From contig JAPDPX010000007.1 in NCBI GenBank assembly GCA_034506255.1, positions 372,001 through 436,000 of the forward strand: DNA of 64,000 nt. Reading direction: 5' to 3'. A program made the translations under genes and the position numbers. This DNA is from a candidate division KSB1 bacterium. GTDB lineage: Bacteria; Zhuqueibacterota; Zhuqueibacteria; Zhuqueibacterales; Zhuqueibacteraceae. The notes beneath the pieces were generated by a model. The model had not been told where the DNA came from. It saw only the letters and a program-made list of their open reading frames with translations, and made no database searches. The stretch's first letter is position 1, and the number at the start of each line of letters is the position of its first letter. Positions 1 through 64,000 of this stretch are shown piece by piece.

Positions 1-2361
1 GGCGGGCGCAGCGACAAAGGGCGTGTTTTGAATCGGATATTTGCGCCAGTCCTTGTAATCGAAGTGCCACCATTCGAATTCATAGACTTGGAAGCCCTGT
101 TCTTCCATGGCCCGGCGGAGCAATTCCCGGTGCCAGCGCTGGGCACTGGTGCCGCCGGGATAGTCGGGATGGGCACGCACCGAAAATTCATCGTAGCCGC
201 TCACCATCTCCACGGGTTTGCCGGAGGCCAGCTCGTAGAGCGTCAGATCGACGGCGCAGCCGCGATTGTGACGCGAACCGCGCGCCGGGTCGGCAACATA
301 GATCTTCTTGTCCGCCGGGGTGGCTTCCCAAAACATTTTGGTGACGAACCACGGCCGGTAGGCATCGTGGATCAACAGACCGTAGCCCCTGGCCTGCAGG
401 CTGCGATGCGCAGCCAGCAATGCCAACGCTGCGGGCCGCTGCAGCAAGGCACGGGCGTGATCATAGAAAACCGTGCCCATGAAATTGTTGGTTGTGGCGT
501 AGCGTATGTCGAACTTGATGGTGGAATCGAGCGTGGCGAGATCGACCAGATCCGGCGGGAGGAATTCGCCATGTTCAACCGGTGGCGATGCGGCCAGCGC
601 CAGTTCACGCAATTCCGCCACCGGCCGGAGCGGTGTCAAGCGGAAGGTCGCCCCGCTTTCCACGCCGAGCTCGCGGCGTTTGAACAGTATGCCGGCAGCT
701 TCCACGGCGAGGGCACGGCCGTCGCCGGCACGCTGGAACACGAGTTTTTCACCATGATAGAGGCCATAGTCGGGAAAGGCAAACACCCCGGGTGCGATCT
801 CGGTGAGCGGATAGGAGAAAAACCATTCGATCAAGGCGTGCAGGCGGCCATGGCGTTCGAGGAGGTAGAGCGTGTTGTGATCCCAGCCATATTCACCGAT
901 CAGGCCCAGCCATCTTTCCGGCGCGGGTGGCGGCGGCACTTCCGGCAGGCGGCGGAAAAAGCGGTCGCCCAGCCGCAGCGTGTCGCGCCCCACCGGCAGC
1001 AGGCGTGTGCCGAAAGCCAGGTTGCCATCGGTGATCAGGGTATCGCCCAGCGCCCGCAGCGGCGCACACACGGTGCCGCGCCACAGCAACAATTGGCCGC
1101 GGCGCGCCAGCAACTCGAGGCGTTCTTCGCCGGCGGCATAAATCCCGGCGAGCTGCCGGATGCGCAGCGAATCGAGCGGCTGCGTGAAAACGAATGCCGG
1201 CAGCGGCTGCCGGGCACGCCGGGCGAGCATGAGGCGATGGGCGTGGCTGACGATGCGGTCGATGACGGTATTGGCACAATCGCGCGTGGTCACGGCGACC
1301 ACACCAAGTTTGTCATCGGGCAACGCGCTCACTTGTGTCGCAAAACCATAGAGCACACCATCATGGCTGACGCGACGATGACCGGCGAGCTCACTCACGA
1401 AAAAGCCCAGTCCGAAGCCATATTTGGTGCCGGCCGGCACGAACTGCGGGGTGAACATCAGCTCGAGAGTTTCAGGCTTGAGAAGCTGCCGCCGGCCGGC
1501 GCGGCCGCGATTGAACAACACTTTCAGGAAATGCGCCAGATCGGTGACACTGGTGTAGAGATTGGCAGCCGGAATCAGACCGAGCTCGAAAGTCGGCGCG
1601 GGGAATTTGCGCTCGTCATACCCCCACATCCAGGCTTTGGCGAGGTGCGGGATGACACGGGCATCGGGTGTGAAGGAAGTGCGCCGCAATCCCATCGGCT
1701 GCAACACCGCCCGCTGCAGGTAAGCCGCAAACGGCTCGCCCTGCAGGCGCTCGAGCAAATAACCAACCACCGAGATGCCGGCATTGGAATACTTCGTGCG
1801 CGTTCCCGGTTCATAGACCAGCTCGGTGGCATTCAAGCTCTGCACCGTGGCCGCCAGCGTTGGTTCAGAGGGATCGAAGTAGCTGCCCACTGGCGGCTCG
1901 CGCACCAAACCTGCGCGGTGCGCCATGAGCTGCCGCAGAGTAATGGGGCGATTGAAGGGGTTGCGGGGCTGAAATTCCGGCAGGTAGGTGTTCAATGGTG
2001 CGTCGAGATCGAGACGGCCGGCTTCAACCAGTTGCATGACAGCAATAGCGGTGAACAATTTTGACACCGAGCCGACCCGAAACACCGTTTCGGCGGTCGC
2101 CGGAATCTTGCGATCGGGGTCGGCCCAGCCGAAGCCGCGCGCCCAAACAATCTCCTGATCATCGACCAGGGCAATGGCAAGCGCCGGCAACTCCTTTTCA
2201 GCCATTTCATGCAGGATGATGTGCTCGAGTTGGGTGGCAAGGGCGAGATAATCGGAACGGGGTGCAATATGGCCGGCGGCCGCAACCCGGAGGGGCGCGG
2301 CAAAGAGAAGAAAAATAACCGGAGAGAACCACAAGCGCCACATTCGTGCTGCACAGGCCAT
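1..2361 (-). CDS. Serine beta-lactamase-like hydrolase fused to D-alanyl-D-alanine dipeptidase (partial, 3' end off window)
   Basis: The frame is open from an ATG at 2361 to the window edge (787 codons, no stop seen). A signal peptide is visible (hydrophobic stretch near residues 12-29, ending AAA). The first domain is a class C beta-lactamase/DD-peptidase fold with SVSK at 98-101 (Ser98 and Lys101 of the SxxK motif), a later KYSN tyrosine motif and an SHDG segment in place of KTG. The C-terminal domain is VanX/DdpX-like: SRHNRGCAVD gives the His and Asp zinc ligands and EWWHF near the visible end gives the Glu/His pair. Both parts would act on D-Ala-D-Ala-type substrates outside the cytoplasm, so a peptidoglycan recycling or trimming role is inferred. 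A GAGGAAGG ribosome site precedes the ATG. Transcribed divergently from the M2 peptidase. Confidence 0.85.
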   Translation of the reverse strand, partial: MACAARMWRLWFSPVIFLLFAAPLRVAAAGHIAPRSDYLALATQLEHIILHEMAEKELPALAIALVDDQEIVWARGFGWADPDRKIPATAETVFRVGSVSKLFTAIAVMQLVEAGRLDLDAPLNTYLPEFQPRNPFNRPITLRQLMAHRAGLVREPPVGSYFDPSEPTLAATVQSLNATELVYEPGTRTKYSNAGISVVGYLLERLQGEPFAAYLQRAVLQPMGLRRTSFTPDARVIPHLAKAWMWGYDERKFPAPTFELGLIPAANLYTSVTDLAHFLKVLFNRGRAGRRQLLKPETLELMFTPQFVPAGTKYGFGLGFFVSELAGHRRVSHDGVLYGFATQVSALPDDKLGVVAVTTRDCANTVIDRIVSHAHRLMLARRARQPLPAFVFTQPLDSLRIRQLAGIYAAGEERLELLARRGQLLLWRGTVCAPLRALGDTLITDGNLAFGTRLLPVGRDTLRLGDRFFRRLPEVPPPPAPERWLGLIGEYGWDHNTLYLLERHGRLHALIEWFFSYPLTEIAPGVFAFPDYGLYHGEKLVFQRAGDGRALAVEAAGILFKRRELGVESGATFRLTPLRPVAELRELALAASPPVEHGEFLPPDLVDLATLDSTIKFDIRYATTNNFMGTVFYDHARALLQRPAALALLAAHRSLQARGYGLLIHDAYRPWFVTKMFWEATPADKKIYVADPARGSRHNRGCAVDLTLYELASGKPVEMVSGYDEFSVRAHPDYPGGTSAQRWHRELLRRAMEEQGFQVYEFEWWHFDYKDWRKYPIQNTPFVAAPA

Positions 2362-2478
2362 TACGCTTTCCTTCCTCACGCTGGTTCGACATCAAATTCG
2401 ACATGCAAACTAACACGGACGCTTTCAAAAGCAAGAAAATTGTTGTGGCGATTGGCCGCACGCTGCCGGCCGTTGCTC

Positions 2479-2507
2479 TTGACATTCGGACGCCGATTGT
2501 CCATCTT
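2479..2507 (+). promoter_or_regulatory. Possible sigma70-type promoter for the M2 peptidase
   Basis: A perfect TTGACA at 2479-2484 is followed 17 bases later by CATCTT at 2502-2507, a weak -10 match. It lies 44 bases upstream of the peptidase ATG in the divergent intergenic region. The -35 is seen directly; promoter function is inferred. Confidence 0.3.
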
Positions 2508-2550
2508 GTTGCAGGTTCATGAGACGTATTCATTCAAGCGAAAGGGAACG

Positions 2551-4350
2551 ATGATGAGACCCCACCTCTGGATGGCCGGCGGACTGCTGCTGCTGGCCGC
2601 CTGCACACCTTCCCCACAGGCGCTGCAATCCCAGGCACAGGCATTTCTCGATGGCTATACGGCAAAGTTCAAGGAGCTGTCCTATGCTGCCGCGCTGGCG
2701 GAATGGGCTTCGAACACCAAAATCGTCGAAGGCGACACCACCAATGCGCACAACACGCGCAAGGCCAACGAGGCCCTGGCCGCCTTCACGGGCAGTGTGG
2801 ACAACATCGAAAAAGCGCGCCGGTTTTTGCAGGAGCGTGACAAGCTGACACCGCTGCAGGTCAAACAACTGCAAATCATCCTCTACAAAGCCGCCGACAA
2901 GCCACAGACCGTGGCCGACATCGTCAAAGCGCGCATCGCCGCGGAAACCGCACAGACCGAAAAGCTCTACGGTTTCTCTTTTCAAATCGCCGGCAAGCCG
3001 GTGACCACCAACGAAATCGACAACATTTTGAAAACCGCCACCGATCTGCAACAGCGGCGGGCGGCCTGGGAGGCCTCCAAGGAGGTCGGCAGACAGCTCA
3101 AGGACGGCCTGGCGAGGCTGCAGCGCCTGCGCAACCAGACGGTGCAAGCTCTGGGATACAGCGATTATTTCAGCTATCAGGTGTCGGATTACGGCATGAC
3201 GGTGGACGAGATGATGGCGCTGATGGACGAGCTGGTGCGCGAGCTGCGGCCGCTCTATCGCGAGCTGCACACCTATGCGCGGTATGAGTTGGCGCGCCGC
3301 TACCAAACCAGCGTGCCGGAGAAGCTGCCGGCACACTGGCTGCCCAACCGCTGGGCGCAGGATTGGAGCGCGATGATCAACCTCGCCGGCTTCGATCTCG
3401 ACGCCGCGCTCAAAGACAAGTCCGCGGAATGGATCGTGCAGCAGGCGGAGGATTTTTATGTGAGCCTGGGTTTCGACAAAATGCCGGCAAGTTTTTGGGA
3501 AAAGTCCTCGCTCTATCCCCTGCCGGCGGACGCACCTTACAAGAAAAACAATCACGCCTCGGCCTGGCACCTCGATCTCGAACACGACATTCGCGCGTTG
3601 ATGAGCATCGAACCCAACGCCGAGTGGTATGAAACCACGCATCACGAACTGGGCCACATCTATTACTTCCTGAGCTACACCAACGACCAGGTGCCGCCGC
3701 TGCTGCGCGAGGGTGCCAACCGCGCCTGTCATGAAGCCCTCGGCAGCCTGATGGGACTGGCTTCGATGCAGCGCCCCTTCCTGCAGAGCCGCGGGCTGCT
3801 GCCGGCACAGGCGCAAAGCGATGACATGCAGGCGCTGCTCAAGGAAGCGCTGAATTTCGTTGTCTTCATCCCCTTCTCCGCCGGCACCATGTCACATTTC
3901 GAGTATGAGCTGTATGCCGGGAATCTGCCGCAGGAGGAATACAACCGGCGCTGGTGGGAGCTGGTGGAAAAATACCAGGGCGTCGTGCCGCCCGGCCCGC
4001 GCGGCGAGGATTACTGTGATGCCGCCACCAAAACCCACATCAACGATGATGCCGCCCAGTATTACGACTACGCCCTGTCCTTCATCCTGCTTTATCAACT
4101 GCACGATCACATTGCCACCAAAATTTTGGGGCAGGATCCGCACGCGACGAATTATTACGGCAACCGCGAGGTGGGGAAATTTCTGGCGGATATCATGCGG
4201 CCCGGCGCCAGCCGCGACTGGCGGGAGATGTTGCGCGAGAAAACCGGCGAGGACTTGAGCGCGCAGGCCATGCTGCGTTATTTCGCGCCGCTGCGGGATT
4301 ATTTGGAAAAGGAAAACGCCGGCCGCAAACACACGCTGCCGGACATCTGA
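2551..4350 (+). CDS. M2 family peptidyl-dipeptidase A (ACE-like), lipoprotein
   Basis: Encodes 599 residues, the usual length for a single-domain M2 metallopeptidase. The N-terminus (MMRPHLWMAGG, then LLLLAAC) is a lipoprotein signal with the lipidated Cys in the AAC lipobox. The zinc motif HELGH lies at 365-369, with the downstream Glu ligand expected in the REGANRACHEALG segment that follows. The enzyme should release dipeptides from peptide C-termini in the periplasm or at an outer-membrane surface. The open frame extends upstream to 2209, but the ATG at 2551 is chosen because it directly starts the lipoprotein signal and follows an AAAGGGA ribosome site. Codon use matches the neighbours. 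No partner gene lies downstream; the next gene is convergent. Confidence 0.93.
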   Translation: MMRPHLWMAGGLLLLAACTPSPQALQSQAQAFLDGYTAKFKELSYAAALAEWASNTKIVEGDTTNAHNTRKANEALAAFTGSVDNIEKARRFLQERDKLTPLQVKQLQIILYKAADKPQTVADIVKARIAAETAQTEKLYGFSFQIAGKPVTTNEIDNILKTATDLQQRRAAWEASKEVGRQLKDGLARLQRLRNQTVQALGYSDYFSYQVSDYGMTVDEMMALMDELVRELRPLYRELHTYARYELARRYQTSVPEKLPAHWLPNRWAQDWSAMINLAGFDLDAALKDKSAEWIVQQAEDFYVSLGFDKMPASFWEKSSLYPLPADAPYKKNNHASAWHLDLEHDIRALMSIEPNAEWYETTHHELGHIYYFLSYTNDQVPPLLREGANRACHEALGSLMGLASMQRPFLQSRGLLPAQAQSDDMQALLKEALNFVVFIPFSAGTMSHFEYELYAGNLPQEEYNRRWWELVEKYQGVVPPGPRGEDYCDAATKTHINDDAAQYYDYALSFILLYQLHDHIATKILGQDPHATNYYGNREVGKFLADIMRPGASRDWREMLREKTGEDLSAQAMLRYFAPLRDYLEKENAGRKHTLPDI

Positions 4351-4504
4351 GGTTCCATGCTGCAGATGCAATGCGGCATTCTGCTCCCCGATCCCTGATC
4401 ACTGCAGGCTGGTTGCCGGTGCTACATGCCGGTGGCACGCTGGCCGGCAGCCAGCCTGCTTTTACACCCTAATGCCCGCTGGCGTGTGGGAGGCGCAGCG
4501 CAAA

Positions 4505-4556
4505 CATTTTGTCTACAGGACGGAAGGTCTGCGCTGTTGCACACGTTACCGAGTGA
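4505..4556. repeat. Degenerate copy of dispersed repeat family A
   Basis: The stretch contains TCTACAGGACGGAAGGTCTG followed by CGCTGTTGCACACGTTAC. It resembles the second hairpin of family A (GCAGACAAGATGTCTGC) and the trailing CACGT-AC motif shared with copies near 53500 and 59840. It fills the gap between two convergent genes. Confidence 0.45.
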
Positions 4557-4561
4557 TGACT

Positions 4562-5818
4562 TTACGCCAGATCCTGCAGGACGGCCAACAGGCGGTCGAT
4601 CTCTTCTTCCGTGTTGTAGTGTACCAGGCCGATGCGCACCACCCCGCCGCTGTTTTCAAAGCCCAACCGCTTGATCACCTCGAACGCATAGAAATCGCCA
4701 TCCCACACATAGATGTTTTCCGCACCCAGCCGTTCGGCCGCGGCACGCGGCGGATGTTTCTCCAGGCGCAGCGCCACCGTCGGCGTGCGTTGGGAATACC
4801 GGGCGGGATCCGTGATACCGAACACGCGCACTCCCGGGATCGCCAGCAGGCCGGTGATGAGTTTCTGCGCAAGTCGGCGTTCATATTGCTGCACCGCGAT
4901 CATTGCCGCCTTCAAATCACGCCTTCGGCCCTGCCAGCGTGCGGCCTCCGCCGTGGCGCCCGTCTGCCGCCCGAGCTGCGCCAGATATTCGATGGCCGCC
5001 ACGGTTCCCGCCAACCCCTCGTGATTGAGGGTGCCGGTTTCGAATTTGTACGGCGGGGTCGGTTCCTGCGGCCGGACTTTGTAGGCGGGCAGCCGCTCCA
5101 TTGCCTCAAACTTGCCGTAGAGCACGCCGACATGCGGCCCGAAAAATTTGTAAACGGAGCATGCCAGGAAATCACAGTCCAGAGCCTGCACGTCGATCGG
5201 GCCGTGCGGCGCGAAGTGCACGGCATCGACATAAACCATCGCTCCCGCCGCATGCGCCCGGGCAATGATGCGGGCGACATCATTGATGGTGCCCACGGCG
5301 TTGGAAGCATAGCCCACGGCGACCAGCCTGGTGCGCGGCGAGAGCAGTGCTTCGAGCTGCTCATCGGCGAGGGTGCAGTCTTCGGGGTGGAAATCGAGAA
5401 ATTTGATCGTCACGCCCTGTTCGGCCAGAGCCAGCCAGGGCGCGACATTGGCGTCGTGATCCAAACGGGTGAGGAGGATTTCGTCACCGGGTTTGAACAT
5501 GCGGCCGAGACTGCGGCTGACATGAAAGGTGAGTGAGGTCATGTTCGCGCCGAAGGCGATGTTCTCGGGCGAAGGGGCATTGAGAAAATCGGCCAGGGCG
5601 GTGCGCGCGGCCAGAATCGTCTCGTCGGTGGCACGGCTGGTGGCAAACGCGCCGTGGGTGTTGGCGTATTTGTGCACGAAATGTTCGGCCATCGCCGCGA
5701 TGACGGACTGTGGCACCTGGGTGCCGCCCGGGCCGTCGAAGTAGATCGCGGGCCGGCCGGCAGTGTCGCGCAATTGCAGCGCGGGGAAGAGCGAACGGGC
5801 AGCCAGGAAAGCGTTCAT
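4562..5818 (-). CDS. Class V PLP-dependent aminotransferase, cysteine-desulfurase-like
   Basis: A 418-residue fold-type I PLP enzyme. Visible marks are YFDGPGGTQVP near the N-terminus, the THGAF-TSRATDE segment, an Asp in YVDAVHFAPH and the PLP lysine in SVYKFFGPHVG. This resembles the cysteine desulfurase-like subfamily (VC1184 type) rather than true IscS or SufS, and no sulfur-assembly genes are adjacent, so the substrate is unknown. The ATG at 5818 begins MNAFLAARSLF. The upstream 65 codons of open frame are excluded because they are translated family A repeat (ADILSAGRLKAC). Confidence 0.85.
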   Translation of the reverse strand: MNAFLAARSLFPALQLRDTAGRPAIYFDGPGGTQVPQSVIAAMAEHFVHKYANTHGAFATSRATDETILAARTALADFLNAPSPENIAFGANMTSLTFHVSRSLGRMFKPGDEILLTRLDHDANVAPWLALAEQGVTIKFLDFHPEDCTLADEQLEALLSPRTRLVAVGYASNAVGTINDVARIIARAHAAGAMVYVDAVHFAPHGPIDVQALDCDFLACSVYKFFGPHVGVLYGKFEAMERLPAYKVRPQEPTPPYKFETGTLNHEGLAGTVAAIEYLAQLGRQTGATAEAARWQGRRRDLKAAMIAVQQYERRLAQKLITGLLAIPGVRVFGITDPARYSQRTPTVALRLEKHPPRAAAERLGAENIYVWDGDFYAFEVIKRLGFENSGGVVRIGLVHYNTEEEIDRLLAVLQDLA

Positions 5819-5910
5819 CGGAAGCCTTGTCGTTTGAGTTGCATTTGATCGAGATTTCACTCCGCAGAAACGATCACGCCGCGAAGGGATCTGAAACCGT
5901 GAGGACACCA

Positions 5911-5979
5911 TGGCGCAAGCTTTCAGCCTGCCGGCGGACAGGATGTCGGCGCTGCGTTTTCGTCGCGATGGGTGGCCAC
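5911..5979 (+). repeat. Dispersed repeat family A, well-preserved copy
   Basis: GCGCAAGCTTTCAGCCTGCC is followed by GGCGGACAGGATGTCGGCGC and then a GATGGGTG tail. It matches the copy at 43403-43471 over about 60 bases. It sits in the 307-base gap between two minus-strand genes; nothing else is recognised there. Confidence 0.75.
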
Positions 5980-6125
5980 AGGGGCATGGCAAATGCCCCT
6001 GGACAACGATCACGCACGCGGAAGTTTTGGCGAACCGCCCGTCTGCGCGAATCCACGCTGCTTTTTATTCGCCTTGACGGGGTTTCCTGCGCAGTTGCCA
6101 GAATCGCTTGCAGCGAGTTGCCGCG

Positions 6126-7553
6126 TCAGCGGGCGGGCGCGTTTTCCAGCTCCTTCGCCGCCGTGGCAATCACCTCGAGCGCCTCCTCCACTTCGGCCTG
6201 ATGCGTGCGAAAGCTGAGCACACAGGCGCGCAACACGAATTCGCCGCGAAGCAGCGTGCTGGAGAGAAATAGCCTGCCGCTGCCGTTGATGTGCGCGAGC
6301 AGCCGCCGGTTGAATTCATTGATCCCGCCGCGCCGCGGGCGGTAGCGAAACGCCACCACCGAAAGCTCCGGCTCGACCAGGCATTCGAAGCCGGGCGTTT
6401 CCAAAAGGCGCTGATAGAGCCAGCGCGCCAGGCGCAGCTTCTCGGCGAGGTTTTCCCGAAACGCCTGCACGCCGAACAGCTTCAACGGCAGCCACACCTT
6501 CAATCCGCGAAACGACCGCGACAGCTCCGGCGAATAATCGGTAAAGTTGACCTCCCCGGGCGGGGTAAATTGATCCTGCATGTAGTCGGCGGTGAGCAGG
6601 TGGGCGCGGCGCAGCAATTCGCCCTCCTTCACCAGCAGGCTGCCGCAGCCGTATGGCACAAACAGACCCTTGTGCGGATCGAGTACCAGCGAATCCGACT
6701 GTTCAATGCCGGCGAGCTTGCGCCGGCCTTCCTCACACAGGTTGAAGAAGCCGCCATATGCGCCATCGATGTGATACCACAGTGAATATTTGCGGCTGAG
6801 CGCGGCAAGCTCTTCCAGCGGATCGATGGCGCCGGTGTTGGTTGTCCCGGCATTGCCAATCAGCAGAAACGGCTGCAAGCCGGCGGCGAGATCCGCCTGG
6901 ATCGCTGCCTCGAAAAGTTCCGGCACAGCGCGAAAACGGTGATCGACTTCGAGCAGCCGCAGATTGCGCTCCCGCAAGCCCGCCAGCCGTGCGCCTTTGA
7001 GCAATGAGTGGTGCGTTTGGGTCGAAGCATAAACAACACCTCGGCCGATTTCCTCGCCGAGCAAATGCTGGCGCGCGGTGACAATGGCACTGAAGCCCGC
7101 CAGTGAGCCGCCGCTGGTGAGAATGCCGCGCGCGCCGGCAGGGTAACCCATCCACTGCGCAAACCACTCCAGGACATTGGTCTCCAGCCGGGCAGCCGCG
7201 GGCGCGGCGAACCAGGCACCGACATAGCGATTGGTGGCTGCCGACAGCAAATCCGCGAGCGCGGAGGGAAACAGCCCGCCGCCGGGTATGTAGGCCAGAT
7301 AAGCGGGATGCGCCGCATTGATGGAAATCGGAATGACCTTTTCCATCAAAAAGGTGAGCAGTTCGTCAAAGGCTGTGCCGGTTTCCGGTGGTGCCTCACG
7401 CAAAGAGCGGGCGATTTCCACGGCATGAGCCAGATTGGCGCGCGGCGAGCCGGGCAGCGCAGCGATATGCTGTACCACGGCCCGCACACAGGCCTCGCCC
7501 ATGGCCTGCATCACCTCCGCCGGCAACTCCAAATTGGTGACCGGGGGTTGCAT
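6126..7553 (-). CDS. PLP-dependent group II decarboxylase (aromatic-L-amino-acid/tyrosine decarboxylase-like)
   Basis: A 475-residue member of the group II amino-acid decarboxylase family. Key features are NAAHPAYLAYIPGGG, an HIDGAYGGF segment carrying the Asp that contacts the PLP pyridine nitrogen, and the internal-aldimine lysine in LDPHKGLFVPYGCG. It should decarboxylate an aromatic or acidic amino acid in the cytosol; the motifs do not settle which. Length fits the family and the ATG at 7553 gives a natural N-terminus. The upstream gap is repeat-rich and no transporter or regulator lies nearby. Confidence 0.88.
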   Translation of the reverse strand: MQPPVTNLELPAEVMQAMGEACVRAVVQHIAALPGSPRANLAHAVEIARSLREAPPETGTAFDELLTFLMEKVIPISINAAHPAYLAYIPGGGLFPSALADLLSAATNRYVGAWFAAPAAARLETNVLEWFAQWMGYPAGARGILTSGGSLAGFSAIVTARQHLLGEEIGRGVVYASTQTHHSLLKGARLAGLRERNLRLLEVDHRFRAVPELFEAAIQADLAAGLQPFLLIGNAGTTNTGAIDPLEELAALSRKYSLWYHIDGAYGGFFNLCEEGRRKLAGIEQSDSLVLDPHKGLFVPYGCGSLLVKEGELLRRAHLLTADYMQDQFTPPGEVNFTDYSPELSRSFRGLKVWLPLKLFGVQAFRENLAEKLRLARWLYQRLLETPGFECLVEPELSVVAFRYRPRRGGINEFNRRLLAHINGSGRLFLSSTLLRGEFVLRACVLSFRTHQAEVEEALEVIATAAKELENAPAR

Positions 7554-7716
7554 TTATCCTGAAACCGTTGCGTCAAAAAAGATGCGGCTTGTGTGACTGA
7601 CGGTATTTAACTCATCCTCTCTGCCCTCCTTTTCTTGTGAGGAAAAGGGGGAGACAAGTTGGTTTTGAATTCAATTTCTCCGCTGACACCCCTGAAACTC
7701 CCCTCTCTATTTTTCA

Positions 7717-7850
7717 CCTGAATTTTGCACCCGGATTGATCCCCTCCATGAGAAACGCTGATTTGATCGCGACGCCCAAGCATCCAGGGGGTGAGGCATA
7801 AAAAAATTTTACCGGCCAACGTGCCGTCCACCCCGGCAGAAGTGGCCTGT
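7717..7850 (+). repeat. Dispersed repeat family B (about 130 bp)
   Basis: Begins CCTGAATTTTGCACCCGGAT and continues with GATCGCGACGCCC, a CATCC-GGGG-TG-GGCA segment, ACGTGCCGTC and AGTGGCCTGT. The same order of blocks is at 43941-44072 (reverse orientation) and 59886-60000. It lies within the 7554-8040 gap, which has no gene. Confidence 0.75.
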
Positions 7851-7965
7851 TTGGCCCTCCTCAAAAAACCACGCCTGATCATGAGCAATTCAACCGGCCA
7901 CTCATCCGGAGTCTGCATTTTGGGGGCGGGGCGCAGCTATAAACAGTTCGCTCCGCAAGCCGGCA
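7826..7965. repeat. Cluster of short inverted repeats, family C
   Basis: AGTGGCCTGTTTGGC at 7841 and its reverse-oriented partner CAACCGGCCACTCATCCGGA form arms of an inverted repeat enclosing the loop CTCAAAAAACCACGCCTGAT. A second reversed unit (TATAAACAGTTCGCTCCGC) follows near 7938. The 43690-43950 region carries the same modules. No coding potential is supported. Confidence 0.55.
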
Positions 7966-8040
7966 TGCGAAACTCAGGTTTCAAGAGAGGGGCCGGGGAT
8001 GAGTTCATGGGCTCCACCAATTCAATGCCACATGGTCGCG

Positions 8041-9219
8041 TTATTCCCTCCGCAAAACGTGACGATAAACGGCAACGAGGCGCCGTCCGATTTCCTCCCA
8101 GCAAAAGGGCAACACCTGCTGCCGGAGAAATTTTGCGTCCCATTGCTGCCGGCAGACGCGCTCCAATGCCTGCGCCAGAGCCTTTTCATCCTCCACCGGC
8201 ACCAGCAAACCAATGCGTTCATCAGTGAGAAGAGCCGGCGCCATGCCGGTCGCGGTGGCCACCACCGGTTTGCCGCATGCCAGCGCCTGCAGCAGGATCG
8301 CCGGCCCGCCTTCACTGCGGCTGGGAATCACCACGGCGTCTGCCGAATGGATCCATTGCGGGATGGTCTCCGGGGGTTGTGCACCCGCGAACCAAACCCG
8401 CGCCTCCAGGTTCAGCGCATGCGCCAGGTTTTGCAGGACCCGGGTTTCAGGACCGGCGCCCACCAGCACGAGCGCCAGAGCCCGGCTGGTCTGAGCCAGC
8501 GCACGCAACAACACATCAACCCCTTTCACAGGGTGATGATTCGCCACGCACAACAAAACGAACGCCGGGACAAATTGCCGCGGCCGCAACGGACGCGCGG
8601 CGGCGCCCGCCGGTTGGAAGGCATGACAATCCACCCCCTGCGGCATAACGACAACTTTTGCAGGTGCAACGCCTTCCGCCAGAATATCGGCGCGCATGCG
8701 GTCATTCAGCGCGAGAATGGCGTCTGCTGCGTGCAGCGCGGCGAGAAGCTTCGCGCGCTTGCGGCGCTCATGCCGCCAGAGGTTGATGTCCGAACCCTGC
8801 GCCGTCAACACCAGCGGCCGGCCAAATTGCTGCGCCAGCCGGCTGGCCACCCAGCCGCTGCGATAGGCCCAATGTGCATGAATCAAATCGAACTGCAGAC
8901 GCCACCGCTTGACCGCCGCCGTGGCGCGCCACAGGAACTCCAGTGGGGCGCAGCGTTCCCCCAGCACCGGCACATGATGCACACGCAGGCGCAGCAGCAC
9001 CCTGCCGGCCTCGTCATGCACCCCGCCGGCCGGCTGTGCCTGGCGCAGGTGGCGATAGCGTGGCAATGGCGGGTACCCAATCGCGGGGGTGATCACTGCC
9101 GCCGTCTGACAGCCATGCAAATGCAAAAGCTGTTCACGAACGAAAAGGCCTGCGTGCGGCTGCGCCGGATGCGGATAAAATTCCGACACGATCAGGACAC
9201 GAAGGTCGGCAGCATTCAT
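8041..9219 (-). CDS. Glycosyltransferase family 4 (GT-B)
   Basis: A 392-residue GT-B glycosyltransferase. The N-terminal Rossmann domain begins VLIVSEFYPHPAQPHAGLFV; an IHAHWAYRSG segment, QGSDIN, and the donor-site region PSRSEGGPAILLQALACGKPV with the EX7E-like pattern are visible. It should transfer a nucleotide-activated sugar to a lipid-linked oligosaccharide at the inner membrane. It is the last gene of the polysaccharide operon that starts with the Wzz-like gene. The ATG at 9219 is preferred over an upstream TTG two codons away. Sugar specificity cannot be read from the sequence. Confidence 0.88.
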   Translation of the reverse strand: MNAADLRVLIVSEFYPHPAQPHAGLFVREQLLHLHGCQTAAVITPAIGYPPLPRYRHLRQAQPAGGVHDEAGRVLLRLRVHHVPVLGERCAPLEFLWRATAAVKRWRLQFDLIHAHWAYRSGWVASRLAQQFGRPLVLTAQGSDINLWRHERRKRAKLLAALHAADAILALNDRMRADILAEGVAPAKVVVMPQGVDCHAFQPAGAAARPLRPRQFVPAFVLLCVANHHPVKGVDVLLRALAQTSRALALVLVGAGPETRVLQNLAHALNLEARVWFAGAQPPETIPQWIHSADAVVIPSRSEGGPAILLQALACGKPVVATATGMAPALLTDERIGLLVPVEDEKALAQALERVCRQQWDAKFLRQQVLPFCWEEIGRRLVAVYRHVLRRE

Positions 9220-9288
9220 GCGCAAAGGACGGACAAGACGTTGCGGCGGGCAGGCGCGCGCCGTCCAACCATCAGGCAGCTGGGGTGC

Positions 9289-10425
9289 TCAGGCGAGTGC
9301 CGCCTCTCGCAAGGCCGTGGCGACCTGTTCGACCATGGCATTGCTCATCTCCGCATACATGGGCAGGCTCAGCACGCGTTCGGCCGCTGCTTCCGCAACC
9401 GGGAAGGCGCCGCGCCGCAATCCCAAAAAAGCATAGGCGGGTTGCAAATGCAGGGGAATCGGATAATGAATGCCGGTGGCAATGCCCTGCTGTTTCAGCC
9501 GCTCCTGCACCCGCTCACGCCGCTCCACCTGCACAATGAAGAGGTGGTAAACAGGCTCCTGGCCGGGCGCCACCGCCAGCGGCCGCACCGCCGGACAATC
9601 CTGCAAGAGCTGGCGGTATCGCGCGGCAATTTCCCGCCGGCGGGCATTCCAGCGCGGCAAATGGCGCAATTTGACATTGAGCACTGCGGCCTGCAGCGTA
9701 TCCAGGCGGTGATTGTAGCCAATCATCAAATGTTCATACTTGGTGTCGCGGCCCTGGTCGCGCAGCCGCCGCACGCGGCCGGCGAGCGTGGCATCGTTGG
9801 TGACCACCGCGCCGCCATCGCCATATGCGCCGAGATTCTTGCCGGGATAGAAGCTGAAGCAGCCGGCAATCCCCAGGCTGCCGGCCACGCGGCCCCGCAA
9901 AGACGCCCCGTGTGCCTGCGCCGCATCTTCGATCACGGCAATTTCATGCTGCGCCGCGAGGGTCAGAATCGCATCCATATCCGGCATCTGGCCGTAGAGA
10001 TGCACGGGCATAATCGCGCGCGTGCGATGGGAGATGGCGCGCTCGAGTTGATTGGCATCCATCTCGAGGGTGGCCGGATCAACATCGACAAAGCGAACCC
10101 GCGCACCGCTGCGGGTGATCGCCGAAGCGGTGGCGATGAAGGTATTGGGCACGGTGATCACCTCGTCGCCCGGTCCGATTTCCAAAGCCCGCAGCGCGAG
10201 ATAAAGTGCATCGGCGCCGTTGGAAACGCCGACCGCATGCGCCGTTTGACAAAACGCCGCGAAGTTGCGCTCAAACGTCTCCACCGCGGCGCCGCCGACG
10301 AAATCACAGTTTTCCAAAACCGGCTGGATGGCCGCGGCAATTTCTTCTTTGATGCTGCGGTACTGCGCTTGCAAGTCCAGAAAAGGTATTGCTGTCGTCG
10401 CAGCTTGCACATGGGTCGCTTGCAT
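9289..10425 (-). CDS. DegT/DnrJ/EryC1-family sugar aminotransferase
   Basis: A 378-residue PLP-dependent nucleotide-sugar aminotransferase. It begins IPFLDLQAQYRSIKEEI, carries GVSNGADALYLAL, the EDAAQAHGA segment and the PLP lysine in CFSFYPGKNLGAYGDGGAVVT. The ATG at 10425 has an AGGAGG site five bases upstream, which decides the start although the frame stays open to 10560. Next to a Gfo/Idh dehydrogenase and an LbetaH acyltransferase it would supply the amination step of a 3-oxo-sugar to 3-acylamino-sugar route (compare the WbpB/WbpE/WbpD set). The exact product is inference. Confidence 0.92.
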   Translation of the reverse strand: MQATHVQAATTAIPFLDLQAQYRSIKEEIAAAIQPVLENCDFVGGAAVETFERNFAAFCQTAHAVGVSNGADALYLALRALEIGPGDEVITVPNTFIATASAITRSGARVRFVDVDPATLEMDANQLERAISHRTRAIMPVHLYGQMPDMDAILTLAAQHEIAVIEDAAQAHGASLRGRVAGSLGIAGCFSFYPGKNLGAYGDGGAVVTNDATLAGRVRRLRDQGRDTKYEHLMIGYNHRLDTLQAAVLNVKLRHLPRWNARRREIAARYRQLLQDCPAVRPLAVAPGQEPVYHLFIVQVERRERVQERLKQQGIATGIHYPIPLHLQPAYAFLGLRRGAFPVAEAAAERVLSLPMYAEMSNAMVEQVATALREAALA

Positions 10426-10543
10426 GGATGCCTCCTGCATCGATCGAGAATGAAGCCCGCAAACAGGAGATGACGGGGCCTGCAGTGTCGCGGGCTGCGG
10501 TTTCTGCCCGGATTTTCCTGCAGCAAAATCCGGGACGGTTGAT

Positions 10544-11185
10544 TCAATAAGGCTTTGCAATCAAATCATACGGGCAGGTCAGCTCCGCGATGGTCTTGAT
10601 GACGCGCGCGGGATTGCCCGCCACCACGGCATGATCGGGCACGCTCGCCACCACCACGCTGCCCGCACCGACCAACGCGCCGGCGCCGATCACAATATCC
10701 GGCAGCAGCACGGCGTTGGCACCAATTTTGGCGCCCCGGCGAATGGTCGGTCCTTTCAGGCACTTTTTGACCTCGGGGCAAAGCGGATGCAGCGCGTTGG
10801 TCAGCACCACGTTCGGCCCGAGCCAGCACTCCTCCTCGAGAATGGAATATTCCGGAATGAACACCTGCGAGTGAATGCGCACACGATTGCCGATTTGCAC
10901 GTGATGTTCAATGACCGTGCCACTGCCGACACTCACTTCGTCACCGATGAGGTTGCTTTCACGAATCAGCACGTGGTGGCCGGTCTGAAAACGCGCACCG
11001 ATGGTGTTGCCGGCGTAGATCACGGTGTGGGAACGCAGCAAACTGTGCGCACCGATCACGGTCGCCAGGGCCTCCCCGCCCGCCGCTGCCGGCTGCAAAC
11101 CGATGAGGCAGTAGGGTTGCACCACCGTCCCGCTTCCCAGTTGCACATGGGGAAGAATCGTGTAGGTCTCAGCGGAAAATGACAT
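10544..11185 (-). CDS. Left-handed beta-helix (hexapeptide repeat) acyltransferase
   Basis: 213 residues made of hexapeptide turns such as IGDEVSVGSGTVI, IGNRVRIHSQVFI and IGAGALVGAGSVVV, ending in the characteristic VVAGNPARVI. The first third carries an insertion after IGAHSLLRS. Proteins of this type N- or O-acylate nucleotide sugars, and the ALHPLCPEVKKCLKG loop before the last coils is typical of the WbpD/WlbB-like group. The start at 11185 follows a GAGG site; an upstream open extension to 11305 overlaps the preceding gene and is rejected. Placed between the dehydrogenase and the aminotransferase genes. Confidence 0.9.
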   Translation of the reverse strand: MSFSAETYTILPHVQLGSGTVVQPYCLIGLQPAAAGGEALATVIGAHSLLRSHTVIYAGNTIGARFQTGHHVLIRESNLIGDEVSVGSGTVIEHHVQIGNRVRIHSQVFIPEYSILEEECWLGPNVVLTNALHPLCPEVKKCLKGPTIRRGAKIGANAVLLPDIVIGAGALVGAGSVVVASVPDHAVVAGNPARVIKTIAELTCPYDLIAKPY

Positions 11186-11289
11186 CGGCCTCTTCCAGGC
11201 TGGTTGCCCTCCCTGCCGTGCAGCCGGCGGCACAACCAGCCGGTCACACCAGAGAGGCGGGATTGCAAACGGGTGGCGCGGCGGAACCG

Positions 11290-12315
11290 TCAGATTGGCA
11301 CACACTCACCGCCGCGCTGCAACGAGCGGCTGCCCGCGGCGAGAATTCTGACCACCGCCAGGCCGTTTTCACCGTCGCTCAGCGGCCGTTGCTTCAGGCG
11401 AATGCAGTCGATGAAATGCTGGCATTGCGCCTTGAGCGGCTCGCCGGCCTCGAATTTGGGAATCAACAAATCGCCGGCGCGGCGGATGAGCTGAAAGGCG
11501 CCGAAAGTGTCGAATTCCCCCAGATGCGCCGCGAGATTCTGGCGGGTGATGCCCTTGTCGAAGAGTTGAATCTTGTGATCGGGATGCACATCGTCATAGA
11601 CGATCATCTTGTGCGCGCCGACGATGGTCATCTGGCGGACCTTGTTGGGGTCGAGCCAGCTCACCTGAATGTGGGCCGCGATGCCACTGGCGAAGCGCAA
11701 ATGCAGAAAGGCGACGTCCACGATGCCGGGCTGCAGGTAGGCGTTGCCGTGCACCGCGATCGCCACCGGCGCCTCGTTCAGCCAGTGCAGCAAAATCGCG
11801 AGATCATGCGGGGCGAGATTCCACATGGCGTCGACTTCGCGGCGCACGATGCCGAGATTCAGGCGCCGCGAAGTGATGTAGTAAAGCTCGCCGGCCAGTC
11901 CCTCCTGCAAATAGCCCTTGATGCGCTGCACCGCCGCATCATAAAGAAAAGTGTGGCCCACCATCAACACACGTTGCTGCGCGTGCGCCAGCTCCACCAG
12001 CATTTCACATTCCCGCACCGAAAGCGCCAGCGGCTTTTCCACGAAGACGTGCAGGCCGGCGGCCAGCGCCTGCCGGGCGAGAGCGAAATGTGAATCGGGC
12101 GGCGTGGCGATCGCCACCGCGGCAAGCTCCGCGGCCGCGAGCACCTCGCGCGGCTCGCGGCAGCAAAGCAATTCGGGGTGCCGTTTCGCGACGGCGGCGA
12201 GCGCCGCCGGGTTGTGATCGCACACCATCGTCACCTGCGCACCCTCCGCCTCCAGGAAGTTGCGCAGCAGATGGCGGCCCCAGTAGCCCGCTCCGATCTG
12301 CGCCAGGCGGATCAT
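11290..12315 (-). CDS. Gfo/Idh/MocA-family oxidoreductase (nucleotide-sugar dehydrogenase type)
   Basis: 341 residues. The N-terminal dinucleotide fold has GAGYWGRHLLRNF, the CDHNP acidic strand end, and ATPPDSHFALA with VFVEKPLA, the standard Gfo/Idh catalytic-lysine segment EKP. The C-terminal beta domain holds WNLAPHDLAILL with the conserved His/Asp. Likely oxidises the 3-OH of a UDP- or dTDP-sugar with NAD(P)+. The ATG at 12315 lies two bases after the stop of the DinB-like gene, so the pair is probably translationally coupled. Rival function: inositol or other sugar dehydrogenase; the neighbours favour polysaccharide synthesis. Confidence 0.9.
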   Translation of the reverse strand: MIRLAQIGAGYWGRHLLRNFLEAEGAQVTMVCDHNPAALAAVAKRHPELLCCREPREVLAAAELAAVAIATPPDSHFALARQALAAGLHVFVEKPLALSVRECEMLVELAHAQQRVLMVGHTFLYDAAVQRIKGYLQEGLAGELYYITSRRLNLGIVRREVDAMWNLAPHDLAILLHWLNEAPVAIAVHGNAYLQPGIVDVAFLHLRFASGIAAHIQVSWLDPNKVRQMTIVGAHKMIVYDDVHPDHKIQLFDKGITRQNLAAHLGEFDTFGAFQLIRRAGDLLIPKFEAGEPLKAQCQHFIDCIRLKQRPLSDGENGLAVVRILAAGSRSLQRGGECVPI

Positions 12316-12317
12316 CG

Positions 12318-12812
12318 TCACGATTGCGCGGCGCTGAGCGCGAAGATTTGATTGAGATGATGCTGCAGGTGATAAAGATAATCGCGCATGAGATACTTCA
12401 GGCTGATGGGCACGCGCTTCTCCACCGGCCGCCAGGCGATTTCGTACAGGTTGTGCTTGTTTCTTCGCTTGCGCAGCATGTCCTCGGGCGTCACGCTCAT
12501 CACGTGCAGCAGGTGCAGGTTGTAGGCCTTCCAAAGCTGAATCAGCAGCGGCCAGGAAGCCTGCTGATACTTTTGCACCTCCACCCATTTGTCCTGATCG
12601 TAGCTCGGAAACACCAAATCCTCCGACAACTGCGCCAGCACGAAACGATGATGGTTGTTGCTGGCCGAATCGATCAAATGGCCCAGCAGCTCCCGCGCCG
12701 ACCATTTCTCCGGGGCCAGACGCATTTCACTCTGCGCTTCCGAAATCGCCAGCAGCTTCTTCTCCCCCGACTCGATGGTTTGCCGAAATTCATTCAAAAA
12801 ATCTTCTTCCAT
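12318..12812 (-). CDS. DinB-superfamily (DinB_2) protein
   Basis: 164 residues forming the expected four-helix bundle. The three-His metal site is suggested by HLIDSA near residue 45 and the C-terminal YHLQHHLNQI. The family includes thiol-dependent transferases and proteins of unknown role; none is specific to polysaccharides, so its position between the Wzi-like and Gfo/Idh genes is odd. It is two bases from the downstream gene, so co-expression is likely. No thiol cofactor gene is visible here. Confidence 0.8.
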   Translation of the reverse strand: MEEDFLNEFRQTIESGEKKLLAISEAQSEMRLAPEKWSARELLGHLIDSASNNHHRFVLAQLSEDLVFPSYDQDKWVEVQKYQQASWPLLIQLWKAYNLHLLHVMSVTPEDMLRKRRNKHNLYEIAWRPVEKRVPISLKYLMRDYLYHLQHHLNQIFALSAAQS

Positions 12813-12924
12813 GACTCATTCTCCTCGTTTGATGAAACCGTGACACCCGCCGTGATCCGTGTCGGGCAGATGGTTCGGGAGAGTCGTGCATTCCATGCCG
12901 CTCACCCACGCCCGGGAGCCCGGC

Positions 12925-14697
12925 TCATTCGTCCGCATTCCATCCCAGGGCCAGAAACAGGGAATGGGTCCGCACCTGCCGGCGGCCGCCACTTGCCGGC
13001 GCATTCTGCCCGCGCATGGTCTGCAGCGCCGCTTGCAGCCGCAGATTGCGCAACAGCTCATAGCCCGCCTGCAGGCGCAAGGTGAGACGCCGCTCCACGA
13101 TGCCATCCAGGAAACGGACGCGCTGGCTGTCGGTCACATGAAACGGCCGGTCCACGTCACCGCCGACGTTGCGATCCACCGGGTTTGCGCCATGGCGCTG
13201 GTGCTCCGCCGAGAACTGCAGATGCCAGCGCCGGCTGCCCCAAAACAACCATTCGGCCAACAGCCAATCCGCATTCGGCCCCGCGGGATGGCCGAGCAGC
13301 GTGCCATAATTTTTGTAAACATTGATTGGAAAGGTGTGTGAATACACGTAGGGCGCGATGCGAACGTATTCCACCCGCCAGTCACTGCGCGGCAAACCCA
13401 GTGGATTGGTGGCGTGCATGCCCAGCAGCCACGCGACTTTGTTGCCGTACCAGTTGCTCCCCAGGCGCGCCACTGAAAAATCATCGACGAACCATTCGCC
13501 GTAGAGCCGCCAGCCATGGCGCGGACGCATCTCGAAATCGAGGCCCATGGTGGCGTTGTCGCGGTCGCCGAGAAAATGTTCGGCGCTGCGGTAAAACATG
13601 ATGGGATTCAGATAGGCCGGTTCCAGGCCGCGTTCGCCATAGATCACGGTTTCCTGCAGGCCCAGTTTGAACCACGCCGCCGGCGCGATTTCCAGGCGAT
13701 GGGCGGCCAGATACTTGTGAGCGAAAAGCTGCCGCTCCGCACCGTTCGCAAGATAGGAGGCGACCAGCACCGGCGGATGCTGGCGCAGCGCCGCATGCAC
13801 ATAGGTGAACTGCGCCCGCCATGCCTGCAAACTGAGTTTGAGTTGATCGTAGGAAGTCGCATAGTCATTCAACGCCAGCGCGCCGGTGTATCCCGGCCCC
13901 CAGCGGTTGACATTCTTGCCGAATGCCACACGGACAGGCACCAGCGTGAGATAAAGATAGGCCACGGTTTCATCATGATAAACATGCGTGCCGTATCCGC
14001 GTGCGAAACCATGGCGCGGCCACGCCAGCCGCGAGGAGGTGGGATAGCTGCGCGTGCCGTGCTCCCTGGTGTCGCGGCTGCTGAGATGAAAGCCCAGATG
14101 CCGGCCGAGTGTTCCCCAAAACATGAAACCGCCGGTGTCTTGCAAAACGCGCTCCTGCCGCGCCAGCGTATCGCTGTCGTTGAACCAGGCGTCGCGATGG
14201 AAAATGGGATCGAGGAAAAAACGCAGGGCACCGCTTTCCAGGCTGAGCAAATTGCGACGATTGGCATACAGCGGCCGTGGCAGCCAGGCGAGCCATTTCT
14301 CCTGCCGCGCGCGCTGGCGCTCGCTGGCGGCGCGCACGGCCTCCCCGCTGCCAAGACGTGCGACTTCCTCGGAAAATTCAAAGAACGCGAATTCCAGCGC
14401 CTCCCGTTCACTGTGATCGAGGCGGTCGCCGGGTGCGAGAAAGGCTGTGAGCAGGGCGCGAGTCAGTGCCTCGCGGGTCAATGGCCGGCTGCCGGTCAAT
14501 CCCAACTCGAGCAGGCCGCGCGTGCGCAAGCGGTCCAGCAACCGATAGGACCAGTGCGACATCGGCACTTCGATGGTCTGCGCCTGCACGGCGCCCAGCC
14601 AAAACAGCACCACCAGCCAGCCACGGCAGCGGAGGGGGATGCCCCGGCTTCGCCATTGCCCAATCTGCCCCGCCATGCGATCAAACCGGCTGTTCAT
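12925..14697 (-). CDS. Capsule assembly Wzi-like outer-membrane protein
   Basis: 590 residues with a signal peptide (GWLVVLFWLGAVQAQ) and an alternating hydrophobic/polar C-terminal half rich in Trp, Tyr and Arg that fits an outer-membrane beta-barrel. Family-like segments include FGKNVNRWGPGYTGALALND and LGLDFEMRP, and the final strand ends LALGWNADE. Wzi-type proteins anchor or organise capsular polysaccharide at the cell surface. Start: the ATG at 14697 overlaps the Wzz-like stop by 17 bases; a longer frame up to 14790 would overlap far more. It follows Wzz directly and so fits export and chain-length functions. Confidence 0.75.
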   Translation of the reverse strand: MNSRFDRMAGQIGQWRSRGIPLRCRGWLVVLFWLGAVQAQTIEVPMSHWSYRLLDRLRTRGLLELGLTGSRPLTREALTRALLTAFLAPGDRLDHSEREALEFAFFEFSEEVARLGSGEAVRAASERQRARQEKWLAWLPRPLYANRRNLLSLESGALRFFLDPIFHRDAWFNDSDTLARQERVLQDTGGFMFWGTLGRHLGFHLSSRDTREHGTRSYPTSSRLAWPRHGFARGYGTHVYHDETVAYLYLTLVPVRVAFGKNVNRWGPGYTGALALNDYATSYDQLKLSLQAWRAQFTYVHAALRQHPPVLVASYLANGAERQLFAHKYLAAHRLEIAPAAWFKLGLQETVIYGERGLEPAYLNPIMFYRSAEHFLGDRDNATMGLDFEMRPRHGWRLYGEWFVDDFSVARLGSNWYGNKVAWLLGMHATNPLGLPRSDWRVEYVRIAPYVYSHTFPINVYKNYGTLLGHPAGPNADWLLAEWLFWGSRRWHLQFSAEHQRHGANPVDRNVGGDVDRPFHVTDSQRVRFLDGIVERRLTLRLQAGYELLRNLRLQAALQTMRGQNAPASGGRRQVRTHSLFLALGWNADE

Positions 14698-15976
14698 GCG
14701 GGGCCTGCGCTTTGCCGGCGCGCCAGAGGTTCCGCCATCTTTGCCATTCATCCTGCCGCGCTTGCAGCCCGCGAACATAATGCCGCACAAAAGCTGCCAG
14801 CACGCTCAAAACAAAAACCACACCCGTGCCGATCACCCACAGCAGCAGCCGCCTGGGCTGCGTGCGAAACTCCGGCGGAACGGCAGGATCGAGCACCTGT
14901 ACGGTGGGGGTATCGCGTGCTTCCTGAATCTTCGCCTGATGATATTGTTGCGTAAGCAACTGCCAAACCGTCTCCTGCACCTTCAGCTCACGCGTCAACT
15001 CCGCGAGCCTGCGGCCCACGGCCGGCAGTTGTGCGAACGGCAGCAAGTATTCCCGTTGCTCCGCCTGCTGCGGCGGGGTGCCGGTTTGCAAACGCTGATA
15101 CTGCTTTTCCAGTGCGGCGACTTCGGCTGCGAGTGCGGCCAGGGCGGGATTGTCCGGCGTCATGCTGCGCCGCAGGAGTTCGAGTTGAACCTGCTTGGCG
15201 ATGAGATTGCCCTTGAGCGTGCCCGCCTGTTCCATCACCGCCTGCATCTGCTGCTCCAGGCCGAGGGCGCCGTAGCGCGTTTGAAATTGCGTCAAGCTGT
15301 CGGCCAGCGCGGCCATTTGCCGCGAGGTTTGCTCCAACTGCGCCTCCAGATACCGCCGGGCATTGCGCGCCGCCGAGACACTTTTCTCCTGATTGACGCG
15401 ATCCAGCTCCGCCACGAAGGCGCGGGCAATCGCCGCCGCCAGCTCGGGCGATTCCATTTCCACCAGGATTTCGATGATGCCCTGCTCGCCGGCCGCCACG
15501 GTCGTGCGGCGATGCAGCTTCTGCAGCGCCTTCTCTTCACTCGAGATCTGCCAGAGCTCCGCCAGCGTCGTCGGTATCGAATCGAGCAGAATGGGATGAT
15601 GCAACACGCCCGACCCGACACTGCGGCTGCGCAACACCTCGACGAACAATTCCGCGGTCGAACGCGCAGGCGGCAGGGCCAGACGCACGAACGGTGCGTT
15701 GTTGAGCAAACCCAGCCATTCCTGCTGCTCCTGTTTGTCCGGCGGCAGCAGGGTGGTGCGCGCGGTGTAGGTGGGCGGCCACACCAGCCCAAGAACAAGA
15801 AAAAAAACCGCCGCAAGCGCGACATTGCGCACAATCATGCGGCGCTGCGCCAGCAGAATCGCCAGCGCCGCAAGGAGATCGACCTCCTGCGAAAAAGCGT
15901 GATCTCCCCCGGCCGCCTGTTGCTGGCCGTTGGCAGAGAGGTTTTCAAAGGAAGGTTGTGGAGAATGCTCGGGCAT
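14681..15976 (-). CDS. Wzz/GNVR-type polysaccharide chain-length protein
   Basis: About 431 residues with the two-TM topology of polysaccharide co-polymerases. TM1 (VALAAVFFLVLGLVWPPTY) is followed by the family TARTTLLPP segment, a long periplasmic coiled-coil region, then TM2 near the C-terminus (LLLWVIGTGVVFVLSVLAAF) preceded by the Pro-rich VLDPAVPPE. No tyrosine-kinase domain is fused. It regulates chain length of the polymer built by the downstream genes. Start uncertain: the ATG at 15976 is used, but a GTG at 16009 would add 11 residues and neither has a strong ribosome site. Confidence 0.87.
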   Translation of the reverse strand: MPEHSPQPSFENLSANGQQQAAGGDHAFSQEVDLLAALAILLAQRRMIVRNVALAAVFFLVLGLVWPPTYTARTTLLPPDKQEQQEWLGLLNNAPFVRLALPPARSTAELFVEVLRSRSVGSGVLHHPILLDSIPTTLAELWQISSEEKALQKLHRRTTVAAGEQGIIEILVEMESPELAAAIARAFVAELDRVNQEKSVSAARNARRYLEAQLEQTSRQMAALADSLTQFQTRYGALGLEQQMQAVMEQAGTLKGNLIAKQVQLELLRRSMTPDNPALAALAAEVAALEKQYQRLQTGTPPQQAEQREYLLPFAQLPAVGRRLAELTRELKVQETVWQLLTQQYHQAKIQEARDTPTVQVLDPAVPPEFRTQPRRLLLWVIGTGVVFVLSVLAAFVRHYVRGLQARQDEWQRWRNLWRAGKAQAPHEQPV

Positions 15977-16198
15977 GCCGTCAACCGCGAAGGGAAGTGA
16001 AGGCTGCACCTGCTATCGACTGCTCATGCTGTTTGATGACGGTGCGGGTGATCTGTGGCGGGGCGGCGGCACGCACATGCGGCGCTGCGGCCGCCTGGTT
16101 CTGCATATGCCGAAAATTCCCCTCTCACAGTTTTGCGCTGCGACCAAATGGCGCGGCAGGCGTCACCGCCACCATCCGCCCCGGTACGCATCACCCGC

Positions 16199-17533
16199 CT
16201 ACATTCCTGCCAGTTCGTGCCGGCCGTCCTCCTCCAGCCGGGCGATCAGCAGTGGCGGTGGTTGCACGGCCTGAGCGGCGACAACGAAACTGTTGCACGC
16301 CAGCTCCGCCAGTTCCGCCTCGAGGGCAACCGTCGAGCTTTGCAACACTGCCAGGGTCTCGCCCGCGGCCACGGCCTCTCCGACTTTTTTATTCAACGTG
16401 ATGCCGGCCAGCGGATCGACTTTTTGATGAACGGTCACGCGGCCGGCGCCCAGCGTCATGGCGAGCTGGCCGAGGGCCCGGGCATCGATTTTCACCACGT
16501 AGCCGCCCGTCTTCGCCTGCACTGCCTGCGTGTACCGTGGCCGGGGATAGCGGCCGGGATCTTCCACATACTCCACCTGCCCGTGCTGGGCCGCGACGAT
16601 TTCCACAAACTTCCGCCACGCCGCACCGTTGTCCAGCAGCTTTCCGAGTTGCCGGGCGCCCTCGTGCAGATCGGTGACCTTTCCCGCTGCTTTCAACATC
16701 GCCGCGCCCAGCGCCAGCGTCACGCGCCGCGTGTCGCGCGGCCCGCGGCCCTGCAAGACCGCGATGGCCTCGCACACTTCCACCCAGTTGCCGATGGTGT
16801 TGCCCAGCGGTTGTGACATGTCGGTGAGCAACGCGATGGTGGGGAGATTGAAATGCCGGGCGGTGCGAATCAAGCGCGTCGCCAATTCCTCCGCCGCCGC
16901 CGCCTCGGAAAAAATCGCGCCGTTGCCGGTTTTCACGTCCAGCACCAGCGCATCGATACCCTCCGCGAGTTTCTTGCTCAGGATGCTGGCGCAGATCAGC
17001 GGCATGGAGGGCACCGTGCCCGTGACGTCGCGCAGAGCATAAATACGCCGGTCGGCGGGGCAGATGTTCTCGGTTTGTCCGATCAAACAAGCGCCGACGC
17101 CCGCCGTCAGACGTTGAAATTCTTCGAGGGGGAGTTGTGTTTGAAAGCCGGGAATGGCTTCGAGTTTGTCGAGCGTGCCGCCCGTGTGTGCCAGGCTGCG
17201 GCCGGAGATCATCGGCACGGCAATGCCGGCGGCCGCCATCAGCGGCGCGAGAATGAGGGAAACCTTGTCACCCACGCCGCCGGTGCTGTGCTTGTCGACT
17301 TTGGGGAGGGTGACCGTCGGATGCCGCAGCACCACGCCGGAGTCGCGCATCAAGCGCGTGAGCGTCACCGTCTCGCGCTCATCCATGCCGCGAAAGTAAA
17401 TCGCCATCAACAGCGCCGCCATCTGATAATCGGGGATTTGGTCGGCCAGATACGCGGTGATGACGAATTCGATTTCATCTTCGGAAAGGGCCAGGCCGTC
17501 GCGCTTCTTGGTGATGATCTCGACCGCGTTCAT
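16199..17533 (-). CDS. pdp: Pyrimidine-nucleoside phosphorylase
   Basis: 444 residues, full length for the thymidine/pyrimidine-nucleoside phosphorylase family. Diagnostic stretches are DKHSTGGVGDKVSL, the phosphate-binding signature SGRSLAHTGGTLDKLE and LKTGNGAIF-like VKTGNGAIFSE. It cleaves uridine, thymidine or deoxyuridine with phosphate to give (2-deoxy)ribose-1-phosphate plus base. It lies one base downstream of the deoxyribose-phosphate aldolase gene, so the two steps are co-encoded. The missing linking step, phosphopentomutase, is not in the window. Confidence 0.93.
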   Translation of the reverse strand: MNAVEIITKKRDGLALSEDEIEFVITAYLADQIPDYQMAALLMAIYFRGMDERETVTLTRLMRDSGVVLRHPTVTLPKVDKHSTGGVGDKVSLILAPLMAAAGIAVPMISGRSLAHTGGTLDKLEAIPGFQTQLPLEEFQRLTAGVGACLIGQTENICPADRRIYALRDVTGTVPSMPLICASILSKKLAEGIDALVLDVKTGNGAIFSEAAAAEELATRLIRTARHFNLPTIALLTDMSQPLGNTIGNWVEVCEAIAVLQGRGPRDTRRVTLALGAAMLKAAGKVTDLHEGARQLGKLLDNGAAWRKFVEIVAAQHGQVEYVEDPGRYPRPRYTQAVQAKTGGYVVKIDARALGQLAMTLGAGRVTVHQKVDPLAGITLNKKVGEAVAAGETLAVLQSSTVALEAELAELACNSFVVAAQAVQPPPLLIARLEEDGRHELAGM

Positions 17534-17534
17534 C

Positions 17535-18365
17535 TCAGGCAGCCTTTCGGTGTTCGAGTATGGCGATGCTGGCGGAGGCGCCCAGACGGGAGGCGCCGGC
17601 CGCGATCATTTTGCTGGCCGTGTCATATTCGCGAATGCCGCCCGCTGCTTTCACCCCGAGCTGTCCCCCCACCACCCGCCGCATCAAGGCCACATCTTCG
17701 ATCTTCGCACCGCCCGGGCCGAAGCCGGTGGAGGTTTTCACGAAATGTGCCCCTGCCTCCCGTGCCAGCAGGCAGGCCTTGATCTTCTCTTCATCGGTGA
17801 GATAACAATTTTCCAGAATCACTTTGACGTGCGCAGGCCGCGCCGCCTCCACCACCGCATGAATGTCGTGCGCCACAAAATCATACTCGCCGGATTTCAG
17901 GCGGCCGATATTGATCACCATGTCGATCTCGCACGCGCCCTGCTCAACACATTGCTTCGTTTCATAAGCTTTGACCTCGGTGGTGGTGGCGCCCAGCGGG
18001 AAACCAACCACGCTGCAGACCAGCACCTTGCTGCCGCGCAGCAGATGGCGGCAGTACGACACCCAGGTGGGATTCACGCATACACTGGCAAACTCGAATT
18101 CCGCGGCCTCCCGGCAGAGCTTTTCGATCTGCGGCCGCGTTGCTTCCGCCTTGAGCAGGGTGTGGTCGATGTAGCGCGCCGCCACTTCTTTCACCGGCGC
18201 AATGCCGGGGTCGGCGCCCACCCGGCAGGCACCGTGGTTCACCATTTGCGCGACCAGCTCACTCTTGCACTCCGGGCATACCCAGCACCAGTTGCAATGC
18301 GGCGCGTGCTGCTGCCGGGCCAGCTCTTCAGCGATGAGGCGGTCGATGCGGGCATTGAGGTTCAT
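17535..18365 (-). CDS. deoC: Deoxyribose-phosphate aldolase with a Cys-rich N-terminal extension
   Basis: 276 residues. From about residue 60 ([16 protein letters not shown]) the TIM barrel is standard: [33 protein letters not shown], the Schiff-base segment [14 protein letters not shown] and the GVKAAGGIR lysine. It splits 2-deoxyribose-5-phosphate into acetaldehyde and glyceraldehyde-3-phosphate. The first 50 residues are an add-on: a short amphipathic helix ([15 protein letters not shown]) followed by Cys24, Cys27, Cys30 and Cys33 in a CxxCxxCxxC pattern. The add-on could bind metal or an Fe-S cluster, or serve as a targeting peptide for the microcompartment implied by the EutN-like gene upstream. 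Both are inference. Confidence 0.93.
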
Positions 18366-18652
18366 GGCGAATCACCGTGACGCAGTCTGCAGCCACAGTC
18401 ACTTTGTTCAAGCGCAGACAGAAGGACACCAGGCGCGCAAATCTTTGTTCGTGTCTGCACGGCTCCCCAAATTTTCCCGGTTCGTGATGGTTTTCCGGTG
18501 GTCATTTGCCATGCCGCGCGCGGCACCCATGAGAAAATATCGCACAGGCATCGTGTCGGCATGCCGGCGGGGAGCCCGCACCATGGCATTTTCGTGGTAA
18601 GATGGTGGCGGAGAACGCGGGGTCTGAAACGCCTGGTCCGGCGCCGGCGTGA

Positions 18653-18931
18653 TCAGCGAGGCGGAACATCAATCGCGTCGATCACGCCCACGATCACTGC
18701 CTGCACGGGAATCTTGGGATTGTTGAGCAGCAGACGCGCGCCGCCGCCCTCGCGATTCACCAGCACCAAATCGTGCGGCCCGGCATCGACTTTGTCGACG
18801 GCGATCAGGGTTTCACCCTTTTCCGTTTTGCCGTCGAGCTCGACCGGCTGCACCAGCAGCAGCTTGTGCCCGCGCAGATGTTCGTTTTTGACGGTGGAGA
18901 CCACGTCTCCGACCACCCGGCAGATCAGCAT
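18653..18931 (-). CDS. EutN/CcmL-type bacterial microcompartment vertex protein
   Basis: 92 residues, the usual size. The start MLICRVVGDVVSTVKNEHL and the core KLLLVQPVEL, DKVDAGPHDLVLV and PVQAVIVGVID are those of the pentameric EutN/CcmL/PduN family that caps microcompartment corners. No BMC-domain hexamer gene is in the window. It lies about 290 bases upstream of deoC on the same strand, supporting a link to aldehyde chemistry. An orphan CcmL without a shell is the alternative. The ATG at 18931 lacks a strong ribosome site. Confidence 0.9.
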   Translation of the reverse strand: MLICRVVGDVVSTVKNEHLRGHKLLLVQPVELDGKTEKGETLIAVDKVDAGPHDLVLVNREGGGARLLLNNPKIPVQAVIVGVIDAIDVPPR

Positions 18932-19171
18932 GATTTTTTCCCGGTTGGGACGCGGCCAAAATAATCAGAAAAGCCAGGAAATGCAAATTGAAATTCCGCG
19001 CGACAGGCAGCGCGGGCCGTGCCAGGGCAATGGGCTTCATCATCTTGCGCAGTCAAACCCGCGGCAGCGGATCGTCTGCCATGAAAACGTTTGGGCCACA
19101 GGGCGTCATCATGCCAAGCACGCCCGCGCATGAACACCTGATGCGACGAAACGCGCCGGAACATCCCGGTT

Positions 19172-20035
19172 TCACGTTCCCGCGAACAAATTGATCAACC
19201 CCTGCGTGCCCTGCCCGCCCAACCCTTTGGCCACCGCCTGCTGAAAAAGCTGATGCGTCAGGGCCGTTCCGGGAAATTCTTTGCCCAAACTTTGCATCAG
19301 CTCCATCGCCAGGCGCAAATCCTTGCTCTGCAAACGGATGGTGAATCCCGGTGCGAAATCGTTTTTCAAAATGCGCGGCGCGAGGTTGCTCAACATCCAC
19401 GAGCCGGCGGCGCCGCCACTCACCGCCTGCAGGGTGGTCTGCAAATCGAGCCCGGTGAGCTTCGCCAACCGCAGGCCCTCCGTCATCGCCAGAATGTTCA
19501 AAGCGCAGATGACTTGATTCACCAGCTTGGTGCGCTGGCCATTGCCGCTGCTGCCGCAATAGACAATGTTCCTGCCGAGTGTCGCAAAAATCGGCTGGCA
19601 TTTCTCGAACACCTCGCGCCTGCCGCCGACCATGATGGTCAACGTGGCGGCTCTGGCCCCCGGCTCCCCGCCGCTCACCGGCGCATCGAGCATCTCGCAA
19701 CTTGCCGCGCGCAAGCGCGCGGCAAAATTCTCCGTGGCCGCGGGCGAAATCGTGCTCATATCAATCACAATTTTGCCCACCGCCAGCCCCTCGCTCACCC
19801 CGCCCTTGCCGAACAGCACCTCTTCGACATCAGGCGTGTCGGAAACCATCGTGATGATCACCTCGCAGGCGGCGGCCAGTTCCGCCGGCGATCCCGCGGC
19901 CTCCGCGCCCAATTCCACCAGCGGTTTGGTTTTGCCGGCGGTGCGATTGCAAACCATCAGGCAGTAACCCGCCTTGAGCAGATGCTCGGCCATGGGCCGG
20001 CCCATGATGCCAAGGCCAATGAATCCAATCTGCAT
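19172..20035 (-). CDS. Beta-hydroxyacid dehydrogenase (3-hydroxyisobutyrate/tartronate-semialdehyde reductase family)
   Basis: 287 residues. The N-terminal Rossmann motif is IGFIGLGIMGRPMAEHLLKAG, the substrate segment is LDAPVSGGEPGARAATL, and the catalytic lysine lies in NGQRTKLVNQ. Enzymes of this family reversibly oxidise short beta-hydroxyacids with NAD(P)H; the exact substrate (3-hydroxyisobutyrate, glyoxylate/succinic semialdehyde or tartronate semialdehyde) is not settled. The ATG at 20035 has a GGAGG site seven bases upstream, and the open frame beyond it (to 20332) is an antisense shadow of the PorV-like gene. Stands alone. Confidence 0.9.
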   Translation of the reverse strand: MQIGFIGLGIMGRPMAEHLLKAGYCLMVCNRTAGKTKPLVELGAEAAGSPAELAAACEVIITMVSDTPDVEEVLFGKGGVSEGLAVGKIVIDMSTISPAATENFAARLRAASCEMLDAPVSGGEPGARAATLTIMVGGRREVFEKCQPIFATLGRNIVYCGSSGNGQRTKLVNQVICALNILAMTEGLRLAKLTGLDLQTTLQAVSGGAAGSWMLSNLAPRILKNDFAPGFTIRLQSKDLRLAMELMQSLGKEFPGTALTHQLFQQAVAKGLGGQGTQGLINLFAGT

Positions 20036-20123
20036 GTTCTGTCCTCCGGTAAAATAAAAAAGCCAGTAAGTGCAAAACTCACTGGCTGGAATTGTACGAA
20101 CAGATGTTTGTGGACACGCGGTT

Positions 20124-21035
20124 TCAAAAGAGGATCGACAAACTGAGCCGGTTGAGATTTCCGATTTCGCCGAAAGAGGACATGCCGTAGTCGAGCTTGT
20201 ACTGGCGGTAATTGAGACCCAAGCCGAGCGACAGCCCGGCGAAGCGGTCATTGTCGGTGCCGACCTTCTGGTCGCGGCCGAGCGTGTTGTAACCCAGTCG
20301 CAAAAAAGCATTCGGGGTGAGGGTGAACTCACCGCCGGCGCGGAACTGGAGATTTTCCTCGGGATCGGCCACCAAAGTCAGGCTGTACAGCAGGGGCAAA
20401 TGCGCCAGGCGCTTGGAAATGCCGAATTGAAAAGTCAGGGGCAGAGCTTCCCGGGTGCCATCGAAGGCCTTGCGCACGCGGCCGAGGTTGAAAATGCCCG
20501 CGCCGAAACTGAGATTGTCAAACAAGCTGGAATGATAGATCATGCCGAGATCAAGGGCCACGGCGTCGGAGGAAAAATCCGCCAGCGTCGCGCGAATGTA
20601 CTTCACATTGCCGCCGAGCAGCAGGCGCGCGGCGGGCATGCGCGAGTAGCTGAAATAGGCGACGATGTTGTTGGCGCCGAAATGTCCCAGCTCTTCGCCG
20701 AATTCATTGGTGCGGGTGAAATCGCCGTAGTCGGTGTACTGCAGCGCGAAACCGTAGCTGCCCTGTTTGTACGGCATGACGTAGGCGCCGTAGAAATCCT
20801 GCACATCCAGAATGTTGTTGAGGTAACCAAAGGTCGCGGTGCGTTTCGTCAGATCGGCCAGACCCGCGGGATTGTAATAGATGCTGTGGGCGTCCTGTGA
20901 AACCGAGATAAAGCTGGCGGCCATGGCGGCCTGGCGCGCCCCCACCGGGGTGCGCAGAAAATTGTAGCCGGTGGCTTGCGCCAGCACCAGAGTGGGGAAC
21001 AGAAAAGCGGCAAACAGGGAAAGAAGTTTTTTCAT
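20124..21035 (-). CDS. PorV/PorQ-family outer-membrane beta-barrel protein
   Basis: 303 residues. A signal peptide (KKLLSLFAAFLFPTLVLAQ) precedes the family opening FLRTPVGARQAAMAASFISV with SIYYNPAGLADL, followed by repeated amphipathic beta strands and a terminal aromatic strand SLSILF. PorV/PorQ proteins are FadL-like barrels used in type IX secretion in Bacteroidota, but homologues without that system occur across FCB bacteria, and no other type IX gene is seen here. The start at 21035 has little Shine-Dalgarno sequence. Confidence 0.87.
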   Translation of the reverse strand: MKKLLSLFAAFLFPTLVLAQATGYNFLRTPVGARQAAMAASFISVSQDAHSIYYNPAGLADLTKRTATFGYLNNILDVQDFYGAYVMPYKQGSYGFALQYTDYGDFTRTNEFGEELGHFGANNIVAYFSYSRMPAARLLLGGNVKYIRATLADFSSDAVALDLGMIYHSSLFDNLSFGAGIFNLGRVRKAFDGTREALPLTFQFGISKRLAHLPLLYSLTLVADPEENLQFRAGGEFTLTPNAFLRLGYNTLGRDQKVGTDNDRFAGLSLGLGLNYRQYKLDYGMSSFGEIGNLNRLSLSILF

Positions 21036-21082
21036 GATGGGATAATGATCGCAGGAATCGGCGGTTAAAAGGAACAATACGG

Positions 21083-21116
21083 CAGCGCTGCCCCGCAGGT
21101 TGGAAGCCTGCGCAAC
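21083..21116. repeat. Partial family A repeat with hairpin
   Basis: CAGCGCTGCCCCGCAGGTT followed by GGAAGCCTGCGCAACG contains the inverted pair GCAGG/CCTGC (21095-21111) and resembles the first half of family A. Downstream of tRNA-Thr on the minus strand, it might also end that transcript. Confidence 0.4.
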
Positions 21117-21146
21117 GTCTTTTGTGGCGATACAGTTGAAGGACTG

Positions 21147-21219
<73 letters not shown>

Positions 21220-21251
21220 TTGAACGTGGCAAAGATCGCAAGAACGGCCGG

Positions 21252-21287
21252 CCAAAACAAAACAGCAAAACCGCGCGGCTTTGCTGT
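21252..21287 (-). terminator. Intrinsic terminator after tRNA-Phe
   Basis: On the minus strand ACAGCAAAGCC-GCGC-GGTTTTGCTGT forms an 11-pair stem (one G-T) with a four-base loop, immediately followed by a TTTGTTTT tract. It lies between the two tRNA genes, so tRNA-Thr probably has its own promoter or depends on read-through. Confidence 0.8.
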
Positions 21288-21294
21288 GAGGTCG

Positions 21295-21367
<73 letters not shown>

Positions 21368-21383
21368 TGCAAAAAAGCGACGC

Positions 21384-21412
21384 AAAATAAGTTTATCCCG
21401 CCAAAAAGTCAA
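21384..21412 (-). promoter_or_regulatory. Sigma70-type promoter of tRNA-Phe
   Basis: On the minus strand TTGACT (21412-21407), a 17-base spacer and TATTTT (21389-21384) stand 17 bases before the tRNA 5' end. Five of six -35 bases and four of six -10 bases match consensus, and the spacing is ideal. Confidence 0.65.
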
Positions 21413-21537
21413 GGTGAATTTCAGCCATCTCCTTGCCGCACCGGCCGCCTGTTCATTGCTTTTTTGCAAGGTTCGTCTTAGATTGCGCAGCAACGGTTGA
21501 TTCACTCTTGCCTCTCCGGTTGCTCTGCAATACTGCG

Positions 21538-22047
21538 ATGACCATGAACGCCTCCCCGGTTGTTTTGTACCGCGAACACCAGCCGATGAAACGCTGGATC
21601 ATGCGTCTGCTCATGCTGGCGGTCGCCTTCGCCTCCGCGTTCCTGCTCGCGCTCATGCTGCTTGGGCCGCACCTGCCCGGCTGGGTGATCGCGCTGCTGC
21701 TTCTGCCCGTGCTGGGTCTGGCGGTGGCGACGTTCACCTTTCGCCGCCTGTCGATTGAAGTCACCGAAACCGGCATCGCTTTCGGCTTCGGTTTCGTGCG
21801 CACGCGCCTGCGCTGGCAGGAGATTGAAAGCGTGGCGCCGCAACCCTACCTCTTCACCCGCTTCGTGGGCTGGGGGGTGCGCTATGACCTGCGCGACACG
21901 TTTGCCTTTGTGGCGCAGAGCGGCATGGGCATCGAGCTGAAAACGCGCAAACGCTGGCGCTACTTCATCACCACTGACCGGCCGCAAGAGCTGGTCGATC
22001 TGGTGCGGGCCCGCCTCACACCCTGCGCTGCGCAAGTTCACTGGTGA
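21538..22047 (+). CDS. Two-TM membrane protein with a PH-like domain (unknown function)
   Basis: 169 residues. Two hydrophobic helices (about 19-42 and 46-62: LLMLAVAFASAFLLALMLL and WVIALLLLPVLGLAVATF) are followed by a soluble beta-rich part starting RRLSIEVTETGIAFGFGF with RLRWQEIESVAPQ, a pattern seen in bacterial PH-like domain membrane proteins. No function can be assigned. The start may be the ATG at 21538 or 21544. Its stop overlaps the tail of the convergent GH1 gene by 10 bases. Confidence 0.7.
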   Translation: MTMNASPVVLYREHQPMKRWIMRLLMLAVAFASAFLLALMLLGPHLPGWVIALLLLPVLGLAVATFTFRRLSIEVTETGIAFGFGFVRTRLRWQEIESVAPQPYLFTRFVGWGVRYDLRDTFAFVAQSGMGIELKTRKRWRYFITTDRPQELVDLVRARLTPCAAQVHW

Positions 22048-23498
22048 GGTGCGGATTCCGCCCGGCTGCCCTTCACAATCTCGGCGAAGCAGCGCGCGCC
22101 TTCCCGCAGGCGTCGCTGCTGCGTGGCGAAATCGACTTCGTACAGGCCGAATTTCATGTCATAGCCCTCCGACCATTCGAAGTTGTCGAGCAGCGACCAG
22201 TAGAAATAGCCGCGCACATCATACCCCTCCTGCAGGGCGCACATCAGGGCGTAGAGATAACGCCGGAGGAACAGCTCCCGGCGGTCGTCGCGGCGGTCGG
22301 CAATGCCGTTCTCGGTCACGTAAATGGGCACGCCCAGTTGCGCGATTTCCTTCACCGCGCGGTAGAATCCCTCCGGGTAGATCGCATACGCCATGTCGGT
22401 CATGATCTGATTGGGCGGCACCGCAAAGGCGAAGGGCTGCCGGCGGTTCCACTGCAGTTTGATGTGAAAGTGGGAATAGTAATTCAAGCCGATGAAATCC
22501 AGCGCCGGCTGCGCCCCCAGGGTGCGATGATGCAAATTGACGATGCCGGGCAGCCGGAAACGAAATTCACCGGAATTGAAATAGGAGAAGATCGAGTCGT
22601 TGAACAGATGGTTCAGGGCCCGCGACAGCGCCCAGTCGCCCCAATGCCAGTAGCGAAAAGGGTCGAATTGAAAGAGATTCTTCGCCAGTCCGATGCGGGC
22701 CTGCTCACCGCCCGGCCGTTTTTTCAGGGCATGATAGACCTGGGTGTGGGCTTCCAGCAGATTCTTGAGCACCAGGCCGGTGGCGCGTGCATCGCGCCGG
22801 CCCGGCGGAAAGACGGCCAGAAAGTAACCTTGCGCAGCATAGACTTCCGGCTCGTTGATGGTGCACCACCAGGCCACACGCTCATGCAGGGAGCTGAAAA
22901 CCTTCTCGCAGAAGCGCACGAACAGCGGCAGATTCTCTTCTTTCTCGAAGGCGCCCAGGCGGTCGAACCACAACGGGTGGGTGAAATGGTGCAAGGTGAC
23001 CATGGCCTGCAGGTTCTCCGCCTGCAATGCAGCGCAGAGATCACGGTAGTGTTGCAGTGCGGCTTCGTCGAATTCTCCGGGCCGGGGCTCGATCTTGCTC
23101 CATTCCACTGAAAAGCGATAAGCCTGCACGCCCAGCGCCTTCATGAGTTGAATGTCTTCGCGATAGCGCTGCCAGTGCTCGCAGGCGCGGCCGGCGCGTT
23201 GGCCGTTTTTGATGCGCGGCCGGCCGGCCTCATCGACCGCCTGTTCCCAGGCACTCCAGTTATTGTTGTCGCAATCGCCTTCCACCTGATGCGCAGCGGT
23301 GGCAACGCCCCAAACAAAATGCTGTGGAAAAAGCAGGCGGGTGGTGTCAATGCGATCCCAATCCCAGCGCAGCTCGGGGTATTTGTGCTGCCAGCGCAGC
23401 AAACTGAGGAGATAAAACAGCAGCACCGCCGAGGCAAACAGCAGCAGAATCGTCAAGGTCCTTGCTCCTCGCAGAAGGCAGCCGGGGCCCGGCCTCAC
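22038..23498 (-). CDS. Membrane-anchored glycoside hydrolase family 1 (beta-glucosidase-like)
   Basis: 486 residues. One TM anchor (about 13-33, ARTLTILLLFASAVLLFYLL) precedes a complete GH1 TIM barrel: FVWGVATAAHQVEG, the acid/base Glu216 in TINEP and the nucleophile Glu in YVTENG, then SLLDNFEWSEGY binding the glycone. It should hydrolyse beta-glycosides; the anchor suggests action at the membrane surface, which is unusual for GH1. The GTG start at 23498 overlaps the stop of the penicillin-acylase relative by three bases (GTGA), implying coupling. An internal ATG would remove part of the anchor and is less likely. Confidence 0.9.
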   Translation of the reverse strand: MRPGPGCLLRGARTLTILLLFASAVLLFYLLSLLRWQHKYPELRWDWDRIDTTRLLFPQHFVWGVATAAHQVEGDCDNNNWSAWEQAVDEAGRPRIKNGQRAGRACEHWQRYREDIQLMKALGVQAYRFSVEWSKIEPRPGEFDEAALQHYRDLCAALQAENLQAMVTLHHFTHPLWFDRLGAFEKEENLPLFVRFCEKVFSSLHERVAWWCTINEPEVYAAQGYFLAVFPPGRRDARATGLVLKNLLEAHTQVYHALKKRPGGEQARIGLAKNLFQFDPFRYWHWGDWALSRALNHLFNDSIFSYFNSGEFRFRLPGIVNLHHRTLGAQPALDFIGLNYYSHFHIKLQWNRRQPFAFAVPPNQIMTDMAYAIYPEGFYRAVKEIAQLGVPIYVTENGIADRRDDRRELFLRRYLYALMCALQEGYDVRGYFYWSLLDNFEWSEGYDMKFGLYEVDFATQQRRLREGARCFAEIVKGSRAESAPHQ

Positions 23499-25648
23499 GG
23501 CTGCAGGAATTTATAGACGCCATTGCGCCAGTTTTTCAAATCGGCACAATACCATTTCGAGAAACGCCGGTCCGAGGGGCCGCCGGCGAGGTTGGTGTAC
23601 AACATCTCGCGGCTGAGATCGGCGATCATGCGGAACGAAGGTGCAAAGCTGGTTTGCCGGCCGGCGCTGCGATAGATCTGCCCCTGGTGCGGGGTGGCAC
23701 GGCCGCCGCGCAACGGCACAGGCCCCCGATCAAAACCCAGCAGTCGCGGCAGCTTGTCCCCGAAGAGCAAATGGCGCAGCTCGAGTTGCTGCACCTCACC
23801 CCATGGTTTTGGCATGACGGTCAGCGCCGCTTCCGCCACCCGCCGAAAAATTTCTTCACGCGAGCGGCCGCCAAACCAGGCCGAATTTTCCGCAAGCAAC
23901 ACGGCATCGAAGTTGGCATAGAAATCGACAAACAACGCGGTTTCTTCCGCCAGAAAGGCCGCCACCTGCGTGCCCCAGCCCGCCCCGCCAAAGACCTCCT
24001 GCAGCAGGCGGTGATAGAATTGCTCGAACAAGTAGGCGCCCTGCGAGCTGGTGGTGTAGTCGCAATCCCAATCCGCGAGAATGCGGCCCTGCAAGGTCGG
24101 CGGCAGCACCGGATGCAGCACCTGCAGAAAGCGCTCCGCCTGCACGGAATGAACGTCGTACTGCATCTTCATCAGATCGGCGGGAGTGAGATTGGACTGG
24201 GATTCGATCATCTCGGCAATGCGCTCGGCGCGATAAGCGCCCATCGCGATGTTGATTGGCTTGGCCACACCCCAGTCATTGAGGTTGTGATTGGCGGTGA
24301 CGAAATAGCCCGCGGCGGGATTCAGGCAGCGCGGCAGCTCGCGATAATCCACAAAACCGGCCCAGTCATTTTCCGGTTTCCAGCCGGGCAGGGGCACCAG
24401 CCCCGAAACACCCACACGGCGTTTGGGCATCAAACCGGACATCTGATAGCCGATGTTGCCGTGCCGGTCCGCCAGCACCCAGTTGAATGCGACTTCAATC
24501 TGGCCGAGATGTTCGCGCCCTTCTTCCACCGCGGTTGCCGACCACATCGCGATGATATGATTGATGGTTTGCGCGCCGGTCTGCGCGCCCGACCAGCGCG
24601 TGGCAAGATAATACCCTTCCACCTGCGGATCGCCGTCGAGCACACCATGATCATTCTCATAAAAAATGACTTCCACGGGGGCTTTCTTCCTGCGCTTGAT
24701 GACTTCACGGCGCTGGCGAAAGGCCACCCAGTCGTTGCGGTTGCGGCGGTAGCGGCCTTCCTTGCAATGCTCGATCCATGAATCAATCGCATCCATGAAA
24801 GAGTAGGTGGCGCCCCAGGCCAGATCGTTGCTGCGGCCCAGCAGAATGCCGGGCAGGCCGGGCATGGTGGCGCCCAGCGCATAGCGCGTCCCGCATTTCA
24901 GCACCATTTCATACCAGACATTGGGCAAACGATTGGCCTCGAGATGGGGATCATTCGCGAGCATGGGCTGGCCGGAGGCGGTGCGGCGGCCGGCAATCAC
25001 CCAATTGTTGGAAGCCATCATTTTGGGAAGGCCGGACTGCCAGACAAGGTGGGCGGGCACGAGGCGATGGCCCAGTTTGACTTTCTTGATCAGTTCCACC
25101 TCCAGACCGTTGAGCTGGCCGGGGAACAGTTCTTCAAGTTGTGTCAGACTGAGGTTCGCCTGCACCATTTCGATCAGCAGGCGCTCAATCTCCCCCTGGG
25201 ATTGCGCCAGGGTGAGATAGCCGGTCATGCGGCAGAGCAGAATGATATCTTCCGGCCGCCAGGGTTCGGGCTGCCCGCCGAGCAGCTTGAATTCCCACGG
25301 TATCTTTTGGCTGAAATAGTCGTTGGCGCCTTCGCAATAGGACAGGCAGGCTTCCAATGCCGCCGGCGAGAGTTTCGCGATTTCAGCCTCGAGATTGCCA
25401 CCCCAATTCATGCGGCGAAAAAACAAATCCATCTCCAACATCGCCTCGCTGCTGGCGAGGAACTCCGAAGCCCGGCCGCGGCCGAGCAGCCGCGTGAGCA
25501 ACATTTGCAGACCGCGATCACGGGCATGACAATAGCCCATGCTCCAGTAAAGATCGACTTCTTCCCGGGCTTCGACATGCGGCACGCCATGCGCATCGCG
25601 CCGAATCTTCGCCCAGGGCGTATCCACCAGCAAATGGCGGCCAGCCAA
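23495..25648 (-). CDS. Penicillin acylase family Ntn-hydrolase
   Basis: About 717 residues, close to the family length before self-processing. The N-terminal chain has KIRRDAHGVPHVEA and GYCHARDRGLQML; the autocatalytic beta-chain start is Ser213 in MASNNWVIAG, followed by the ANDPHLEANRLPNVWYE segment and later TANHNLNDWG. Family members hydrolyse acyl amides such as beta-lactams or N-acyl homoserine lactones. Start: a TTG at 25648 lies five bases after AGGAGG and is chosen; another TTG at 25708 would add 20 residues and has no ribosome site. Neither start gives a signal peptide, unlike most relatives. Coupled to the downstream GH1 gene. Confidence 0.85.
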   Translation of the reverse strand: MAGRHLLVDTPWAKIRRDAHGVPHVEAREEVDLYWSMGYCHARDRGLQMLLTRLLGRGRASEFLASSEAMLEMDLFFRRMNWGGNLEAEIAKLSPAALEACLSYCEGANDYFSQKIPWEFKLLGGQPEPWRPEDIILLCRMTGYLTLAQSQGEIERLLIEMVQANLSLTQLEELFPGQLNGLEVELIKKVKLGHRLVPAHLVWQSGLPKMMASNNWVIAGRRTASGQPMLANDPHLEANRLPNVWYEMVLKCGTRYALGATMPGLPGILLGRSNDLAWGATYSFMDAIDSWIEHCKEGRYRRNRNDWVAFRQRREVIKRRKKAPVEVIFYENDHGVLDGDPQVEGYYLATRWSGAQTGAQTINHIIAMWSATAVEEGREHLGQIEVAFNWVLADRHGNIGYQMSGLMPKRRVGVSGLVPLPGWKPENDWAGFVDYRELPRCLNPAAGYFVTANHNLNDWGVAKPINIAMGAYRAERIAEMIESQSNLTPADLMKMQYDVHSVQAERFLQVLHPVLPPTLQGRILADWDCDYTTSSQGAYLFEQFYHRLLQEVFGGAGWGTQVAAFLAEETALFVDFYANFDAVLLAENSAWFGGRSREEIFRRVAEAALTVMPKPWGEVQQLELRHLLFGDKLPRLLGFDRGPVPLRGGRATPHQGQIYRSAGRQTSFAPSFRMIADLSREMLYTNLAGGPSDRRFSKWYCADLKNWRNGVYKFLQP

Positions 25649-25708
25649 ACCTCCCTCCTCACTCCAAATCGTTGCCGCCGGCCGCTTCGCCGCGCGCCCG
25701 CGAGGCAA

Positions 25709-26098
25709 GCAGACCGGTTTGACTCAAATAGAATGTTCTCTCATTGAAACGGTCAAGGCACCGGACGACGGCACCCGTCCTTCCCGGCGCTCCGGCAGTG
25801 GTGACAGAAGCACGAAGGGTTGCAACGAAGTTGCCGGCACAGTTGGGATTGCTTTTTTCCCGCATCCAGGTGCTGTGTTTTCTCTGATTATGTCCGGGCC
25901 TGCAGGCGAGGCCGACCCATGAGCTTGCAAGTCGGGTGTGCGCCGGCATGAAATGGGCACACCGCCATGTCATGCACTGCCCGCCCTTTTCTCTTTTCGA
26001 GCCAGAGCACGGCCCGGCGTTTTTGCGGGTGCAATATAGGGCTTTTCTCCCGGAAAGCAAGTCCGCTCTGCGAAAAGACGTGGCAGAAAAAAATCTCC
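25709..26098. other. Gene-free region upstream of the acylase gene
   Basis: About 390 bases without a supportable gene. A weak family A-like stretch (GTCCGCTCTGCG near 26061) and an A/T-richer segment occur. Small open frames on both strands are short and show no recognisable protein. Confidence 0.5.
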
Positions 26099-26150
26099 CA
26101 CGAAAACGGAACGCCCACGAAAAAAACATTCCGTGGGCTTCATTTTCGTG
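26099..26150 (-). terminator. Nested inverted repeat, probable terminator of the pilus operon
   Basis: Outer arms CACGAAAA (26099-26106) and TTTTCGTG (26143-26150) enclose inner arms GCCCACG (26113-26119) and CGTGGGC (26132-26138). On the minus strand the structure is followed by GGGAGATTTTTTT. It lies about 130 bases past the WD40 gene stop. Terminator function is inferred. Confidence 0.6.
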
Positions 26151-26282
26151 CGAGAAAAAAACTTCGCTTCGTCAAACAGATGATTTCTTGTTCCGTTGGG
26201 TATGGTGCGAGGCGGGAGGGCAGGTGAAGCCGGGCCAGCCTCCTGCAGCAAGTGCAGGAGACATGACCCGCATGCAAGGTTT

Positions 26283-29108
26283 TCAATGATTGAAGTAGTG
26301 CTTCCGGCAATATTTGATCTTCAGCAGTTTCGCGCTCGCGCCCAGGTGCCGGCCACAGACCAAACATCTGCCGGACTTTTCCCTTCTTTCCTGTCGCTGC
26401 CGCTCAAACTCACCGAGATCATAAGAACGGTCGGAGGTGCCGGAGAAGTCGAACGGTGAATTTTGCCCGCGGTTGCCGGCGTCGCCCGGATTCGCGGAGG
26501 CGTCGCCCATCATCTCCCCGGCGATTTGCTGCAGAATGTTGTCGATGACGCGCGAGCTGCGCCGCGGCGTGGCAGAGGGATCCACTTCGAAGAAGTTGGG
26601 CTGCTCATCCCGCGGCAGCTCCCTGGCCTGATATACCGATTCAACCGGCGGCGCGGCATCCCCGTGGGGCTCCGGCAGCGCGGGCGGTTTGTCGTAACTC
26701 CTGCTGCTGTGGCCGGGCCGCGGTGTCACGGGGCGTTCCGCCCAGTCGCCGGTGGCAGCGCGGGGCGTCGCCGGTTTGGCAGCCGCACTATTGGACCGGG
26801 CCGGGCTGCGTCCGGCCTGGTTGGGCTCGGCTTCCAGATCGCTGATATCAAATTCCGGGAGGTGTTCCTGAGCCGGCGCAATCGCGGTGGCCGTGGGCTT
26901 GGCGGTAATCATTCTTCCCCAGAAGCGCAGGCTGCCGGTTTCATCGCCGGTCACCAGGATGGTGCCATCCGGGCTGAAGGCGCTGGTGGTGAGGTCGCCG
27001 GCAATCACATGCGCCAGTTTGCCGTCGTGTACGTTCCAGAGCTTGATGCTGCGGTCCTGAAAATCGGTCGCCGCCACGATGGTTTCATCCGGACTGAAGC
27101 GCACCGCGGTGATGCCCGGCGAAAAGGGCGTGAGATTGTAGAGCAGCTTGCCGTCGGTGGCATCCCACAATTGCAGCGACTGGCCGTAATTGACCGTCGC
27201 GAGGATGGAACCGGAGGCACTCAGCGCCAGCCAACTGATGTTGCCGTTCTTGGCCGGCAGCGCATACAGCAGCGAGCCGTCGTCGACTTGATAGAAGCGT
27301 ACACTGCCGTCATTGGCACCGGTGATCAAAATTTTGTCATTCACGCTGAAGGCGAGGCTGTTGGCCAGTCCGGAGCAGCCCAGAAAACGGTGGCGCAACT
27401 TGCCTTCTTTCACATCCCACAGCATCGCCGTGTTGTCCGGGCTGCCGGTCGCCAGCATGCTGCCGTCATAGCTGAAGACCACGGTGTCCACGCTGCTCTT
27501 GTGGCCGCTGAAGCGTTGCACCAGCCGGCCGTCGGTGACCCGCCAGAGGGTCGCGTCACGATTGCTGCTGCCGATTGCCAGCATGGTGTCATCGGGGCTG
27601 AAGGCCAGACACTGTACCGCTGCGCCCGGCTCGCCGATCTCGCGCAATATTTGGCCCTTGGCCACATTCCAGAGCTTGACCGTGCCCTTGCGATCCACGC
27701 TCGCCAGCGTGGCGCCGCTGTGGCTGAAAGTCAAATCGCTGATGGCTTCGCTGTGGCCCTGCAGCGTGAACAGAAGCTGGTTGTCGCTCAGCCGCCAGAT
27801 TCTCACCGTGCGGTCGGTGCCGCCGCTCGCCAAATAGCTGCCGTGCGGGCTGATGGCAATCACATTGACGCGACCGTAGTGCGCCGACATCTTGTGCAGC
27901 GCCAGCTTGTGCACCAACAGGGATTGAAAAATGACTTCGATTTGCTGCAACAACTGCATGGCGTCGCGATTGTCGAAATAGGTTTTGCGCGCCATGCAGG
28001 CCCGGGCCTCCGCCAGAATTCGGCGCATGTCGGCCTCGGCGCTTTTGGCCTCTTCGGTGACAAACGACCATTCCGTCAGCAGCCGCTCGACCTTTTGAAA
28101 TTTGTAGCCCAGCTCGTCGCTGCTCTTCTGGCGCAGTTGCAGAAAAAGATCGGTGATTTCCTTGCGGCTATAGCGGAATTCCGGATCGACATCTGCCTTC
28201 AGGCAGTACTCCTCGTTAAGCGCAATGGCTTTCTCCAGCACGGCGGCCGCGGTTTTGCCGTCGCCGATCAATGCCGCCATTTTGGCGGTGTGATAGTGGC
28301 TCTCGGAAAGCTGGGGATAAATCTTGCTGGCCTGTTTGGAGAGCGACAGCGATTCCTGAATCAAACGGCCGGCTTCGATCTTGTTGCCCTTTTTGCCCTG
28401 CTGATCGGCCTGGGCATAGCAGGAGATGGCGGCGTGCAGCAGCGCCTCCCCGGCGAATTGCGCGGCTTCCGGCAGCAGCTTCATTTCCGCCTTGGCATAG
28501 CGCGCCGCCGCACGCAAATGGCGCTCGGCGGCCGCCAGATCGATCAGGTTGCACTCTTCATTGATGCCGTAGAGATAGAGCTTGCCGATCAGCAACTGGG
28601 TCATGAAGTTGGTGTCATCCTTCTTTTCCGACTCCAGAAAGGCCTCCAGCGCCTTGTCGAGCAGGCCCTTCACCAGCCGCTCGCAGCCGATGCGATAGTA
28701 CTCCCGGGCCTGGGTCAGCACCGGATTTTCCAGGGTGGCGTGGATGGCATCCAGACGCTTCTCGAGATTGAGCATGGTCTGGCTTTGCAGGCGCAGTTGT
28801 TCGACGACCAGCGCCATATGGTAATCGAAGCTGTTGCGCAGAGCGTGCAGAGCTTCGCCATTGGCCTGCATCACCTGGTTGAAATGGCCGAAATCGGAAT
28901 CCAGCGTGTGTGCCAGCGGATTGTAGCTCGCACCATATTTCTTTTCCAACGCCTGCGGGCTGGCCACCAGGGCGCGGGTCTGCTCCGGCACGGGCACCGC
29001 GGCCGGTTTGCCGGCCTGGCGGATCTGGCCTTTGAGATCCTTGACAAAGGAAGAAACCCGCAGATACTGTTCCCATGTCAGTTTCGAGCCAAGATGAAAG
29101 AGTGACAT
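26283..29108 (-). CDS. TPR/WD40 beta-propeller protein with C-terminal zinc knuckle, end of the pilus operon
   Basis: 941 residues. Residues about 130-390 are helical with TPR-like character (ERLVKGLLDKALEAFLESEK). Seven to eight WD40 repeats follow, each with the FSPDG and LWDV-type ending (HYGRVNVIAISPHGSYLASG through TTSAFSPDGTILVTGD). A Pro/Ala-rich linker then leads to a C-terminal CLVCGRHL...KYCRKHYF motif, Cys/His spacing of a zinc knuckle. No signal peptide or TM is seen, so a cytoplasmic scaffold is likely. The ATG at 29108 has AAGGA six bases upstream. Eighteen bases separate it from the secretin gene, so a link to the pilus machine is inferred from context only. Confidence 0.85.
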   Translation of the reverse strand: MSLFHLGSKLTWEQYLRVSSFVKDLKGQIRQAGKPAAVPVPEQTRALVASPQALEKKYGASYNPLAHTLDSDFGHFNQVMQANGEALHALRNSFDYHMALVVEQLRLQSQTMLNLEKRLDAIHATLENPVLTQAREYYRIGCERLVKGLLDKALEAFLESEKKDDTNFMTQLLIGKLYLYGINEECNLIDLAAAERHLRAAARYAKAEMKLLPEAAQFAGEALLHAAISCYAQADQQGKKGNKIEAGRLIQESLSLSKQASKIYPQLSESHYHTAKMAALIGDGKTAAAVLEKAIALNEEYCLKADVDPEFRYSRKEITDLFLQLRQKSSDELGYKFQKVERLLTEWSFVTEEAKSAEADMRRILAEARACMARKTYFDNRDAMQLLQQIEVIFQSLLVHKLALHKMSAHYGRVNVIAISPHGSYLASGGTDRTVRIWRLSDNQLLFTLQGHSEAISDLTFSHSGATLASVDRKGTVKLWNVAKGQILREIGEPGAAVQCLAFSPDDTMLAIGSSNRDATLWRVTDGRLVQRFSGHKSSVDTVVFSYDGSMLATGSPDNTAMLWDVKEGKLRHRFLGCSGLANSLAFSVNDKILITGANDGSVRFYQVDDGSLLYALPAKNGNISWLALSASGSILATVNYGQSLQLWDATDGKLLYNLTPFSPGITAVRFSPDETIVAATDFQDRSIKLWNVHDGKLAHVIAGDLTTSAFSPDGTILVTGDETGSLRFWGRMITAKPTATAIAPAQEHLPEFDISDLEAEPNQAGRSPARSNSAAAKPATPRAATGDWAERPVTPRPGHSSRSYDKPPALPEPHGDAAPPVESVYQARELPRDEQPNFFEVDPSATPRRSSRVIDNILQQIAGEMMGDASANPGDAGNRGQNSPFDFSGTSDRSYDLGEFERQRQERREKSGRCLVCGRHLGASAKLLKIKYCRKHYFNH

Positions 29109-29126
29109 GTGCAATCCTTGTGAATC

Positions 29127-30353
29127 TTATTTGAGGCGATTCGATTGCGGTGAGCGGCGGGGCTCACGCGCCGGATTCTTTTTCGTACCCCGCAGGTCGT
29201 CCTTTTCGGGGGCCTGGCGTAGCAGCTCCTGCCAGTCCCGTTTGAGTTGTTCACGCACATCCACCTGCCGGCCGCGGCGCCCCAGCAAGGGAGGCACGAT
29301 GCGGGCCTCCAGCAAAATCACCAGCTCCTTCTTGCGCAGGCGATGGCTGTTGTAGCCAAAGAGATAGCCCAGAATCGGAATGTCTTTCAACAGCGGAACA
29401 CCCTTGCGCACTTTGAGCCGTTCATGGCTCAACAGACCGGCCATCACCGTTTCCTCGCCATCGAGCAGCAGGACGTGAGTCTGGCCCTCGGTGATGCTCT
29501 TGGTGACGCCGATGGCATCGGGCTGCACATCGCTGCGTTCGGCGGTGAGATCGAGGTAGATGAAGGTGGAATCGTTGCGGCCGTGAAGCGTGGGCGCCAC
29601 CGTGAGAATGATGCCCGACTCATACTCCGAGAAGCGGGTGTTGCCGGCAAAATCCTGCAGCGTGAGATAGAAATTTTTGCCGACCTTGATCTTGCCCTTT
29701 TCACCATCCATCACGCGAATCTTGGGGCGCGCGATGATCTCACCCAGACTGCGGCTCTCGAAGGCGCGCAACAGGGCGTTGACATTCACCGCACCGCGGA
29801 TGCTGCCCCCGGCGGACACCCGCAGGATGTCCTTCGCCACCTCGTCCGCGCTGAAGGTTTGAAACTGCACCGTGCCGTTCTTGAAGGTGCTCCAGTTGAT
29901 GCCGAGTTCATGGAGGGTTTCATAATCCGCCTGAAAAAAGATGGCATTGATCTCAATTTCGCGGGTGTCGATTGAAATGTCATCCTCCTGCGCCTGTTTC
30001 GGTTCCGCGGCCGCCGCCTGGCCCGGCACCATCTCCAGCACTTCGTAGTACTGCTCGTGCGGTTCGTAGCGCAGCATGTTGGAGCGCAGCACATATTCCA
30101 GCGCGCGCTTCCAGTGCATGTTTTCCACCGACACGCCGATGGGCTTGTTGGGCGCCTTGGCATCGACGATCACCCGGTTTTCGAACTTGCGCGCAAAACC
30201 GGAGAGGATCTCCAGCGCGGTGGGCAGGGGCACATTGGGGTTCAGGGAAACCATCTCGTCCGGACCGTAGGGCTGGGTCGGCAGATTGTTCTGCCCCCGG
30301 GCCGCCACAACACCACACAGCACGAGCAGGCTGACGAACAGGCTTTTTTTCAT
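29127..30353 (-). CDS. Secretin (PilQ/GspD-type outer-membrane channel)
   Basis: 408 residues, short for a secretin. A signal peptide (MKKSLFVSLLVLCGVVAARG) is followed by one N-domain-like region (LPTALEILSGFARKF) and the secretin domain, with the conserved SLGEIIARPKIRVMDGEKG block, the GIILTVAPTL strand, and the C-terminal ETVMAGLLSHE-RKGVPLLKDIPILGYLFGY signature. It would form the gated outer-membrane pore through which the pilus or pseudopilus passes. No AMIN or multiple N-domains are present. It follows the PilO-like gene by 15 bases, matching the PilM-N-O-P-Q order. Confidence 0.92.
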   Translation of the reverse strand: MKKSLFVSLLVLCGVVAARGQNNLPTQPYGPDEMVSLNPNVPLPTALEILSGFARKFENRVIVDAKAPNKPIGVSVENMHWKRALEYVLRSNMLRYEPHEQYYEVLEMVPGQAAAAEPKQAQEDDISIDTREIEINAIFFQADYETLHELGINWSTFKNGTVQFQTFSADEVAKDILRVSAGGSIRGAVNVNALLRAFESRSLGEIIARPKIRVMDGEKGKIKVGKNFYLTLQDFAGNTRFSEYESGIILTVAPTLHGRNDSTFIYLDLTAERSDVQPDAIGVTKSITEGQTHVLLLDGEETVMAGLLSHERLKVRKGVPLLKDIPILGYLFGYNSHRLRKKELVILLEARIVPPLLGRRGRQVDVREQLKRDWQELLRQAPEKDDLRGTKKNPAREPRRSPQSNRLK

Positions 30354-30368
30354 CTCTGGCGTCTGAAA

Positions 30369-31280
30369 TTAATTGTATTCAATATTGAGCCGAAGCGTGC
30401 GCATGCCCGTTTCGGAGCGGACTTCAAACTCCACCTGATTGCGGCCGATATCGATCTGGGTCAGCCGGCCGCGCCGGACGGCATCGCCGACCACCAACGG
30501 GAAAATCTTGCCATCCGCCCCGCGCAAATACGCCTTGTTGTTGGTGATCGCCAGCAGCGTCGCCCGCTCGACATCGAGCAGCTCCGGGGCCTCATCGGCG
30601 GGCACCGGCGCCGGCGCACTCACCGCCTCCGTCACCACCGTCCGCGCTTTGGCGGACAGCGGCACCAGGCTGTTGAAGGCATCAAAGGCAAACTCGGTGT
30701 TCCAATCCAATTGCGGCGAGGCCAGGGTCAATTCACTGCCGATTTCCCAGTCCTTGTTCATCGAGTAGCCTTCAAACATCAGGTTGAAGCGCAACAGTCT
30801 GGGCTCCTGTTCGCTGCGGCCAAAGTTGACGCTTTTGATCTGGTAAAGCAGGGGATTATGCGTCATGTACCACAACAGTGCAAAGATGTCCCGGTAGGGA
30901 CCTTCGCCGTTCAAGGTGTAGGAAAACGCCGTGTATTCCGCTGCCGGCTTCTTTTCGTTGAGATAAAAGTCGAAATCGATGTTCAGGTTGTGCACCTGAA
31001 TCAGCCAGTTGATGTAGGACAGCGAGAACGCCGGCTCCTCGGCGGCGATCAGCTTCTTGGCGGAATTCTGCCACAGCCGTTGCAGCGAATCACGCGTGGC
31101 CATCGCCAGGTTCAGTGTTTGCGCCACCTCCATCTCGCCGGAAAAACGCTGCCTGAGCTCCTGGGCCTTCTGGTTCAGCGCGGCGAGGGCCTGCGCCTCC
31201 CGGCGTTGCCAGAAAAATCCGAACCCACCAATGACAAGGAGAAGCAACAGCAGTGTCAGGCTGTTGCGCCGGGCATACAT
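30369..31280 (-). CDS. PilO-like inner-membrane alignment protein with PilP-like C-terminus
   Basis: 303 residues. One N-terminal TM helix (SLTLLLLLLVIGGFGFFW) follows a short Arg-rich cytoplasmic tail; then a coiled-coil region (REAQALAALNQKAQELRQRF) and a ferredoxin-like PilO core. After a Pro/Ala linker near residue 225, a small beta domain (TLLAITNNKAYLRGADGKIFPLVVGDAVRRGRL) resembles the PilP or GspC homology-region type module. This would join the roles of PilO and PilP in one protein, bridging the inner-membrane platform to the secretin. GGAGG lies nine bases before the ATG. Domain calls are by resemblance, not search. Confidence 0.75.
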   Translation of the reverse strand: MYARRNSLTLLLLLLVIGGFGFFWQRREAQALAALNQKAQELRQRFSGEMEVAQTLNLAMATRDSLQRLWQNSAKKLIAAEEPAFSLSYINWLIQVHNLNIDFDFYLNEKKPAAEYTAFSYTLNGEGPYRDIFALLWYMTHNPLLYQIKSVNFGRSEQEPRLLRFNLMFEGYSMNKDWEIGSELTLASPQLDWNTEFAFDAFNSLVPLSAKARTVVTEAVSAPAPVPADEAPELLDVERATLLAITNNKAYLRGADGKIFPLVVGDAVRRGRLTQIDIGRNQVEFEVRSETGMRTLRLNIEYN

Positions 31281-31306
31281 CGGGATTTGCCTCCGCCGGT
31301 GGCCGG

Positions 31307-34078
31307 CTATTTGAGCATGACTATGCGATAACTCTTGATGAACAGATTGCCGATCTCCGCCGCCTTGCGTTCCGCCGCTTCGCGCGTTGCAAAGGTGCCA
31401 ATCAGCAGGCGATACCTGGGCTGCTGTGATTGCGCATCACGATACCGCTCGATGGTCACCTCCATCCCCTGCTTGCGATAAGTGGTGACGATGTCCTCCA
31501 CCGGCTCGTTGATCACCGCCGCCGTCGCTTCGATGGTGTATCCGCGTGCTGGCGGCCTGGAGCCGGTGGTGGCGGCCATGCGCGGTTGCGGCGTCTCCTG
31601 GCCGTTGTTGAGCTTGGGCACCGGCTTCTTGATCAAAACTCGGTAGACTTCCATCCCCTGCGCTTTGTCGAAATAAGGCGCCACCACCGCCTCGATGCCA
31701 CGCTTGCGATAGCCGGCTGCATACCACTCCGCCAGCTCCCGGGTATGGCAGGTGATGGCCTCGACCTTGTCGCCGTAATTTTCCTCGCGCATGGCGGTGG
31801 ACGAGGGCATGCTGCCGCCGGTGGAATGGGGATTGCCTGACGGGCCGTTCGTGACGCCGGTCGCACGGCTGGCATTGTGCACCATCCTGTCCTCCGCTAC
31901 CGGGTTCCTGCCGGCCGGTTTGCTGATCATCACGCGGTAATACTGCATGCCCTGGCGTTGGTCGAAATGGGGCACGACGATGGCGTCCGTACCGCGCTTG
32001 CGATAGCCCGCGGCATACCATTCCGCCAGATCTCTGGTCTGGCAGGTCATGGCCTCCACCCTTCCAGCCAACGCGCTGTCCTCGATTTCCGCGGCGGCGG
32101 CCGCACTGCTTGCACCAGCCACCGGTGCACGGTTTGGAATCGTGCGTTGCGCGGAAGCCATGGTCGGCTGGCGTTTTCCGGTGGTGGAGGCAACACCGCC
32201 GGTGTTGGCCGCTCGCGGCTGCGTCGCACTGCCATTGGCCGGCGCCACACGGCTCTCCGCCATGCGCTCAACCTGATTGGTCGGCCGGCGGGCATTGCGC
32301 TGCGCTGCCCCTGCTTCCGTTGCGCGCGACACGGCGGGCCTGGTCGTGCCCGCGGCCGCGCTTTGGGAGGGGGCCGCAGGTGGCGGGGTCGCCGGCGCAT
32401 TCGCAGCGAGCGCCGGCGCGGCAGTGGCGCCCTGCTTGTCTGCCGCCGTATCGCGGCCGCCCTTGGTCAACACCAGATTGCCGCCGGCAAACTGGCTGGC
32501 GTCGATGATGCGAATGCCGTTTTGGACGAACTCGACGTTCTCCAGCGGCTGGCGGCGCTCCAACTCGAAGGTCACCAGCCGCTGTTCGCTGGAATCCGCG
32601 CGCGTCATGCGGCGCAGATTGGCCTGCTCCAGCTTCTCGGCAAGCAACGGAACCTTGGCGCGGTTGGTGGCGGTGCCGCGCACCATGAAACCGTCGGGTT
32701 GTTTGGCGATTTCATCGATCCACAGGCCGCCGGTGCTCCCCACGCTCCGGTTGAGCTTTTGCAGGAAGGTGATGAATTCGTCATGCTTGCGGCTCAGACT
32801 GTCGGACAGGGCGAGATGCTTGCTCAGGCGGTTGATCTCGTTTTCGATGTCGAGCACGCGGTCGACCGTGCTCTGGTTGCTTTGAATCTGCAGCTCGAGT
32901 TGCACATTTTGCCGCTGCAGGCGGTAGAACTCCCGCCGGCTTTGAACGATCTGCCAGGTGAAGAAGAACGCCGTCAGGCCGGTGATGGCCAGCAGGGCAT
33001 AGCCGGTGTAGTTGAGCTTGAGCACCTGCTGCTGGTCGATCAAATCCTGCGGCAGCAGATTGAGCGGAATGAAGTCCGGATTTTTGGGATCCAGCAGTTT
33101 CCAGGCCAGGGCGATCGGCACGGCGAATTCGGAAAAGGTCTGGCCCTGCATCTCATTGGCGGGGAAGTTGCCGAGAGCGTTGGAGGTCGAGGTGAGATAG
33201 CGCACCGTCGCGTTTTCGAAATAGCCGGCAAAAAAATCCCGCGCCTTGATGCGGCTGCTTTTGCCCGCCAGCAGGATGGTGGAAATCTCCGGGATCTCGG
33301 CTTCATCCTGCTCATAAATGAGCTTGCGGTAAATCACCTCGAGATTTTCCGGGGAGGCCACGCCTTCGTGAATAATCGAGCTGACGTGAAACAGGTCCTT
33401 GCCGTGCAAAAACACCAGGCGGGTGAAATCATCTTCGATGTAGATGATCACGGTGATCTTGTCGGAACGCAGCTCGGAACCGGTGCGTGCCAGGTTGGCG
33501 AGCGCCACCTCGGTGGTGTCCATCAGGGCGAGAAAGAGATTGCCCTTGACGAAACTGTTGACTTCGCGCAGCAGCGACAGGGTGGGCGGATGCTTGTCAT
33601 AGGTCAACGCAAGGGTGCCGTCGCGCGATTTCAAACGTTTGATGCCGATCTCCGGGCTGGGGACGCGCTCGCCGGGGGGCGTGCCGGCCTGCGGGCCGCT
33701 CTCCCGCTGGTAGGTCACCATCGACAGCGGCAGATTGAACGCGATCTTGACCTTGCGCTGCGTATACTTCTGCAGCAGTTGATAGAGAACCTCGAGATTG
33801 GCATTGTCCTGCTTGTAGGTGGTTTCACCGGCGCCGCGTTCGCCCAGGCTGTCCTTCAGGCCAAAAGCATCCTTCAAACCGAAAACATCCCTGGTTTCGG
33901 CCTCTGCAGGGCCGCCGCTGGCAGCAGGCGCGGGCTGTTGCTCCAGCGTGTTTGCCAACTTGGCGCGTTCCAGGCCTTCAATTTGAATCTGGCCCTTGTT
34001 GTTGGTCAAATGCGCCAGCCGCACTTCCGTGCCGCTCACCGCAAGACCCAACGCGTGTTTGAGCTTGAGCCGGTTCAT
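31307..34078 (-). CDS. PilM-PilN-like fusion with tandem SPOR-like repeats
   Basis: 923 residues. Residues about 1-340 resemble the actin-like PilM fold (LGLAVSGTEVRLAHL at the start, then TVIIYIEDDFTRLVFL). A single TM (YALLAITGLTAFFFTWQIV) then leads into a PilN-like coiled coil and periplasmic core. A long Ala/Pro-rich linker ends in two near-identical repeats, TCQTRDLAEWYAAGYRKRG and TCHTRELAEWYAAGYRKRG, each ending in YRV-ISKP or YRVLIKKP, and a last SPOR-like unit with YRLLIGTFATREAAERKAAE. SPOR domains bind denuded septal or polar glycans, so this could anchor the machine to peptidoglycan. Such a fusion is not the standard PilM/PilN arrangement. Confidence 0.72.
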   Translation of the reverse strand: MNRLKLKHALGLAVSGTEVRLAHLTNNKGQIQIEGLERAKLANTLEQQPAPAASGGPAEAETRDVFGLKDAFGLKDSLGERGAGETTYKQDNANLEVLYQLLQKYTQRKVKIAFNLPLSMVTYQRESGPQAGTPPGERVPSPEIGIKRLKSRDGTLALTYDKHPPTLSLLREVNSFVKGNLFLALMDTTEVALANLARTGSELRSDKITVIIYIEDDFTRLVFLHGKDLFHVSSIIHEGVASPENLEVIYRKLIYEQDEAEIPEISTILLAGKSSRIKARDFFAGYFENATVRYLTSTSNALGNFPANEMQGQTFSEFAVPIALAWKLLDPKNPDFIPLNLLPQDLIDQQQVLKLNYTGYALLAITGLTAFFFTWQIVQSRREFYRLQRQNVQLELQIQSNQSTVDRVLDIENEINRLSKHLALSDSLSRKHDEFITFLQKLNRSVGSTGGLWIDEIAKQPDGFMVRGTATNRAKVPLLAEKLEQANLRRMTRADSSEQRLVTFELERRQPLENVEFVQNGIRIIDASQFAGGNLVLTKGGRDTAADKQGATAAPALAANAPATPPPAAPSQSAAAGTTRPAVSRATEAGAAQRNARRPTNQVERMAESRVAPANGSATQPRAANTGGVASTTGKRQPTMASAQRTIPNRAPVAGASSAAAAAEIEDSALAGRVEAMTCQTRDLAEWYAAGYRKRGTDAIVVPHFDQRQGMQYYRVMISKPAGRNPVAEDRMVHNASRATGVTNGPSGNPHSTGGSMPSSTAMREENYGDKVEAITCHTRELAEWYAAGYRKRGIEAVVAPYFDKAQGMEVYRVLIKKPVPKLNNGQETPQPRMAATTGSRPPARGYTIEATAAVINEPVEDIVTTYRKQGMEVTIERYRDAQSQQPRYRLLIGTFATREAAERKAAEIGNLFIKSYRIVMLK

Positions 34079-34089
34079 AAGGTGTCACT

Positions 34090-35331
34090 TCACGGGCGAT
34101 CGTACTTGATCAGGTCTTCGAAGCGTTTCTTGTTGTTGGCATTGTTGAGTGCCTCTTCGTAGGAAATCAGCCGGCTGCGATAGAGCCGCGCCAGGTCCTG
34201 CTCCATGGTGATCATGCCCTCGTTGCCCGACTGCTGGATGATTTGATAAATCTCCTCAGTGTGATTGTTGCGGATGGCGGCCCGCACCGGCGCATTCGCC
34301 ACCATTACCTCCTTGGCCAGCACGCGCTTGCCGTCCAGGCTGCGCACCAGCTTCTGCGAAATCACACAGGTCAACACACTCGCCAGGCGCTCGCGAATGC
34401 GCGGCTGCTCCTCGGGCGGCATTTCGCCCAAAATACGATCGACACTCTCCACCGCCGAGGAGGTGTGCAGGGTCGCCATCACTTTGTGGCCGCTGTCTGC
34501 CGCCTCCAACACCGTGGCGATGGTGTCCGGGTCGCGCATTTCGCTGATCACGATGATATCCGGATCCTGCCGCAAACCCTGCACCAGCCCGTCCTTGAAG
34601 CTGCGCACATCCCGCCCGACCTCGCGATGGCGTACCACACATTTCTGCGACACATGAATGTACTCGATCGGGTCGCCGATGATCAAAATATGGCCATTGG
34701 AAGTGCGGTTGTTGGCGTCGATGATGGTGTCCAGCGTCGCACTTTTACCGGAGCCGGTGATACCGGTCACCAGAATCAGCCCGCGCTTCTCATACTCCAA
34801 ATTCATCAGGCGCGCCACCTGGCGGTGGAAGCCCAACTCCTGAAACGGCCGCAGTTCGGGGTTGATGCGCCGCATGCTGAGCGACAGGTGGTTCAACTCC
34901 CAATAGATGGAAGAGCGAAACCGCCGGCGGCCCAGCGGCGTCACGAGCTGATAGGAAAAATCCAACTGCCGGTTGTTCCACAGCTCCTCCCGCTCCCGGG
35001 GCGTGAGCAAATTGAGCAGCATGATGTTGGTTTCAATGGGCGTGAATTCGCCCATCTCCGGATGAAAAGGCCGTTTGACCCCGTAAACCCGATACCACAC
35101 AAAACCGCTGCTGCCCACCGCGCCAAAATCCATGTCGGAGGCATCCTTGCTCTCCATGCTGATCATCAAAAACTCTACCGCCTGCCGCAATTGTTCGCGG
35201 ACTTCCACCGGCTGACTGTCCAGCAATTGCCCGATAAAATTCATCAACTCCAAGCCTTCCGCCCGCATCGGAATTTGCGGAATCAGACGGGCCAGAAGGT
35301 TCTTGGCATTCTGCAGTCGTTGGTCCAACAT
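34090..35331 (-). CDS. pilT: PilT-type retraction ATPase
   Basis: 413 residues. Secretion-ATPase motifs: Walker A ITGSGKSATLDTI, Asp box IGDPIEYIH, Walker B DPDIIVISEMRDPDTIATVLEAADSG and His box ATLHTSSAVESVDRIL. The PilT hallmark near the C-terminus appears as AIRNNHTEEIYQIIQ in place of AIRNLIRE. The N-terminal 130 residues are longer than in classical PilT. It should power pilus disassembly. The ATG at 35331 has AAGGGG six bases upstream. Presence of both a PilB and a PilT ATPase argues for a retractile type IV pilus over a plain type II secretion system. Confidence 0.9.
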   Translation of the reverse strand: MLDQRLQNAKNLLARLIPQIPMRAEGLELMNFIGQLLDSQPVEVREQLRQAVEFLMISMESKDASDMDFGAVGSSGFVWYRVYGVKRPFHPEMGEFTPIETNIMLLNLLTPREREELWNNRQLDFSYQLVTPLGRRRFRSSIYWELNHLSLSMRRINPELRPFQELGFHRQVARLMNLEYEKRGLILVTGITGSGKSATLDTIIDANNRTSNGHILIIGDPIEYIHVSQKCVVRHREVGRDVRSFKDGLVQGLRQDPDIIVISEMRDPDTIATVLEAADSGHKVMATLHTSSAVESVDRILGEMPPEEQPRIRERLASVLTCVISQKLVRSLDGKRVLAKEVMVANAPVRAAIRNNHTEEIYQIIQQSGNEGMITMEQDLARLYRSRLISYEEALNNANNKKRFEDLIKYDRP

Positions 35332-35395
35332 GTTTGCCCCTTTGCCAACAGCCTTTCGCAAAAAATCCGAGGTAAGCTCCCTGCCGCCGATCCGC

Positions 35396-36304
35396 CTACC
35401 TCCAGGAAATTACCCGCATCGGCGGATTGTTTTTCGCGTAACGCGACACAAACCGGCGATAGTAGGAGGGAAAGTGCTGCACCGTCACGCTGCCGCCGCT
35501 GCCGTCCAGGCCTCCCCACGCCACCACGCCCCCCTTGATCAAGCTCTCGCTGGCGCTGCCACTGGCGTAGATCACACGGGAGCTGGTTTGCGGCAAATAC
35601 ACCACGCCGTTGATCGTGGCACCACTTCCCAAAATGACATTGCCCTCCACGGAAAAAATCCCCCATATCGTGCGTCCGTTTTCCACCCGCAGATCGCCCT
35701 TCACCACGGTGACATTGGGAGTCGAGCCGGAGTAGTAAAAGCTGCCATTGGGGTAGCCGTTGCTGGGCGTCAAATTACCGGGATACACGTGCGACTGCGC
35801 GATTGCGCGCGCCAGGAGTTCGTTGTCGTCGATACGGGGCATGAACGGCGCATTTTGAATAATCAAGTTCTGGTTCACCGCCCCGAGCGAGTCCTTGGCC
35901 GTAATGTTGATCACCGTGTCCCTGGCCCACACCGCGAAGCGATCAAACCCCCGGTCAAACACCGTGACCTCCACCTGGCTGGTGGTATCGGAATTGCCGC
36001 CGCTGGCACGAATGCGCACGCGATAAGGCCCCAGTGAGGGATCGTCATTCACATCGTCGACCGTCACATTGATCACGTTGCCGGCCAGTGTGAGATCGCT
36101 GTAACCGTCGCGCCAGGCAGGGTCCAGGTAAAGCTGATTGAGTGCCATGTAGGCGCCGCTGGTGGCAGCGTTTTTGGAAGTATAGCGGGCATAATGATCC
36201 ACCAAGCGGCTGGTGGAATCGATGAAGCGCTGGTTCTTGCTGAGCGACAGCATGCCAAACGAAGCGGCAAAACCGGCCATCAGAATGAGCAGCGTTCGTC
36301 CCAT
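35396..36304 (-). CDS. PilX-like minor pilin / polymer-forming-like protein with MG start
   Basis: 302 residues. It starts Met-Gly-Arg-Thr-Leu with an immediate hydrophobic helix (LLILMAGFAASFGMLSL), no classic leader. A globular part follows, with a beta-helix-like stretch (GRTIWGIFSVEGNVILGSG and ATINGVVYLPQ) like PilX/Flp-type or polymer-forming domains. Placement among minor pilins and its size suggest a tip or assembly component; function not proven. Gap of 64 bases to the pilT gene. Confidence 0.7.
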   Translation of the reverse strand: MGRTLLILMAGFAASFGMLSLSKNQRFIDSTSRLVDHYARYTSKNAATSGAYMALNQLYLDPAWRDGYSDLTLAGNVINVTVDDVNDDPSLGPYRVRIRASGGNSDTTSQVEVTVFDRGFDRFAVWARDTVINITAKDSLGAVNQNLIIQNAPFMPRIDDNELLARAIAQSHVYPGNLTPSNGYPNGSFYYSGSTPNVTVVKGDLRVENGRTIWGIFSVEGNVILGSGATINGVVYLPQTSSRVIYASGSASESLIKGGVVAWGGLDGSGGSVTVQHFPSYYRRFVSRYAKNNPPMRVISWR

Positions 36305-36398
36305 GTCGACCTCTGTGCAAAACTCTGTGGTACCACACCATCAGCAGGCGTTTGCAACGCGACGTTGCCGGGCACGCCTCTCTTACCCGGCGCCGCCC

Positions 36399-36971
36399 TC
36401 ACTGCGTCACCAAACTTGGCGGCGTGAAGCGTCCCAACCACACGAACTTGGGGTACTGATTGTCGGCGCCATAGTCGCCCTCGATGGTCAAACTGACGAC
36501 CAGCGAGCGAATGTTTGCCAAAACGGGGGTCGTGTTGCCGGTTGAGTCATAGTACAACACTTTGAATTCAGTCAGGCCGGTGGCAATGACCTCGGCGGTG
36601 CCGCCGTTGACCACGCGGTAGAGCACCTTGTCATTGGGATTCGGCGTCGCGCGCGCCACCGCATCGTCGGTCGAGCTCAGGTAATAACGCATCGTTTCCA
36701 GCGTGCCGTCGCCGTTGTCGTCCAGGACATAGCGCACGTCGGAGGCCTCCGCTTTGGTGATGATGTTCTGACGGGGATCATTGACACCATATCCGATCCG
36801 CGAAAAGTCGTAATCGAGCAACTGCACCACCGCGTCCATGTTGCCATAGGCAATGTGATCGAGCGTATCGAGCTGCAAATCACGGCTGACGTCGTTGTTG
36901 AACTGCTGGAAGGAGACCAGCACCATGCCGCCAATCACGACGCTCGCAATCAATGTGAGCCAGGATCCCAT
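36399..36971 (-). CDS. PilW-like minor pilin with MG start
   Basis: 190 residues from the ATG at 36971. Met-Gly-Ser-Trp is followed directly by the hydrophobic helix (LTLIASVVIGGMVLVSFQQF) and a PilW-like globular region with YYLSSTDDAVARATPNPNDK and LTEFKVLYYD. The longer frame from a GTG at 37019 would add 16 polar residues and could be read as a leader, but has no ribosome site. Minor pilins prime pilus assembly. Confidence 0.72.
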   Translation of the reverse strand: MGSWLTLIASVVIGGMVLVSFQQFNNDVSRDLQLDTLDHIAYGNMDAVVQLLDYDFSRIGYGVNDPRQNIITKAEASDVRYVLDDNGDGTLETMRYYLSSTDDAVARATPNPNDKVLYRVVNGGTAEVIATGLTEFKVLYYDSTGNTTPVLANIRSLVVSLTIEGDYGADNQYPKFVWLGRFTPPSLVTQ

Positions 36972-37104
36972 GTTTGAACTCGAAGAAAAGGTCTCGGTTT
37001 TGGCCGGGCGTCCTGCCACCCGGCGCCGGCCTCAAGCGACACCCCCGCCCCTTGCGCCCAGTACCACCGCCGGTGGAAGTGCTGGCGGTGATACACCTCC
37101 CGGA

Positions 37105-37638
37105 TTACATGTTCACACCGAAATAACTGAAAACGTGTTTCAAGGTCACGGTGGTCCCGGTCGGCAGCCAACTACTGGTCACGTTCACTGTCATGCGCTT
37201 GAGAAAGGTCTCATGCGACACCGCAGAATCCGGATTGGCCTCACTGACATAATGCACCTGAATGTTGACATTGAACGGAATGCCGTCGGTGCCCGTGAGG
37301 TTGGTGTTGGCGCCGTTCACGTAGATGGTCCGGCTGAACCCGTGATAATCATCGACGTCATTAAAACGCGGATACGACTCCGAGCCGCTGTGCCCCAGCC
37401 AGTTCCACGGTGTGAAGCCGTCCGGCATGTCACCGGGGGCAAGCACGCCGACCAAGGCATCGAATTTTTTTGAGCGCGCCTCCTCGATGAACTGCTGCGC
37501 CAGTGAAGCCGCCGCCTGGTGCAACGACAGCTCCTGCAGCGCCTCCCGGCCCTCCACCGTCTGACTATTGATCTGTGTCATCAGCAGCGTCAGCAACACC
37601 ACACTGACCAGCACCAACAGGAGTTCACGATATCCCAT
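37105..37638 (-). CDS. PilV-like minor pilin with MG start
   Basis: 177 residues. The ATG at 37638 gives Met-Gly-Tyr-Arg-Glu and then the helix LLLVLVSVVLLTLLMTQI; Glu at mature position 3 (if cleaved after Gly) could replace the canonical Glu5. The C-terminal domain is Asn- and Asp-rich (ESYPRFNDVDDYHGFSRTIY). A GGAAG site lies just before the start. Lies 53 bases after the PilB gene. Confidence 0.72.
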   Translation of the reverse strand: MGYRELLLVLVSVVLLTLLMTQINSQTVEGREALQELSLHQAAASLAQQFIEEARSKKFDALVGVLAPGDMPDGFTPWNWLGHSGSESYPRFNDVDDYHGFSRTIYVNGANTNLTGTDGIPFNVNIQVHYVSEANPDSAVSHETFLKRMTVNVTSSWLPTGTTVTLKHVFSYFGVNM

Positions 37639-37691
37639 AATCTTCCGTTGCGTGTTTGCGTGTGAACCGCGACGCGGCCGCCGCCTGCCGG

Positions 37692-39470
37692 CTATTCCAC
37701 CGTGGCCGCGACGACTTCTTCGATGGTGGTCGTGCCGGCTTTGATGCGTTCCCGGCCGGAGGCGCGCAGGGTCAACATGCCGCCGCGAATCGCCTCCTGC
37801 CGGATCAAGTCCTCGTCGATGTTCGCGGCATTCTTTAAAATGAGGCGCCGGATTTCGTTGGTGAACAGCAATGCTTCGGTGATGCACTGGCGGCCGCGAT
37901 AGCCGGCATAACACTTGTCGCAGCCCACCGGCTGGTAAAACGTGGTTTGGCGAATCTCATGATCGGTGAACCCGATGAAGCGTGCCATATCGACATCGAC
38001 GCGCTCCACCGGTTTTTTGCAGTGATCACAAAGCTTGCGCACCAGACGCTGCGCCATGATCAGGTTGATGGCATTGGCGATGAGAAACGGCTCGACCCCC
38101 AGCATGTAAAGCCGCGAAATCGCGCTGGGTGCGTCGTTGGTGTGCAGCGTCGAGAAGGTGATGTGGCCGGTGTTGGCCAGGCTCACCGCGATCTCCGCCG
38201 ATTTCAGGTCGCGCATCTCCCCCACCATCACGATGTCGGGGTCATGACGCAAAATCGAACGCAGCGCCTGATCGAAGTTGAGCTTGGGCCCCAGCTTCAC
38301 CTGGCGCGCCCCGCGAATCAGGTATTCCACCGGCTCCTCCACCGTCACCACGTTCTTGGTGGGGTCCATGATGCGGTGCAGCGCCGCCACCAGCGTCGTG
38401 CTCTTGCCGCTGCCGGTCGGCCCGGTGATGATGATCACGCCCTGCGGCTTGCGGATGGCCGCCTCGAAATCACGCGCCGCCTGCTCCTGCAGCCCCAGCA
38501 GATTGAGATCGGTGATCACCTTGCGGTCATCCAGCACGCGGATCACGATGCTCTCATAGCGCCGCTGCGATTCCGACACCACGATGGGCAGCACCGACAC
38601 GCGGAAACGGATATGGTAGTTGTCGATCTTGCGCTGGATGTAGCCGTCCTGTGCGATGTTGCGGTTGAAGCGGTCGATGTTGATCGAGCGGTCCTTGATC
38701 ACCGCCGCCACCGCCTCCGGCTTGACCGCAGACAGGGCATGCCAAAGCTGCAGCTTGCCGTCGATGCGAAAATGAAACTCGGTGACATTGCCTTCCTTGG
38801 GAATGATGTGAATGTCGCTCGCGCCTTTGCGCACCGCCTCGACCAGGGTGCCCTCGATCAGGTTGGTGAGCATGCTGCGGTTGATTTCGGCGTCGAGCGC
38901 CGCCTCGTCGATCTTGTCCTCCTCCTCGGCGTTGACCACCTCGACGTTCTGCAGCGAAGCTTCGAGCTGCTGCAAAAACTCGTTCTTGAACGCCATCACA
39001 CGGTCGATCAGGGAATTGACCTGCTCCAGCGGGCAGTAGGCGACCTCGATCTGGGTGTAGGGCAGATCCTTCAGCAGCAGCGGAATTTCCCGGTCCAGCG
39101 GGTCGGCGGCGATGACGGTCAGGACATTTTTGTTGTTGGTGCCGGGGCGAAACGGCAGGACGCGTTTGCTCAGCAGGCGGTTGCGGGCCTCCTCCGTGCA
39201 GGCGTCGATGGTCTTGCGGATGAAATCCAGTTGCGCGTCACCGATCTTCTCGCCGGTCAGGTCCACCTCCTTGAAGGCGTAGAGCTCGGCGATCGCCTGG
39301 TAGATGCGATGGCGGTCGATCTGAAAATCCTCGACCAGAATTTGCTGCAAGCGGCGCTGTCTGCCGGCCGGTTCCTGGCGCTGGGCCAGAATGGCCTTCT
39401 CCAAAATGGTCTGGGTGATGATCTGCTTCTGCAGCAAAATCTTCCCGATGCGAACTCCCATCGGTTCCAT
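37692..39470 (-). CDS. pilB: PilB/GspE-type assembly ATPase
   Basis: 592 residues, full length. N-terminal MshEN/GspE-II-type domains (KILLQKQIITQTILEKAI) precede the ATPase core: Walker A GPTGSGKSTTLVAAL, Asp box VEEPVEYLIRGARQ, Walker B HDPDIVMVGEMRDLKSAEIAV and His box STLHTNDAPSAISRL. The tetracysteine zinc subdomain is intact: CDHC near residue 490 and GCDKCYAGYRGR. It powers pilus extension on the cytoplasmic face of PilC. The gene precedes three minor pilins and follows pilC. Confidence 0.95.
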   Translation of the reverse strand: MEPMGVRIGKILLQKQIITQTILEKAILAQRQEPAGRQRRLQQILVEDFQIDRHRIYQAIAELYAFKEVDLTGEKIGDAQLDFIRKTIDACTEEARNRLLSKRVLPFRPGTNNKNVLTVIAADPLDREIPLLLKDLPYTQIEVAYCPLEQVNSLIDRVMAFKNEFLQQLEASLQNVEVVNAEEEDKIDEAALDAEINRSMLTNLIEGTLVEAVRKGASDIHIIPKEGNVTEFHFRIDGKLQLWHALSAVKPEAVAAVIKDRSINIDRFNRNIAQDGYIQRKIDNYHIRFRVSVLPIVVSESQRRYESIVIRVLDDRKVITDLNLLGLQEQAARDFEAAIRKPQGVIIITGPTGSGKSTTLVAALHRIMDPTKNVVTVEEPVEYLIRGARQVKLGPKLNFDQALRSILRHDPDIVMVGEMRDLKSAEIAVSLANTGHITFSTLHTNDAPSAISRLYMLGVEPFLIANAINLIMAQRLVRKLCDHCKKPVERVDVDMARFIGFTDHEIRQTTFYQPVGCDKCYAGYRGRQCITEALLFTNEIRRLILKNAANIDEDLIRQEAIRGGMLTLRASGRERIKAGTTTIEEVVAATVE

Positions 39471-39538
39471 GGCCTGACTCCTTCACAAGGGCTGGGAACA
39501 CCGGTTTCGTTGTACCGCCGGTGCCGCCCGCCCGGCGC

Positions 39539-40903
39539 CTACCGTCCCGGCACCGCGGGCATGCTGCCCGGCATGTTGGGGGAAACGAAACCGACTTCGG
39601 ATGAAATCAATGTGATGCCGACAATCAGAATCGAGATGAAAATCGAGACCGCGAGATTGATCAAATCCACCACCCGGCTCATCTTGTGGGTCGTTTCTTT
39701 TTCATAGAAATTGGCCAGCCGCAGCATGGCCTCGCGCAGTGTGCCGGATTCCTCGCCGCTGCGCAGCGTGTAAATGACATTCCTGGGAAACACCGCCGAC
39801 AGTTCCATGGCGTCGCTCAGGCTGCGGCCCTCGCGCAGCATCGCCGGAATCACCACTTCCTTGATCTGCTTCTCGAGGTAGCGGTTGCGGCACGCTTCGG
39901 AGGCGATGCTGATCACCTCGATGTTCTCGCCCGAGCCGCTGTAGAGCGCGTGAAACACGCGCGCAAACACCTCCAGGCTGGTTTTGTAGATGAGCTTGCC
40001 CACCACCGGCAGCGAGATGACCAGGCGGTGCCACACCACCCGGCCGCTGTCGCTGCGAAAATAGGCAACCAGCGCCGTGATCGGCACCGCGACGGCCAGC
40101 ACCACCCACAGGATGTTGTGCTGGAAAAACTCACTCACCCGCATGGTGGCCGCCGTCATCGGCGGCACCGCGATGTTGTATTTGAGCAGCATGCCGGCAA
40201 TCTTGGGGAAGATGTACATCACGTAGAAAATCAGCGCCCCAATCGCCGCCAGCACCACGAACGCCGGCATGAACAGCGTGCTGCGGATGTTCTTTTTGAA
40301 TTCCGCGGAGCGCTCCAAAAACTTGGCGGTGTTTTCGTAGATTTCCGCCATGTTGCCGCTGGTCGAGGCAATGCTCAACATGTGCGCGGTGAACTTGCCC
40401 AGCACGTCGGCATGCTTGAGAAAAACCTGGCGCCCCTCCTTGCCCATTTTGAGATCCTTGTGGATCTCCATCACCACTTCCCGCAGACGGGCATTCTCCA
40501 TGTCGTTGGCCAGCATCGTGAGAATCTCGTCATACGGAAACTGCTCGCGCAGCAGATCCGCGCACAGCCGAATGAAAACGACAATCTCCTTTTGCGGGAC
40601 GCCCAGCCGCAGGTTGAGCCAGTTGCGCTGCACCGAAATGGGCTGATACCCCATGCGGGTGAGCGACTCGCGCACCTCCTCCGCCGTGAACGCGGTGATC
40701 TCCCCGCGCAAAATCTTGTTGTTGCCCGGCCGCCGCGCCTTGTAGCTGAAAGGCACGCGCTTGTGCAGCGCCTGGATGCGCACGCGATACTCGCTCGCGA
40801 TCTCGTTGAGCTTCTTCTGCGCCTCGAAGCGATTCTGCGCCAGCAGCGTGCCCTGCAACGGCTTGCCGGCAAGCGTGATGCCCTGATAGCGAAACTCGGC
40901 CAT
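39539..40903 (-). CDS. pilC: PilC/GspF-type inner-membrane platform protein
   Basis: 454 residues. Two GspF domains, each with the TM pair typical of the family, including IPAMLREGRSLSDAMELSAVFP and LRSGEESGTLREAMLRLANFYE, the second family motif. An N-terminal 75-residue soluble extension (FRYQGITLAGKPLQGTLLA) resembles MshG or PilC leaders. It forms the rotor between the ATPases and pilins. The ATG at 40903 is preceded by three 7-base AGCATCC units instead of a ribosome site. Confidence 0.93.
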   Translation of the reverse strand: MAEFRYQGITLAGKPLQGTLLAQNRFEAQKKLNEIASEYRVRIQALHKRVPFSYKARRPGNNKILRGEITAFTAEEVRESLTRMGYQPISVQRNWLNLRLGVPQKEIVVFIRLCADLLREQFPYDEILTMLANDMENARLREVVMEIHKDLKMGKEGRQVFLKHADVLGKFTAHMLSIASTSGNMAEIYENTAKFLERSAEFKKNIRSTLFMPAFVVLAAIGALIFYVMYIFPKIAGMLLKYNIAVPPMTAATMRVSEFFQHNILWVVLAVAVPITALVAYFRSDSGRVVWHRLVISLPVVGKLIYKTSLEVFARVFHALYSGSGENIEVISIASEACRNRYLEKQIKEVVIPAMLREGRSLSDAMELSAVFPRNVIYTLRSGEESGTLREAMLRLANFYEKETTHKMSRVVDLINLAVSIFISILIVGITLISSEVGFVSPNMPGSMPAVPGR

Positions 40904-40928
40904 GCTGGATGCTGGATGCTGGATGCTG
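40902..40928. repeat. Tandem 7-bp repeat at the pilC start
   Basis: Three full copies of ATGCTGG (40902-40922) and a partial fourth directly overlap and precede the pilC start codon. On the coding strand the unit is CCAGCAT. Copy-number change would alter the distance between upstream signals and the ATG. Confidence 0.8.
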
Positions 40929-40951
40929 ATCACTTTCCGCCAAACATGAAA

Positions 40952-40987
40952 CAAGGAACAGGCCGGGGAGGCACGACCTGTCCCTTG
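40952..40987 (-). terminator. Hairpin after the first pilin-like gene
   Basis: CAAGGAACAGG (40952-40962) pairs with CCTGTCCCTTG (40977-40987), one mismatch, 14-base loop. On the minus strand TTTC follows. It stands 13 bases past the pilin stop and may cut transcription between pilin and pilC. Confidence 0.55.
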
Positions 40988-41000
40988 CTTCACAACGTGA

Positions 41001-41402
41001 TCAAGGTGTCATTGTCAGGCTGCGAATGCTGTCCGGGGTGATGACCACCGTCACCACCAGCGGCACACCATCGCCGTTGCCATCCTCGAGACCGGTGCCG
41101 ATAATCGTGCAGGTGCTGGCATCACCGCCACTGATGCTGTAACTGCCATTAAGATTGCTGCTGGGAAAATTGATGCGCTCGAGATGACCGTTGAGACCTG
41201 CAAAATTCCGCCCGCCGCCTCCCATGGCGGCAGGCCGGCGGTACCAGGCTTGTGCCCGTGCGGCAATGTTCATGATGTCATGAATAACCGCCTCCTGGTT
41301 GGCCTGGGTGGAACTGCCGGAAAACGAGTTGATTCCGACCAAAATGGCGGCACCTACGATGCCGGCGGCGAGAATGAGAAGCAAGAGCTGTTGCTGTCCC
41401 AC
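41001..41402 (-). CDS. Pilin-like protein 1, two-residue leader type
   Basis: 133 residues. Starts Met-Gly-Gln-Gln-Gln, then LLLLILAAGIVGAAILVGI, with NQEAVIHDIMNIAARAQAWYRRP continuing the amphipathic helix as in type IV pilins. The globular part has GGGG and two Asp-rich stretches (LEDGNGDGVPL) that look like a calcium-binding loop. There is no GFxxxE. Paralogue of the next gene (the helix and C-terminal layout match closely). Confidence 0.75.
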   Translation of the reverse strand: MGQQQLLLLILAAGIVGAAILVGINSFSGSSTQANQEAVIHDIMNIAARAQAWYRRPAAMGGGGRNFAGLNGHLERINFPSSNLNGSYSISGGDASTCTIIGTGLEDGNGDGVPLVVTVVITPDSIRSLTMTP

Positions 41403-41483
41403 GTGGCGACACTCCAGTTATTGGTTCGCCCGCTCCCTGACAGCGCATAGCATCCATGATTTTTCAAAAGGTGTTGTTGACGG

Positions 41484-41519
41484 CAAGAAAGGACAGGTTG
41501 CCTTTTCGGCAACCCGTCC
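41484..41519 (-). terminator. Intrinsic terminator after the second pilin-like gene
   Basis: Arms GGACAGGTTGCC (41491-41502) and GGCAACCCGTCC (41508-41519), one G-T type mismatch, five-base loop; on the minus strand TTTCTT follows. It lies 12 bases past the pilin stop and would make the pilin more abundant than downstream genes. Confidence 0.75.
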
Positions 41520-41530
41520 TCATGTCATCA

Positions 41531-41926
41531 CTATGGGTTGATCGTCATCGTTCGCACACTGTCCGGCGTGATGACAGCCGTGATTTGCAAATTGGTGCCA
41601 TCGCCGTCGCCATCTTCGACACCAGTGCCGGTAATGGTCAACGTTGTGGCGTTCCCGCCACTCAGGGCATAGCTGCCATTGGCATTGCTGGCGGGAAAAT
41701 TGAGGTTGGCGAGCGTCACGGTGGCGTAAGTACGGCCGCCACCGCCCATTTGCACCGGCCGGCGATACCAGGCCTGCGCCCGCGAAGCGATGGTCAAAAC
41801 ATCCTGCATGACCGCTTCCTGATTGGCTTGCGCCGAGTTCTGCGCGAACATGTTGATGCCGAGCGTGATCGCCACGCCGACGATGACTGCTGCGAGAATG
41901 AGCAAAAGAAGTTGCTGCTGACCCAT
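41531..41926 (-). CDS. Pilin-like protein 2, two-residue leader type (probable major pilin)
   Basis: 131 residues: Met-Gly-Gln-Gln-Gln, helix LLLLILAAVIVGVAITLGI, then NQEAVMQDVLTIASRAQAWYRRP, Gly-rich GGGGRTYATV and VEDGDGDGTNLQITAV, an Asp-rich loop. No canonical leader or Glu5. AGGAG precedes the ATG by nine bases, and a strong terminator follows, both fitting a highly expressed subunit. Closely related to the gene at 41001-41402. Confidence 0.75.
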   Translation of the reverse strand: MGQQQLLLLILAAVIVGVAITLGINMFAQNSAQANQEAVMQDVLTIASRAQAWYRRPVQMGGGGRTYATVTLANLNFPASNANGSYALSGGNATTLTITGTGVEDGDGDGTNLQITAVITPDSVRTMTINP

Positions 41927-42106
41927 GATGCAGTGCTCCTGTGATTGGGTTGGTTAACCGAAATCATCCGGCAGGTCCAAACCGTCCGATGATCAGTGAA
42001 GGGCTCAACGCTGACCGGCCGGTGTTTTCGTTTATACTGGAAATTGGCGAGAGGTGGAGAAATCTTCATCACTCTCCCCGGCTCAGCCTCCTTTCGCATT
42101 CAGGGT

Positions 42107-42478
42107 TCAGTGCGTCACCTCGAAGGAATCCGGGTAAACATCGACGACGATGCTCCAGTTGCGGTCATTGTACAGCCGGCCGACGATTCTCACACTGCCG
42201 GGCACGCAATAGGACAAATTCACCGTACCGAGGGAACTTTCGGGACGGAAATGGATTTTGTCGAACGAAAAATCCGCGAAGGATTTGCCGCCGCCGCCCA
42301 GCAGCGCCGGCGTGTGATACCACGCCTGCGCACGGGTGGCGAGATTGGCAACCAGCAGCAGAATTTGATCCCTCTCCGCAGCATCGGCGTCTTCCTGAAA
42401 GCGGTTCATGCCGACCACGATCGTGAACGCGGTGACCAGCGCCGCCAGGACCAGAAGCATCAATTGGTGTTGTGCCAT
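42107..42478 (-). CDS. Pilin-like protein 3 (divergent), MA start
   Basis: 123 residues: Met-Ala-Gln-His-Gln, helix LMLLVLAALVTAFTIVVGM, then RDQILLLVANLATRAQAWYHTP, GGGGKSFADFSF and a short C-terminal beta domain without the Asp-rich loop. The Ala replaces the Gly at position 2. First gene of the operon. Related to pilin-like proteins 1 and 2 in the helix and the RAQAWY-GGGG block. Confidence 0.72.
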   Translation of the reverse strand: MAQHQLMLLVLAALVTAFTIVVGMNRFQEDADAAERDQILLLVANLATRAQAWYHTPALLGGGGKSFADFSFDKIHFRPESSLGTVNLSYCVPGSVRIVGRLYNDRNWSIVVDVYPDSFEVTH

Positions 42479-42587
42479 GGGATCGCGACTTTGGTTATCG
42501 TTTCACGACTATGACGGAGATGGCGCCTTATAGTATAACCACTGCCTTTGGTTTGCAGATTGCCACCGCTCCAGACCGCAACAAAAA

Positions 42588-42779
42588 CGCTCATCAAGGA
42601 AGTTCGCCATCACTCCGTCGATGAGCGTTGTTGCAGCAAAAGCGGGAAGCATGGGCCTGCAGAGGGAGGGCTCTGACTGCCGGCGCCATGCTTCACGCTC
42701 GACGATCGACCCACATGTTATTCATGCCCTCCTGGCATGAGATTCACTTCCTGTGAGCTTCATCGGACAACCATGTGGG
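42588..42779 (-). ncRNA. Candidate structured leader/ncRNA upstream of the pilus operon
   Basis: Three consecutive inverted repeats: CGCTCATC (42588-42595) with GATGAGCG (42620-42627); AGCGGGAAGCATGG (42641-42654) with CCATGCTTCACGCT (42686-42699), one mismatch; CCCACATG (42710-42717) with CATGTGGG (42772-42779). Inside the third, minus-strand hairpins TCATGCC-AGGAG-GGCATGA and TCAC-AGGAA-GTGA expose GGA loops, the recognition shape of CsrA/RsmA. Read on the minus strand this would be the leader of the pilus operon, about 110-300 bases upstream of the first ATG. A rival -10-like TATACT at 42537-42532 would start transcription downstream of it. Confidence 0.5.
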
Positions 42780-42826
42780 CACACTGGCAAAGTATTCGCT
42801 GTCCCTGTCGTATCAAGGTGAGCACC

Positions 42827-42855
42827 ATCATCATGAACGCTTTTTGATTTGACAA
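42827..42855 (-). promoter_or_regulatory. Possible promoter of the structured leader and pilus operon
   Basis: Minus-strand TTGTCA (42855-42850), a 17-base spacer and GATGAT (42832-42827): five of six and four of six matches. It would start transcription about 45 bases before the first inverted-repeat arm. Confidence 0.4.
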
Positions 42856-43402
42856 ATTCCATACCAGGGTTTTGTCCCCGCCATCACTTGTGCCACCGAG
42901 CAGCAGGCGCGTTCGCATTATCAAAAAGTTATCCCAATCGAGTCATCATAAGGCGAACCGGCTTCACCAGAAACGCCCCACGCACCGCCAGACAACTGCA
43001 AAAATTTTTCGCAGCACTGCGCGTTCTTTTTGCAGAAGATTACAAAACGGATAGTCCGTGCTTACAATTTGGTGAGAATCGCAACAGCCGCTCGCATGGC
43101 GGCGAGGCCGTTCGTTTGCGCTGTCTATTCGCGCTTTCCCCGGCGTTGCCAGGCGCGCTTTCATTGTCATTCCGCGGGAATTTGCCTGCCCGTACGGGCA
43201 CCCGGCAAGATGAAAACGGTCGTGCAGATCTCCTGCCCAATGTCACCAACCTTTTCAAGAAAGTCATGGCAGGAAGGTTTATGTCAGAGAGATATTCAGG
43301 CTTCTTACCAAGCGACCACCTGAATGTTGCACGCGGGCTGGCTGTTGCCCGGAAGAAATCACGCGTTCTCCAAACGCCGTCAGTTACCACGAAAATGCCG
43401 TA
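42856..43402. other. Gene-free region
   Basis: About 550 bases between the pilus operon and the repeat cluster. Short open frames exist on both strands, but their peptides (such as SPALPGALSLSFRGN) are the kind given by non-coding repeats. No gene is supported. Confidence 0.6.
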
Positions 43403-43471
43403 GCGCAGGCTTTCAGCCTGCTGCAGACAAGATGTCTGCGCTACATTTTCATTCCGATGGGTGTCCATACC
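43403..43471 (+). repeat. Dispersed repeat family A, best copy
   Basis: GCGCAGGCTTTCAGCCTGCT is followed by GCAGACAAGATGTCTGCGCT. Each half is a hairpin (GCAGGCT-TTC-AGCCTGC and GCAGACA-AGA-TGTCTGC). The tail ATTCCGATGGGTG matches the copy at 5911. Confidence 0.8.
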
Positions 43472-43689
43472 GACATGGCAAATTCTTCTGTTCGAAGTCA
43501 AGCAAGACTTTTTCCTCCCTCGAAAATGGACTCCGACGCCATGGCTTTTTTCGTGGGAGTGCTGCTGGTGCGGGATTTTGGGGATTGATCTTGCCATCGA
43601 GGGTTGAATCTCTGCCGTGCGATGAACAGGGCATCCCGAGCAGAGCTACCGGTTGTTCTCGCTCTCATCTCGAGGCAGCGCCAGGAAAC

Positions 43690-43945
43690 AGCTCCCGCGG
43701 AGCGAACTGTTTATACCTGAATTTTGCATGCCGGCTTGCTGTGACCTGAAGGAAAATGGCCTGTTCCCAAAACTCCGTAAGGAGTGAACTGTTTGTAGAC
43801 AGGGCGATCTTGCGGGTCTTTAAACTCCGTCAGGAGTGGCCTGTGGAATTTCCCATGATTCGGCGCGGTTTTTTCGAGGAGAACCAAACAGGTCACTCCT
43901 CACGGAGTTTTGGGAAATGCAAGAAGCAGCTTCACGAAAAACAGT
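43690..43945. repeat. Family C inverted-repeat cluster
   Basis: The core is ACTCC-four bases-GGAGTG followed by ACTGTTT or CCTGT. Units start near 43770 (AACTCCGTAAGGAGTGAACT), 43823 (AAACTCCGTCAGGAGTGGCC), 43886 (reversed, CACTCCTCACGGAGTTTTG) and 43942 (reversed). The 43823 and 43886 units face each other and form a larger hairpin. Confidence 0.7.
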
Positions 43946-44072
43946 CCACTCCTGCCTGAGTTGACCGCACGTTGGCCTGCAAAATTTTTATGCACCACTT
44001 CCCGGGTGGTCGGGTGTCGCGATCGAATCGGCGTTCCTCGCGGAGGGGATCAATCTGAATGCAAAATTCAGG
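43941..44072 (-). repeat. Dispersed repeat family B, reverse orientation
   Basis: Read on the minus strand it starts CCTGAATTTTGCATTCAGAT, then GATCGCGACACCC, GTGGTGCATAAAAATTTTG and ACGTGCGGTC, in the same order as the copy at 7717-7850. It lies upstream of the GT2 gene. Confidence 0.8.
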
Positions 44073-44275
44073 TCCCCCACAAATTCCCGGCGGGGGTCCT
44101 GGCAATGGCGGTAAAGAAACGTCCGTCTCCGATTCCGACCATCAACGAACTTGGTTTTTTGCCCGGCGTCTGGCATTTTCCCGCGGTGCGCCGGGAAACG
44201 CACCTGCATGCAAAACCAGTTGCGGCATTCACCAACCAGTGATCACGCAAGCCGACGCCCAGGGAGGAAGGCAGC

Positions 44276-44998
44276 ATGGTTTTATCCATCATCATCCCGC
44301 TCTATAACGAGCGCGCCACCATCGCACAAGTAATCGAACGCGTGCTCGCCGTGCCGTGTGCCAAGCAGATCATCGTCGTGGATGACGGCTCCACGGATGG
44401 CAGTGCGGAGATCGTCGCCGCTCTGGCCCGCACGCAGCCGCTGCTGTTGCTGTCGCATCCGCGCAATTTGGGCAAGGGGCAGGCGATCAAAACCGGCCTC
44501 ACCGCCGCCACCGGCGAGGTGATCATCATTCAAGATGCGGATTTGGAATATCACCCGGAAGATTACCCGGCGGCGCTGGCCCTCATCGAGCAGGGCTGGG
44601 CCGACGCGGTGTACGGCTCGCGCTTTCTCGGACCGCACCGCGTGTTTCTCTTCTGGCACTTTGTCGGCAACAGGCTGCTGACGTTGCTGGCGAACGTCAT
44701 CACCTCCGGCATTCTTTCGGACATGGAAACCGGCTTCAAAGTCATCCGTGCCGCGGTGCTGCGGGATTTGGCAATCCAATCCTGTTCCTTCGACTTCGAA
44801 GTCGAGGTGACGATCAAATTGTTCAAATACGGCTATCGTGTTTACGAAATTCCGATCACCTACACCGGCCGTGACTATCATGAGGGCAAGAAGATCACCT
44901 GGCGCGACGGGGTGCGCGCGCTGCTGGCGTTGTTGAAATGGGGAGTGCTGGTGCGCCGGCGACGGCAGCAGGCAACGCCGGCGCGCCGAGGCGGCTGA
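44276..44998 (+). CDS. Glycosyltransferase family 2 (dolichyl/polyprenyl-phosphate sugar synthase-like)
   Basis: 240 residues. GT-A motifs: LSIIIPLYNERATI, IIVVDDGSTDGS, NLGKGQAIKTGL, and the metal site IIQDADLEYHPEDYP. The pattern TGFKVIRAAVLRDL and FEVEVTIKLFKYGYRVYEIPI is that of the DPM1/polyprenyl-phosphate-glucose family. No C-terminal TM helices are present. It would load a sugar onto a polyprenyl phosphate at the inner membrane. GGAGGAAGG precedes the ATG. It is the only plus-strand gene here and stands apart from the polysaccharide operon. Confidence 0.9.
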   Translation: MVLSIIIPLYNERATIAQVIERVLAVPCAKQIIVVDDGSTDGSAEIVAALARTQPLLLLSHPRNLGKGQAIKTGLTAATGEVIIIQDADLEYHPEDYPAALALIEQGWADAVYGSRFLGPHRVFLFWHFVGNRLLTLLANVITSGILSDMETGFKVIRAAVLRDLAIQSCSFDFEVEVTIKLFKYGYRVYEIPITYTGRDYHEGKKITWRDGVRALLALLKWGVLVRRRRQQATPARRGG

Positions 44999-45245
44999 AT
45001 CACAACTCGAGAGAAAATCACCAGCGGATGGAAACAACCCAGCGGAGAAACCGCCAGGGCGCTCAGTCCAGAAGTGCGTACAACTCGAATGAACCGTTCT
45101 CTGGCTCCTGACGCAGCGCCCGAGCGGTGATGTTTTCGCAAGGAAACCAAATCTCTCACAGGTGAGACACCACCCTGCGCCTGCCGGCACGCTTACAGAG
45201 AGCTGGCGGCGCAACGACACCATGAGGAATTGAATGCAGTGGGCC

Positions 45246-46547
45246 TTACGGCTGGGTCAAATCGATTGTCAAGTGCGTGGTATCGCCGGGGATGATGTCA
45301 AGCTCCCTGACTTTTATCCCCCAGCGCGGATGCAGGATTTTGACTTGATTGCGGCCGGCAGGCAGCGACACGGCGGCCGGCAGTGGCGTGGTCCCGATGG
45401 AATCACCGTTGAGAAAAACCGTGCCCCAGGGAAGGACGTGCAGATCCAGATAGCCGGTTCCAGCCGTGCTGCTGCCGGGCAGCGCGATGGCTGCTTTGAT
45501 CGGGCGCGCCGGGTTGCTGTCATCAAAATAGTATTCCTTCAGGCCTTTGATGAAGAGCACGCCCGCAAGAAACATGCTGGCGCTCATGATGGCGGCCACG
45601 CCCCAGCTCAACGTTGGAATGCGGCGCGGGGTGGGCGCCGGCGCACTGCTGGCCGGCGACAGGATGGCGTTGGACTGCATCACCACCTGAAAGTAGGTAT
45701 CGGGCGATTCGAGAAAATAGGCGAGGTGATTGCGGTTGGTGTTCAAACCGTACTTCTTTTCGAGGAATTTGAGATCGTCGATCACTGCCGCGGCGCTGCG
45801 ATAGCGCTGCGCGGGATTTTTGGCCAGCAGCTTCTGGCAGGTGACGATCAACTCGGGTGGCGTTTCCGGCCGCAGCTTCGCGATCGGCACCGGGTCCCAG
45901 TTGACCACGTGCAGCAGGGTGGCCGCAACCGTGCGATTGACAAAAGCGACCTCGCCGGTGATGATCTCGTAAAGCACGGCGCCCAGGGAGAACAAATCAC
46001 TCGCCGGCCCGACCTCCTGACCCAAAATGTATTCCGGCGACATGTAGGCCGGCGTGCCGATGGTGAGGGGATTGGAATCCGCCAGCTCGTGCGCCGATCC
46101 CAAATCACCCAGTTTGACCGCGCCGTTCATCGCCAAAAAAATGTTCTGCGGTTTGATGTCCCGGTGCAGCACTTTGTTTTGATGCACGGCGCCGATGGCG
46201 GCGGCCAGCTCCTTGGTGAGGTAAATGCACAGATCGAGTGGCAGGCGCTTGTGCTGTTTGATCAACTCGTGCAGGGTGGGACCTTCGATGTATTCCAGCA
46301 CGATGTAGGGCTGGTCGTCGAGCGCGCCGGCATGCAGCGTGCGCCGCAGGTTGGGGTGGTTGATTCTGGCGCTGATGCGGCTTTCCTGGAGGAACTGTGT
46401 GCGCCAGTGCTCCTGCGCCGCGGTTTCGGGCCGCAGCATTTTGATCAACACCACCTGGTTGCAGCGCGCATCCACCGCTTTGAACACGGTGGTGACCGGC
46501 CCGTTCTTCAGTTCGGCGAAGATCTGGTAGCCTTCAATTCTTTCCAT
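45246..46547 (-). CDS. Membrane-linked Ser/Thr protein kinase with PEGA domain
   Basis: 433 residues. An N-terminal Hanks-type kinase domain has Lys36 in VVLIKML, the catalytic HRD (128-130) in VLHRDIKPQN, and KLGDLG with DLG (148-150) in place of DFG. The glycine loop is degenerate (ELKNGPVTTVF lacks GxGxxG). SAHELADSNPLTIGTPAYMSPE is the activation segment. A TM (about 325-345, IPTLSWGVAAIMSASMFLAG) leads to a PEGA-type beta domain (TVFLNGDSIGTTPLP). The ATG at 46547 overlaps the sigma-54 activator stop by 14 bases, so the two are coupled and probably act together. Confidence 0.9.
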   Translation of the reverse strand: MERIEGYQIFAELKNGPVTTVFKAVDARCNQVVLIKMLRPETAAQEHWRTQFLQESRISARINHPNLRRTLHAGALDDQPYIVLEYIEGPTLHELIKQHKRLPLDLCIYLTKELAAAIGAVHQNKVLHRDIKPQNIFLAMNGAVKLGDLGSAHELADSNPLTIGTPAYMSPEYILGQEVGPASDLFSLGAVLYEIITGEVAFVNRTVAATLLHVVNWDPVPIAKLRPETPPELIVTCQKLLAKNPAQRYRSAAAVIDDLKFLEKKYGLNTNRNHLAYFLESPDTYFQVVMQSNAILSPASSAPAPTPRRIPTLSWGVAAIMSASMFLAGVLFIKGLKEYYFDDSNPARPIKAAIALPGSSTAGTGYLDLHVLPWGTVFLNGDSIGTTPLPAAVSLPAGRNQVKILHPRWGIKVRELDIIPGDTTHLTIDLTQP

Positions 46548-48021
46548 TTTGCCACTGCTTCTGCTTGTATTGGATCCACCGCCGTGAGACGCCCAGCCGC
46601 GAGGCGGCATGCGTCACGTTGCCGCCGGTTTCACGCAGAGTCTGCTCCACCAGCCGGCGCACCAACTGCTCCACGGTCATGCCCGCCGGCACGAGATGAC
46701 CGTTGGGCTCGGCCAGACGCAGGTCCTCCACGCCAATGAGGGCGCCCTTGGCGTGCACCACGGCGCGCTCGATGGTATTGCGCAACTCACGAATGTTGCC
46801 CGGCCAATGGTGGCGGGTCAGGCGGTCGAGCGCCGCCGAGGAAAAGCCGTGAATGTTCTTGCGGTACTTTTCGGTGAACATCTGCAGAAAGTGTTGCGCC
46901 AGCAGTGGGATGTCTTCGGTGCGTTCGCGCAGGGGCGGCAGATAAATGTTCATCACGTTGAGGCGGTAGTACAAATCTTCGCGAAAGGAGCCGTCACGGA
47001 TTTTCTGCTGCAGATCCTTGTTGGTGGCGGTGATGATGCGGACATCGACCTTGCGCACATGGTTCTCGCCCACCCGCTTGATCTCCCCCTCCTGCAGCAC
47101 GCGCAGCAATTGCGTTTGCAGGGTGAGCGAGATGTCGCCGATCTCGTCGAGGAAGAACGTGCCGGTGTCGGCGGTTTCGAACAGGCCTTTCTTGTCGCTG
47201 ATCGCGCCGGTGAAGGCGCCTTTCTTGTGGCCGAACAGCTCGCTCTCCAACAGGGACTCCGGCAGGGCGCCGCAAAACAGCGCCACAAACGGCTTCTCGC
47301 GGCGGGCGCCATGGTGGTGCAGGGCGCGCGCCACCAGCTCCTTGCCCGTGCCGCTCTCGCCCTGAATCAGCACCGGCGCGTCGGAGTCCAGCAGGCTGTT
47401 GATGGTGTCGAAAATCTGCTTCATCTTGTGGCTCTCGCCGATGATGCCGGCAAAGCCGCTGGCGCGCTGCACCTCCTTGCGCAACTGGCGGTTCTCCTCC
47501 TGCAGTTGCTGGTAGAGCTGGGCGTTCTCGATGGCGATGGCGGCCTGGTTGGCGAAAGTCATCAGAAAGGGGATGCTGGTCTGGGTGAACCCGCTGCGGT
47601 GGTTGATGCTGTCCAGATAGATGGCGCCGATGCGGCGCTCCTTGATCTTCAGCGGCACACACGCAATCGAGCGGATCTGGTACATGATGATGCTGTGCAT
47701 GTCTTCGAAGGCGCCTTCGCTCTGCGTGTCATAGATCAACACCGCCTCGCCGGTTTGCAGCACCTGGCGCACCACGCTGGAGGAGATGCGCGCCACGTCT
47801 TCGATTTTCTCTTCGGTGATGTTGCGGGCGATGCGCACCACCGGCGTGCCGGTTTCATTGTTCAGCAGGATGAAGCCACGCTCCGCCGCGACGGTTTCCA
47901 ACGCGATGTCCATGATCTTTTCGAGCAACACGTCGAGCTGTTGGAGCGTGTTGATGACGGTGCTGATGCGCGACAGGGCGTCCAGCAGCGCCTCGCCGCT
48001 CTGACGAGTTTCGTTATCCAT
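46534..48021 (-). CDS. Sigma-54-dependent activator with GAF sensor
   Basis: 495 residues. A GAF domain (about 10-170, ETVAAERGFILLN, SIACVPLKIKERRIGAIYLD) replaces a receiver domain. The AAA+ core is complete: Walker A GESGTGKE (221-228), GAFTGA (268-273), Walker B FFLDEIGD (289-296). A C-terminal Fis-type HTH ends VTHAASRLGVSRRWIQY. It should activate sigma-54 promoters in response to a small ligand or to phosphorylation by the overlapping kinase (inference). Confidence 0.93.
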   Translation of the reverse strand: MDNETRQSGEALLDALSRISTVINTLQQLDVLLEKIMDIALETVAAERGFILLNNETGTPVVRIARNITEEKIEDVARISSSVVRQVLQTGEAVLIYDTQSEGAFEDMHSIIMYQIRSIACVPLKIKERRIGAIYLDSINHRSGFTQTSIPFLMTFANQAAIAIENAQLYQQLQEENRQLRKEVQRASGFAGIIGESHKMKQIFDTINSLLDSDAPVLIQGESGTGKELVARALHHHGARREKPFVALFCGALPESLLESELFGHKKGAFTGAISDKKGLFETADTGTFFLDEIGDISLTLQTQLLRVLQEGEIKRVGENHVRKVDVRIITATNKDLQQKIRDGSFREDLYYRLNVMNIYLPPLRERTEDIPLLAQHFLQMFTEKYRKNIHGFSSAALDRLTRHHWPGNIRELRNTIERAVVHAKGALIGVEDLRLAEPNGHLVPAGMTVEQLVRRLVEQTLRETGGNVTHAASRLGVSRRWIQYKQKQWQNGKN

Positions 48022-48412
48022 GGGTCTTTGCCAGCATGCAACGCCAAACCGGGATGATCACATGTGCCGGCGCAACACCGTGGTGCTGCTTTGCAGTCAG
48101 TCGGTCGATTGCGCCCGGGTCTTGCAGGTTGTGCTCCCGCTCAACAAGGTGGGCAAACGGCACGACCGTGCAGTGTGCCGGGTTAGAAAAGATGCGGTCC
48201 CGAACAAGGGCACCATTTTGGGAGTTGTGGGGCGGCCATGCCATGGTCACGCAACGGCCGCCACTGGCCTGCAACATGAATTGCAGGCATGGCACCCGGG
48301 AAATCCTGCGGCGATTTCTTGCAGAGGGCCGCAAAATTCAGTTATGATATACCGGCAGCGGCGGGGGATCGCTGAAAGGGAGGGATTCGTTTGCGGGTTA
48401 AGGCGGGCAAAA
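48022..48412. other. Gap between argB and the sigma-54 activator
   Basis: About 390 bases without a gene. A perfect 8-bp hairpin, GCCTGCAA-CATGAA-TTGCAGGC (48267-48288), stands about 130 bases past argB without a T tract. No clear sigma-54 site was found. Confidence 0.5.
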
Positions 48413-49198
48413 TCAAAGACGCAGCCGCGTGCCCGCGTTGCTGGCGGGCGCAGCCGCCTGCCGCAACTGCGAGGCGTGGCACAGGACGACACTTGCGACG
48501 CCATGCTGCAACGCGGCAAAAGCCTCGTCCAGTTTGGGAAGCATGCCTTTGGAAATCACACCACCGGCCTTGAGTTGCTGATAATCCGCCGGCGTCAGCA
48601 AAGGAACAACATCGTCCTCGCGGCTGGAAGCGAGCACGCCTTTCTTGTCGAAGCAATAGATCAGGGTGATGTCATATCTGCCTGACAACGCGCTGGCGAG
48701 CGCCGCCGCGAGGGTGTCGGCATTGGTGTTGAGCATTTGCCCGCGGCCGTCATGCGTAAGCGGCGCGAACACCGGCACCAACCCGGCGCCCAGCAAGGTC
48801 TGCAGCGCGGCCGTGTCCACTCGTTCAATGTCACCCACATAGCCGAAGTCAATATGGGGATGCCGGCGCTTGCCGGCCCGCACGCTGTCGGCATCCGCGC
48901 CGGTCAGGCCCAGGGCGTTGCAACCGCGCGCCTGCAGCCCGCTGACCAGCGTCTTGTTGATCAGCCCGCCATACACCATCGTCACCACCTTCAGCGTCTC
49001 CGCGTCCGTGATGCGGCGGCCGTCAATCATTTGCGTTGTGATGCCGAGTGTCGCCGCCAGGTCCGTGGCCAGCTTGCCACCGCCGTGCACCAGGAGTTTT
49101 CGACCGGGGAGGGCGCTGAAATCATCGAGAAATGCGGCCAGTTCCGCGGGGGCATCGATGACATTGCCGCCGATCTTGACAAGCAGCAGTTTTTCCAT
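48413..49198 (-). CDS. argB: N-acyl-glutamate kinase (ArgB)
   Basis: 261 residues of the amino-acid kinase fold: LVKIGGNVID, LLVHGGGKLATDL, DGRRITDAETL, and LNTNADTLAAALASAL. It phosphorylates the gamma carboxyl of N-acetyl- or N-succinyl-glutamate. Wording such as GGKLATDLAATLGI and ARGCNALGLTGADAD recalls Bacteroidetes ArgB proteins, some of which use succinylated substrates; this is recall, not alignment. GGAGG lies six bases upstream; the stop of argD is one base before the ATG. Confidence 0.94.
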   Translation of the reverse strand: MEKLLLVKIGGNVIDAPAELAAFLDDFSALPGRKLLVHGGGKLATDLAATLGITTQMIDGRRITDAETLKVVTMVYGGLINKTLVSGLQARGCNALGLTGADADSVRAGKRRHPHIDFGYVGDIERVDTAALQTLLGAGLVPVFAPLTHDGRGQMLNTNADTLAAALASALSGRYDITLIYCFDKKGVLASSREDDVVPLLTPADYQQLKAGGVISKGMLPKLDEAFAALQHGVASVVLCHASQLRQAAAPASNAGTRLRL

Positions 49199-49199
49199 T

Positions 49200-50336
49200 T
49201 CACACCTCCTGCAACGCGGCGGTGAAATGTTCGAGAAAGTGTTGCGCATGTGCGCGGGTGAGGGTCAGTGGCGGCAGCAGTCGGATGACATGGGGATCAT
49301 GCGCCGAACCGGTGAAGATGTGATGCTGAAACAGCAGTTGTTTGCGCAAGCCGGCACTGGGGAAATCCAGCTCCAGGCCGATCATCAAGCCGCGGCCGCG
49401 CACCTCGCGCACGCGGTCGGCAATTTGGCGCAAATTCTCCAACAAGTAGGCGCCCACCACCCGGCTGTTTTCGATCAGATTTTCCGCGGCCATCACCTCG
49501 AGCACGGCCAGCGCCGCGGCGCAGGCAAGCGGATTGCCGCCAAACGTCGTGCCCAGCAGGCCGTGTGCAGCCTTAAATCGGGGATGGATCAGCACGCCTG
49601 CCACCGGAAAGCCGTTGCCCATGCCCTTGGCAATCGTGATCAAATCCGGCTGAATGCCGGCAAACTGATGCGCAAAAAATTTGCCCGTGCGGCCACAGCC
49701 CGATTGCACCTCATCCAGAATCAGCATGGCGCCGGCGCGCCGGCAAAGCGCCTGCACCTCCTGCAAAAACTCCGCGCCCGGCTCACGGATGCCGCCGATC
49801 CCCTGAATGCCCTCGATGATCACCGCACAAACATCTGCGCGCTGGAAAACCCGCTGCAGGGCTGCCACGTCATTCAACGGTGCAAAGATGACCTCATGAT
49901 TTTCGTTCAACGGTGCACGGATTTTGGGATTGTCGGTGACCGCCACGGCTGCGGAGGTGCGGCCGTGAAACGAATGCGCGAAGGCCACCACTGCCCTGCG
50001 ACCGGTGTGAAAGGAAGCCAGCTTGAGCGCGTTTTCATTGGCCTCCGCGCCGGAGTTACACAGAAACAACTGATACTCCGGATAACCGCTCAACTCGCCC
50101 AGGCGTGCCGCCAGCTCCTGCTGCAGAGGGAGTTGCACGGAGTTGGAGTAGAACCCGAGACGGTTGAGCTGTTCGGTCAACCGGCTGACATAGTGAGGGT
50201 GGCTGTGGCCGATGGAAATCACGGCATGCCCCCCATAGAAGTCGAGATATTGCACGCCGTGCTTGTCCCACAAATGAACATCACGGCCCTGCACCAGTTC
50301 GAGCTCGTAAAGCGGGTAGACATCGAAGAGCTGCAT
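49200..50336 (-). CDS. argD: N-acyl-ornithine aminotransferase (ArgD)
   Basis: 378 residues, class III aminotransferase: YLDFYGGHAVISIGHSHPHY, FLCNSGAEANENALK, FHGRTSAAVA, the Asp in LDEVQSGCGRTGKFFA and PLP lysine in ITIAKGMGNGFPVA. It converts N-acyl-glutamate semialdehyde to N-acyl-ornithine. The ATG at 50336 begins MQLFDVYPLYELELV. One base separates it from argB, about 200 bases from argC. Confidence 0.93.
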   Translation of the reverse strand: MQLFDVYPLYELELVQGRDVHLWDKHGVQYLDFYGGHAVISIGHSHPHYVSRLTEQLNRLGFYSNSVQLPLQQELAARLGELSGYPEYQLFLCNSGAEANENALKLASFHTGRRAVVAFAHSFHGRTSAAVAVTDNPKIRAPLNENHEVIFAPLNDVAALQRVFQRADVCAVIIEGIQGIGGIREPGAEFLQEVQALCRRAGAMLILDEVQSGCGRTGKFFAHQFAGIQPDLITIAKGMGNGFPVAGVLIHPRFKAAHGLLGTTFGGNPLACAAALAVLEVMAAENLIENSRVVGAYLLENLRQIADRVREVRGRGLMIGLELDFPSAGLRKQLLFQHHIFTGSAHDPHVIRLLPPLTLTRAHAQHFLEHFTAALQEV

Positions 50337-50538
50337 TGATGGGTTTTCCTCGGAAATTGCAATTGCCGGTGGCCGGGTGGTTTCAAGCCGAGGCCGGAAA
50401 ACCTGGTTGCGTGTCATGTTGCCAGCGGTGGCTGCTGCCGGCAGCGGGCAAGCGTCCGGCCGGATGACGCAGCACGCCGTCCTCTTTCTCGCAATCGCAT
50501 GCGGGCATTGCGAAACGGCTGGGCATGCCGCGCGGTTG

Positions 50539-51513
50539 TCAATACGCCACGGCTTTCAGGCGCAAACCCAGCATTTCGTCCCAGCCGAACATCAGGTTCA
50601 TGTTCTGCACCGCCTGTCCGGAGGCGCCCTTGAGCAAATTGTCGATCACGCTGGTGAGAAACAGCTTGCTGCCGTGTTTTTCCAGATAGAGCACGCAATG
50701 GTTGGTGTTCACCACCTGCTTGAGATCGGGGGTTTTGCGGCTGAGGCGCACGCAGGGGTGCGTGGCGTAATATTCGGCATAGAGTTCGCAGGCTTGCGCC
50801 AGCGACAGATCACAGTCCAAATAGAGCGCGCCGAGAATGCCACGCGTGAAGTTGCCGCGAAACGGCAGGAAGTTGATCTGCGCCTCCCCAATCGGCTGGA
50901 GCAATTTCAGGCCCTGGTAGATTTCAGCGAGATGCTGATGCTGAAAGGGCTTGTAGACCTGCACGTTGTTGCTGCGCCAACTGAAATGGCTGGTCTCGCT
51001 GAGCGCCTGGCCGGCGCCGGTCGAGCCGGTAATGGCGCTGACATGGATTTCGCCGCGCAACAAGCCGTGCTGCGCCAGCGGCAGCAGGGCCAGTTGGATG
51101 GCGGTGGCAAAACAGCCGGGATTGGCGACGCGACGGGCGCGGGCAATCGCGGCGCGCTGCAACTCGGGCAGACCATAAACAAAACCATGGTCCGGAATCT
51201 GCGTCAGGCGGTGATCCTGGCTGAAGTCGATGATGCGCAGGCCCGCGGGCAGGGGCTGTTCGCGCAGGTAGCGCGCGGATTCGCCGTGCCCCAGACAGAG
51301 GAAAAGCAGGTCGAGATCTTCGGCCATTTCGGCGGAGAATTGCAATGCGGTTTCACCGAGGAGATCGCCATGCACCTCGGCAACCGGCTTGCCGGCATGA
51401 TGGCGGCTGTGGGCGCAGCGCACTTCCACCGCGGGGTGGTGCAGCAAAAGACGCAGCAATTCGCCGCCGGTGTAGCCGCTCGCGCCGGCGATGCCAACTT
51501 TAACCTTGCCCAT
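50539..51513 (-). CDS. argC: N-acyl-gamma-glutamyl-phosphate reductase (ArgC)
   Basis: 324 residues. NADP fold GIAGASGYTGGELLRLLLHHP, catalytic Cys in RVANPGCFATAIQLAL, and AITGSTGAGQALSETSHFSWRSNN with the conserved HH-like region. It reduces the acyl phosphate made by ArgB. Overlaps the argG fusion stop by 14 bases, so they are one transcript. Confidence 0.94.
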   Translation of the reverse strand: MGKVKVGIAGASGYTGGELLRLLLHHPAVEVRCAHSRHHAGKPVAEVHGDLLGETALQFSAEMAEDLDLLFLCLGHGESARYLREQPLPAGLRIIDFSQDHRLTQIPDHGFVYGLPELQRAAIARARRVANPGCFATAIQLALLPLAQHGLLRGEIHVSAITGSTGAGQALSETSHFSWRSNNVQVYKPFQHQHLAEIYQGLKLLQPIGEAQINFLPFRGNFTRGILGALYLDCDLSLAQACELYAEYYATHPCVRLSRKTPDLKQVVNTNHCVLYLEKHGSKLFLTSVIDNLLKGASGQAVQNMNLMFGWDEMLGLRLKAVAY

Positions 51514-53287
51514 TCTTGCGGTTCACCTTGTAATATGTGGTGTAGGGATTGGCCAGCATTTTGGCGAAGCCCCGGGCATCTTCGCCGGTCCAGAAATGAT
51601 GCGCTTCGTTGTAGGCCGAGTATTCCGGCGAAAGCAGATCATGCGCCGAGCTGATGCCGAGAATCTGAAAACGATAGGGTGCCAAAAACACGGAAACCGT
51701 GCCGCTGACGTTTTGTTGCGAATCGGCCAGAAAGCGCTCGATGTTGCGCATCACCGGATCGAGGAAATGGCCTTCATGCAGCATGGTGCCATACCACCCG
51801 GCCAACTGGTCTTTCCAGTAAAGCTGCCACTTGGTGAGCACGTGTCGCTCCAGGGCATGATGCGCCTTGATGATCACCAGCGGCGCGGCGGCTTCGAATC
51901 CCAGGCGGTCTTTGATGCCGATGGCCGAGTCATCCACGTAAATGTCGCGGCCAATGGCATAGGGTCCGGCGATTTTTTCGAGTTGCTGAATGGCCTGCAC
52001 GGGATCGTCATACCGGCAGTCGTTGATGCCGGCCAGTTCGCCCTGCTGAAAATGCAGTTCGAGGGTTTGCGGCGTGGGGTTGGTGAACCGCGTGGGGAAG
52101 GCCTCTTCCGGCAGCCACTCGGAGGAGGTGTAAATTTCCGGCCCGCTGATGGTGGTGCCCCACAGCCCCTTGTTGACCGAGTATTGCAACCGCGCCCAGT
52201 CAAAATCGGGCTGGTGTTTTTTCAAATACTCGATCTCGGCATTGCGTGACACGTGCTGATCGCGAATGGGCGCCAGAATGGCGGCCTCGGGCAGGAGTGT
52301 GCCGAACGCGATGTCGAAGCGCACCTGATCGTTATCCAGGCCGGTGCTGCCGTGCGCCACGCTGCCGGCCTTGACGGCGCGGGCATATTGCGCCAGCGCG
52401 GTGGCCTGAAACACGCGCTCGGCGCTGGCCGAAAGCGGATAGGTGTTGTTCCGCAGCACATTGCCGAAGATGAGATACTTGATGCATTTCTGGTAGTAGT
52501 TCTGCGTTTCATCCAGCACGACATGCTGCTTGACGCCCAGCCGCCGTGCCATGCTTGCGATCTCCGCCAGCTCGGCGGCGGAAAAGCCGCCGGTGTTGAC
52601 CACCACGGAATGCACCTCCAGGCCGAGTTCCGCCGACAAGTATTTGGCGCAATAGCAGGTGTCCAGACCGCCGCTGAAGGCGAGCACCACCACGCGGTTT
52701 TCCCGCTTTCTGATGCCCGCCAGACGGCTCTCCTGCGGGTCGAAGAGCAGGCCGGTGCACAGGCAGTACTTGCGATTGTTGCGGGTGAGGATGTCGTAGT
52801 TGCGGCAGGTTTGGCAGCCCTCCCAAAACTCGCGGTCGGTGGTCAATTCGGAAAACGGCACCGGCTTGAAGCCCAGCTCGGTGTTCATCTTCATCACCGC
52901 GTGGCTGGTGGTGATGGAGAAGATTTTGGCATTGGGATAACGTTTGCGCGACAGTTCGAAGATGGCGTGTTTGATGCGCCGGCCCAGGCCCGAGTTGCGG
53001 TACTCCGGATCGACGATCAAGCCGGAGTTGGCGACATACTTGCCGTGCGTCCACGTTTCGATGTAGCTGAAGCCGATCAGCTTGCCACTGGAGTGAAAGG
53101 CGAGCACGGCCTTGCCCTCGCGCAGCTTTTGCGCCAGGTATTCCGGCGGCCGCTTGGCGATGCCGATGCCGCGCGCCCGCGCACTCTCCTCCAGCATGTG
53201 ACTGATTTGTTCGGCATAGGGCAGGTGGACTTCACTGGCGATTTCAAGGTGAAAAGGCTCCCGGGGATCAGGGGAATCATGAGACAT
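51500..53287 (-). CDS. argG: GNAT N-acyltransferase fused to argininosuccinate synthase
   Basis: 595 residues. Residues 1-155 are a GNAT acyltransferase with the acyl-CoA loop RNSGLGRR (97-104) and FSITTSHAVMKMN. A linker with Cys158, Cys161, Cys175 and Cys177 (CQTC and CLC) follows. From about residue 198 it is argininosuccinate synthase: PP-loop SGGLDT (205-210), AHGSTGLDNDQVRF, and the C-terminal LHEGHFLDPVMRNIERFL. The GNAT part recalls the free-standing GNAT gene upstream of argG in Bacteroidetes, thought to start arginine synthesis. First and last steps are thus joined in one chain. The ATG at 53287 begins MSHDSPDPREP; the longer frame is repeat sequence. Confidence 0.92.
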   Translation of the reverse strand: MSHDSPDPREPFHLEIASEVHLPYAEQISHMLEESARARGIGIAKRPPEYLAQKLREGKAVLAFHSSGKLIGFSYIETWTHGKYVANSGLIVDPEYRNSGLGRRIKHAIFELSRKRYPNAKIFSITTSHAVMKMNTELGFKPVPFSELTTDREFWEGCQTCRNYDILTRNNRKYCLCTGLLFDPQESRLAGIRKRENRVVVLAFSGGLDTCYCAKYLSAELGLEVHSVVVNTGGFSAAELAEIASMARRLGVKQHVVLDETQNYYQKCIKYLIFGNVLRNNTYPLSASAERVFQATALAQYARAVKAGSVAHGSTGLDNDQVRFDIAFGTLLPEAAILAPIRDQHVSRNAEIEYLKKHQPDFDWARLQYSVNKGLWGTTISGPEIYTSSEWLPEEAFPTRFTNPTPQTLELHFQQGELAGINDCRYDDPVQAIQQLEKIAGPYAIGRDIYVDDSAIGIKDRLGFEAAAPLVIIKAHHALERHVLTKWQLYWKDQLAGWYGTMLHEGHFLDPVMRNIERFLADSQQNVSGTVSVFLAPYRFQILGISSAHDLLSPEYSAYNEAHHFWTGEDARGFAKMLANPYTTYYKVNRKNGQG

Positions 53288-53458
53288 AACGGCAGTTCTT
53301 CCTCGGACACGAACAGAGGTTTGGGAATGCACCAGCCCGCACCGGCGGCCGGCAGGAGACGGCGGAGGTGTCAGCGCTGGCAGACAAAATTGCCGTAATG
53401 TAGAACCTGCAGCTTGATATGCAAGAAAACTTTTGCCTCCACGGCAATGTGTGGCATG

Positions 53459-53528
53459 GCGCACAGGCATTCCCGCCTGCCGACAGGATCTCTGCGCAAC
53501 CTTCCCCCACGTGACCGAGGCATTACCA
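53459..53528. repeat. Dispersed repeat family A copy
   Basis: GCGCACAGGCATTCCCGCCTGC, with GCCGACAGGATCTCTGCGC, then CACGTGACCGAGGCATTACC. The tail is shared with the copy at 59793. It fills the gap between argG and the lipoprotein gene, which are divergent; no promoter is clear. Confidence 0.65.
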
Positions 53529-53589
53529 TCCGCAAGATTTGCAGATTGCCCGTAATTGGCAGGAAGAAAAGGACAGAAAGGAATTCGCG

Positions 53590-54999
53590 ATGAAAAGGGA
53601 TTCTCGCAGGCGCAGGCAGGCACTCCACCTCGCCCTCCTGGCTGGCATGGGGAGCGTTCTTCTGAGCTGCACACTTCCGACGAAGGAGGAGCCCTCGCCG
53701 GCGGTGATTGAAGGCAGGATCGTCGAGCAGGGCAGCGAGGAACCCATCAGCAATGCGCTGATCGAGGTGCCGGACTATCTCGCGAGCACCCGCAGTGATG
53801 TCAACGGCAACTTTTCCCTCACCATAGCCCTGCCCGACACCACTTCCCGGCTGATCACGTTGGTGATTTCACGGGAAGGCTACCGGACCGATTCCCTCCG
53901 CTCTCTCATCATCAAGAACGACAAAGTTCTTTCCCTCGGCAGCCATCGGCTCAGCCGCGAACGGGCGATCAGTTCCGGGCCCGCCTCCAATGTGGTCCTG
54001 GTGGCGGTTGAAACCAACACCATCTATGTAAAGGGATCAGGCGGGAATGAAACCGCGGATCTGACTTTCGAGGTGAGAGACGCCAGCGGCACGCCGGTTG
54101 ATCTCAAACATCGCGTCACGCTCAATTTCTCCATTCGCGGCGGACCGGGCGGCGGCGAATTTCTCAATCCCACCTCCGCAGAGACCGATAGTGCGGGCCG
54201 CGCGATTGTCACGGTCAACAGCGGGACTCTGGCCGGCGCGCTGCAAATCGTCGCCTCGATTGCGGGGCAGAACCTGTTCTCCGCGCCCATTCCCATCGCC
54301 ATTCACGGCGGTTTGCCGGATGCGGCGCATTTCTCGGTGGTGCCCAACCGCCTTAATTTTGCTGGTTACAACCTCTACGGCCTCACCAATGTGGTGACCG
54401 CGTTCGTGGGCGACAAGTATTCCAATCCCGTGCCGCCCGGCACCAGCGTGTACTTTCGCAGCACCGGCGGCCTCATCGGCGGCTCGGCCGTGACGGATGA
54501 GATGGGCCGTGCCACCGTGACCCTGCTCTCCGCCAGCCCGCAACCGCAGGGCATTCCCGGTGCAGCCTTTCCCTTCAGCGAACGCGGTTTTGCACGCATT
54601 GAAGCTCAAACGGTGGACGCCAACGACCAGACGATTTCCACTTCCACCGTGGTGTTGTTCTCCGGCCGCACGCAGGTCGATCTCTCCCCGCGCACCTTCC
54701 GCCTGGAGCCGCAGGGCGTGCAGCTTTTCAACTACACCGTGAGCGACCAGAATCTCAATCCCCTGGTGGCCGGCACCACGATCAAGGTGGGCACCGATAT
54801 TGGCAAGGTGACCGGGATTACCGAATTCACGCTGGAAGACACGCAATCGCGCGCCTACACCAACTTTTCGTTCGTGCTCACCAACTCCCAGCCCGACAGT
54901 TTTCTGGTGAAAACCGCCACCCTCACCATCGAGGTCAACAGCCCAAATGGCAACGCGAAACTGACGGCCACCGGCGAGATGCTGCCGATCGTGCGCTGA
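53590..54999 (+). CDS. Lipoprotein with CarboxypepD_reg-like and Ig-like (Big_1-type) domains
   Basis: 469 residues. The lipobox LLSC (MGSVLLSCTLP) ends a signal starting at the ATG at 53590, with AAAGGA seven bases upstream. A carboxypeptidase-regulatory-like beta domain (IEGRIVEQGSEEPISNALIEV, DVNGNFSLTI) is followed by two or three bacterial Ig-like units with the DSAGRAIVTVNSGT and DEMGRATVTLLSA patterns of invasin-type domains. Probably a surface structural or adhesive lipoprotein; ligand unknown. Its stop is three bases from the convergent fhs gene. Confidence 0.85.
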   Translation: MKRDSRRRRQALHLALLAGMGSVLLSCTLPTKEEPSPAVIEGRIVEQGSEEPISNALIEVPDYLASTRSDVNGNFSLTIALPDTTSRLITLVISREGYRTDSLRSLIIKNDKVLSLGSHRLSRERAISSGPASNVVLVAVETNTIYVKGSGGNETADLTFEVRDASGTPVDLKHRVTLNFSIRGGPGGGEFLNPTSAETDSAGRAIVTVNSGTLAGALQIVASIAGQNLFSAPIPIAIHGGLPDAAHFSVVPNRLNFAGYNLYGLTNVVTAFVGDKYSNPVPPGTSVYFRSTGGLIGGSAVTDEMGRATVTLLSASPQPQGIPGAAFPFSERGFARIEAQTVDANDQTISTSTVVLFSGRTQVDLSPRTFRLEPQGVQLFNYTVSDQNLNPLVAGTTIKVGTDIGKVTGITEFTLEDTQSRAYTNFSFVLTNSQPDSFLVKTATLTIEVNSPNGNAKLTATGEMLPIVR

Positions 55000-55002
55000 G
55001 GC

Positions 55003-56682
55003 TCAAAACAAGCCGCTGATGGTGCCGTGCTCGTCGACATCCATGTTCATGGCGGCGGGCACCGGCGGCAGGCCGGGCATGAGCATCATGTCGCCGCAAA
55101 TCATCACCAAAAAGCCGGCGCCCGCCGAAAGCTGGGCATCGGTGACGGTGAGTGTCCAGCCGCGCGGCACGCCCAGCGCACGGGGATTGTCGGAGAGCGA
55201 GGCCTGGGTTTTGGCCATGCAAATGGGCAGCCTGCCGTAGCCGTGTGCCTCGAAGATTTCAATCTTCTTCTGCGCCTTCTTTTCAAAGTAGACGCCCTCC
55301 GCTCCGTACATCTCCATCGCGATCCGGCGCACTTTCTCTGCCACCGGCTGGTCGAGGTGGTAGAGAAAGCGCGGCTGGAGAGGACGACCGGCCTCCGCCT
55401 GCGCCACCACCCGCTCGGCCAGCGCCATCACGCCCTCCCCGCCCTTCAGAAAAGCCTCGTGGGTCGCGCATTCGGTTTCCAGGCGCTGGCAGAGATCGAA
55501 AATGGCGTTGATCTCCGCCGGCGTGTCGTGGGGGAATTTGTTGATCGCAACGATCACCGGCACGCCAAACTTGCGCAGGTTGCGAATGTGCACTTCGAGA
55601 TTGGCCAGACCCTGCTGAAACGCCGCGGGGTTCTCCCGGCACAATTCCTCCCCCTTGTCGGGCACGCCGCCGTGCAGTTTGATGGCGCGGCAGGTGGCGA
55701 CAATGACCACCGCCGAGGGCCACAGGCTGGATTGCCGGCAGACGATGTCGAAAAACTTCTCGCCACCCAAATCCGCACCGAAACCGCATTCCGTCACCAC
55801 GTAATCCGCCAGCTTGAGGGCGATCCGGTCGGCGATCACGCTGTTGGTGCCGTGCGCGATGTTGGCAAACGGCCCGGCGTGCACCAGCGCCGGCGTGTGC
55901 TCGATGGTCTGCACCAGATTGGGCATGATGGCATCGTTGAGGATGACAGCCATGGCTTTTTCCGCCTGCAACTCGCGGGCGCGCACGATCTCGCCCTTCA
56001 GGTTGTAACCCACCACGATTTCACCCAAACGTATCTTCAAATCCGGGCGGGAGCCGGCGAGCGCGAGAATCGCCATCACTTCCGAGGCCGCGGTGATGAC
56101 GAAACCCGATTCCCGCGGAATGCCGTTGACACGGCCGCCCAGTCCCGCCACGATGTGGCGCAGCGCGCGATCGTTCATGTCCAGCGCGCGGGGCCACACG
56201 ATGTTGGTGACATCGATGCCCAACGCGTTGCCCTTGTGCAGGTGATTGTCCAGCATCGCCGCCAGCAGATTGTGGGCGGCGGTGACCGCGTGGATGTCAC
56301 CGTTGAAATGCAGGTTGATCAGCTCCATCGGGATCACCTGCGAATAACCGCCGCCGGTGGCTCCGCCCTTGATGCCAAACACCGGCCCAAGGGAAGGTTC
56401 GCGCAGGCAAATGATGCCTTTTTTACCGAGACGCGCCAGTGCCTGGCCCAGGCCCACCGTGGTGAGGGTCTTGCCCTCGCCGTGACGGGTGGGCGTCATC
56501 GCCGTCACCAGAATCAGCTTGCCGTCCGGACGGCTGGAAAACTTTTGCAGGGTTTCCAGACGAATCTTGCCGGTGTACTTGCCATAGAATTCAAAATCAT
56601 CGTCGGAAATGCCGAGTTGCTCCATGATGTTGCGAATGGGATTCAACGTGGCACGCTGCGCGATCTCAATGTTGGAGAGCAT
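55003..56682 (-). CDS. fhs: Formate-tetrahydrofolate ligase
   Basis: 559 residues, full length. ATP site TPTRHGEGKTLTTVGLGQAL (normally TPTPAGEGKT), then EPSLGPVFGIKGGATGGGYSQVIPMEL, HAVTAAHNLLAAMLDNHL and GPFANIAHGTNSV. It makes 10-formyl-THF from formate, THF and ATP. With KorAB next door it may belong to C1 or reductive metabolism, but no folD or acetyl-CoA synthase genes are here. The ATG at 56682 has GAGGAAG upstream. Confidence 0.95.
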   Translation of the reverse strand: MLSNIEIAQRATLNPIRNIMEQLGISDDDFEFYGKYTGKIRLETLQKFSSRPDGKLILVTAMTPTRHGEGKTLTTVGLGQALARLGKKGIICLREPSLGPVFGIKGGATGGGYSQVIPMELINLHFNGDIHAVTAAHNLLAAMLDNHLHKGNALGIDVTNIVWPRALDMNDRALRHIVAGLGGRVNGIPRESGFVITAASEVMAILALAGSRPDLKIRLGEIVVGYNLKGEIVRARELQAEKAMAVILNDAIMPNLVQTIEHTPALVHAGPFANIAHGTNSVIADRIALKLADYVVTECGFGADLGGEKFFDIVCRQSSLWPSAVVIVATCRAIKLHGGVPDKGEELCRENPAAFQQGLANLEVHIRNLRKFGVPVIVAINKFPHDTPAEINAIFDLCQRLETECATHEAFLKGGEGVMALAERVVAQAEAGRPLQPRFLYHLDQPVAEKVRRIAMEMYGAEGVYFEKKAQKKIEIFEAHGYGRLPICMAKTQASLSDNPRALGVPRGWTLTVTDAQLSAGAGFLVMICGDMMLMPGLPPVPAAMNMDVDEHGTISGLF

Positions 56683-56866
56683 GCTTCTTCCTCGCAGTCT
56701 GCACAATGACACCGCCCTGCCGTCAAATGGCGCCCGGGGACGGCCGGGCCGGTGCATCACATTCCTGAAGGTCTCACTCGAAATGTCAAGAACCCCGGGG
56801 AGGGTTCATCGCGCGGATATGCTGGCGCCGGCAGGACAATGGCGCGGCCGGGCTTGCCAGGACGCC

Positions 56867-57742
56867 TCAATCCTGCGCCGACTCCGGTTCGGAAACGTGA
56901 TACTGCCGCAGCAGATCAGCAAACGCGACGCGGCCGCCCTGCTGCGCCCGCTGCACCAGCTCCTGCAGGCGCTGCTCATACGTGGGTAATTGCTTTTGAT
57001 AGATCACCCCCAGCGAAATTTTGCCCGTCTCATTGCTCACCTGCCAGGCCTGATCGAGCGAGCCGGGATCGTAATCCGCGGGCAGGTCCACCGCCAGTTC
57101 GCGAATGATGTCGAATTGCTCGCGGCCGACGAACGTGACGCACGGACTGAGCAACTGAATGAAGGCAAAGCCGGGATGCTGGATGCCGCGCACAATGAGA
57201 TCGACGCATTGCTCGACATTGGCGGAAAAGCCGCGGGCAATGAAGGTGGCTTCATAACTGAGCGCGAGCTTGACGGGATTGAGCGGCGCTTCGATGATGC
57301 CGTAGGGCATGGATTTGGTTTCCTGATCAAAGCCGGTGGTGGGCGAAGTCTGCCCTTTGGTCATGCCATAGATGCCGTTGTCCATCATGATGTAGGTGAG
57401 GTCGACATTGCGGCGCGCAATGTGTGGCAGATGTCCGCCGCCGATGCTCAGGCCGTCGCCGTCGCCGCCCACCGCGATCACGGTGGTGGCAGGCCGCGCC
57501 AGCTTCACACCTTGCGCCACCGGCAGCACCCGGCCGTGAATGCTGTTGAAGCCGTAGGTCTTGACATATCCCGGCAGCCGGCTGGAGCAGCCAATGCCGG
57601 AGATAATGGCGACTTCTTCCAGGGGCAATTGCAACCGCGCCAGCGCTTGATAGACGGCGTTCAATACGCCAAAATCGCCACAGCCCGGACACCAGACCGG
57701 CTTTACATCGCTGCGATAGTCTGTTGCAGTGTAGTTTCCCAT
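56867..57742 (-). CDS. korB: 2-oxoacid:ferredoxin oxidoreductase, beta subunit
   Basis: 291 residues. TPP-binding subunit: WCPGCGDFGVLNAVY, the GIGCSSRLPGY loop, and GGDGDGLSIGGGHLPH with DNGIYGMTKGQTSPTT. Its length and lack of a ferredoxin domain fit the 2-oxoglutarate or generic 2-oxoacid type. The ATG lies inside the alpha-subunit gene, a 40-base overlap, so synthesis is coupled. Reaction: 2-oxoacid plus CoA plus oxidised ferredoxin gives acyl-CoA plus CO2, reversible. Confidence 0.94.
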   Translation of the reverse strand: MGNYTATDYRSDVKPVWCPGCGDFGVLNAVYQALARLQLPLEEVAIISGIGCSSRLPGYVKTYGFNSIHGRVLPVAQGVKLARPATTVIAVGGDGDGLSIGGGHLPHIARRNVDLTYIMMDNGIYGMTKGQTSPTTGFDQETKSMPYGIIEAPLNPVKLALSYEATFIARGFSANVEQCVDLIVRGIQHPGFAFIQLLSPCVTFVGREQFDIIRELAVDLPADYDPGSLDQAWQVSNETGKISLGVIYQKQLPTYEQRLQELVQRAQQGGRVAFADLLRQYHVSEPESAQD

Positions 57743-59484
57743 AGGGCATCGACCTCTTTGATGGCCTCGATGATTTCCTGCACGGTAAAAAGCGTCGCGC
57801 CCAGATGCTGGTGCACGCGCGTGTTGTGCGGCAGGTTGAGTTGACTCTTCAGATAGTTGTAAAACTGGCGGTCCGCCATCTCCACGATCAGCAGCCCCTC
57901 CAGCGGGGTCAGGAAGTCCTGCAATGGCGTCACCGGCAGGGGCGCGAGTTGGCGCAAAACCATCGCGGCGACCTTTCGGCCCTCCCGTTGCAGCCGCGCC
58001 ACCGCTTCCTGCACCACGCCTTTGGTCGATCCCCAGGCCAGAATGCCAATCTCGGGATCCTGATCGCCGCAGCGCCACAACAGGCCAGGCTCCTGTTTGC
58101 GGATGGTCTCGCTCTTCAACGCGCGTTTGCGCGTCATCTTCTCATCCAGCTCGGCATTGGAGGTGGGACGGCCGGTCTCATCGTGTTCGATACCGGCAGC
58201 GGTGTACATGCCGTTTTTGATGCCGGGTGCAGAGATCGGTGACACCCCGGAGTCCGTGAATTTGAAGCGTTGATAATGCTGCAGCTCCTCTGCGGTCGGC
58301 AAAGTTCGGGTGATGACCTTGGGTTGAAGCGCGGCGAAATCGACCTGCGGGATGACTTCCAGGCGCTGCCCCAGGAATTGGTCGGTGAGCAGCAACACCG
58401 GCAGTTGATATTTCTCGGCGAGATAGAAGGCGTGCACCGCGAGGGTGATGGCATCGGCGGCGTCGGTGGGTGCCAGCACCACGCGCGGCAGATTGCCATG
58501 GCCGCCGAAAACCGCGTGGTACAAATCTGCCTGGGTGGTTTTGGTGGGAATGCCGGTGCTCGGGCCGGCGCGCTGCACATCCACCACCACCAGCGGCAGC
58601 TCCGCCATTGCTGCCAGACCGATGGCTTCCGTCATGAGAGACAGGCCCGGGCCGGAGGTGGCCGTCATGGCTTTGACGCCCGCGAAAGAGGCGCCGATCG
58701 CCATGGTAACTGCCGCGATCTCGTCTTCCGTTTGAACGAAAACCCGGTCAAAGCGCGGCAGCTCGCGCGCCATCCATTCCATGATCTCGCTGGCCGGGGT
58801 GATGGGATAGCCGGCGAAAAACTTGACGCCGGCAAACAGCGAACCCAGGGCCACGGCATCGTTGCCGGTGAGTACGAGTTTGGCTTCGTGGTTGCTGACG
58901 GTCCAGTTATAACGCCGCCGGGTGGTCTCCGCCTGTGCCAGCATCACACCGGCCTGAAAGGCCGAGAAATTGCTCTGCTGCACCGCCCCGCCTTTTTTGG
59001 CAAAACGTGTCCGTATCGCCTCCGCGAAGCCATGCTGCGGCAAATCAAACCAGCCGGCGAGAAAACCCAACGCCACGAGGTTCTTCGCCTGCGCCCCACC
59101 GGTGATCTGCTTGGACGTGGCGGCAAACGGCACGGCCACAAAGCGCACTTTGTCCGGCACTTTCAGATTCGGCGGAGGCGCGTCCTCGCTGTCATGCATA
59201 ATGATCCCGCGTGCACCCAGCCTCACCTCGCCGGCAAAACGATGAAAATTGCTCCAGCTCAACACCACCATCGCATCCAGGGCATCACCCTGGCAGAGCA
59301 CCGGCGTCTTTCGCAAACGGATTTGCGCCAGGCTTTCGCCGCCGCGAATTTGCGGTCCATAGCTTTTGACCATCATGCTGTACAGACCGTCCCGCGCCGT
59401 GGCATGAATGAGTATCTCGCCGGCGCTCACCACACCCTCACCGCCGCTGCCGACGATTGCGAAGGTCGAATCTTCCTCGTGCAT
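57703..59484 (-). CDS. korA: 2-oxoacid:ferredoxin oxidoreductase, fused gamma-alpha subunit
   Basis: 593 residues. Gamma domain first (about 1-185, AIVGSGGEGVVSAGEILI and YGPQIRGGES), then alpha (from about 205: LTGNDAVALGSLFAGVKFFAGYPITPASEIMEWM, ATSGPGLSLMTEAIGLA, and QRAGPSTGIPTKTTQADL). The YPITP motif and absence of a CoA-domain and Fe-S domain fit the Kor family. GGAGG lies nine bases upstream of the ATG at 59484. The substrate (2-oxoglutarate or branched-chain oxoacids) is not fixed. Confidence 0.94.
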   Translation of the reverse strand: MHEEDSTFAIVGSGGEGVVSAGEILIHATARDGLYSMMVKSYGPQIRGGESLAQIRLRKTPVLCQGDALDAMVVLSWSNFHRFAGEVRLGARGIIMHDSEDAPPPNLKVPDKVRFVAVPFAATSKQITGGAQAKNLVALGFLAGWFDLPQHGFAEAIRTRFAKKGGAVQQSNFSAFQAGVMLAQAETTRRRYNWTVSNHEAKLVLTGNDAVALGSLFAGVKFFAGYPITPASEIMEWMARELPRFDRVFVQTEDEIAAVTMAIGASFAGVKAMTATSGPGLSLMTEAIGLAAMAELPLVVVDVQRAGPSTGIPTKTTQADLYHAVFGGHGNLPRVVLAPTDAADAITLAVHAFYLAEKYQLPVLLLTDQFLGQRLEVIPQVDFAALQPKVITRTLPTAEELQHYQRFKFTDSGVSPISAPGIKNGMYTAAGIEHDETGRPTSNAELDEKMTRKRALKSETIRKQEPGLLWRCGDQDPEIGILAWGSTKGVVQEAVARLQREGRKVAAMVLRQLAPLPVTPLQDFLTPLEGLLIVEMADRQFYNYLKSQLNLPHNTRVHQHLGATLFTVQEIIEAIKEVDALWETTLQQTIAAM

Positions 59485-59702
59485 TCGGTTGTGCCTCCAT
59501 TGTTGTGTGTTTTCGGCTTGCGCGGTTTGCCCCACCCCATGCCCAAAAGGGCGGCCCGGCTTCGGGAGCGGGTTCGACAACAATTATACCATCCCGGCTG
59601 CCACCAAATGATCGACAACTTTGGGCACTTTTCAATGATTTAGAGCCAAAAGACTTCCCCCCGCACGGGCAATTTTTCCAAAAATGAGAAAAGGAGGGGC
59701 GG

Positions 59703-59718
59703 GAATTCTCAAGAATTC
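59703..59718. promoter_or_regulatory. Perfect palindrome, possible operator
   Basis: GAATTCT-CA-AGAATTC, a 7-bp inverted repeat, about 220 bases upstream of the korA start. Whether a protein binds it is unknown. Confidence 0.3.
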
Positions 59719-59792
59719 TAAAGCGCGCCGGTCACAGATTGCGAACTTTCAAGCGCATGCTCTTGCAGCGTAATCCCTCAATAAAGTGTGAA

Positions 59793-59860
59793 GTAACGCA
59801 GACCTCCCTGTCTGCAGACAAGAGGTCGGCGCTACGTCCACACGTAACTGAGGCATTACC
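59793..59860. repeat. Dispersed repeat family A copy
   Basis: ACGCAGACCTCCCTGTCTGC, AGACAAGAGGTCGGCGCTAC, then CACGTAACTGAGGCATTACC. It is directly followed by a family B copy. Confidence 0.7.
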
Positions 59861-59885
59861 GTGCAGCCGCCTCGCTGCTGCGGCG

Positions 59886-60000
59886 CAATCCGCTGCGCAA
59901 GCAACGCCGGTTGGATCGCGACGCCCGACCATCCAAGGGGTGGGGCAGAAAAAATTCTGCAGGCAAGCGTGCGGTCAACTCCGGCAGGAGTGAACTGTTT
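59886..60000 (+). repeat. Dispersed repeat family B copy
   Basis: GATCGCGACGCCCGACCATC, AAGGGGTGGGGCAGAAAAAAT and GCGTGCGGTCAACTCCGG, ending in a family C unit (ACTCCGGCAGGAGTGAACTG). Matches the 7717 and 43941 copies in block order. It occupies the korA-ccmH gap. Confidence 0.78.
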
Positions 60001-60059
60001 TGAGTGATGCAGTGCCTCGCATTTCCAAAAACAGGGCAACGGTCAGAACCGCCCCCGGC

Positions 60060-60572
60060 TCACCGGTTGAATTCCGCCAACTCACGCTCGAATCTCGCTT
60101 CATAGCTGTCATCAACTGGTGCGGCCTTGGCTGCCGGTGGCGTGGCCGCGAGAGGCTGCACGTGGCGCAGATAACGCCACAGAATCCAGCCACCCAGCGG
60201 CAGGGCGATAATCGGCAAAATCCAAACCATCAGGTTGAAGCCGGTGGCTGCGGGCGTGGCCAGAATGCGCTCGCCATAGACGGCCACGAATCCCGCGATG
60301 ATTTGCTGTTCTGTCTGGCCGCGCTGCAGCGCCATGCGGATTTGCGCCTGAATCTGATCAGCCGCTTCTGATTGATGCACATCCGCGGTTTGCGACCAGC
60401 AGCATGGTGCCATGAGTTTGCCGGCGATTTGCCTGACCTCCGCGTCAGCAACCGTGCGCAGCGAATCACCGGCCGGCAGCGCCGGTGCGGCGTTCCCCTG
60501 CGAACCTGCCAGCATCACAGCAACGACAGCGCAATACAGTAAAAGCAGCGGACGATTTGCTCTCAGCCACAT
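60060..60572 (-). CDS. CcmH/CycL-like cytochrome c biogenesis protein, CC variant
   Basis: 170 residues. A signal peptide or TM (LLLLYCAVVAVMLAG), then the CcmH region RQIAGKLMAPCCWSQT with adjacent Cys57 and Cys58, QSEAADQIQAQIRMALQ and IIAGFVAVYGERILATP, and one TM (FNLMVWILPIIALPLGGWI). In canonical CcmH the motif is LRCxxCQ; here the cysteines are adjacent, as in some divergent CcmH. It would reduce apocytochrome c disulfides. No other ccm genes are nearby. Confidence 0.85.
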   Translation of the reverse strand: MWLRANRPLLLLYCAVVAVMLAGSQGNAAPALPAGDSLRTVADAEVRQIAGKLMAPCCWSQTADVHQSEAADQIQAQIRMALQRGQTEQQIIAGFVAVYGERILATPAATGFNLMVWILPIIALPLGGWILWRYLRHVQPLAATPPAAKAAPVDDSYEARFERELAEFNR

Positions 60573-60980
60573 GATTACTCCTCGACAGTTTGTCTCAACC
60601 GGCCTTGCCGCACGGGTGAAGGGCGGTATGAGAAAAAAGTTTGATGCATGTTCCGGCACGGCCTGGCTGCAACTTGAATACTTCCGCGGGGCACGACCAC
60701 GCTTTGCTCCGCAGGATCGCAAGATAAAGCCACGGTTAAACGGTGCGAGACGATTATTTGAGAAGCACCTCCGGCTTCGTGTTCTTGCGTGTTTTGGCTC
60801 TGGGCTTGACCACCTCGCACAAGTTGGCGGCATGGTGCTGGAAACCTGTGCGACAAGAGCTTCCCTGCCCGTGTAATCTGCAGTAAACGATCGCTGTAAT
60901 TCCAAATGCCGGTCCGGGATCGCAGCCTTTTGTGCAGGGAGGTGTTAGCACGGCACCCGACCCGCACTCAAGGGCCAAAG
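60573..60980. other. Gap upstream of ccmH-like gene
   Basis: About 400 bases with no gene supported; open frames here are short and lack known protein features. No family A, B or C copy was identified. Confidence 0.5.
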
Positions 60981-60999
60981 CGCCGCCGTCCTGGCGGCG
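60981..60999 (-). terminator. GC hairpin after the CoA-transferase gene
   Basis: CGCCGCC-GTCCT-GGCGGCG, a 7-bp perfect stem, 28 bases past the stop. The following minus-strand bases (CTTTGGCCCTT) give only a weak T tract. Confidence 0.4.
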
Positions 61000-61026
61000 T
61001 CACAACCCCGGCTGCACGGCAACGGA

Positions 61027-62319
61027 TCAAATGTACTTTCTCATCCTGGCAAAGCTCTCCAGCTCGTCGCGAAACTTCGGGTGTGCAATCTCGATCATGG
61101 CGCGCACACGCTCGCGGATGCTGCGGCCGTGCAGATAGGCGATGCCGTGTTCCGTGACCACGTAGTGCACGTCACCGCGGCTGGTCACCACGCCGGCCCC
61201 CTCCTTGAGATGCGGGACGATGCGGGAGATCTGTCCGTTTTTGGCGGTCGAGGACAGCGCGATGATCGGCTTGCCGCCCCGGGAGCGTGCGGCACCGCGG
61301 GTGAAATCGACCTGGCCGCCGAAACCGGAATAGATGGTGTAGCCGATGCTGTCGGAGCATACCTGGCCGGTGAGATCCACTTCCAGTGCGGAGTTGATCG
61401 CGACCATGTTGTCGTTGCGCGCCACCACGAACGGGTCGTTGGTGTAGTCCACCTGGTGCAGCTCGAAGACCGGGTTGTTGTGACTGTAGTCATAAAGCCG
61501 CTCGCTGCCCAGCAGGAAGGTGGCGATCACCTTGCCGGGATGCAGGCTCTTGTAGGCATTGGTCACGATGCCGTCTTCAATCGCCTGCATCACGCCATCG
61601 GACACCATTTCGGTGTGAATGCCGAGATCCTTCTTGCCCTGCAACAGCGAGAGCACGGCATCCGGGATGCCGCCGATGCCGAGCTGCAGCGTGGCACGAT
61701 CATCGATCAGGGTGGTGATGTGCTGCGCGATGCGCATCTCGACTTCGGTGAAGGGTTTGGGCTTGAGCGTGGGCAGCGGCTCGGAAACTTCGACAATTTT
61801 GCTCAGGCGGGAAACGTGCAGGAAGCAATCGCCCAGCACACGCGGCATCTTTTCATTCACCTGCGCGATCACCATTTTGGCCGATTCCGCCGCCGCTTTC
61901 GTGGCGATGGTCTCCACGCCCAGCGAGACAAAACCGTGCTCATCCGGCAGTGAGGTGTGAATGATGGCGACGTCCAGCTTGATCTGTCTGCGAAACAAAT
62001 CGGGGATTTCGTAGAGGAAAATGGGGTAATAATCGGCGCGGCCCTCGTTGACCGCCTCGCGGTCCGCCGGCCCGACGAACAGGGATTTGCGCCGGAAATG
62101 ACCCTGCATCTCCGGCCGGCTCAGGGGGTCCTCCCCCAGCATCAGCAAAGTAAAAACGTCGACGTTGTACAACTCATCCTTGCGCCGGGAAAGCGCCTGC
62201 ACCAAAACATAGGGCGCGGCCGCGTTGCCCGAGGTGAAGATCTTGTCGCCGCTTTTTATGAGAGCAACCGCCTGCTCGGCTGTCGTGAGCTTGCTGCGAT
62301 AGTCTTCCATCCATTTCAT
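61027..62319 (-). CDS. Acetyl-CoA hydrolase/4-hydroxybutyrate CoA-transferase family
   Basis: 430 residues. Features: SGDKIFTSGNAAAPYVLV, LQLGIGGIPDAVL, the catalytic-Glu region INSALEVDLTGQV, and SGFGGQVDFTRGAARSRGGKPI. The family moves CoA between acetate and short hydroxyacids or butyrate. The start MKWMEDYRSKL follows AAGGAGA. It follows the alanine dehydrogenase gene by 33 bases and so is probably in the same transcript. Confidence 0.92.
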   Translation of the reverse strand: MKWMEDYRSKLTTAEQAVALIKSGDKIFTSGNAAAPYVLVQALSRRKDELYNVDVFTLLMLGEDPLSRPEMQGHFRRKSLFVGPADREAVNEGRADYYPIFLYEIPDLFRRQIKLDVAIIHTSLPDEHGFVSLGVETIATKAAAESAKMVIAQVNEKMPRVLGDCFLHVSRLSKIVEVSEPLPTLKPKPFTEVEMRIAQHITTLIDDRATLQLGIGGIPDAVLSLLQGKKDLGIHTEMVSDGVMQAIEDGIVTNAYKSLHPGKVIATFLLGSERLYDYSHNNPVFELHQVDYTNDPFVVARNDNMVAINSALEVDLTGQVCSDSIGYTIYSGFGGQVDFTRGAARSRGGKPIIALSSTAKNGQISRIVPHLKEGAGVVTSRGDVHYVVTEHGIAYLHGRSIRERVRAMIEIAHPKFRDELESFARMRKYI

Positions 62320-62352
62320 CGTCGCACAGTCTCCTTTCGCTTGAAACAGGGG

Positions 62353-63480
62353 TCAGCCTTGCGTGGTCAGCAAAACTTCCATGTCGGTATAGTCGCTCTT
62401 CGTCATCTCGGACACCCCCAGTTGCGTGCTGTGGCCGTTGTAGAGATAAATGCCCCGGCGCAACGGCGACAGGCTGCGCAGCGCGGCCTCCAGGCCGTCA
62501 TTGGCCACCTCCAGCACCCAGGGCAGCACGGCATTGTTCAGGGCGTGGGAAGCGGTGCGCGCCACCGACGCCGGAATGTTGGGCACGCAATAGTGAATGA
62601 CGCCGTGTTGCACAAAAGTCGGGGAGGAAAGCGTGGTGGGCCGGCTGGTGGCGACACACCCGCCCTGGTCAATCGAGACATCAATGATCACCGACCCGGG
62701 CTTCATCTTCTTGACCATCTCCTCGGTCACCAGGCTGGGCGGCCGGCGCCCGGGAATCAACACGGCACCGATCAGGACATCGGCAAGGCGGGCCCAGCGC
62801 TCCACCAGCAGCGGCGTGATCACCGTGGTCGCCACGCGCTTGTCCAGCAGGCGGTCGGCAGCGCGCAGCTTGTCGAGATTCTTGTCCATCACCAAAACCT
62901 GCGCCCCGAGCGCGGAAAAGGCGCGCGCCGCGTTGAAGCCCACCACGCCGGCGCCCAAAATGACGACCGTCGCCGGGGTCACGCCCGAAACGCCCGCAAG
63001 CGTGATGCCGCGGCCGCCATACTCGCTTTCCAGCAGCCGGCCGGCGATTTGCGGCAGCAGATTGCCCGCAATTTCACTCATGGCGGTGAGCACCGGCAGA
63101 TTGCCATCCGGCTGCTCGATGAATTCGTAGCCAATGGCGGCCACTTTTTTCTGCAACAGGGTTCGGAGCACAGAGGCGCGCGTGATGCCGATGCCGAGCA
63201 GCGAGAAAATCACCTTGCCGGCCTCGAGGTAGCGACATTCCTCCTCGGTGGGCGGCTGCACTTTGACGATGAGCTGCGAGCGCCGGAAGACCTCCTCTCC
63301 CGAAAAAACGATCTGTGCACCGACTTGCTGGAATTCCTGATCCGTGAAGCCGCAAGTTTTGCCCGCGTCCTTCTCCACGTGAACCACGTGCCCTTCCTGC
63401 ACCAGGGCAAACACGCCCACGGGGGTCAGGCCGACGCGGCGCTCCTCGATGGAGGTTTCTTTGGGAATCCCGATGTTCAT
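62353..63480 (-). CDS. ald: Alanine dehydrogenase
   Basis: 375 residues. It begins MNIGIPKETSIEERRVGLTP; the NAD fold has VILGAGVVGFNAARAFSALGAQVLVMD, with the substrate region VIIDVSIDQGGCVATSRPTT and HYCVPNIPASVARTAS. Full length for Ald; transhydrogenase PntAA is excluded by the DQGGC-TSRPTT signature and the length. Reversible deamination of L-alanine to pyruvate and ammonia with NAD. AAAGGAGAG lies upstream of the ATG. Confidence 0.92.
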   Translation of the reverse strand: MNIGIPKETSIEERRVGLTPVGVFALVQEGHVVHVEKDAGKTCGFTDQEFQQVGAQIVFSGEEVFRRSQLIVKVQPPTEEECRYLEAGKVIFSLLGIGITRASVLRTLLQKKVAAIGYEFIEQPDGNLPVLTAMSEIAGNLLPQIAGRLLESEYGGRGITLAGVSGVTPATVVILGAGVVGFNAARAFSALGAQVLVMDKNLDKLRAADRLLDKRVATTVITPLLVERWARLADVLIGAVLIPGRRPPSLVTEEMVKKMKPGSVIIDVSIDQGGCVATSRPTTLSSPTFVQHGVIHYCVPNIPASVARTASHALNNAVLPWVLEVANDGLEAALRSLSPLRRGIYLYNGHSTQLGVSEMTKSDYTDMEVLLTTQG

Positions 63481-64000
63481 GCTTCTCTCCTTTCATGGAT
63501 ATGGCTGTCCGGCGCGAAGCGTGGCACCGCACGCCGAAGCCCAGCGGTGACGCGACGGCTGCTTTTGCCCTAACCCGGGCCACCCTGGCCGCTGCCGACG
63601 GGCCGGTTCGACATTCATCACCCGCGCGGCCTTGCCGGCAACCAGCCGGCAATCTTGTTCGACGCCTGATGCAGAACGTCGCGCAGCTCTTCGAAAGTGT
63701 CACACTGCTCTGCCCACTCTCGTGCCACCCTGCCCGAGGCCGATTTATCATCGTGACAACAGCCTGGTGTGAAATTTATTTCATACTCCAGCGAGCCACT
63801 CCTGAAATGGCAAAGGTGGCGAGTGAGCAAACCGCAAATTGCCAATCTTCAAGAAGTATGCCGCTATTGCAGCAGCAGGGAGAGGAAAAAACATTGGGAA
63901 AACAGACGCTTGAACCGGTGACCGCCCGCCCAAGCTTGGTCGTTTTCCCACAATTGCAAATTCACCCGTCTTTTTTCGCAAGCCCGGCAATCTGCAGGAT
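63481..64000. other. Gene-free right end
   Basis: About 520 bases upstream of ald with no supported gene. A TGGCACG at 63728-63722 on the minus strand resembles a sigma-54 -24 element, but the -12 is poor. A neighbouring gene may begin beyond the window. Confidence 0.5.

Follow-up and report, generated by a model that had tools for sequence, protein, structure and literature searches.

The window, a 64,000-nucleotide stretch of a candidate division KSB1 genome, carries on its minus strand a single tightly packed operon with gaps of 11 to 180 bp, in the order pil3, pilA1, pilA2, pilC, pilB, mpI, mpJ, mpK, pilT, pilM/N, pilO, pilQ and a gene for a TPR/WD40 protein. The first three genes, all on the minus strand like the rest, encode major-type pilins. 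The pil3 product (42107..42478) starts MAQHQ (MAQHQLMLL), is 32% identical to pilA1 and has same-genus homologues that begin MAQQQ; pilA1 (41531..41926) starts MGQQQ (MGQQQLLLL); and pilA2 (41001..41402), 66% identical to pilA1, has the same MGQQQ start (MGQQQLLLL) read from a GTG codon, the same-genus copies L055 and L054 likewise using GTG or TTG. Downstream lie genes for a PilC/GspF inner-membrane platform protein (39539..40903; PF00482, E = 3.8e-36) and for the PilB extension ATPase (37692..39470), identified by PF00437 (E = 1.2e-103), an MshEN domain and a PilB tree. Three minor pilins follow: mpI in the GspI/PilV position (37105..37638; MGYRELLLV, a MGYRE start with Glu at residue 5), assigned by gene order and homologues; mpJ of the GspJ/PilW type (36399..36971; MGSWLTLIA, starting MGSWL); and mpK in the GspK/PilX position (35396..36304; MGRTLLILM, starting MGRTL), assigned by gene order and, as in GspK, without Glu5. 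The remaining genes encode the PilT retraction ATPase (34090..35331; PF00437, E = 3e-39), a PilM/PilN-like protein with a C-terminal SPOR domain (31307..34078; SPOR E = 1.3e-7, PilN marginal at E = 0.022), a PilO-like protein (30369..31280) and a PilQ-type secretin (29127..30353; TIGR02515, E = 5.7e-27, under the curated cut-off). The PilO-like protein, with no family match in the profile searches, was assigned by position and topology, and its place in the operons is conserved. A large TPR and WD40-repeat protein with a C-terminal Cys-rich motif (26283-29114) follows pilQ by 12 bp and appears to belong to the operon.

Extension ATPase, platform protein and secretin, which together mark the type IVa pilus (T4aP), are encoded side by side, as is PilT, which is conserved among the relatives' operons. 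The operon consists of pilin, ATPase, platform, alignment and secretin genes, with no spare peptidase gene among them. PilB, PilT and PilQ suggest a filament that extends and retracts and that may serve in adhesion, twitching or DNA uptake. A fourth leaderless pilin gene, starting MGNQQ (L052:8748-9116; G000:C2:578747), stands alone at another place in the window's genome, with no pilus genes nearby.

The window's pilins matched no family in Pfam, NCBIfam or PHROGs, and a PDB sequence search returned only geopilin matches, all insignificant. The ComP pilin family weakly matched 13 of 57 homologues. A pilin fold, with a long N-terminal helix and an antiparallel sheet, is predicted for pilA1: the AlphaFold2 model (57 sequences; mean pLDDT 85.9) combines an N-terminal helix of 54 residues with a sheet of four strands, and its likeliest PDB neighbours are the minor pilins PilV (0.95) and PilE (0.93), with PilA4 at 0.54, all at weak E-values of 0.08-0.16. 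The mpJ model matched GspJ/XcpW with a probability of 1.00 (E = 3.7e-4), while the I and K assignments of mpI and mpK rest on gene position or order and on the N-terminus only.

All six pilin ORFs begin Met-Gly or Met-Ala, as the first-pass annotation of this DNA had reported, but the two to four polar residues that it placed before the hydrophobic helix, of the QQQ type, are not found in MGSWL or MGRTL. Its claims that the main pilins have neither a leader of 5-25 residues nor Glu5, and that start-site error is an inadequate explanation, are borne out by stops close upstream and by Gln5 in place of Glu5, counting Met as residue 1. The starts at 42478, 41926, 41402 and 36304 have an in-frame stop 6-13 codons upstream with no start codon between. 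For mpI and mpJ the only upstream in-frame alternatives in the window are GTG codons, and these are what could be said for misplaced starts with longer leaders upstream. In homologues of mpI and mpJ, however, a stop lies one codon before the start: in G075, of the same genus, mpI reads stop-A-[M]GYREL and mpJ stop-R-[M]GSWL, with a single sense codon after the stop. Stop-to-stop translation of further homologues gave stop-K-MGQQQ (L014), stop-H-L-MGQQQ (L057), stop-A-MGYREL and stop-R-MGSWL (L054) and stop-P-MGHREL (L065). A search of the homologues for conserved leader codons upstream of the start found none, the in-frame stop often lying 1-5 codons upstream, and in 28 of 54 major pilins there are at most five in-frame codons between stop and start. 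Because of these stops a leader of ordinary size cannot be encoded, and start-site error, already refuted for the pilin family by the upstream stops in homologues, has a negligible probability. One homologous locus, L063:7310-7720 (the same gene as L094:9263, with a truncated copy at L092:2026), holds an MGQQQ-type pilin ORF of full length for which ATA (AATGGAGGTAAAAAATAGGACAACAACAA) is the only start codon that fits; a GGAGG lies shortly ahead of it, and a stop precedes it by two codons. This ORF may have a natural ATA start or may be a silent spare copy.

We collected 54 distinct major-pilin sequences with a profile for which MG was no requirement. Gly occupies residue 2 in 49 of them, Ala in three, Arg in one and Gln in one, and residue 5, with Met as residue 1, is Gln in 53 of the 54, a regularity that is not due to chance. 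Among the minor pilins, mpI has Glu or Gln at residue 5 in 15 of 17 sequences, and residue 5 of mpK and of most mpJ is hydrophobic. In several lineages residue 2 of mpI and mpJ homologues is N, H or D rather than Gly, and MS starts also occur. The pattern described as common to all six proteins, when checked for conservation in homologues, is strict in the major pilins and mpK; mpI and mpJ do not keep to it. Divergent second pilins in Balneolota-type operons (L215:12556-12930, L218:6003-6407, L216:6219-6599) begin MANKE or MGNRE, with Glu at residue 5 from Met.

Canonical mature pilins have Phe1 and Glu5; the major pilins here have Gln5 if Met is residue 1. A register scan of the major pilins, which was not clean, offsets 3 and 5 scoring above all three proposed N-termini (Met1, Gly2 and residue 3), was used only for ranking those three; among them, it is Met1 that brings the best-conserved polar residue to position 5. 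A class III signal peptide is a leader of 6-26 residues ending in Gly and followed by a hydrophobic tract (PMC4471445), and in these pilins one residue precedes the Gly.

Searching the species-level genome collection for the motif MGQQQLL[LI] gave 580 stretches, of which 480 were confirmed as relatives. Among the best 80 are KSB1, Calditrichota, LCP-89, Zixibacteria, Ignavibacteriota, Kryptoniota and Balneolota, cultured species included. Conservation of the MG(x)QQ start extends from KSB1, to which the window belongs, to Balneolota, Ignavibacteriota, Kryptoniota and other groups. Most relatives' loci of sufficient length contain the same operon, with one to four major-type pilin genes in tandem and a gene order kept across phyla. 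Leaderless pilins were found in 33 of 82 genomes of the window's GTDB phylum and in 34 of 80 genomes (one doubtful, E = 6.8e-4) of the GTDB phylum of Aliifodinibius, hereafter the second phylum. In a quick PilB tree (main clade of 48 rows, SH-aLRT 91) the leaderless-pilin loci form one group, separate from the PilB/GspE genes that adjoin canonical prepilins of the same phylum. In those canonical prepilins the leader is charged and ends in Gly, and the start is of the FTLIE type, so leaderlessness is a trait of the pilus system and not of the organisms. Immediately ahead of the pilin genes, three Ignavibacteriota loci (L111:2957, L122:7411, L139:6797) carry a divergent PilB gene, their second, which branches away from the operon PilB.

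Most operon-bearing genomes have no PilD prepilin peptidase. The A24 family was detected by PF01478, which was positive in 12 of 14 control genomes. Among genomes of the window's phylum with a completeness of at least 90% and a contamination of no more than 5%, A24 was present in all 24 with canonical N_methyl pilins, and none was found in 10 of the 24 with leaderless pilins; the same ten, three of them from the window's own genus (G075-G077), also had no N_methyl pilins. No A24 was found in 18 of 25 named genomes reached through the loci, cultured ones included, and PF06750, the second PilD domain, fell under the cut-off in all 28 A24-negative genomes checked. The second phylum gave no A24 in 29 of 33 leaderless-pilin genomes, and its four A24-positive genomes (G120, G125, G169, G181) all have N_methyl pilins as well (Fisher p = 1.2e-4). 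One second-phylum genome, at G182:C6:31832-31903, is the sole A24-negative leaderless-pilin genome there with an N_methyl match (E = 7.1e-7). In total about 60 of 88 leaderless-pilin genomes have no detected A24 (three twice-occurring genomes removed), and this set includes cultured Fodinibius, Gracilimonas and Stygiobacter. Genome incompleteness does not explain the missing A24, since high-completeness genomes and essentially single-contig ones (G136, with a contig of 4,502,320 bp; G177, 2,354,932 bp; G109, 3,430,829 bp) also have none; we ruled out on these grounds that A24 was missed through incomplete assembly.

The window's own genome does have an A24 peptidase, as a search for a PilD-type enzyme established, but its single copy sits within a type II secretion (T2SS) operon on contig C18 and not in the pilus operon. 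That T2SS operon encodes canonical prepilins, such as those in which EQG, TQG and ERG are followed by LTLIEVMLVVIILG, FTLVETLVALTIF and LTLIELCLTLLIL, respectively. In G046, G050, G052 and G053 the A24 gene lies beside TadE and/or RcpC, marking Tad loci, and G025-G028 and G030 each have several N_methyl pilins. Wherever checked, the A24 genes of leaderless-pilin genomes belong to another system, T2SS or Tad.

These data bear on the suggestion, made with the first description of the proteins, that a minimal leader ending at residue 2 is cut off by a prepilin peptidase, so that the mature pilin starts at residue 3. The near-invariant Gly2, with Ala2 in three more major pilins, looks like the -1 position of a prepilin, a resemblance to the Gly before the A24 cleavage site that counts against a leaderless model; one A24 is available in the window's genome, and A24-type enzymes are promiscuous, although the known leaders have 6-26 residues (PMC4471445). 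Cleavage after Gly2 would, however, put the Glu/Gln at mature position 3, and it would have to take place in genomes where the only A24 belongs to a T2SS operon or where, as in the same-genus genomes and most others with these pilins, there is none. It would also have to extend to mpI and mpJ homologues with N, H or D at residue 2, and we know of no A24 prepilin peptidase that cleaves after those residues. We rejected A24 cleavage after Gly2 on the absence of A24 from the genomes, and regard it as very unlikely. The retention of a near-invariant Gly2 in genomes without A24 does ask for explanation, and a peptidase of some other, unknown family might cut at this position. The operon offers no candidate gene for such an enzyme, and in several lineages the machine's own minor pilins do without Gly2; a non-A24 peptidase is, on balance, improbable.

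The locus could also encode a short pseudopilus or secretion machine with leaderless pseudopilins rather than a surface pilus, as its mpI-mpJ-mpK set resembles GspI-J-K and mpJ matches XcpW. Set against this are the conserved PilT retraction ATPase, the tandem major-type pilin genes, the lack of GspC at the locus and the separate, complete T2SS on C18, which together make a pseudopilus highly improbable. The leaderless conclusion stands under either reading.

We therefore favor, with a probability of roughly 0.84, the reading that the locus encodes the machine of a type IV pilus that very likely retracts and whose leaderless pilins need no prepilin peptidase. Translation would begin at the mature N-terminus or one residue before it. 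With no leader to cleave, the pilin would insert into the inner membrane so that its short MGxxQ tip faces the cytoplasm; PilB and PilC would polymerise it without a prepilin peptidase, PilT would retract the filament, and the filament would exit through PilQ. The place of Phe1 of ordinary mature pilins is probably taken by the initiator Met, or by Gly2 once methionine aminopeptidase has acted, and that of the canonical Glu5 by Gln5 (Glu5 in mpI and some divergent pilins); a neutral Gln5 would require no N-terminal amine to neutralise it. In cytosolic proteins with Gly or Ala at residue 2, methionine aminopeptidase is expected to clip off the Met. Those homologues of mpI and mpJ with an MN, MH or MD start should keep their Met; the major pilins may either keep it or have it clipped, so that the earlier proposal of assembly with only Met removed comes close to our explanation in all but the removal itself.

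It is quite probable that this represents a branch of type IV pili, spread across several phyla, that has dispensed with prepilin processing: its subunits would be born mature, the filament N-terminus would be Met (or Gly2), Gln5 would replace the buried Glu5, and genomes without a prepilin peptidase would have working pili. That a dedicated peptidase removes the leader is regarded as a universal and defining step of type IV filaments, and detection models require it (PMC4471445, PMC6668835). Leaderless pili, as predicted from these genomes, contradict that universal step. We found in the open-access literature no paper presenting an MGQQQ sequence as a pilin and no report of pili without a prepilin peptidase in these groups. 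If the reading is correct, leader cleavage is not mechanistically required, these systems are a natural test of the purpose of leader cleavage, N-methylation and Glu5, and pilus surveys and signal-peptide predictors have overlooked pili in several phyla, the cultivable Balneolaceae included.

Among known systems, the Tad/Flp pilus has no counterpart in the operon, where the markers TadE, RcpC/CpaB, a short Flp pilin and TadV were all absent; the relatives' Tad loci are separate. The T2SS pseudopilus belongs to the same superfamily and shares the GspJ-like minor pilin, but that of the same genome has pseudopilins with ordinary leaders and Glu5 and A24 in its operon, whereas the pilus operon has PilT and no identified GspC. 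The MSHA pilus resembles the window's system in that its locus has no prepilin peptidase gene, but MSHA is confined to genomes in which the peptidase comes from another system (PMC6668835), and here whole genomes have none. With the T4aP, for which the MacSyFinder model makes PilD mandatory (PMC6668835), the window's system shares homologous extension and retraction ATPases, platform and secretin, the predicted pilin fold and GspI/J/K-like minor pilins. It differs in having no leader peptide, in the Gln5 rather than Glu5 of its major pilins and in its predicted independence of a prepilin peptidase, which many of the genomes do not have. Although it departs from the T4aP in the defining class III signal peptide and in prepilin-peptidase processing, the system is homologous to that pilus and probably works like one.
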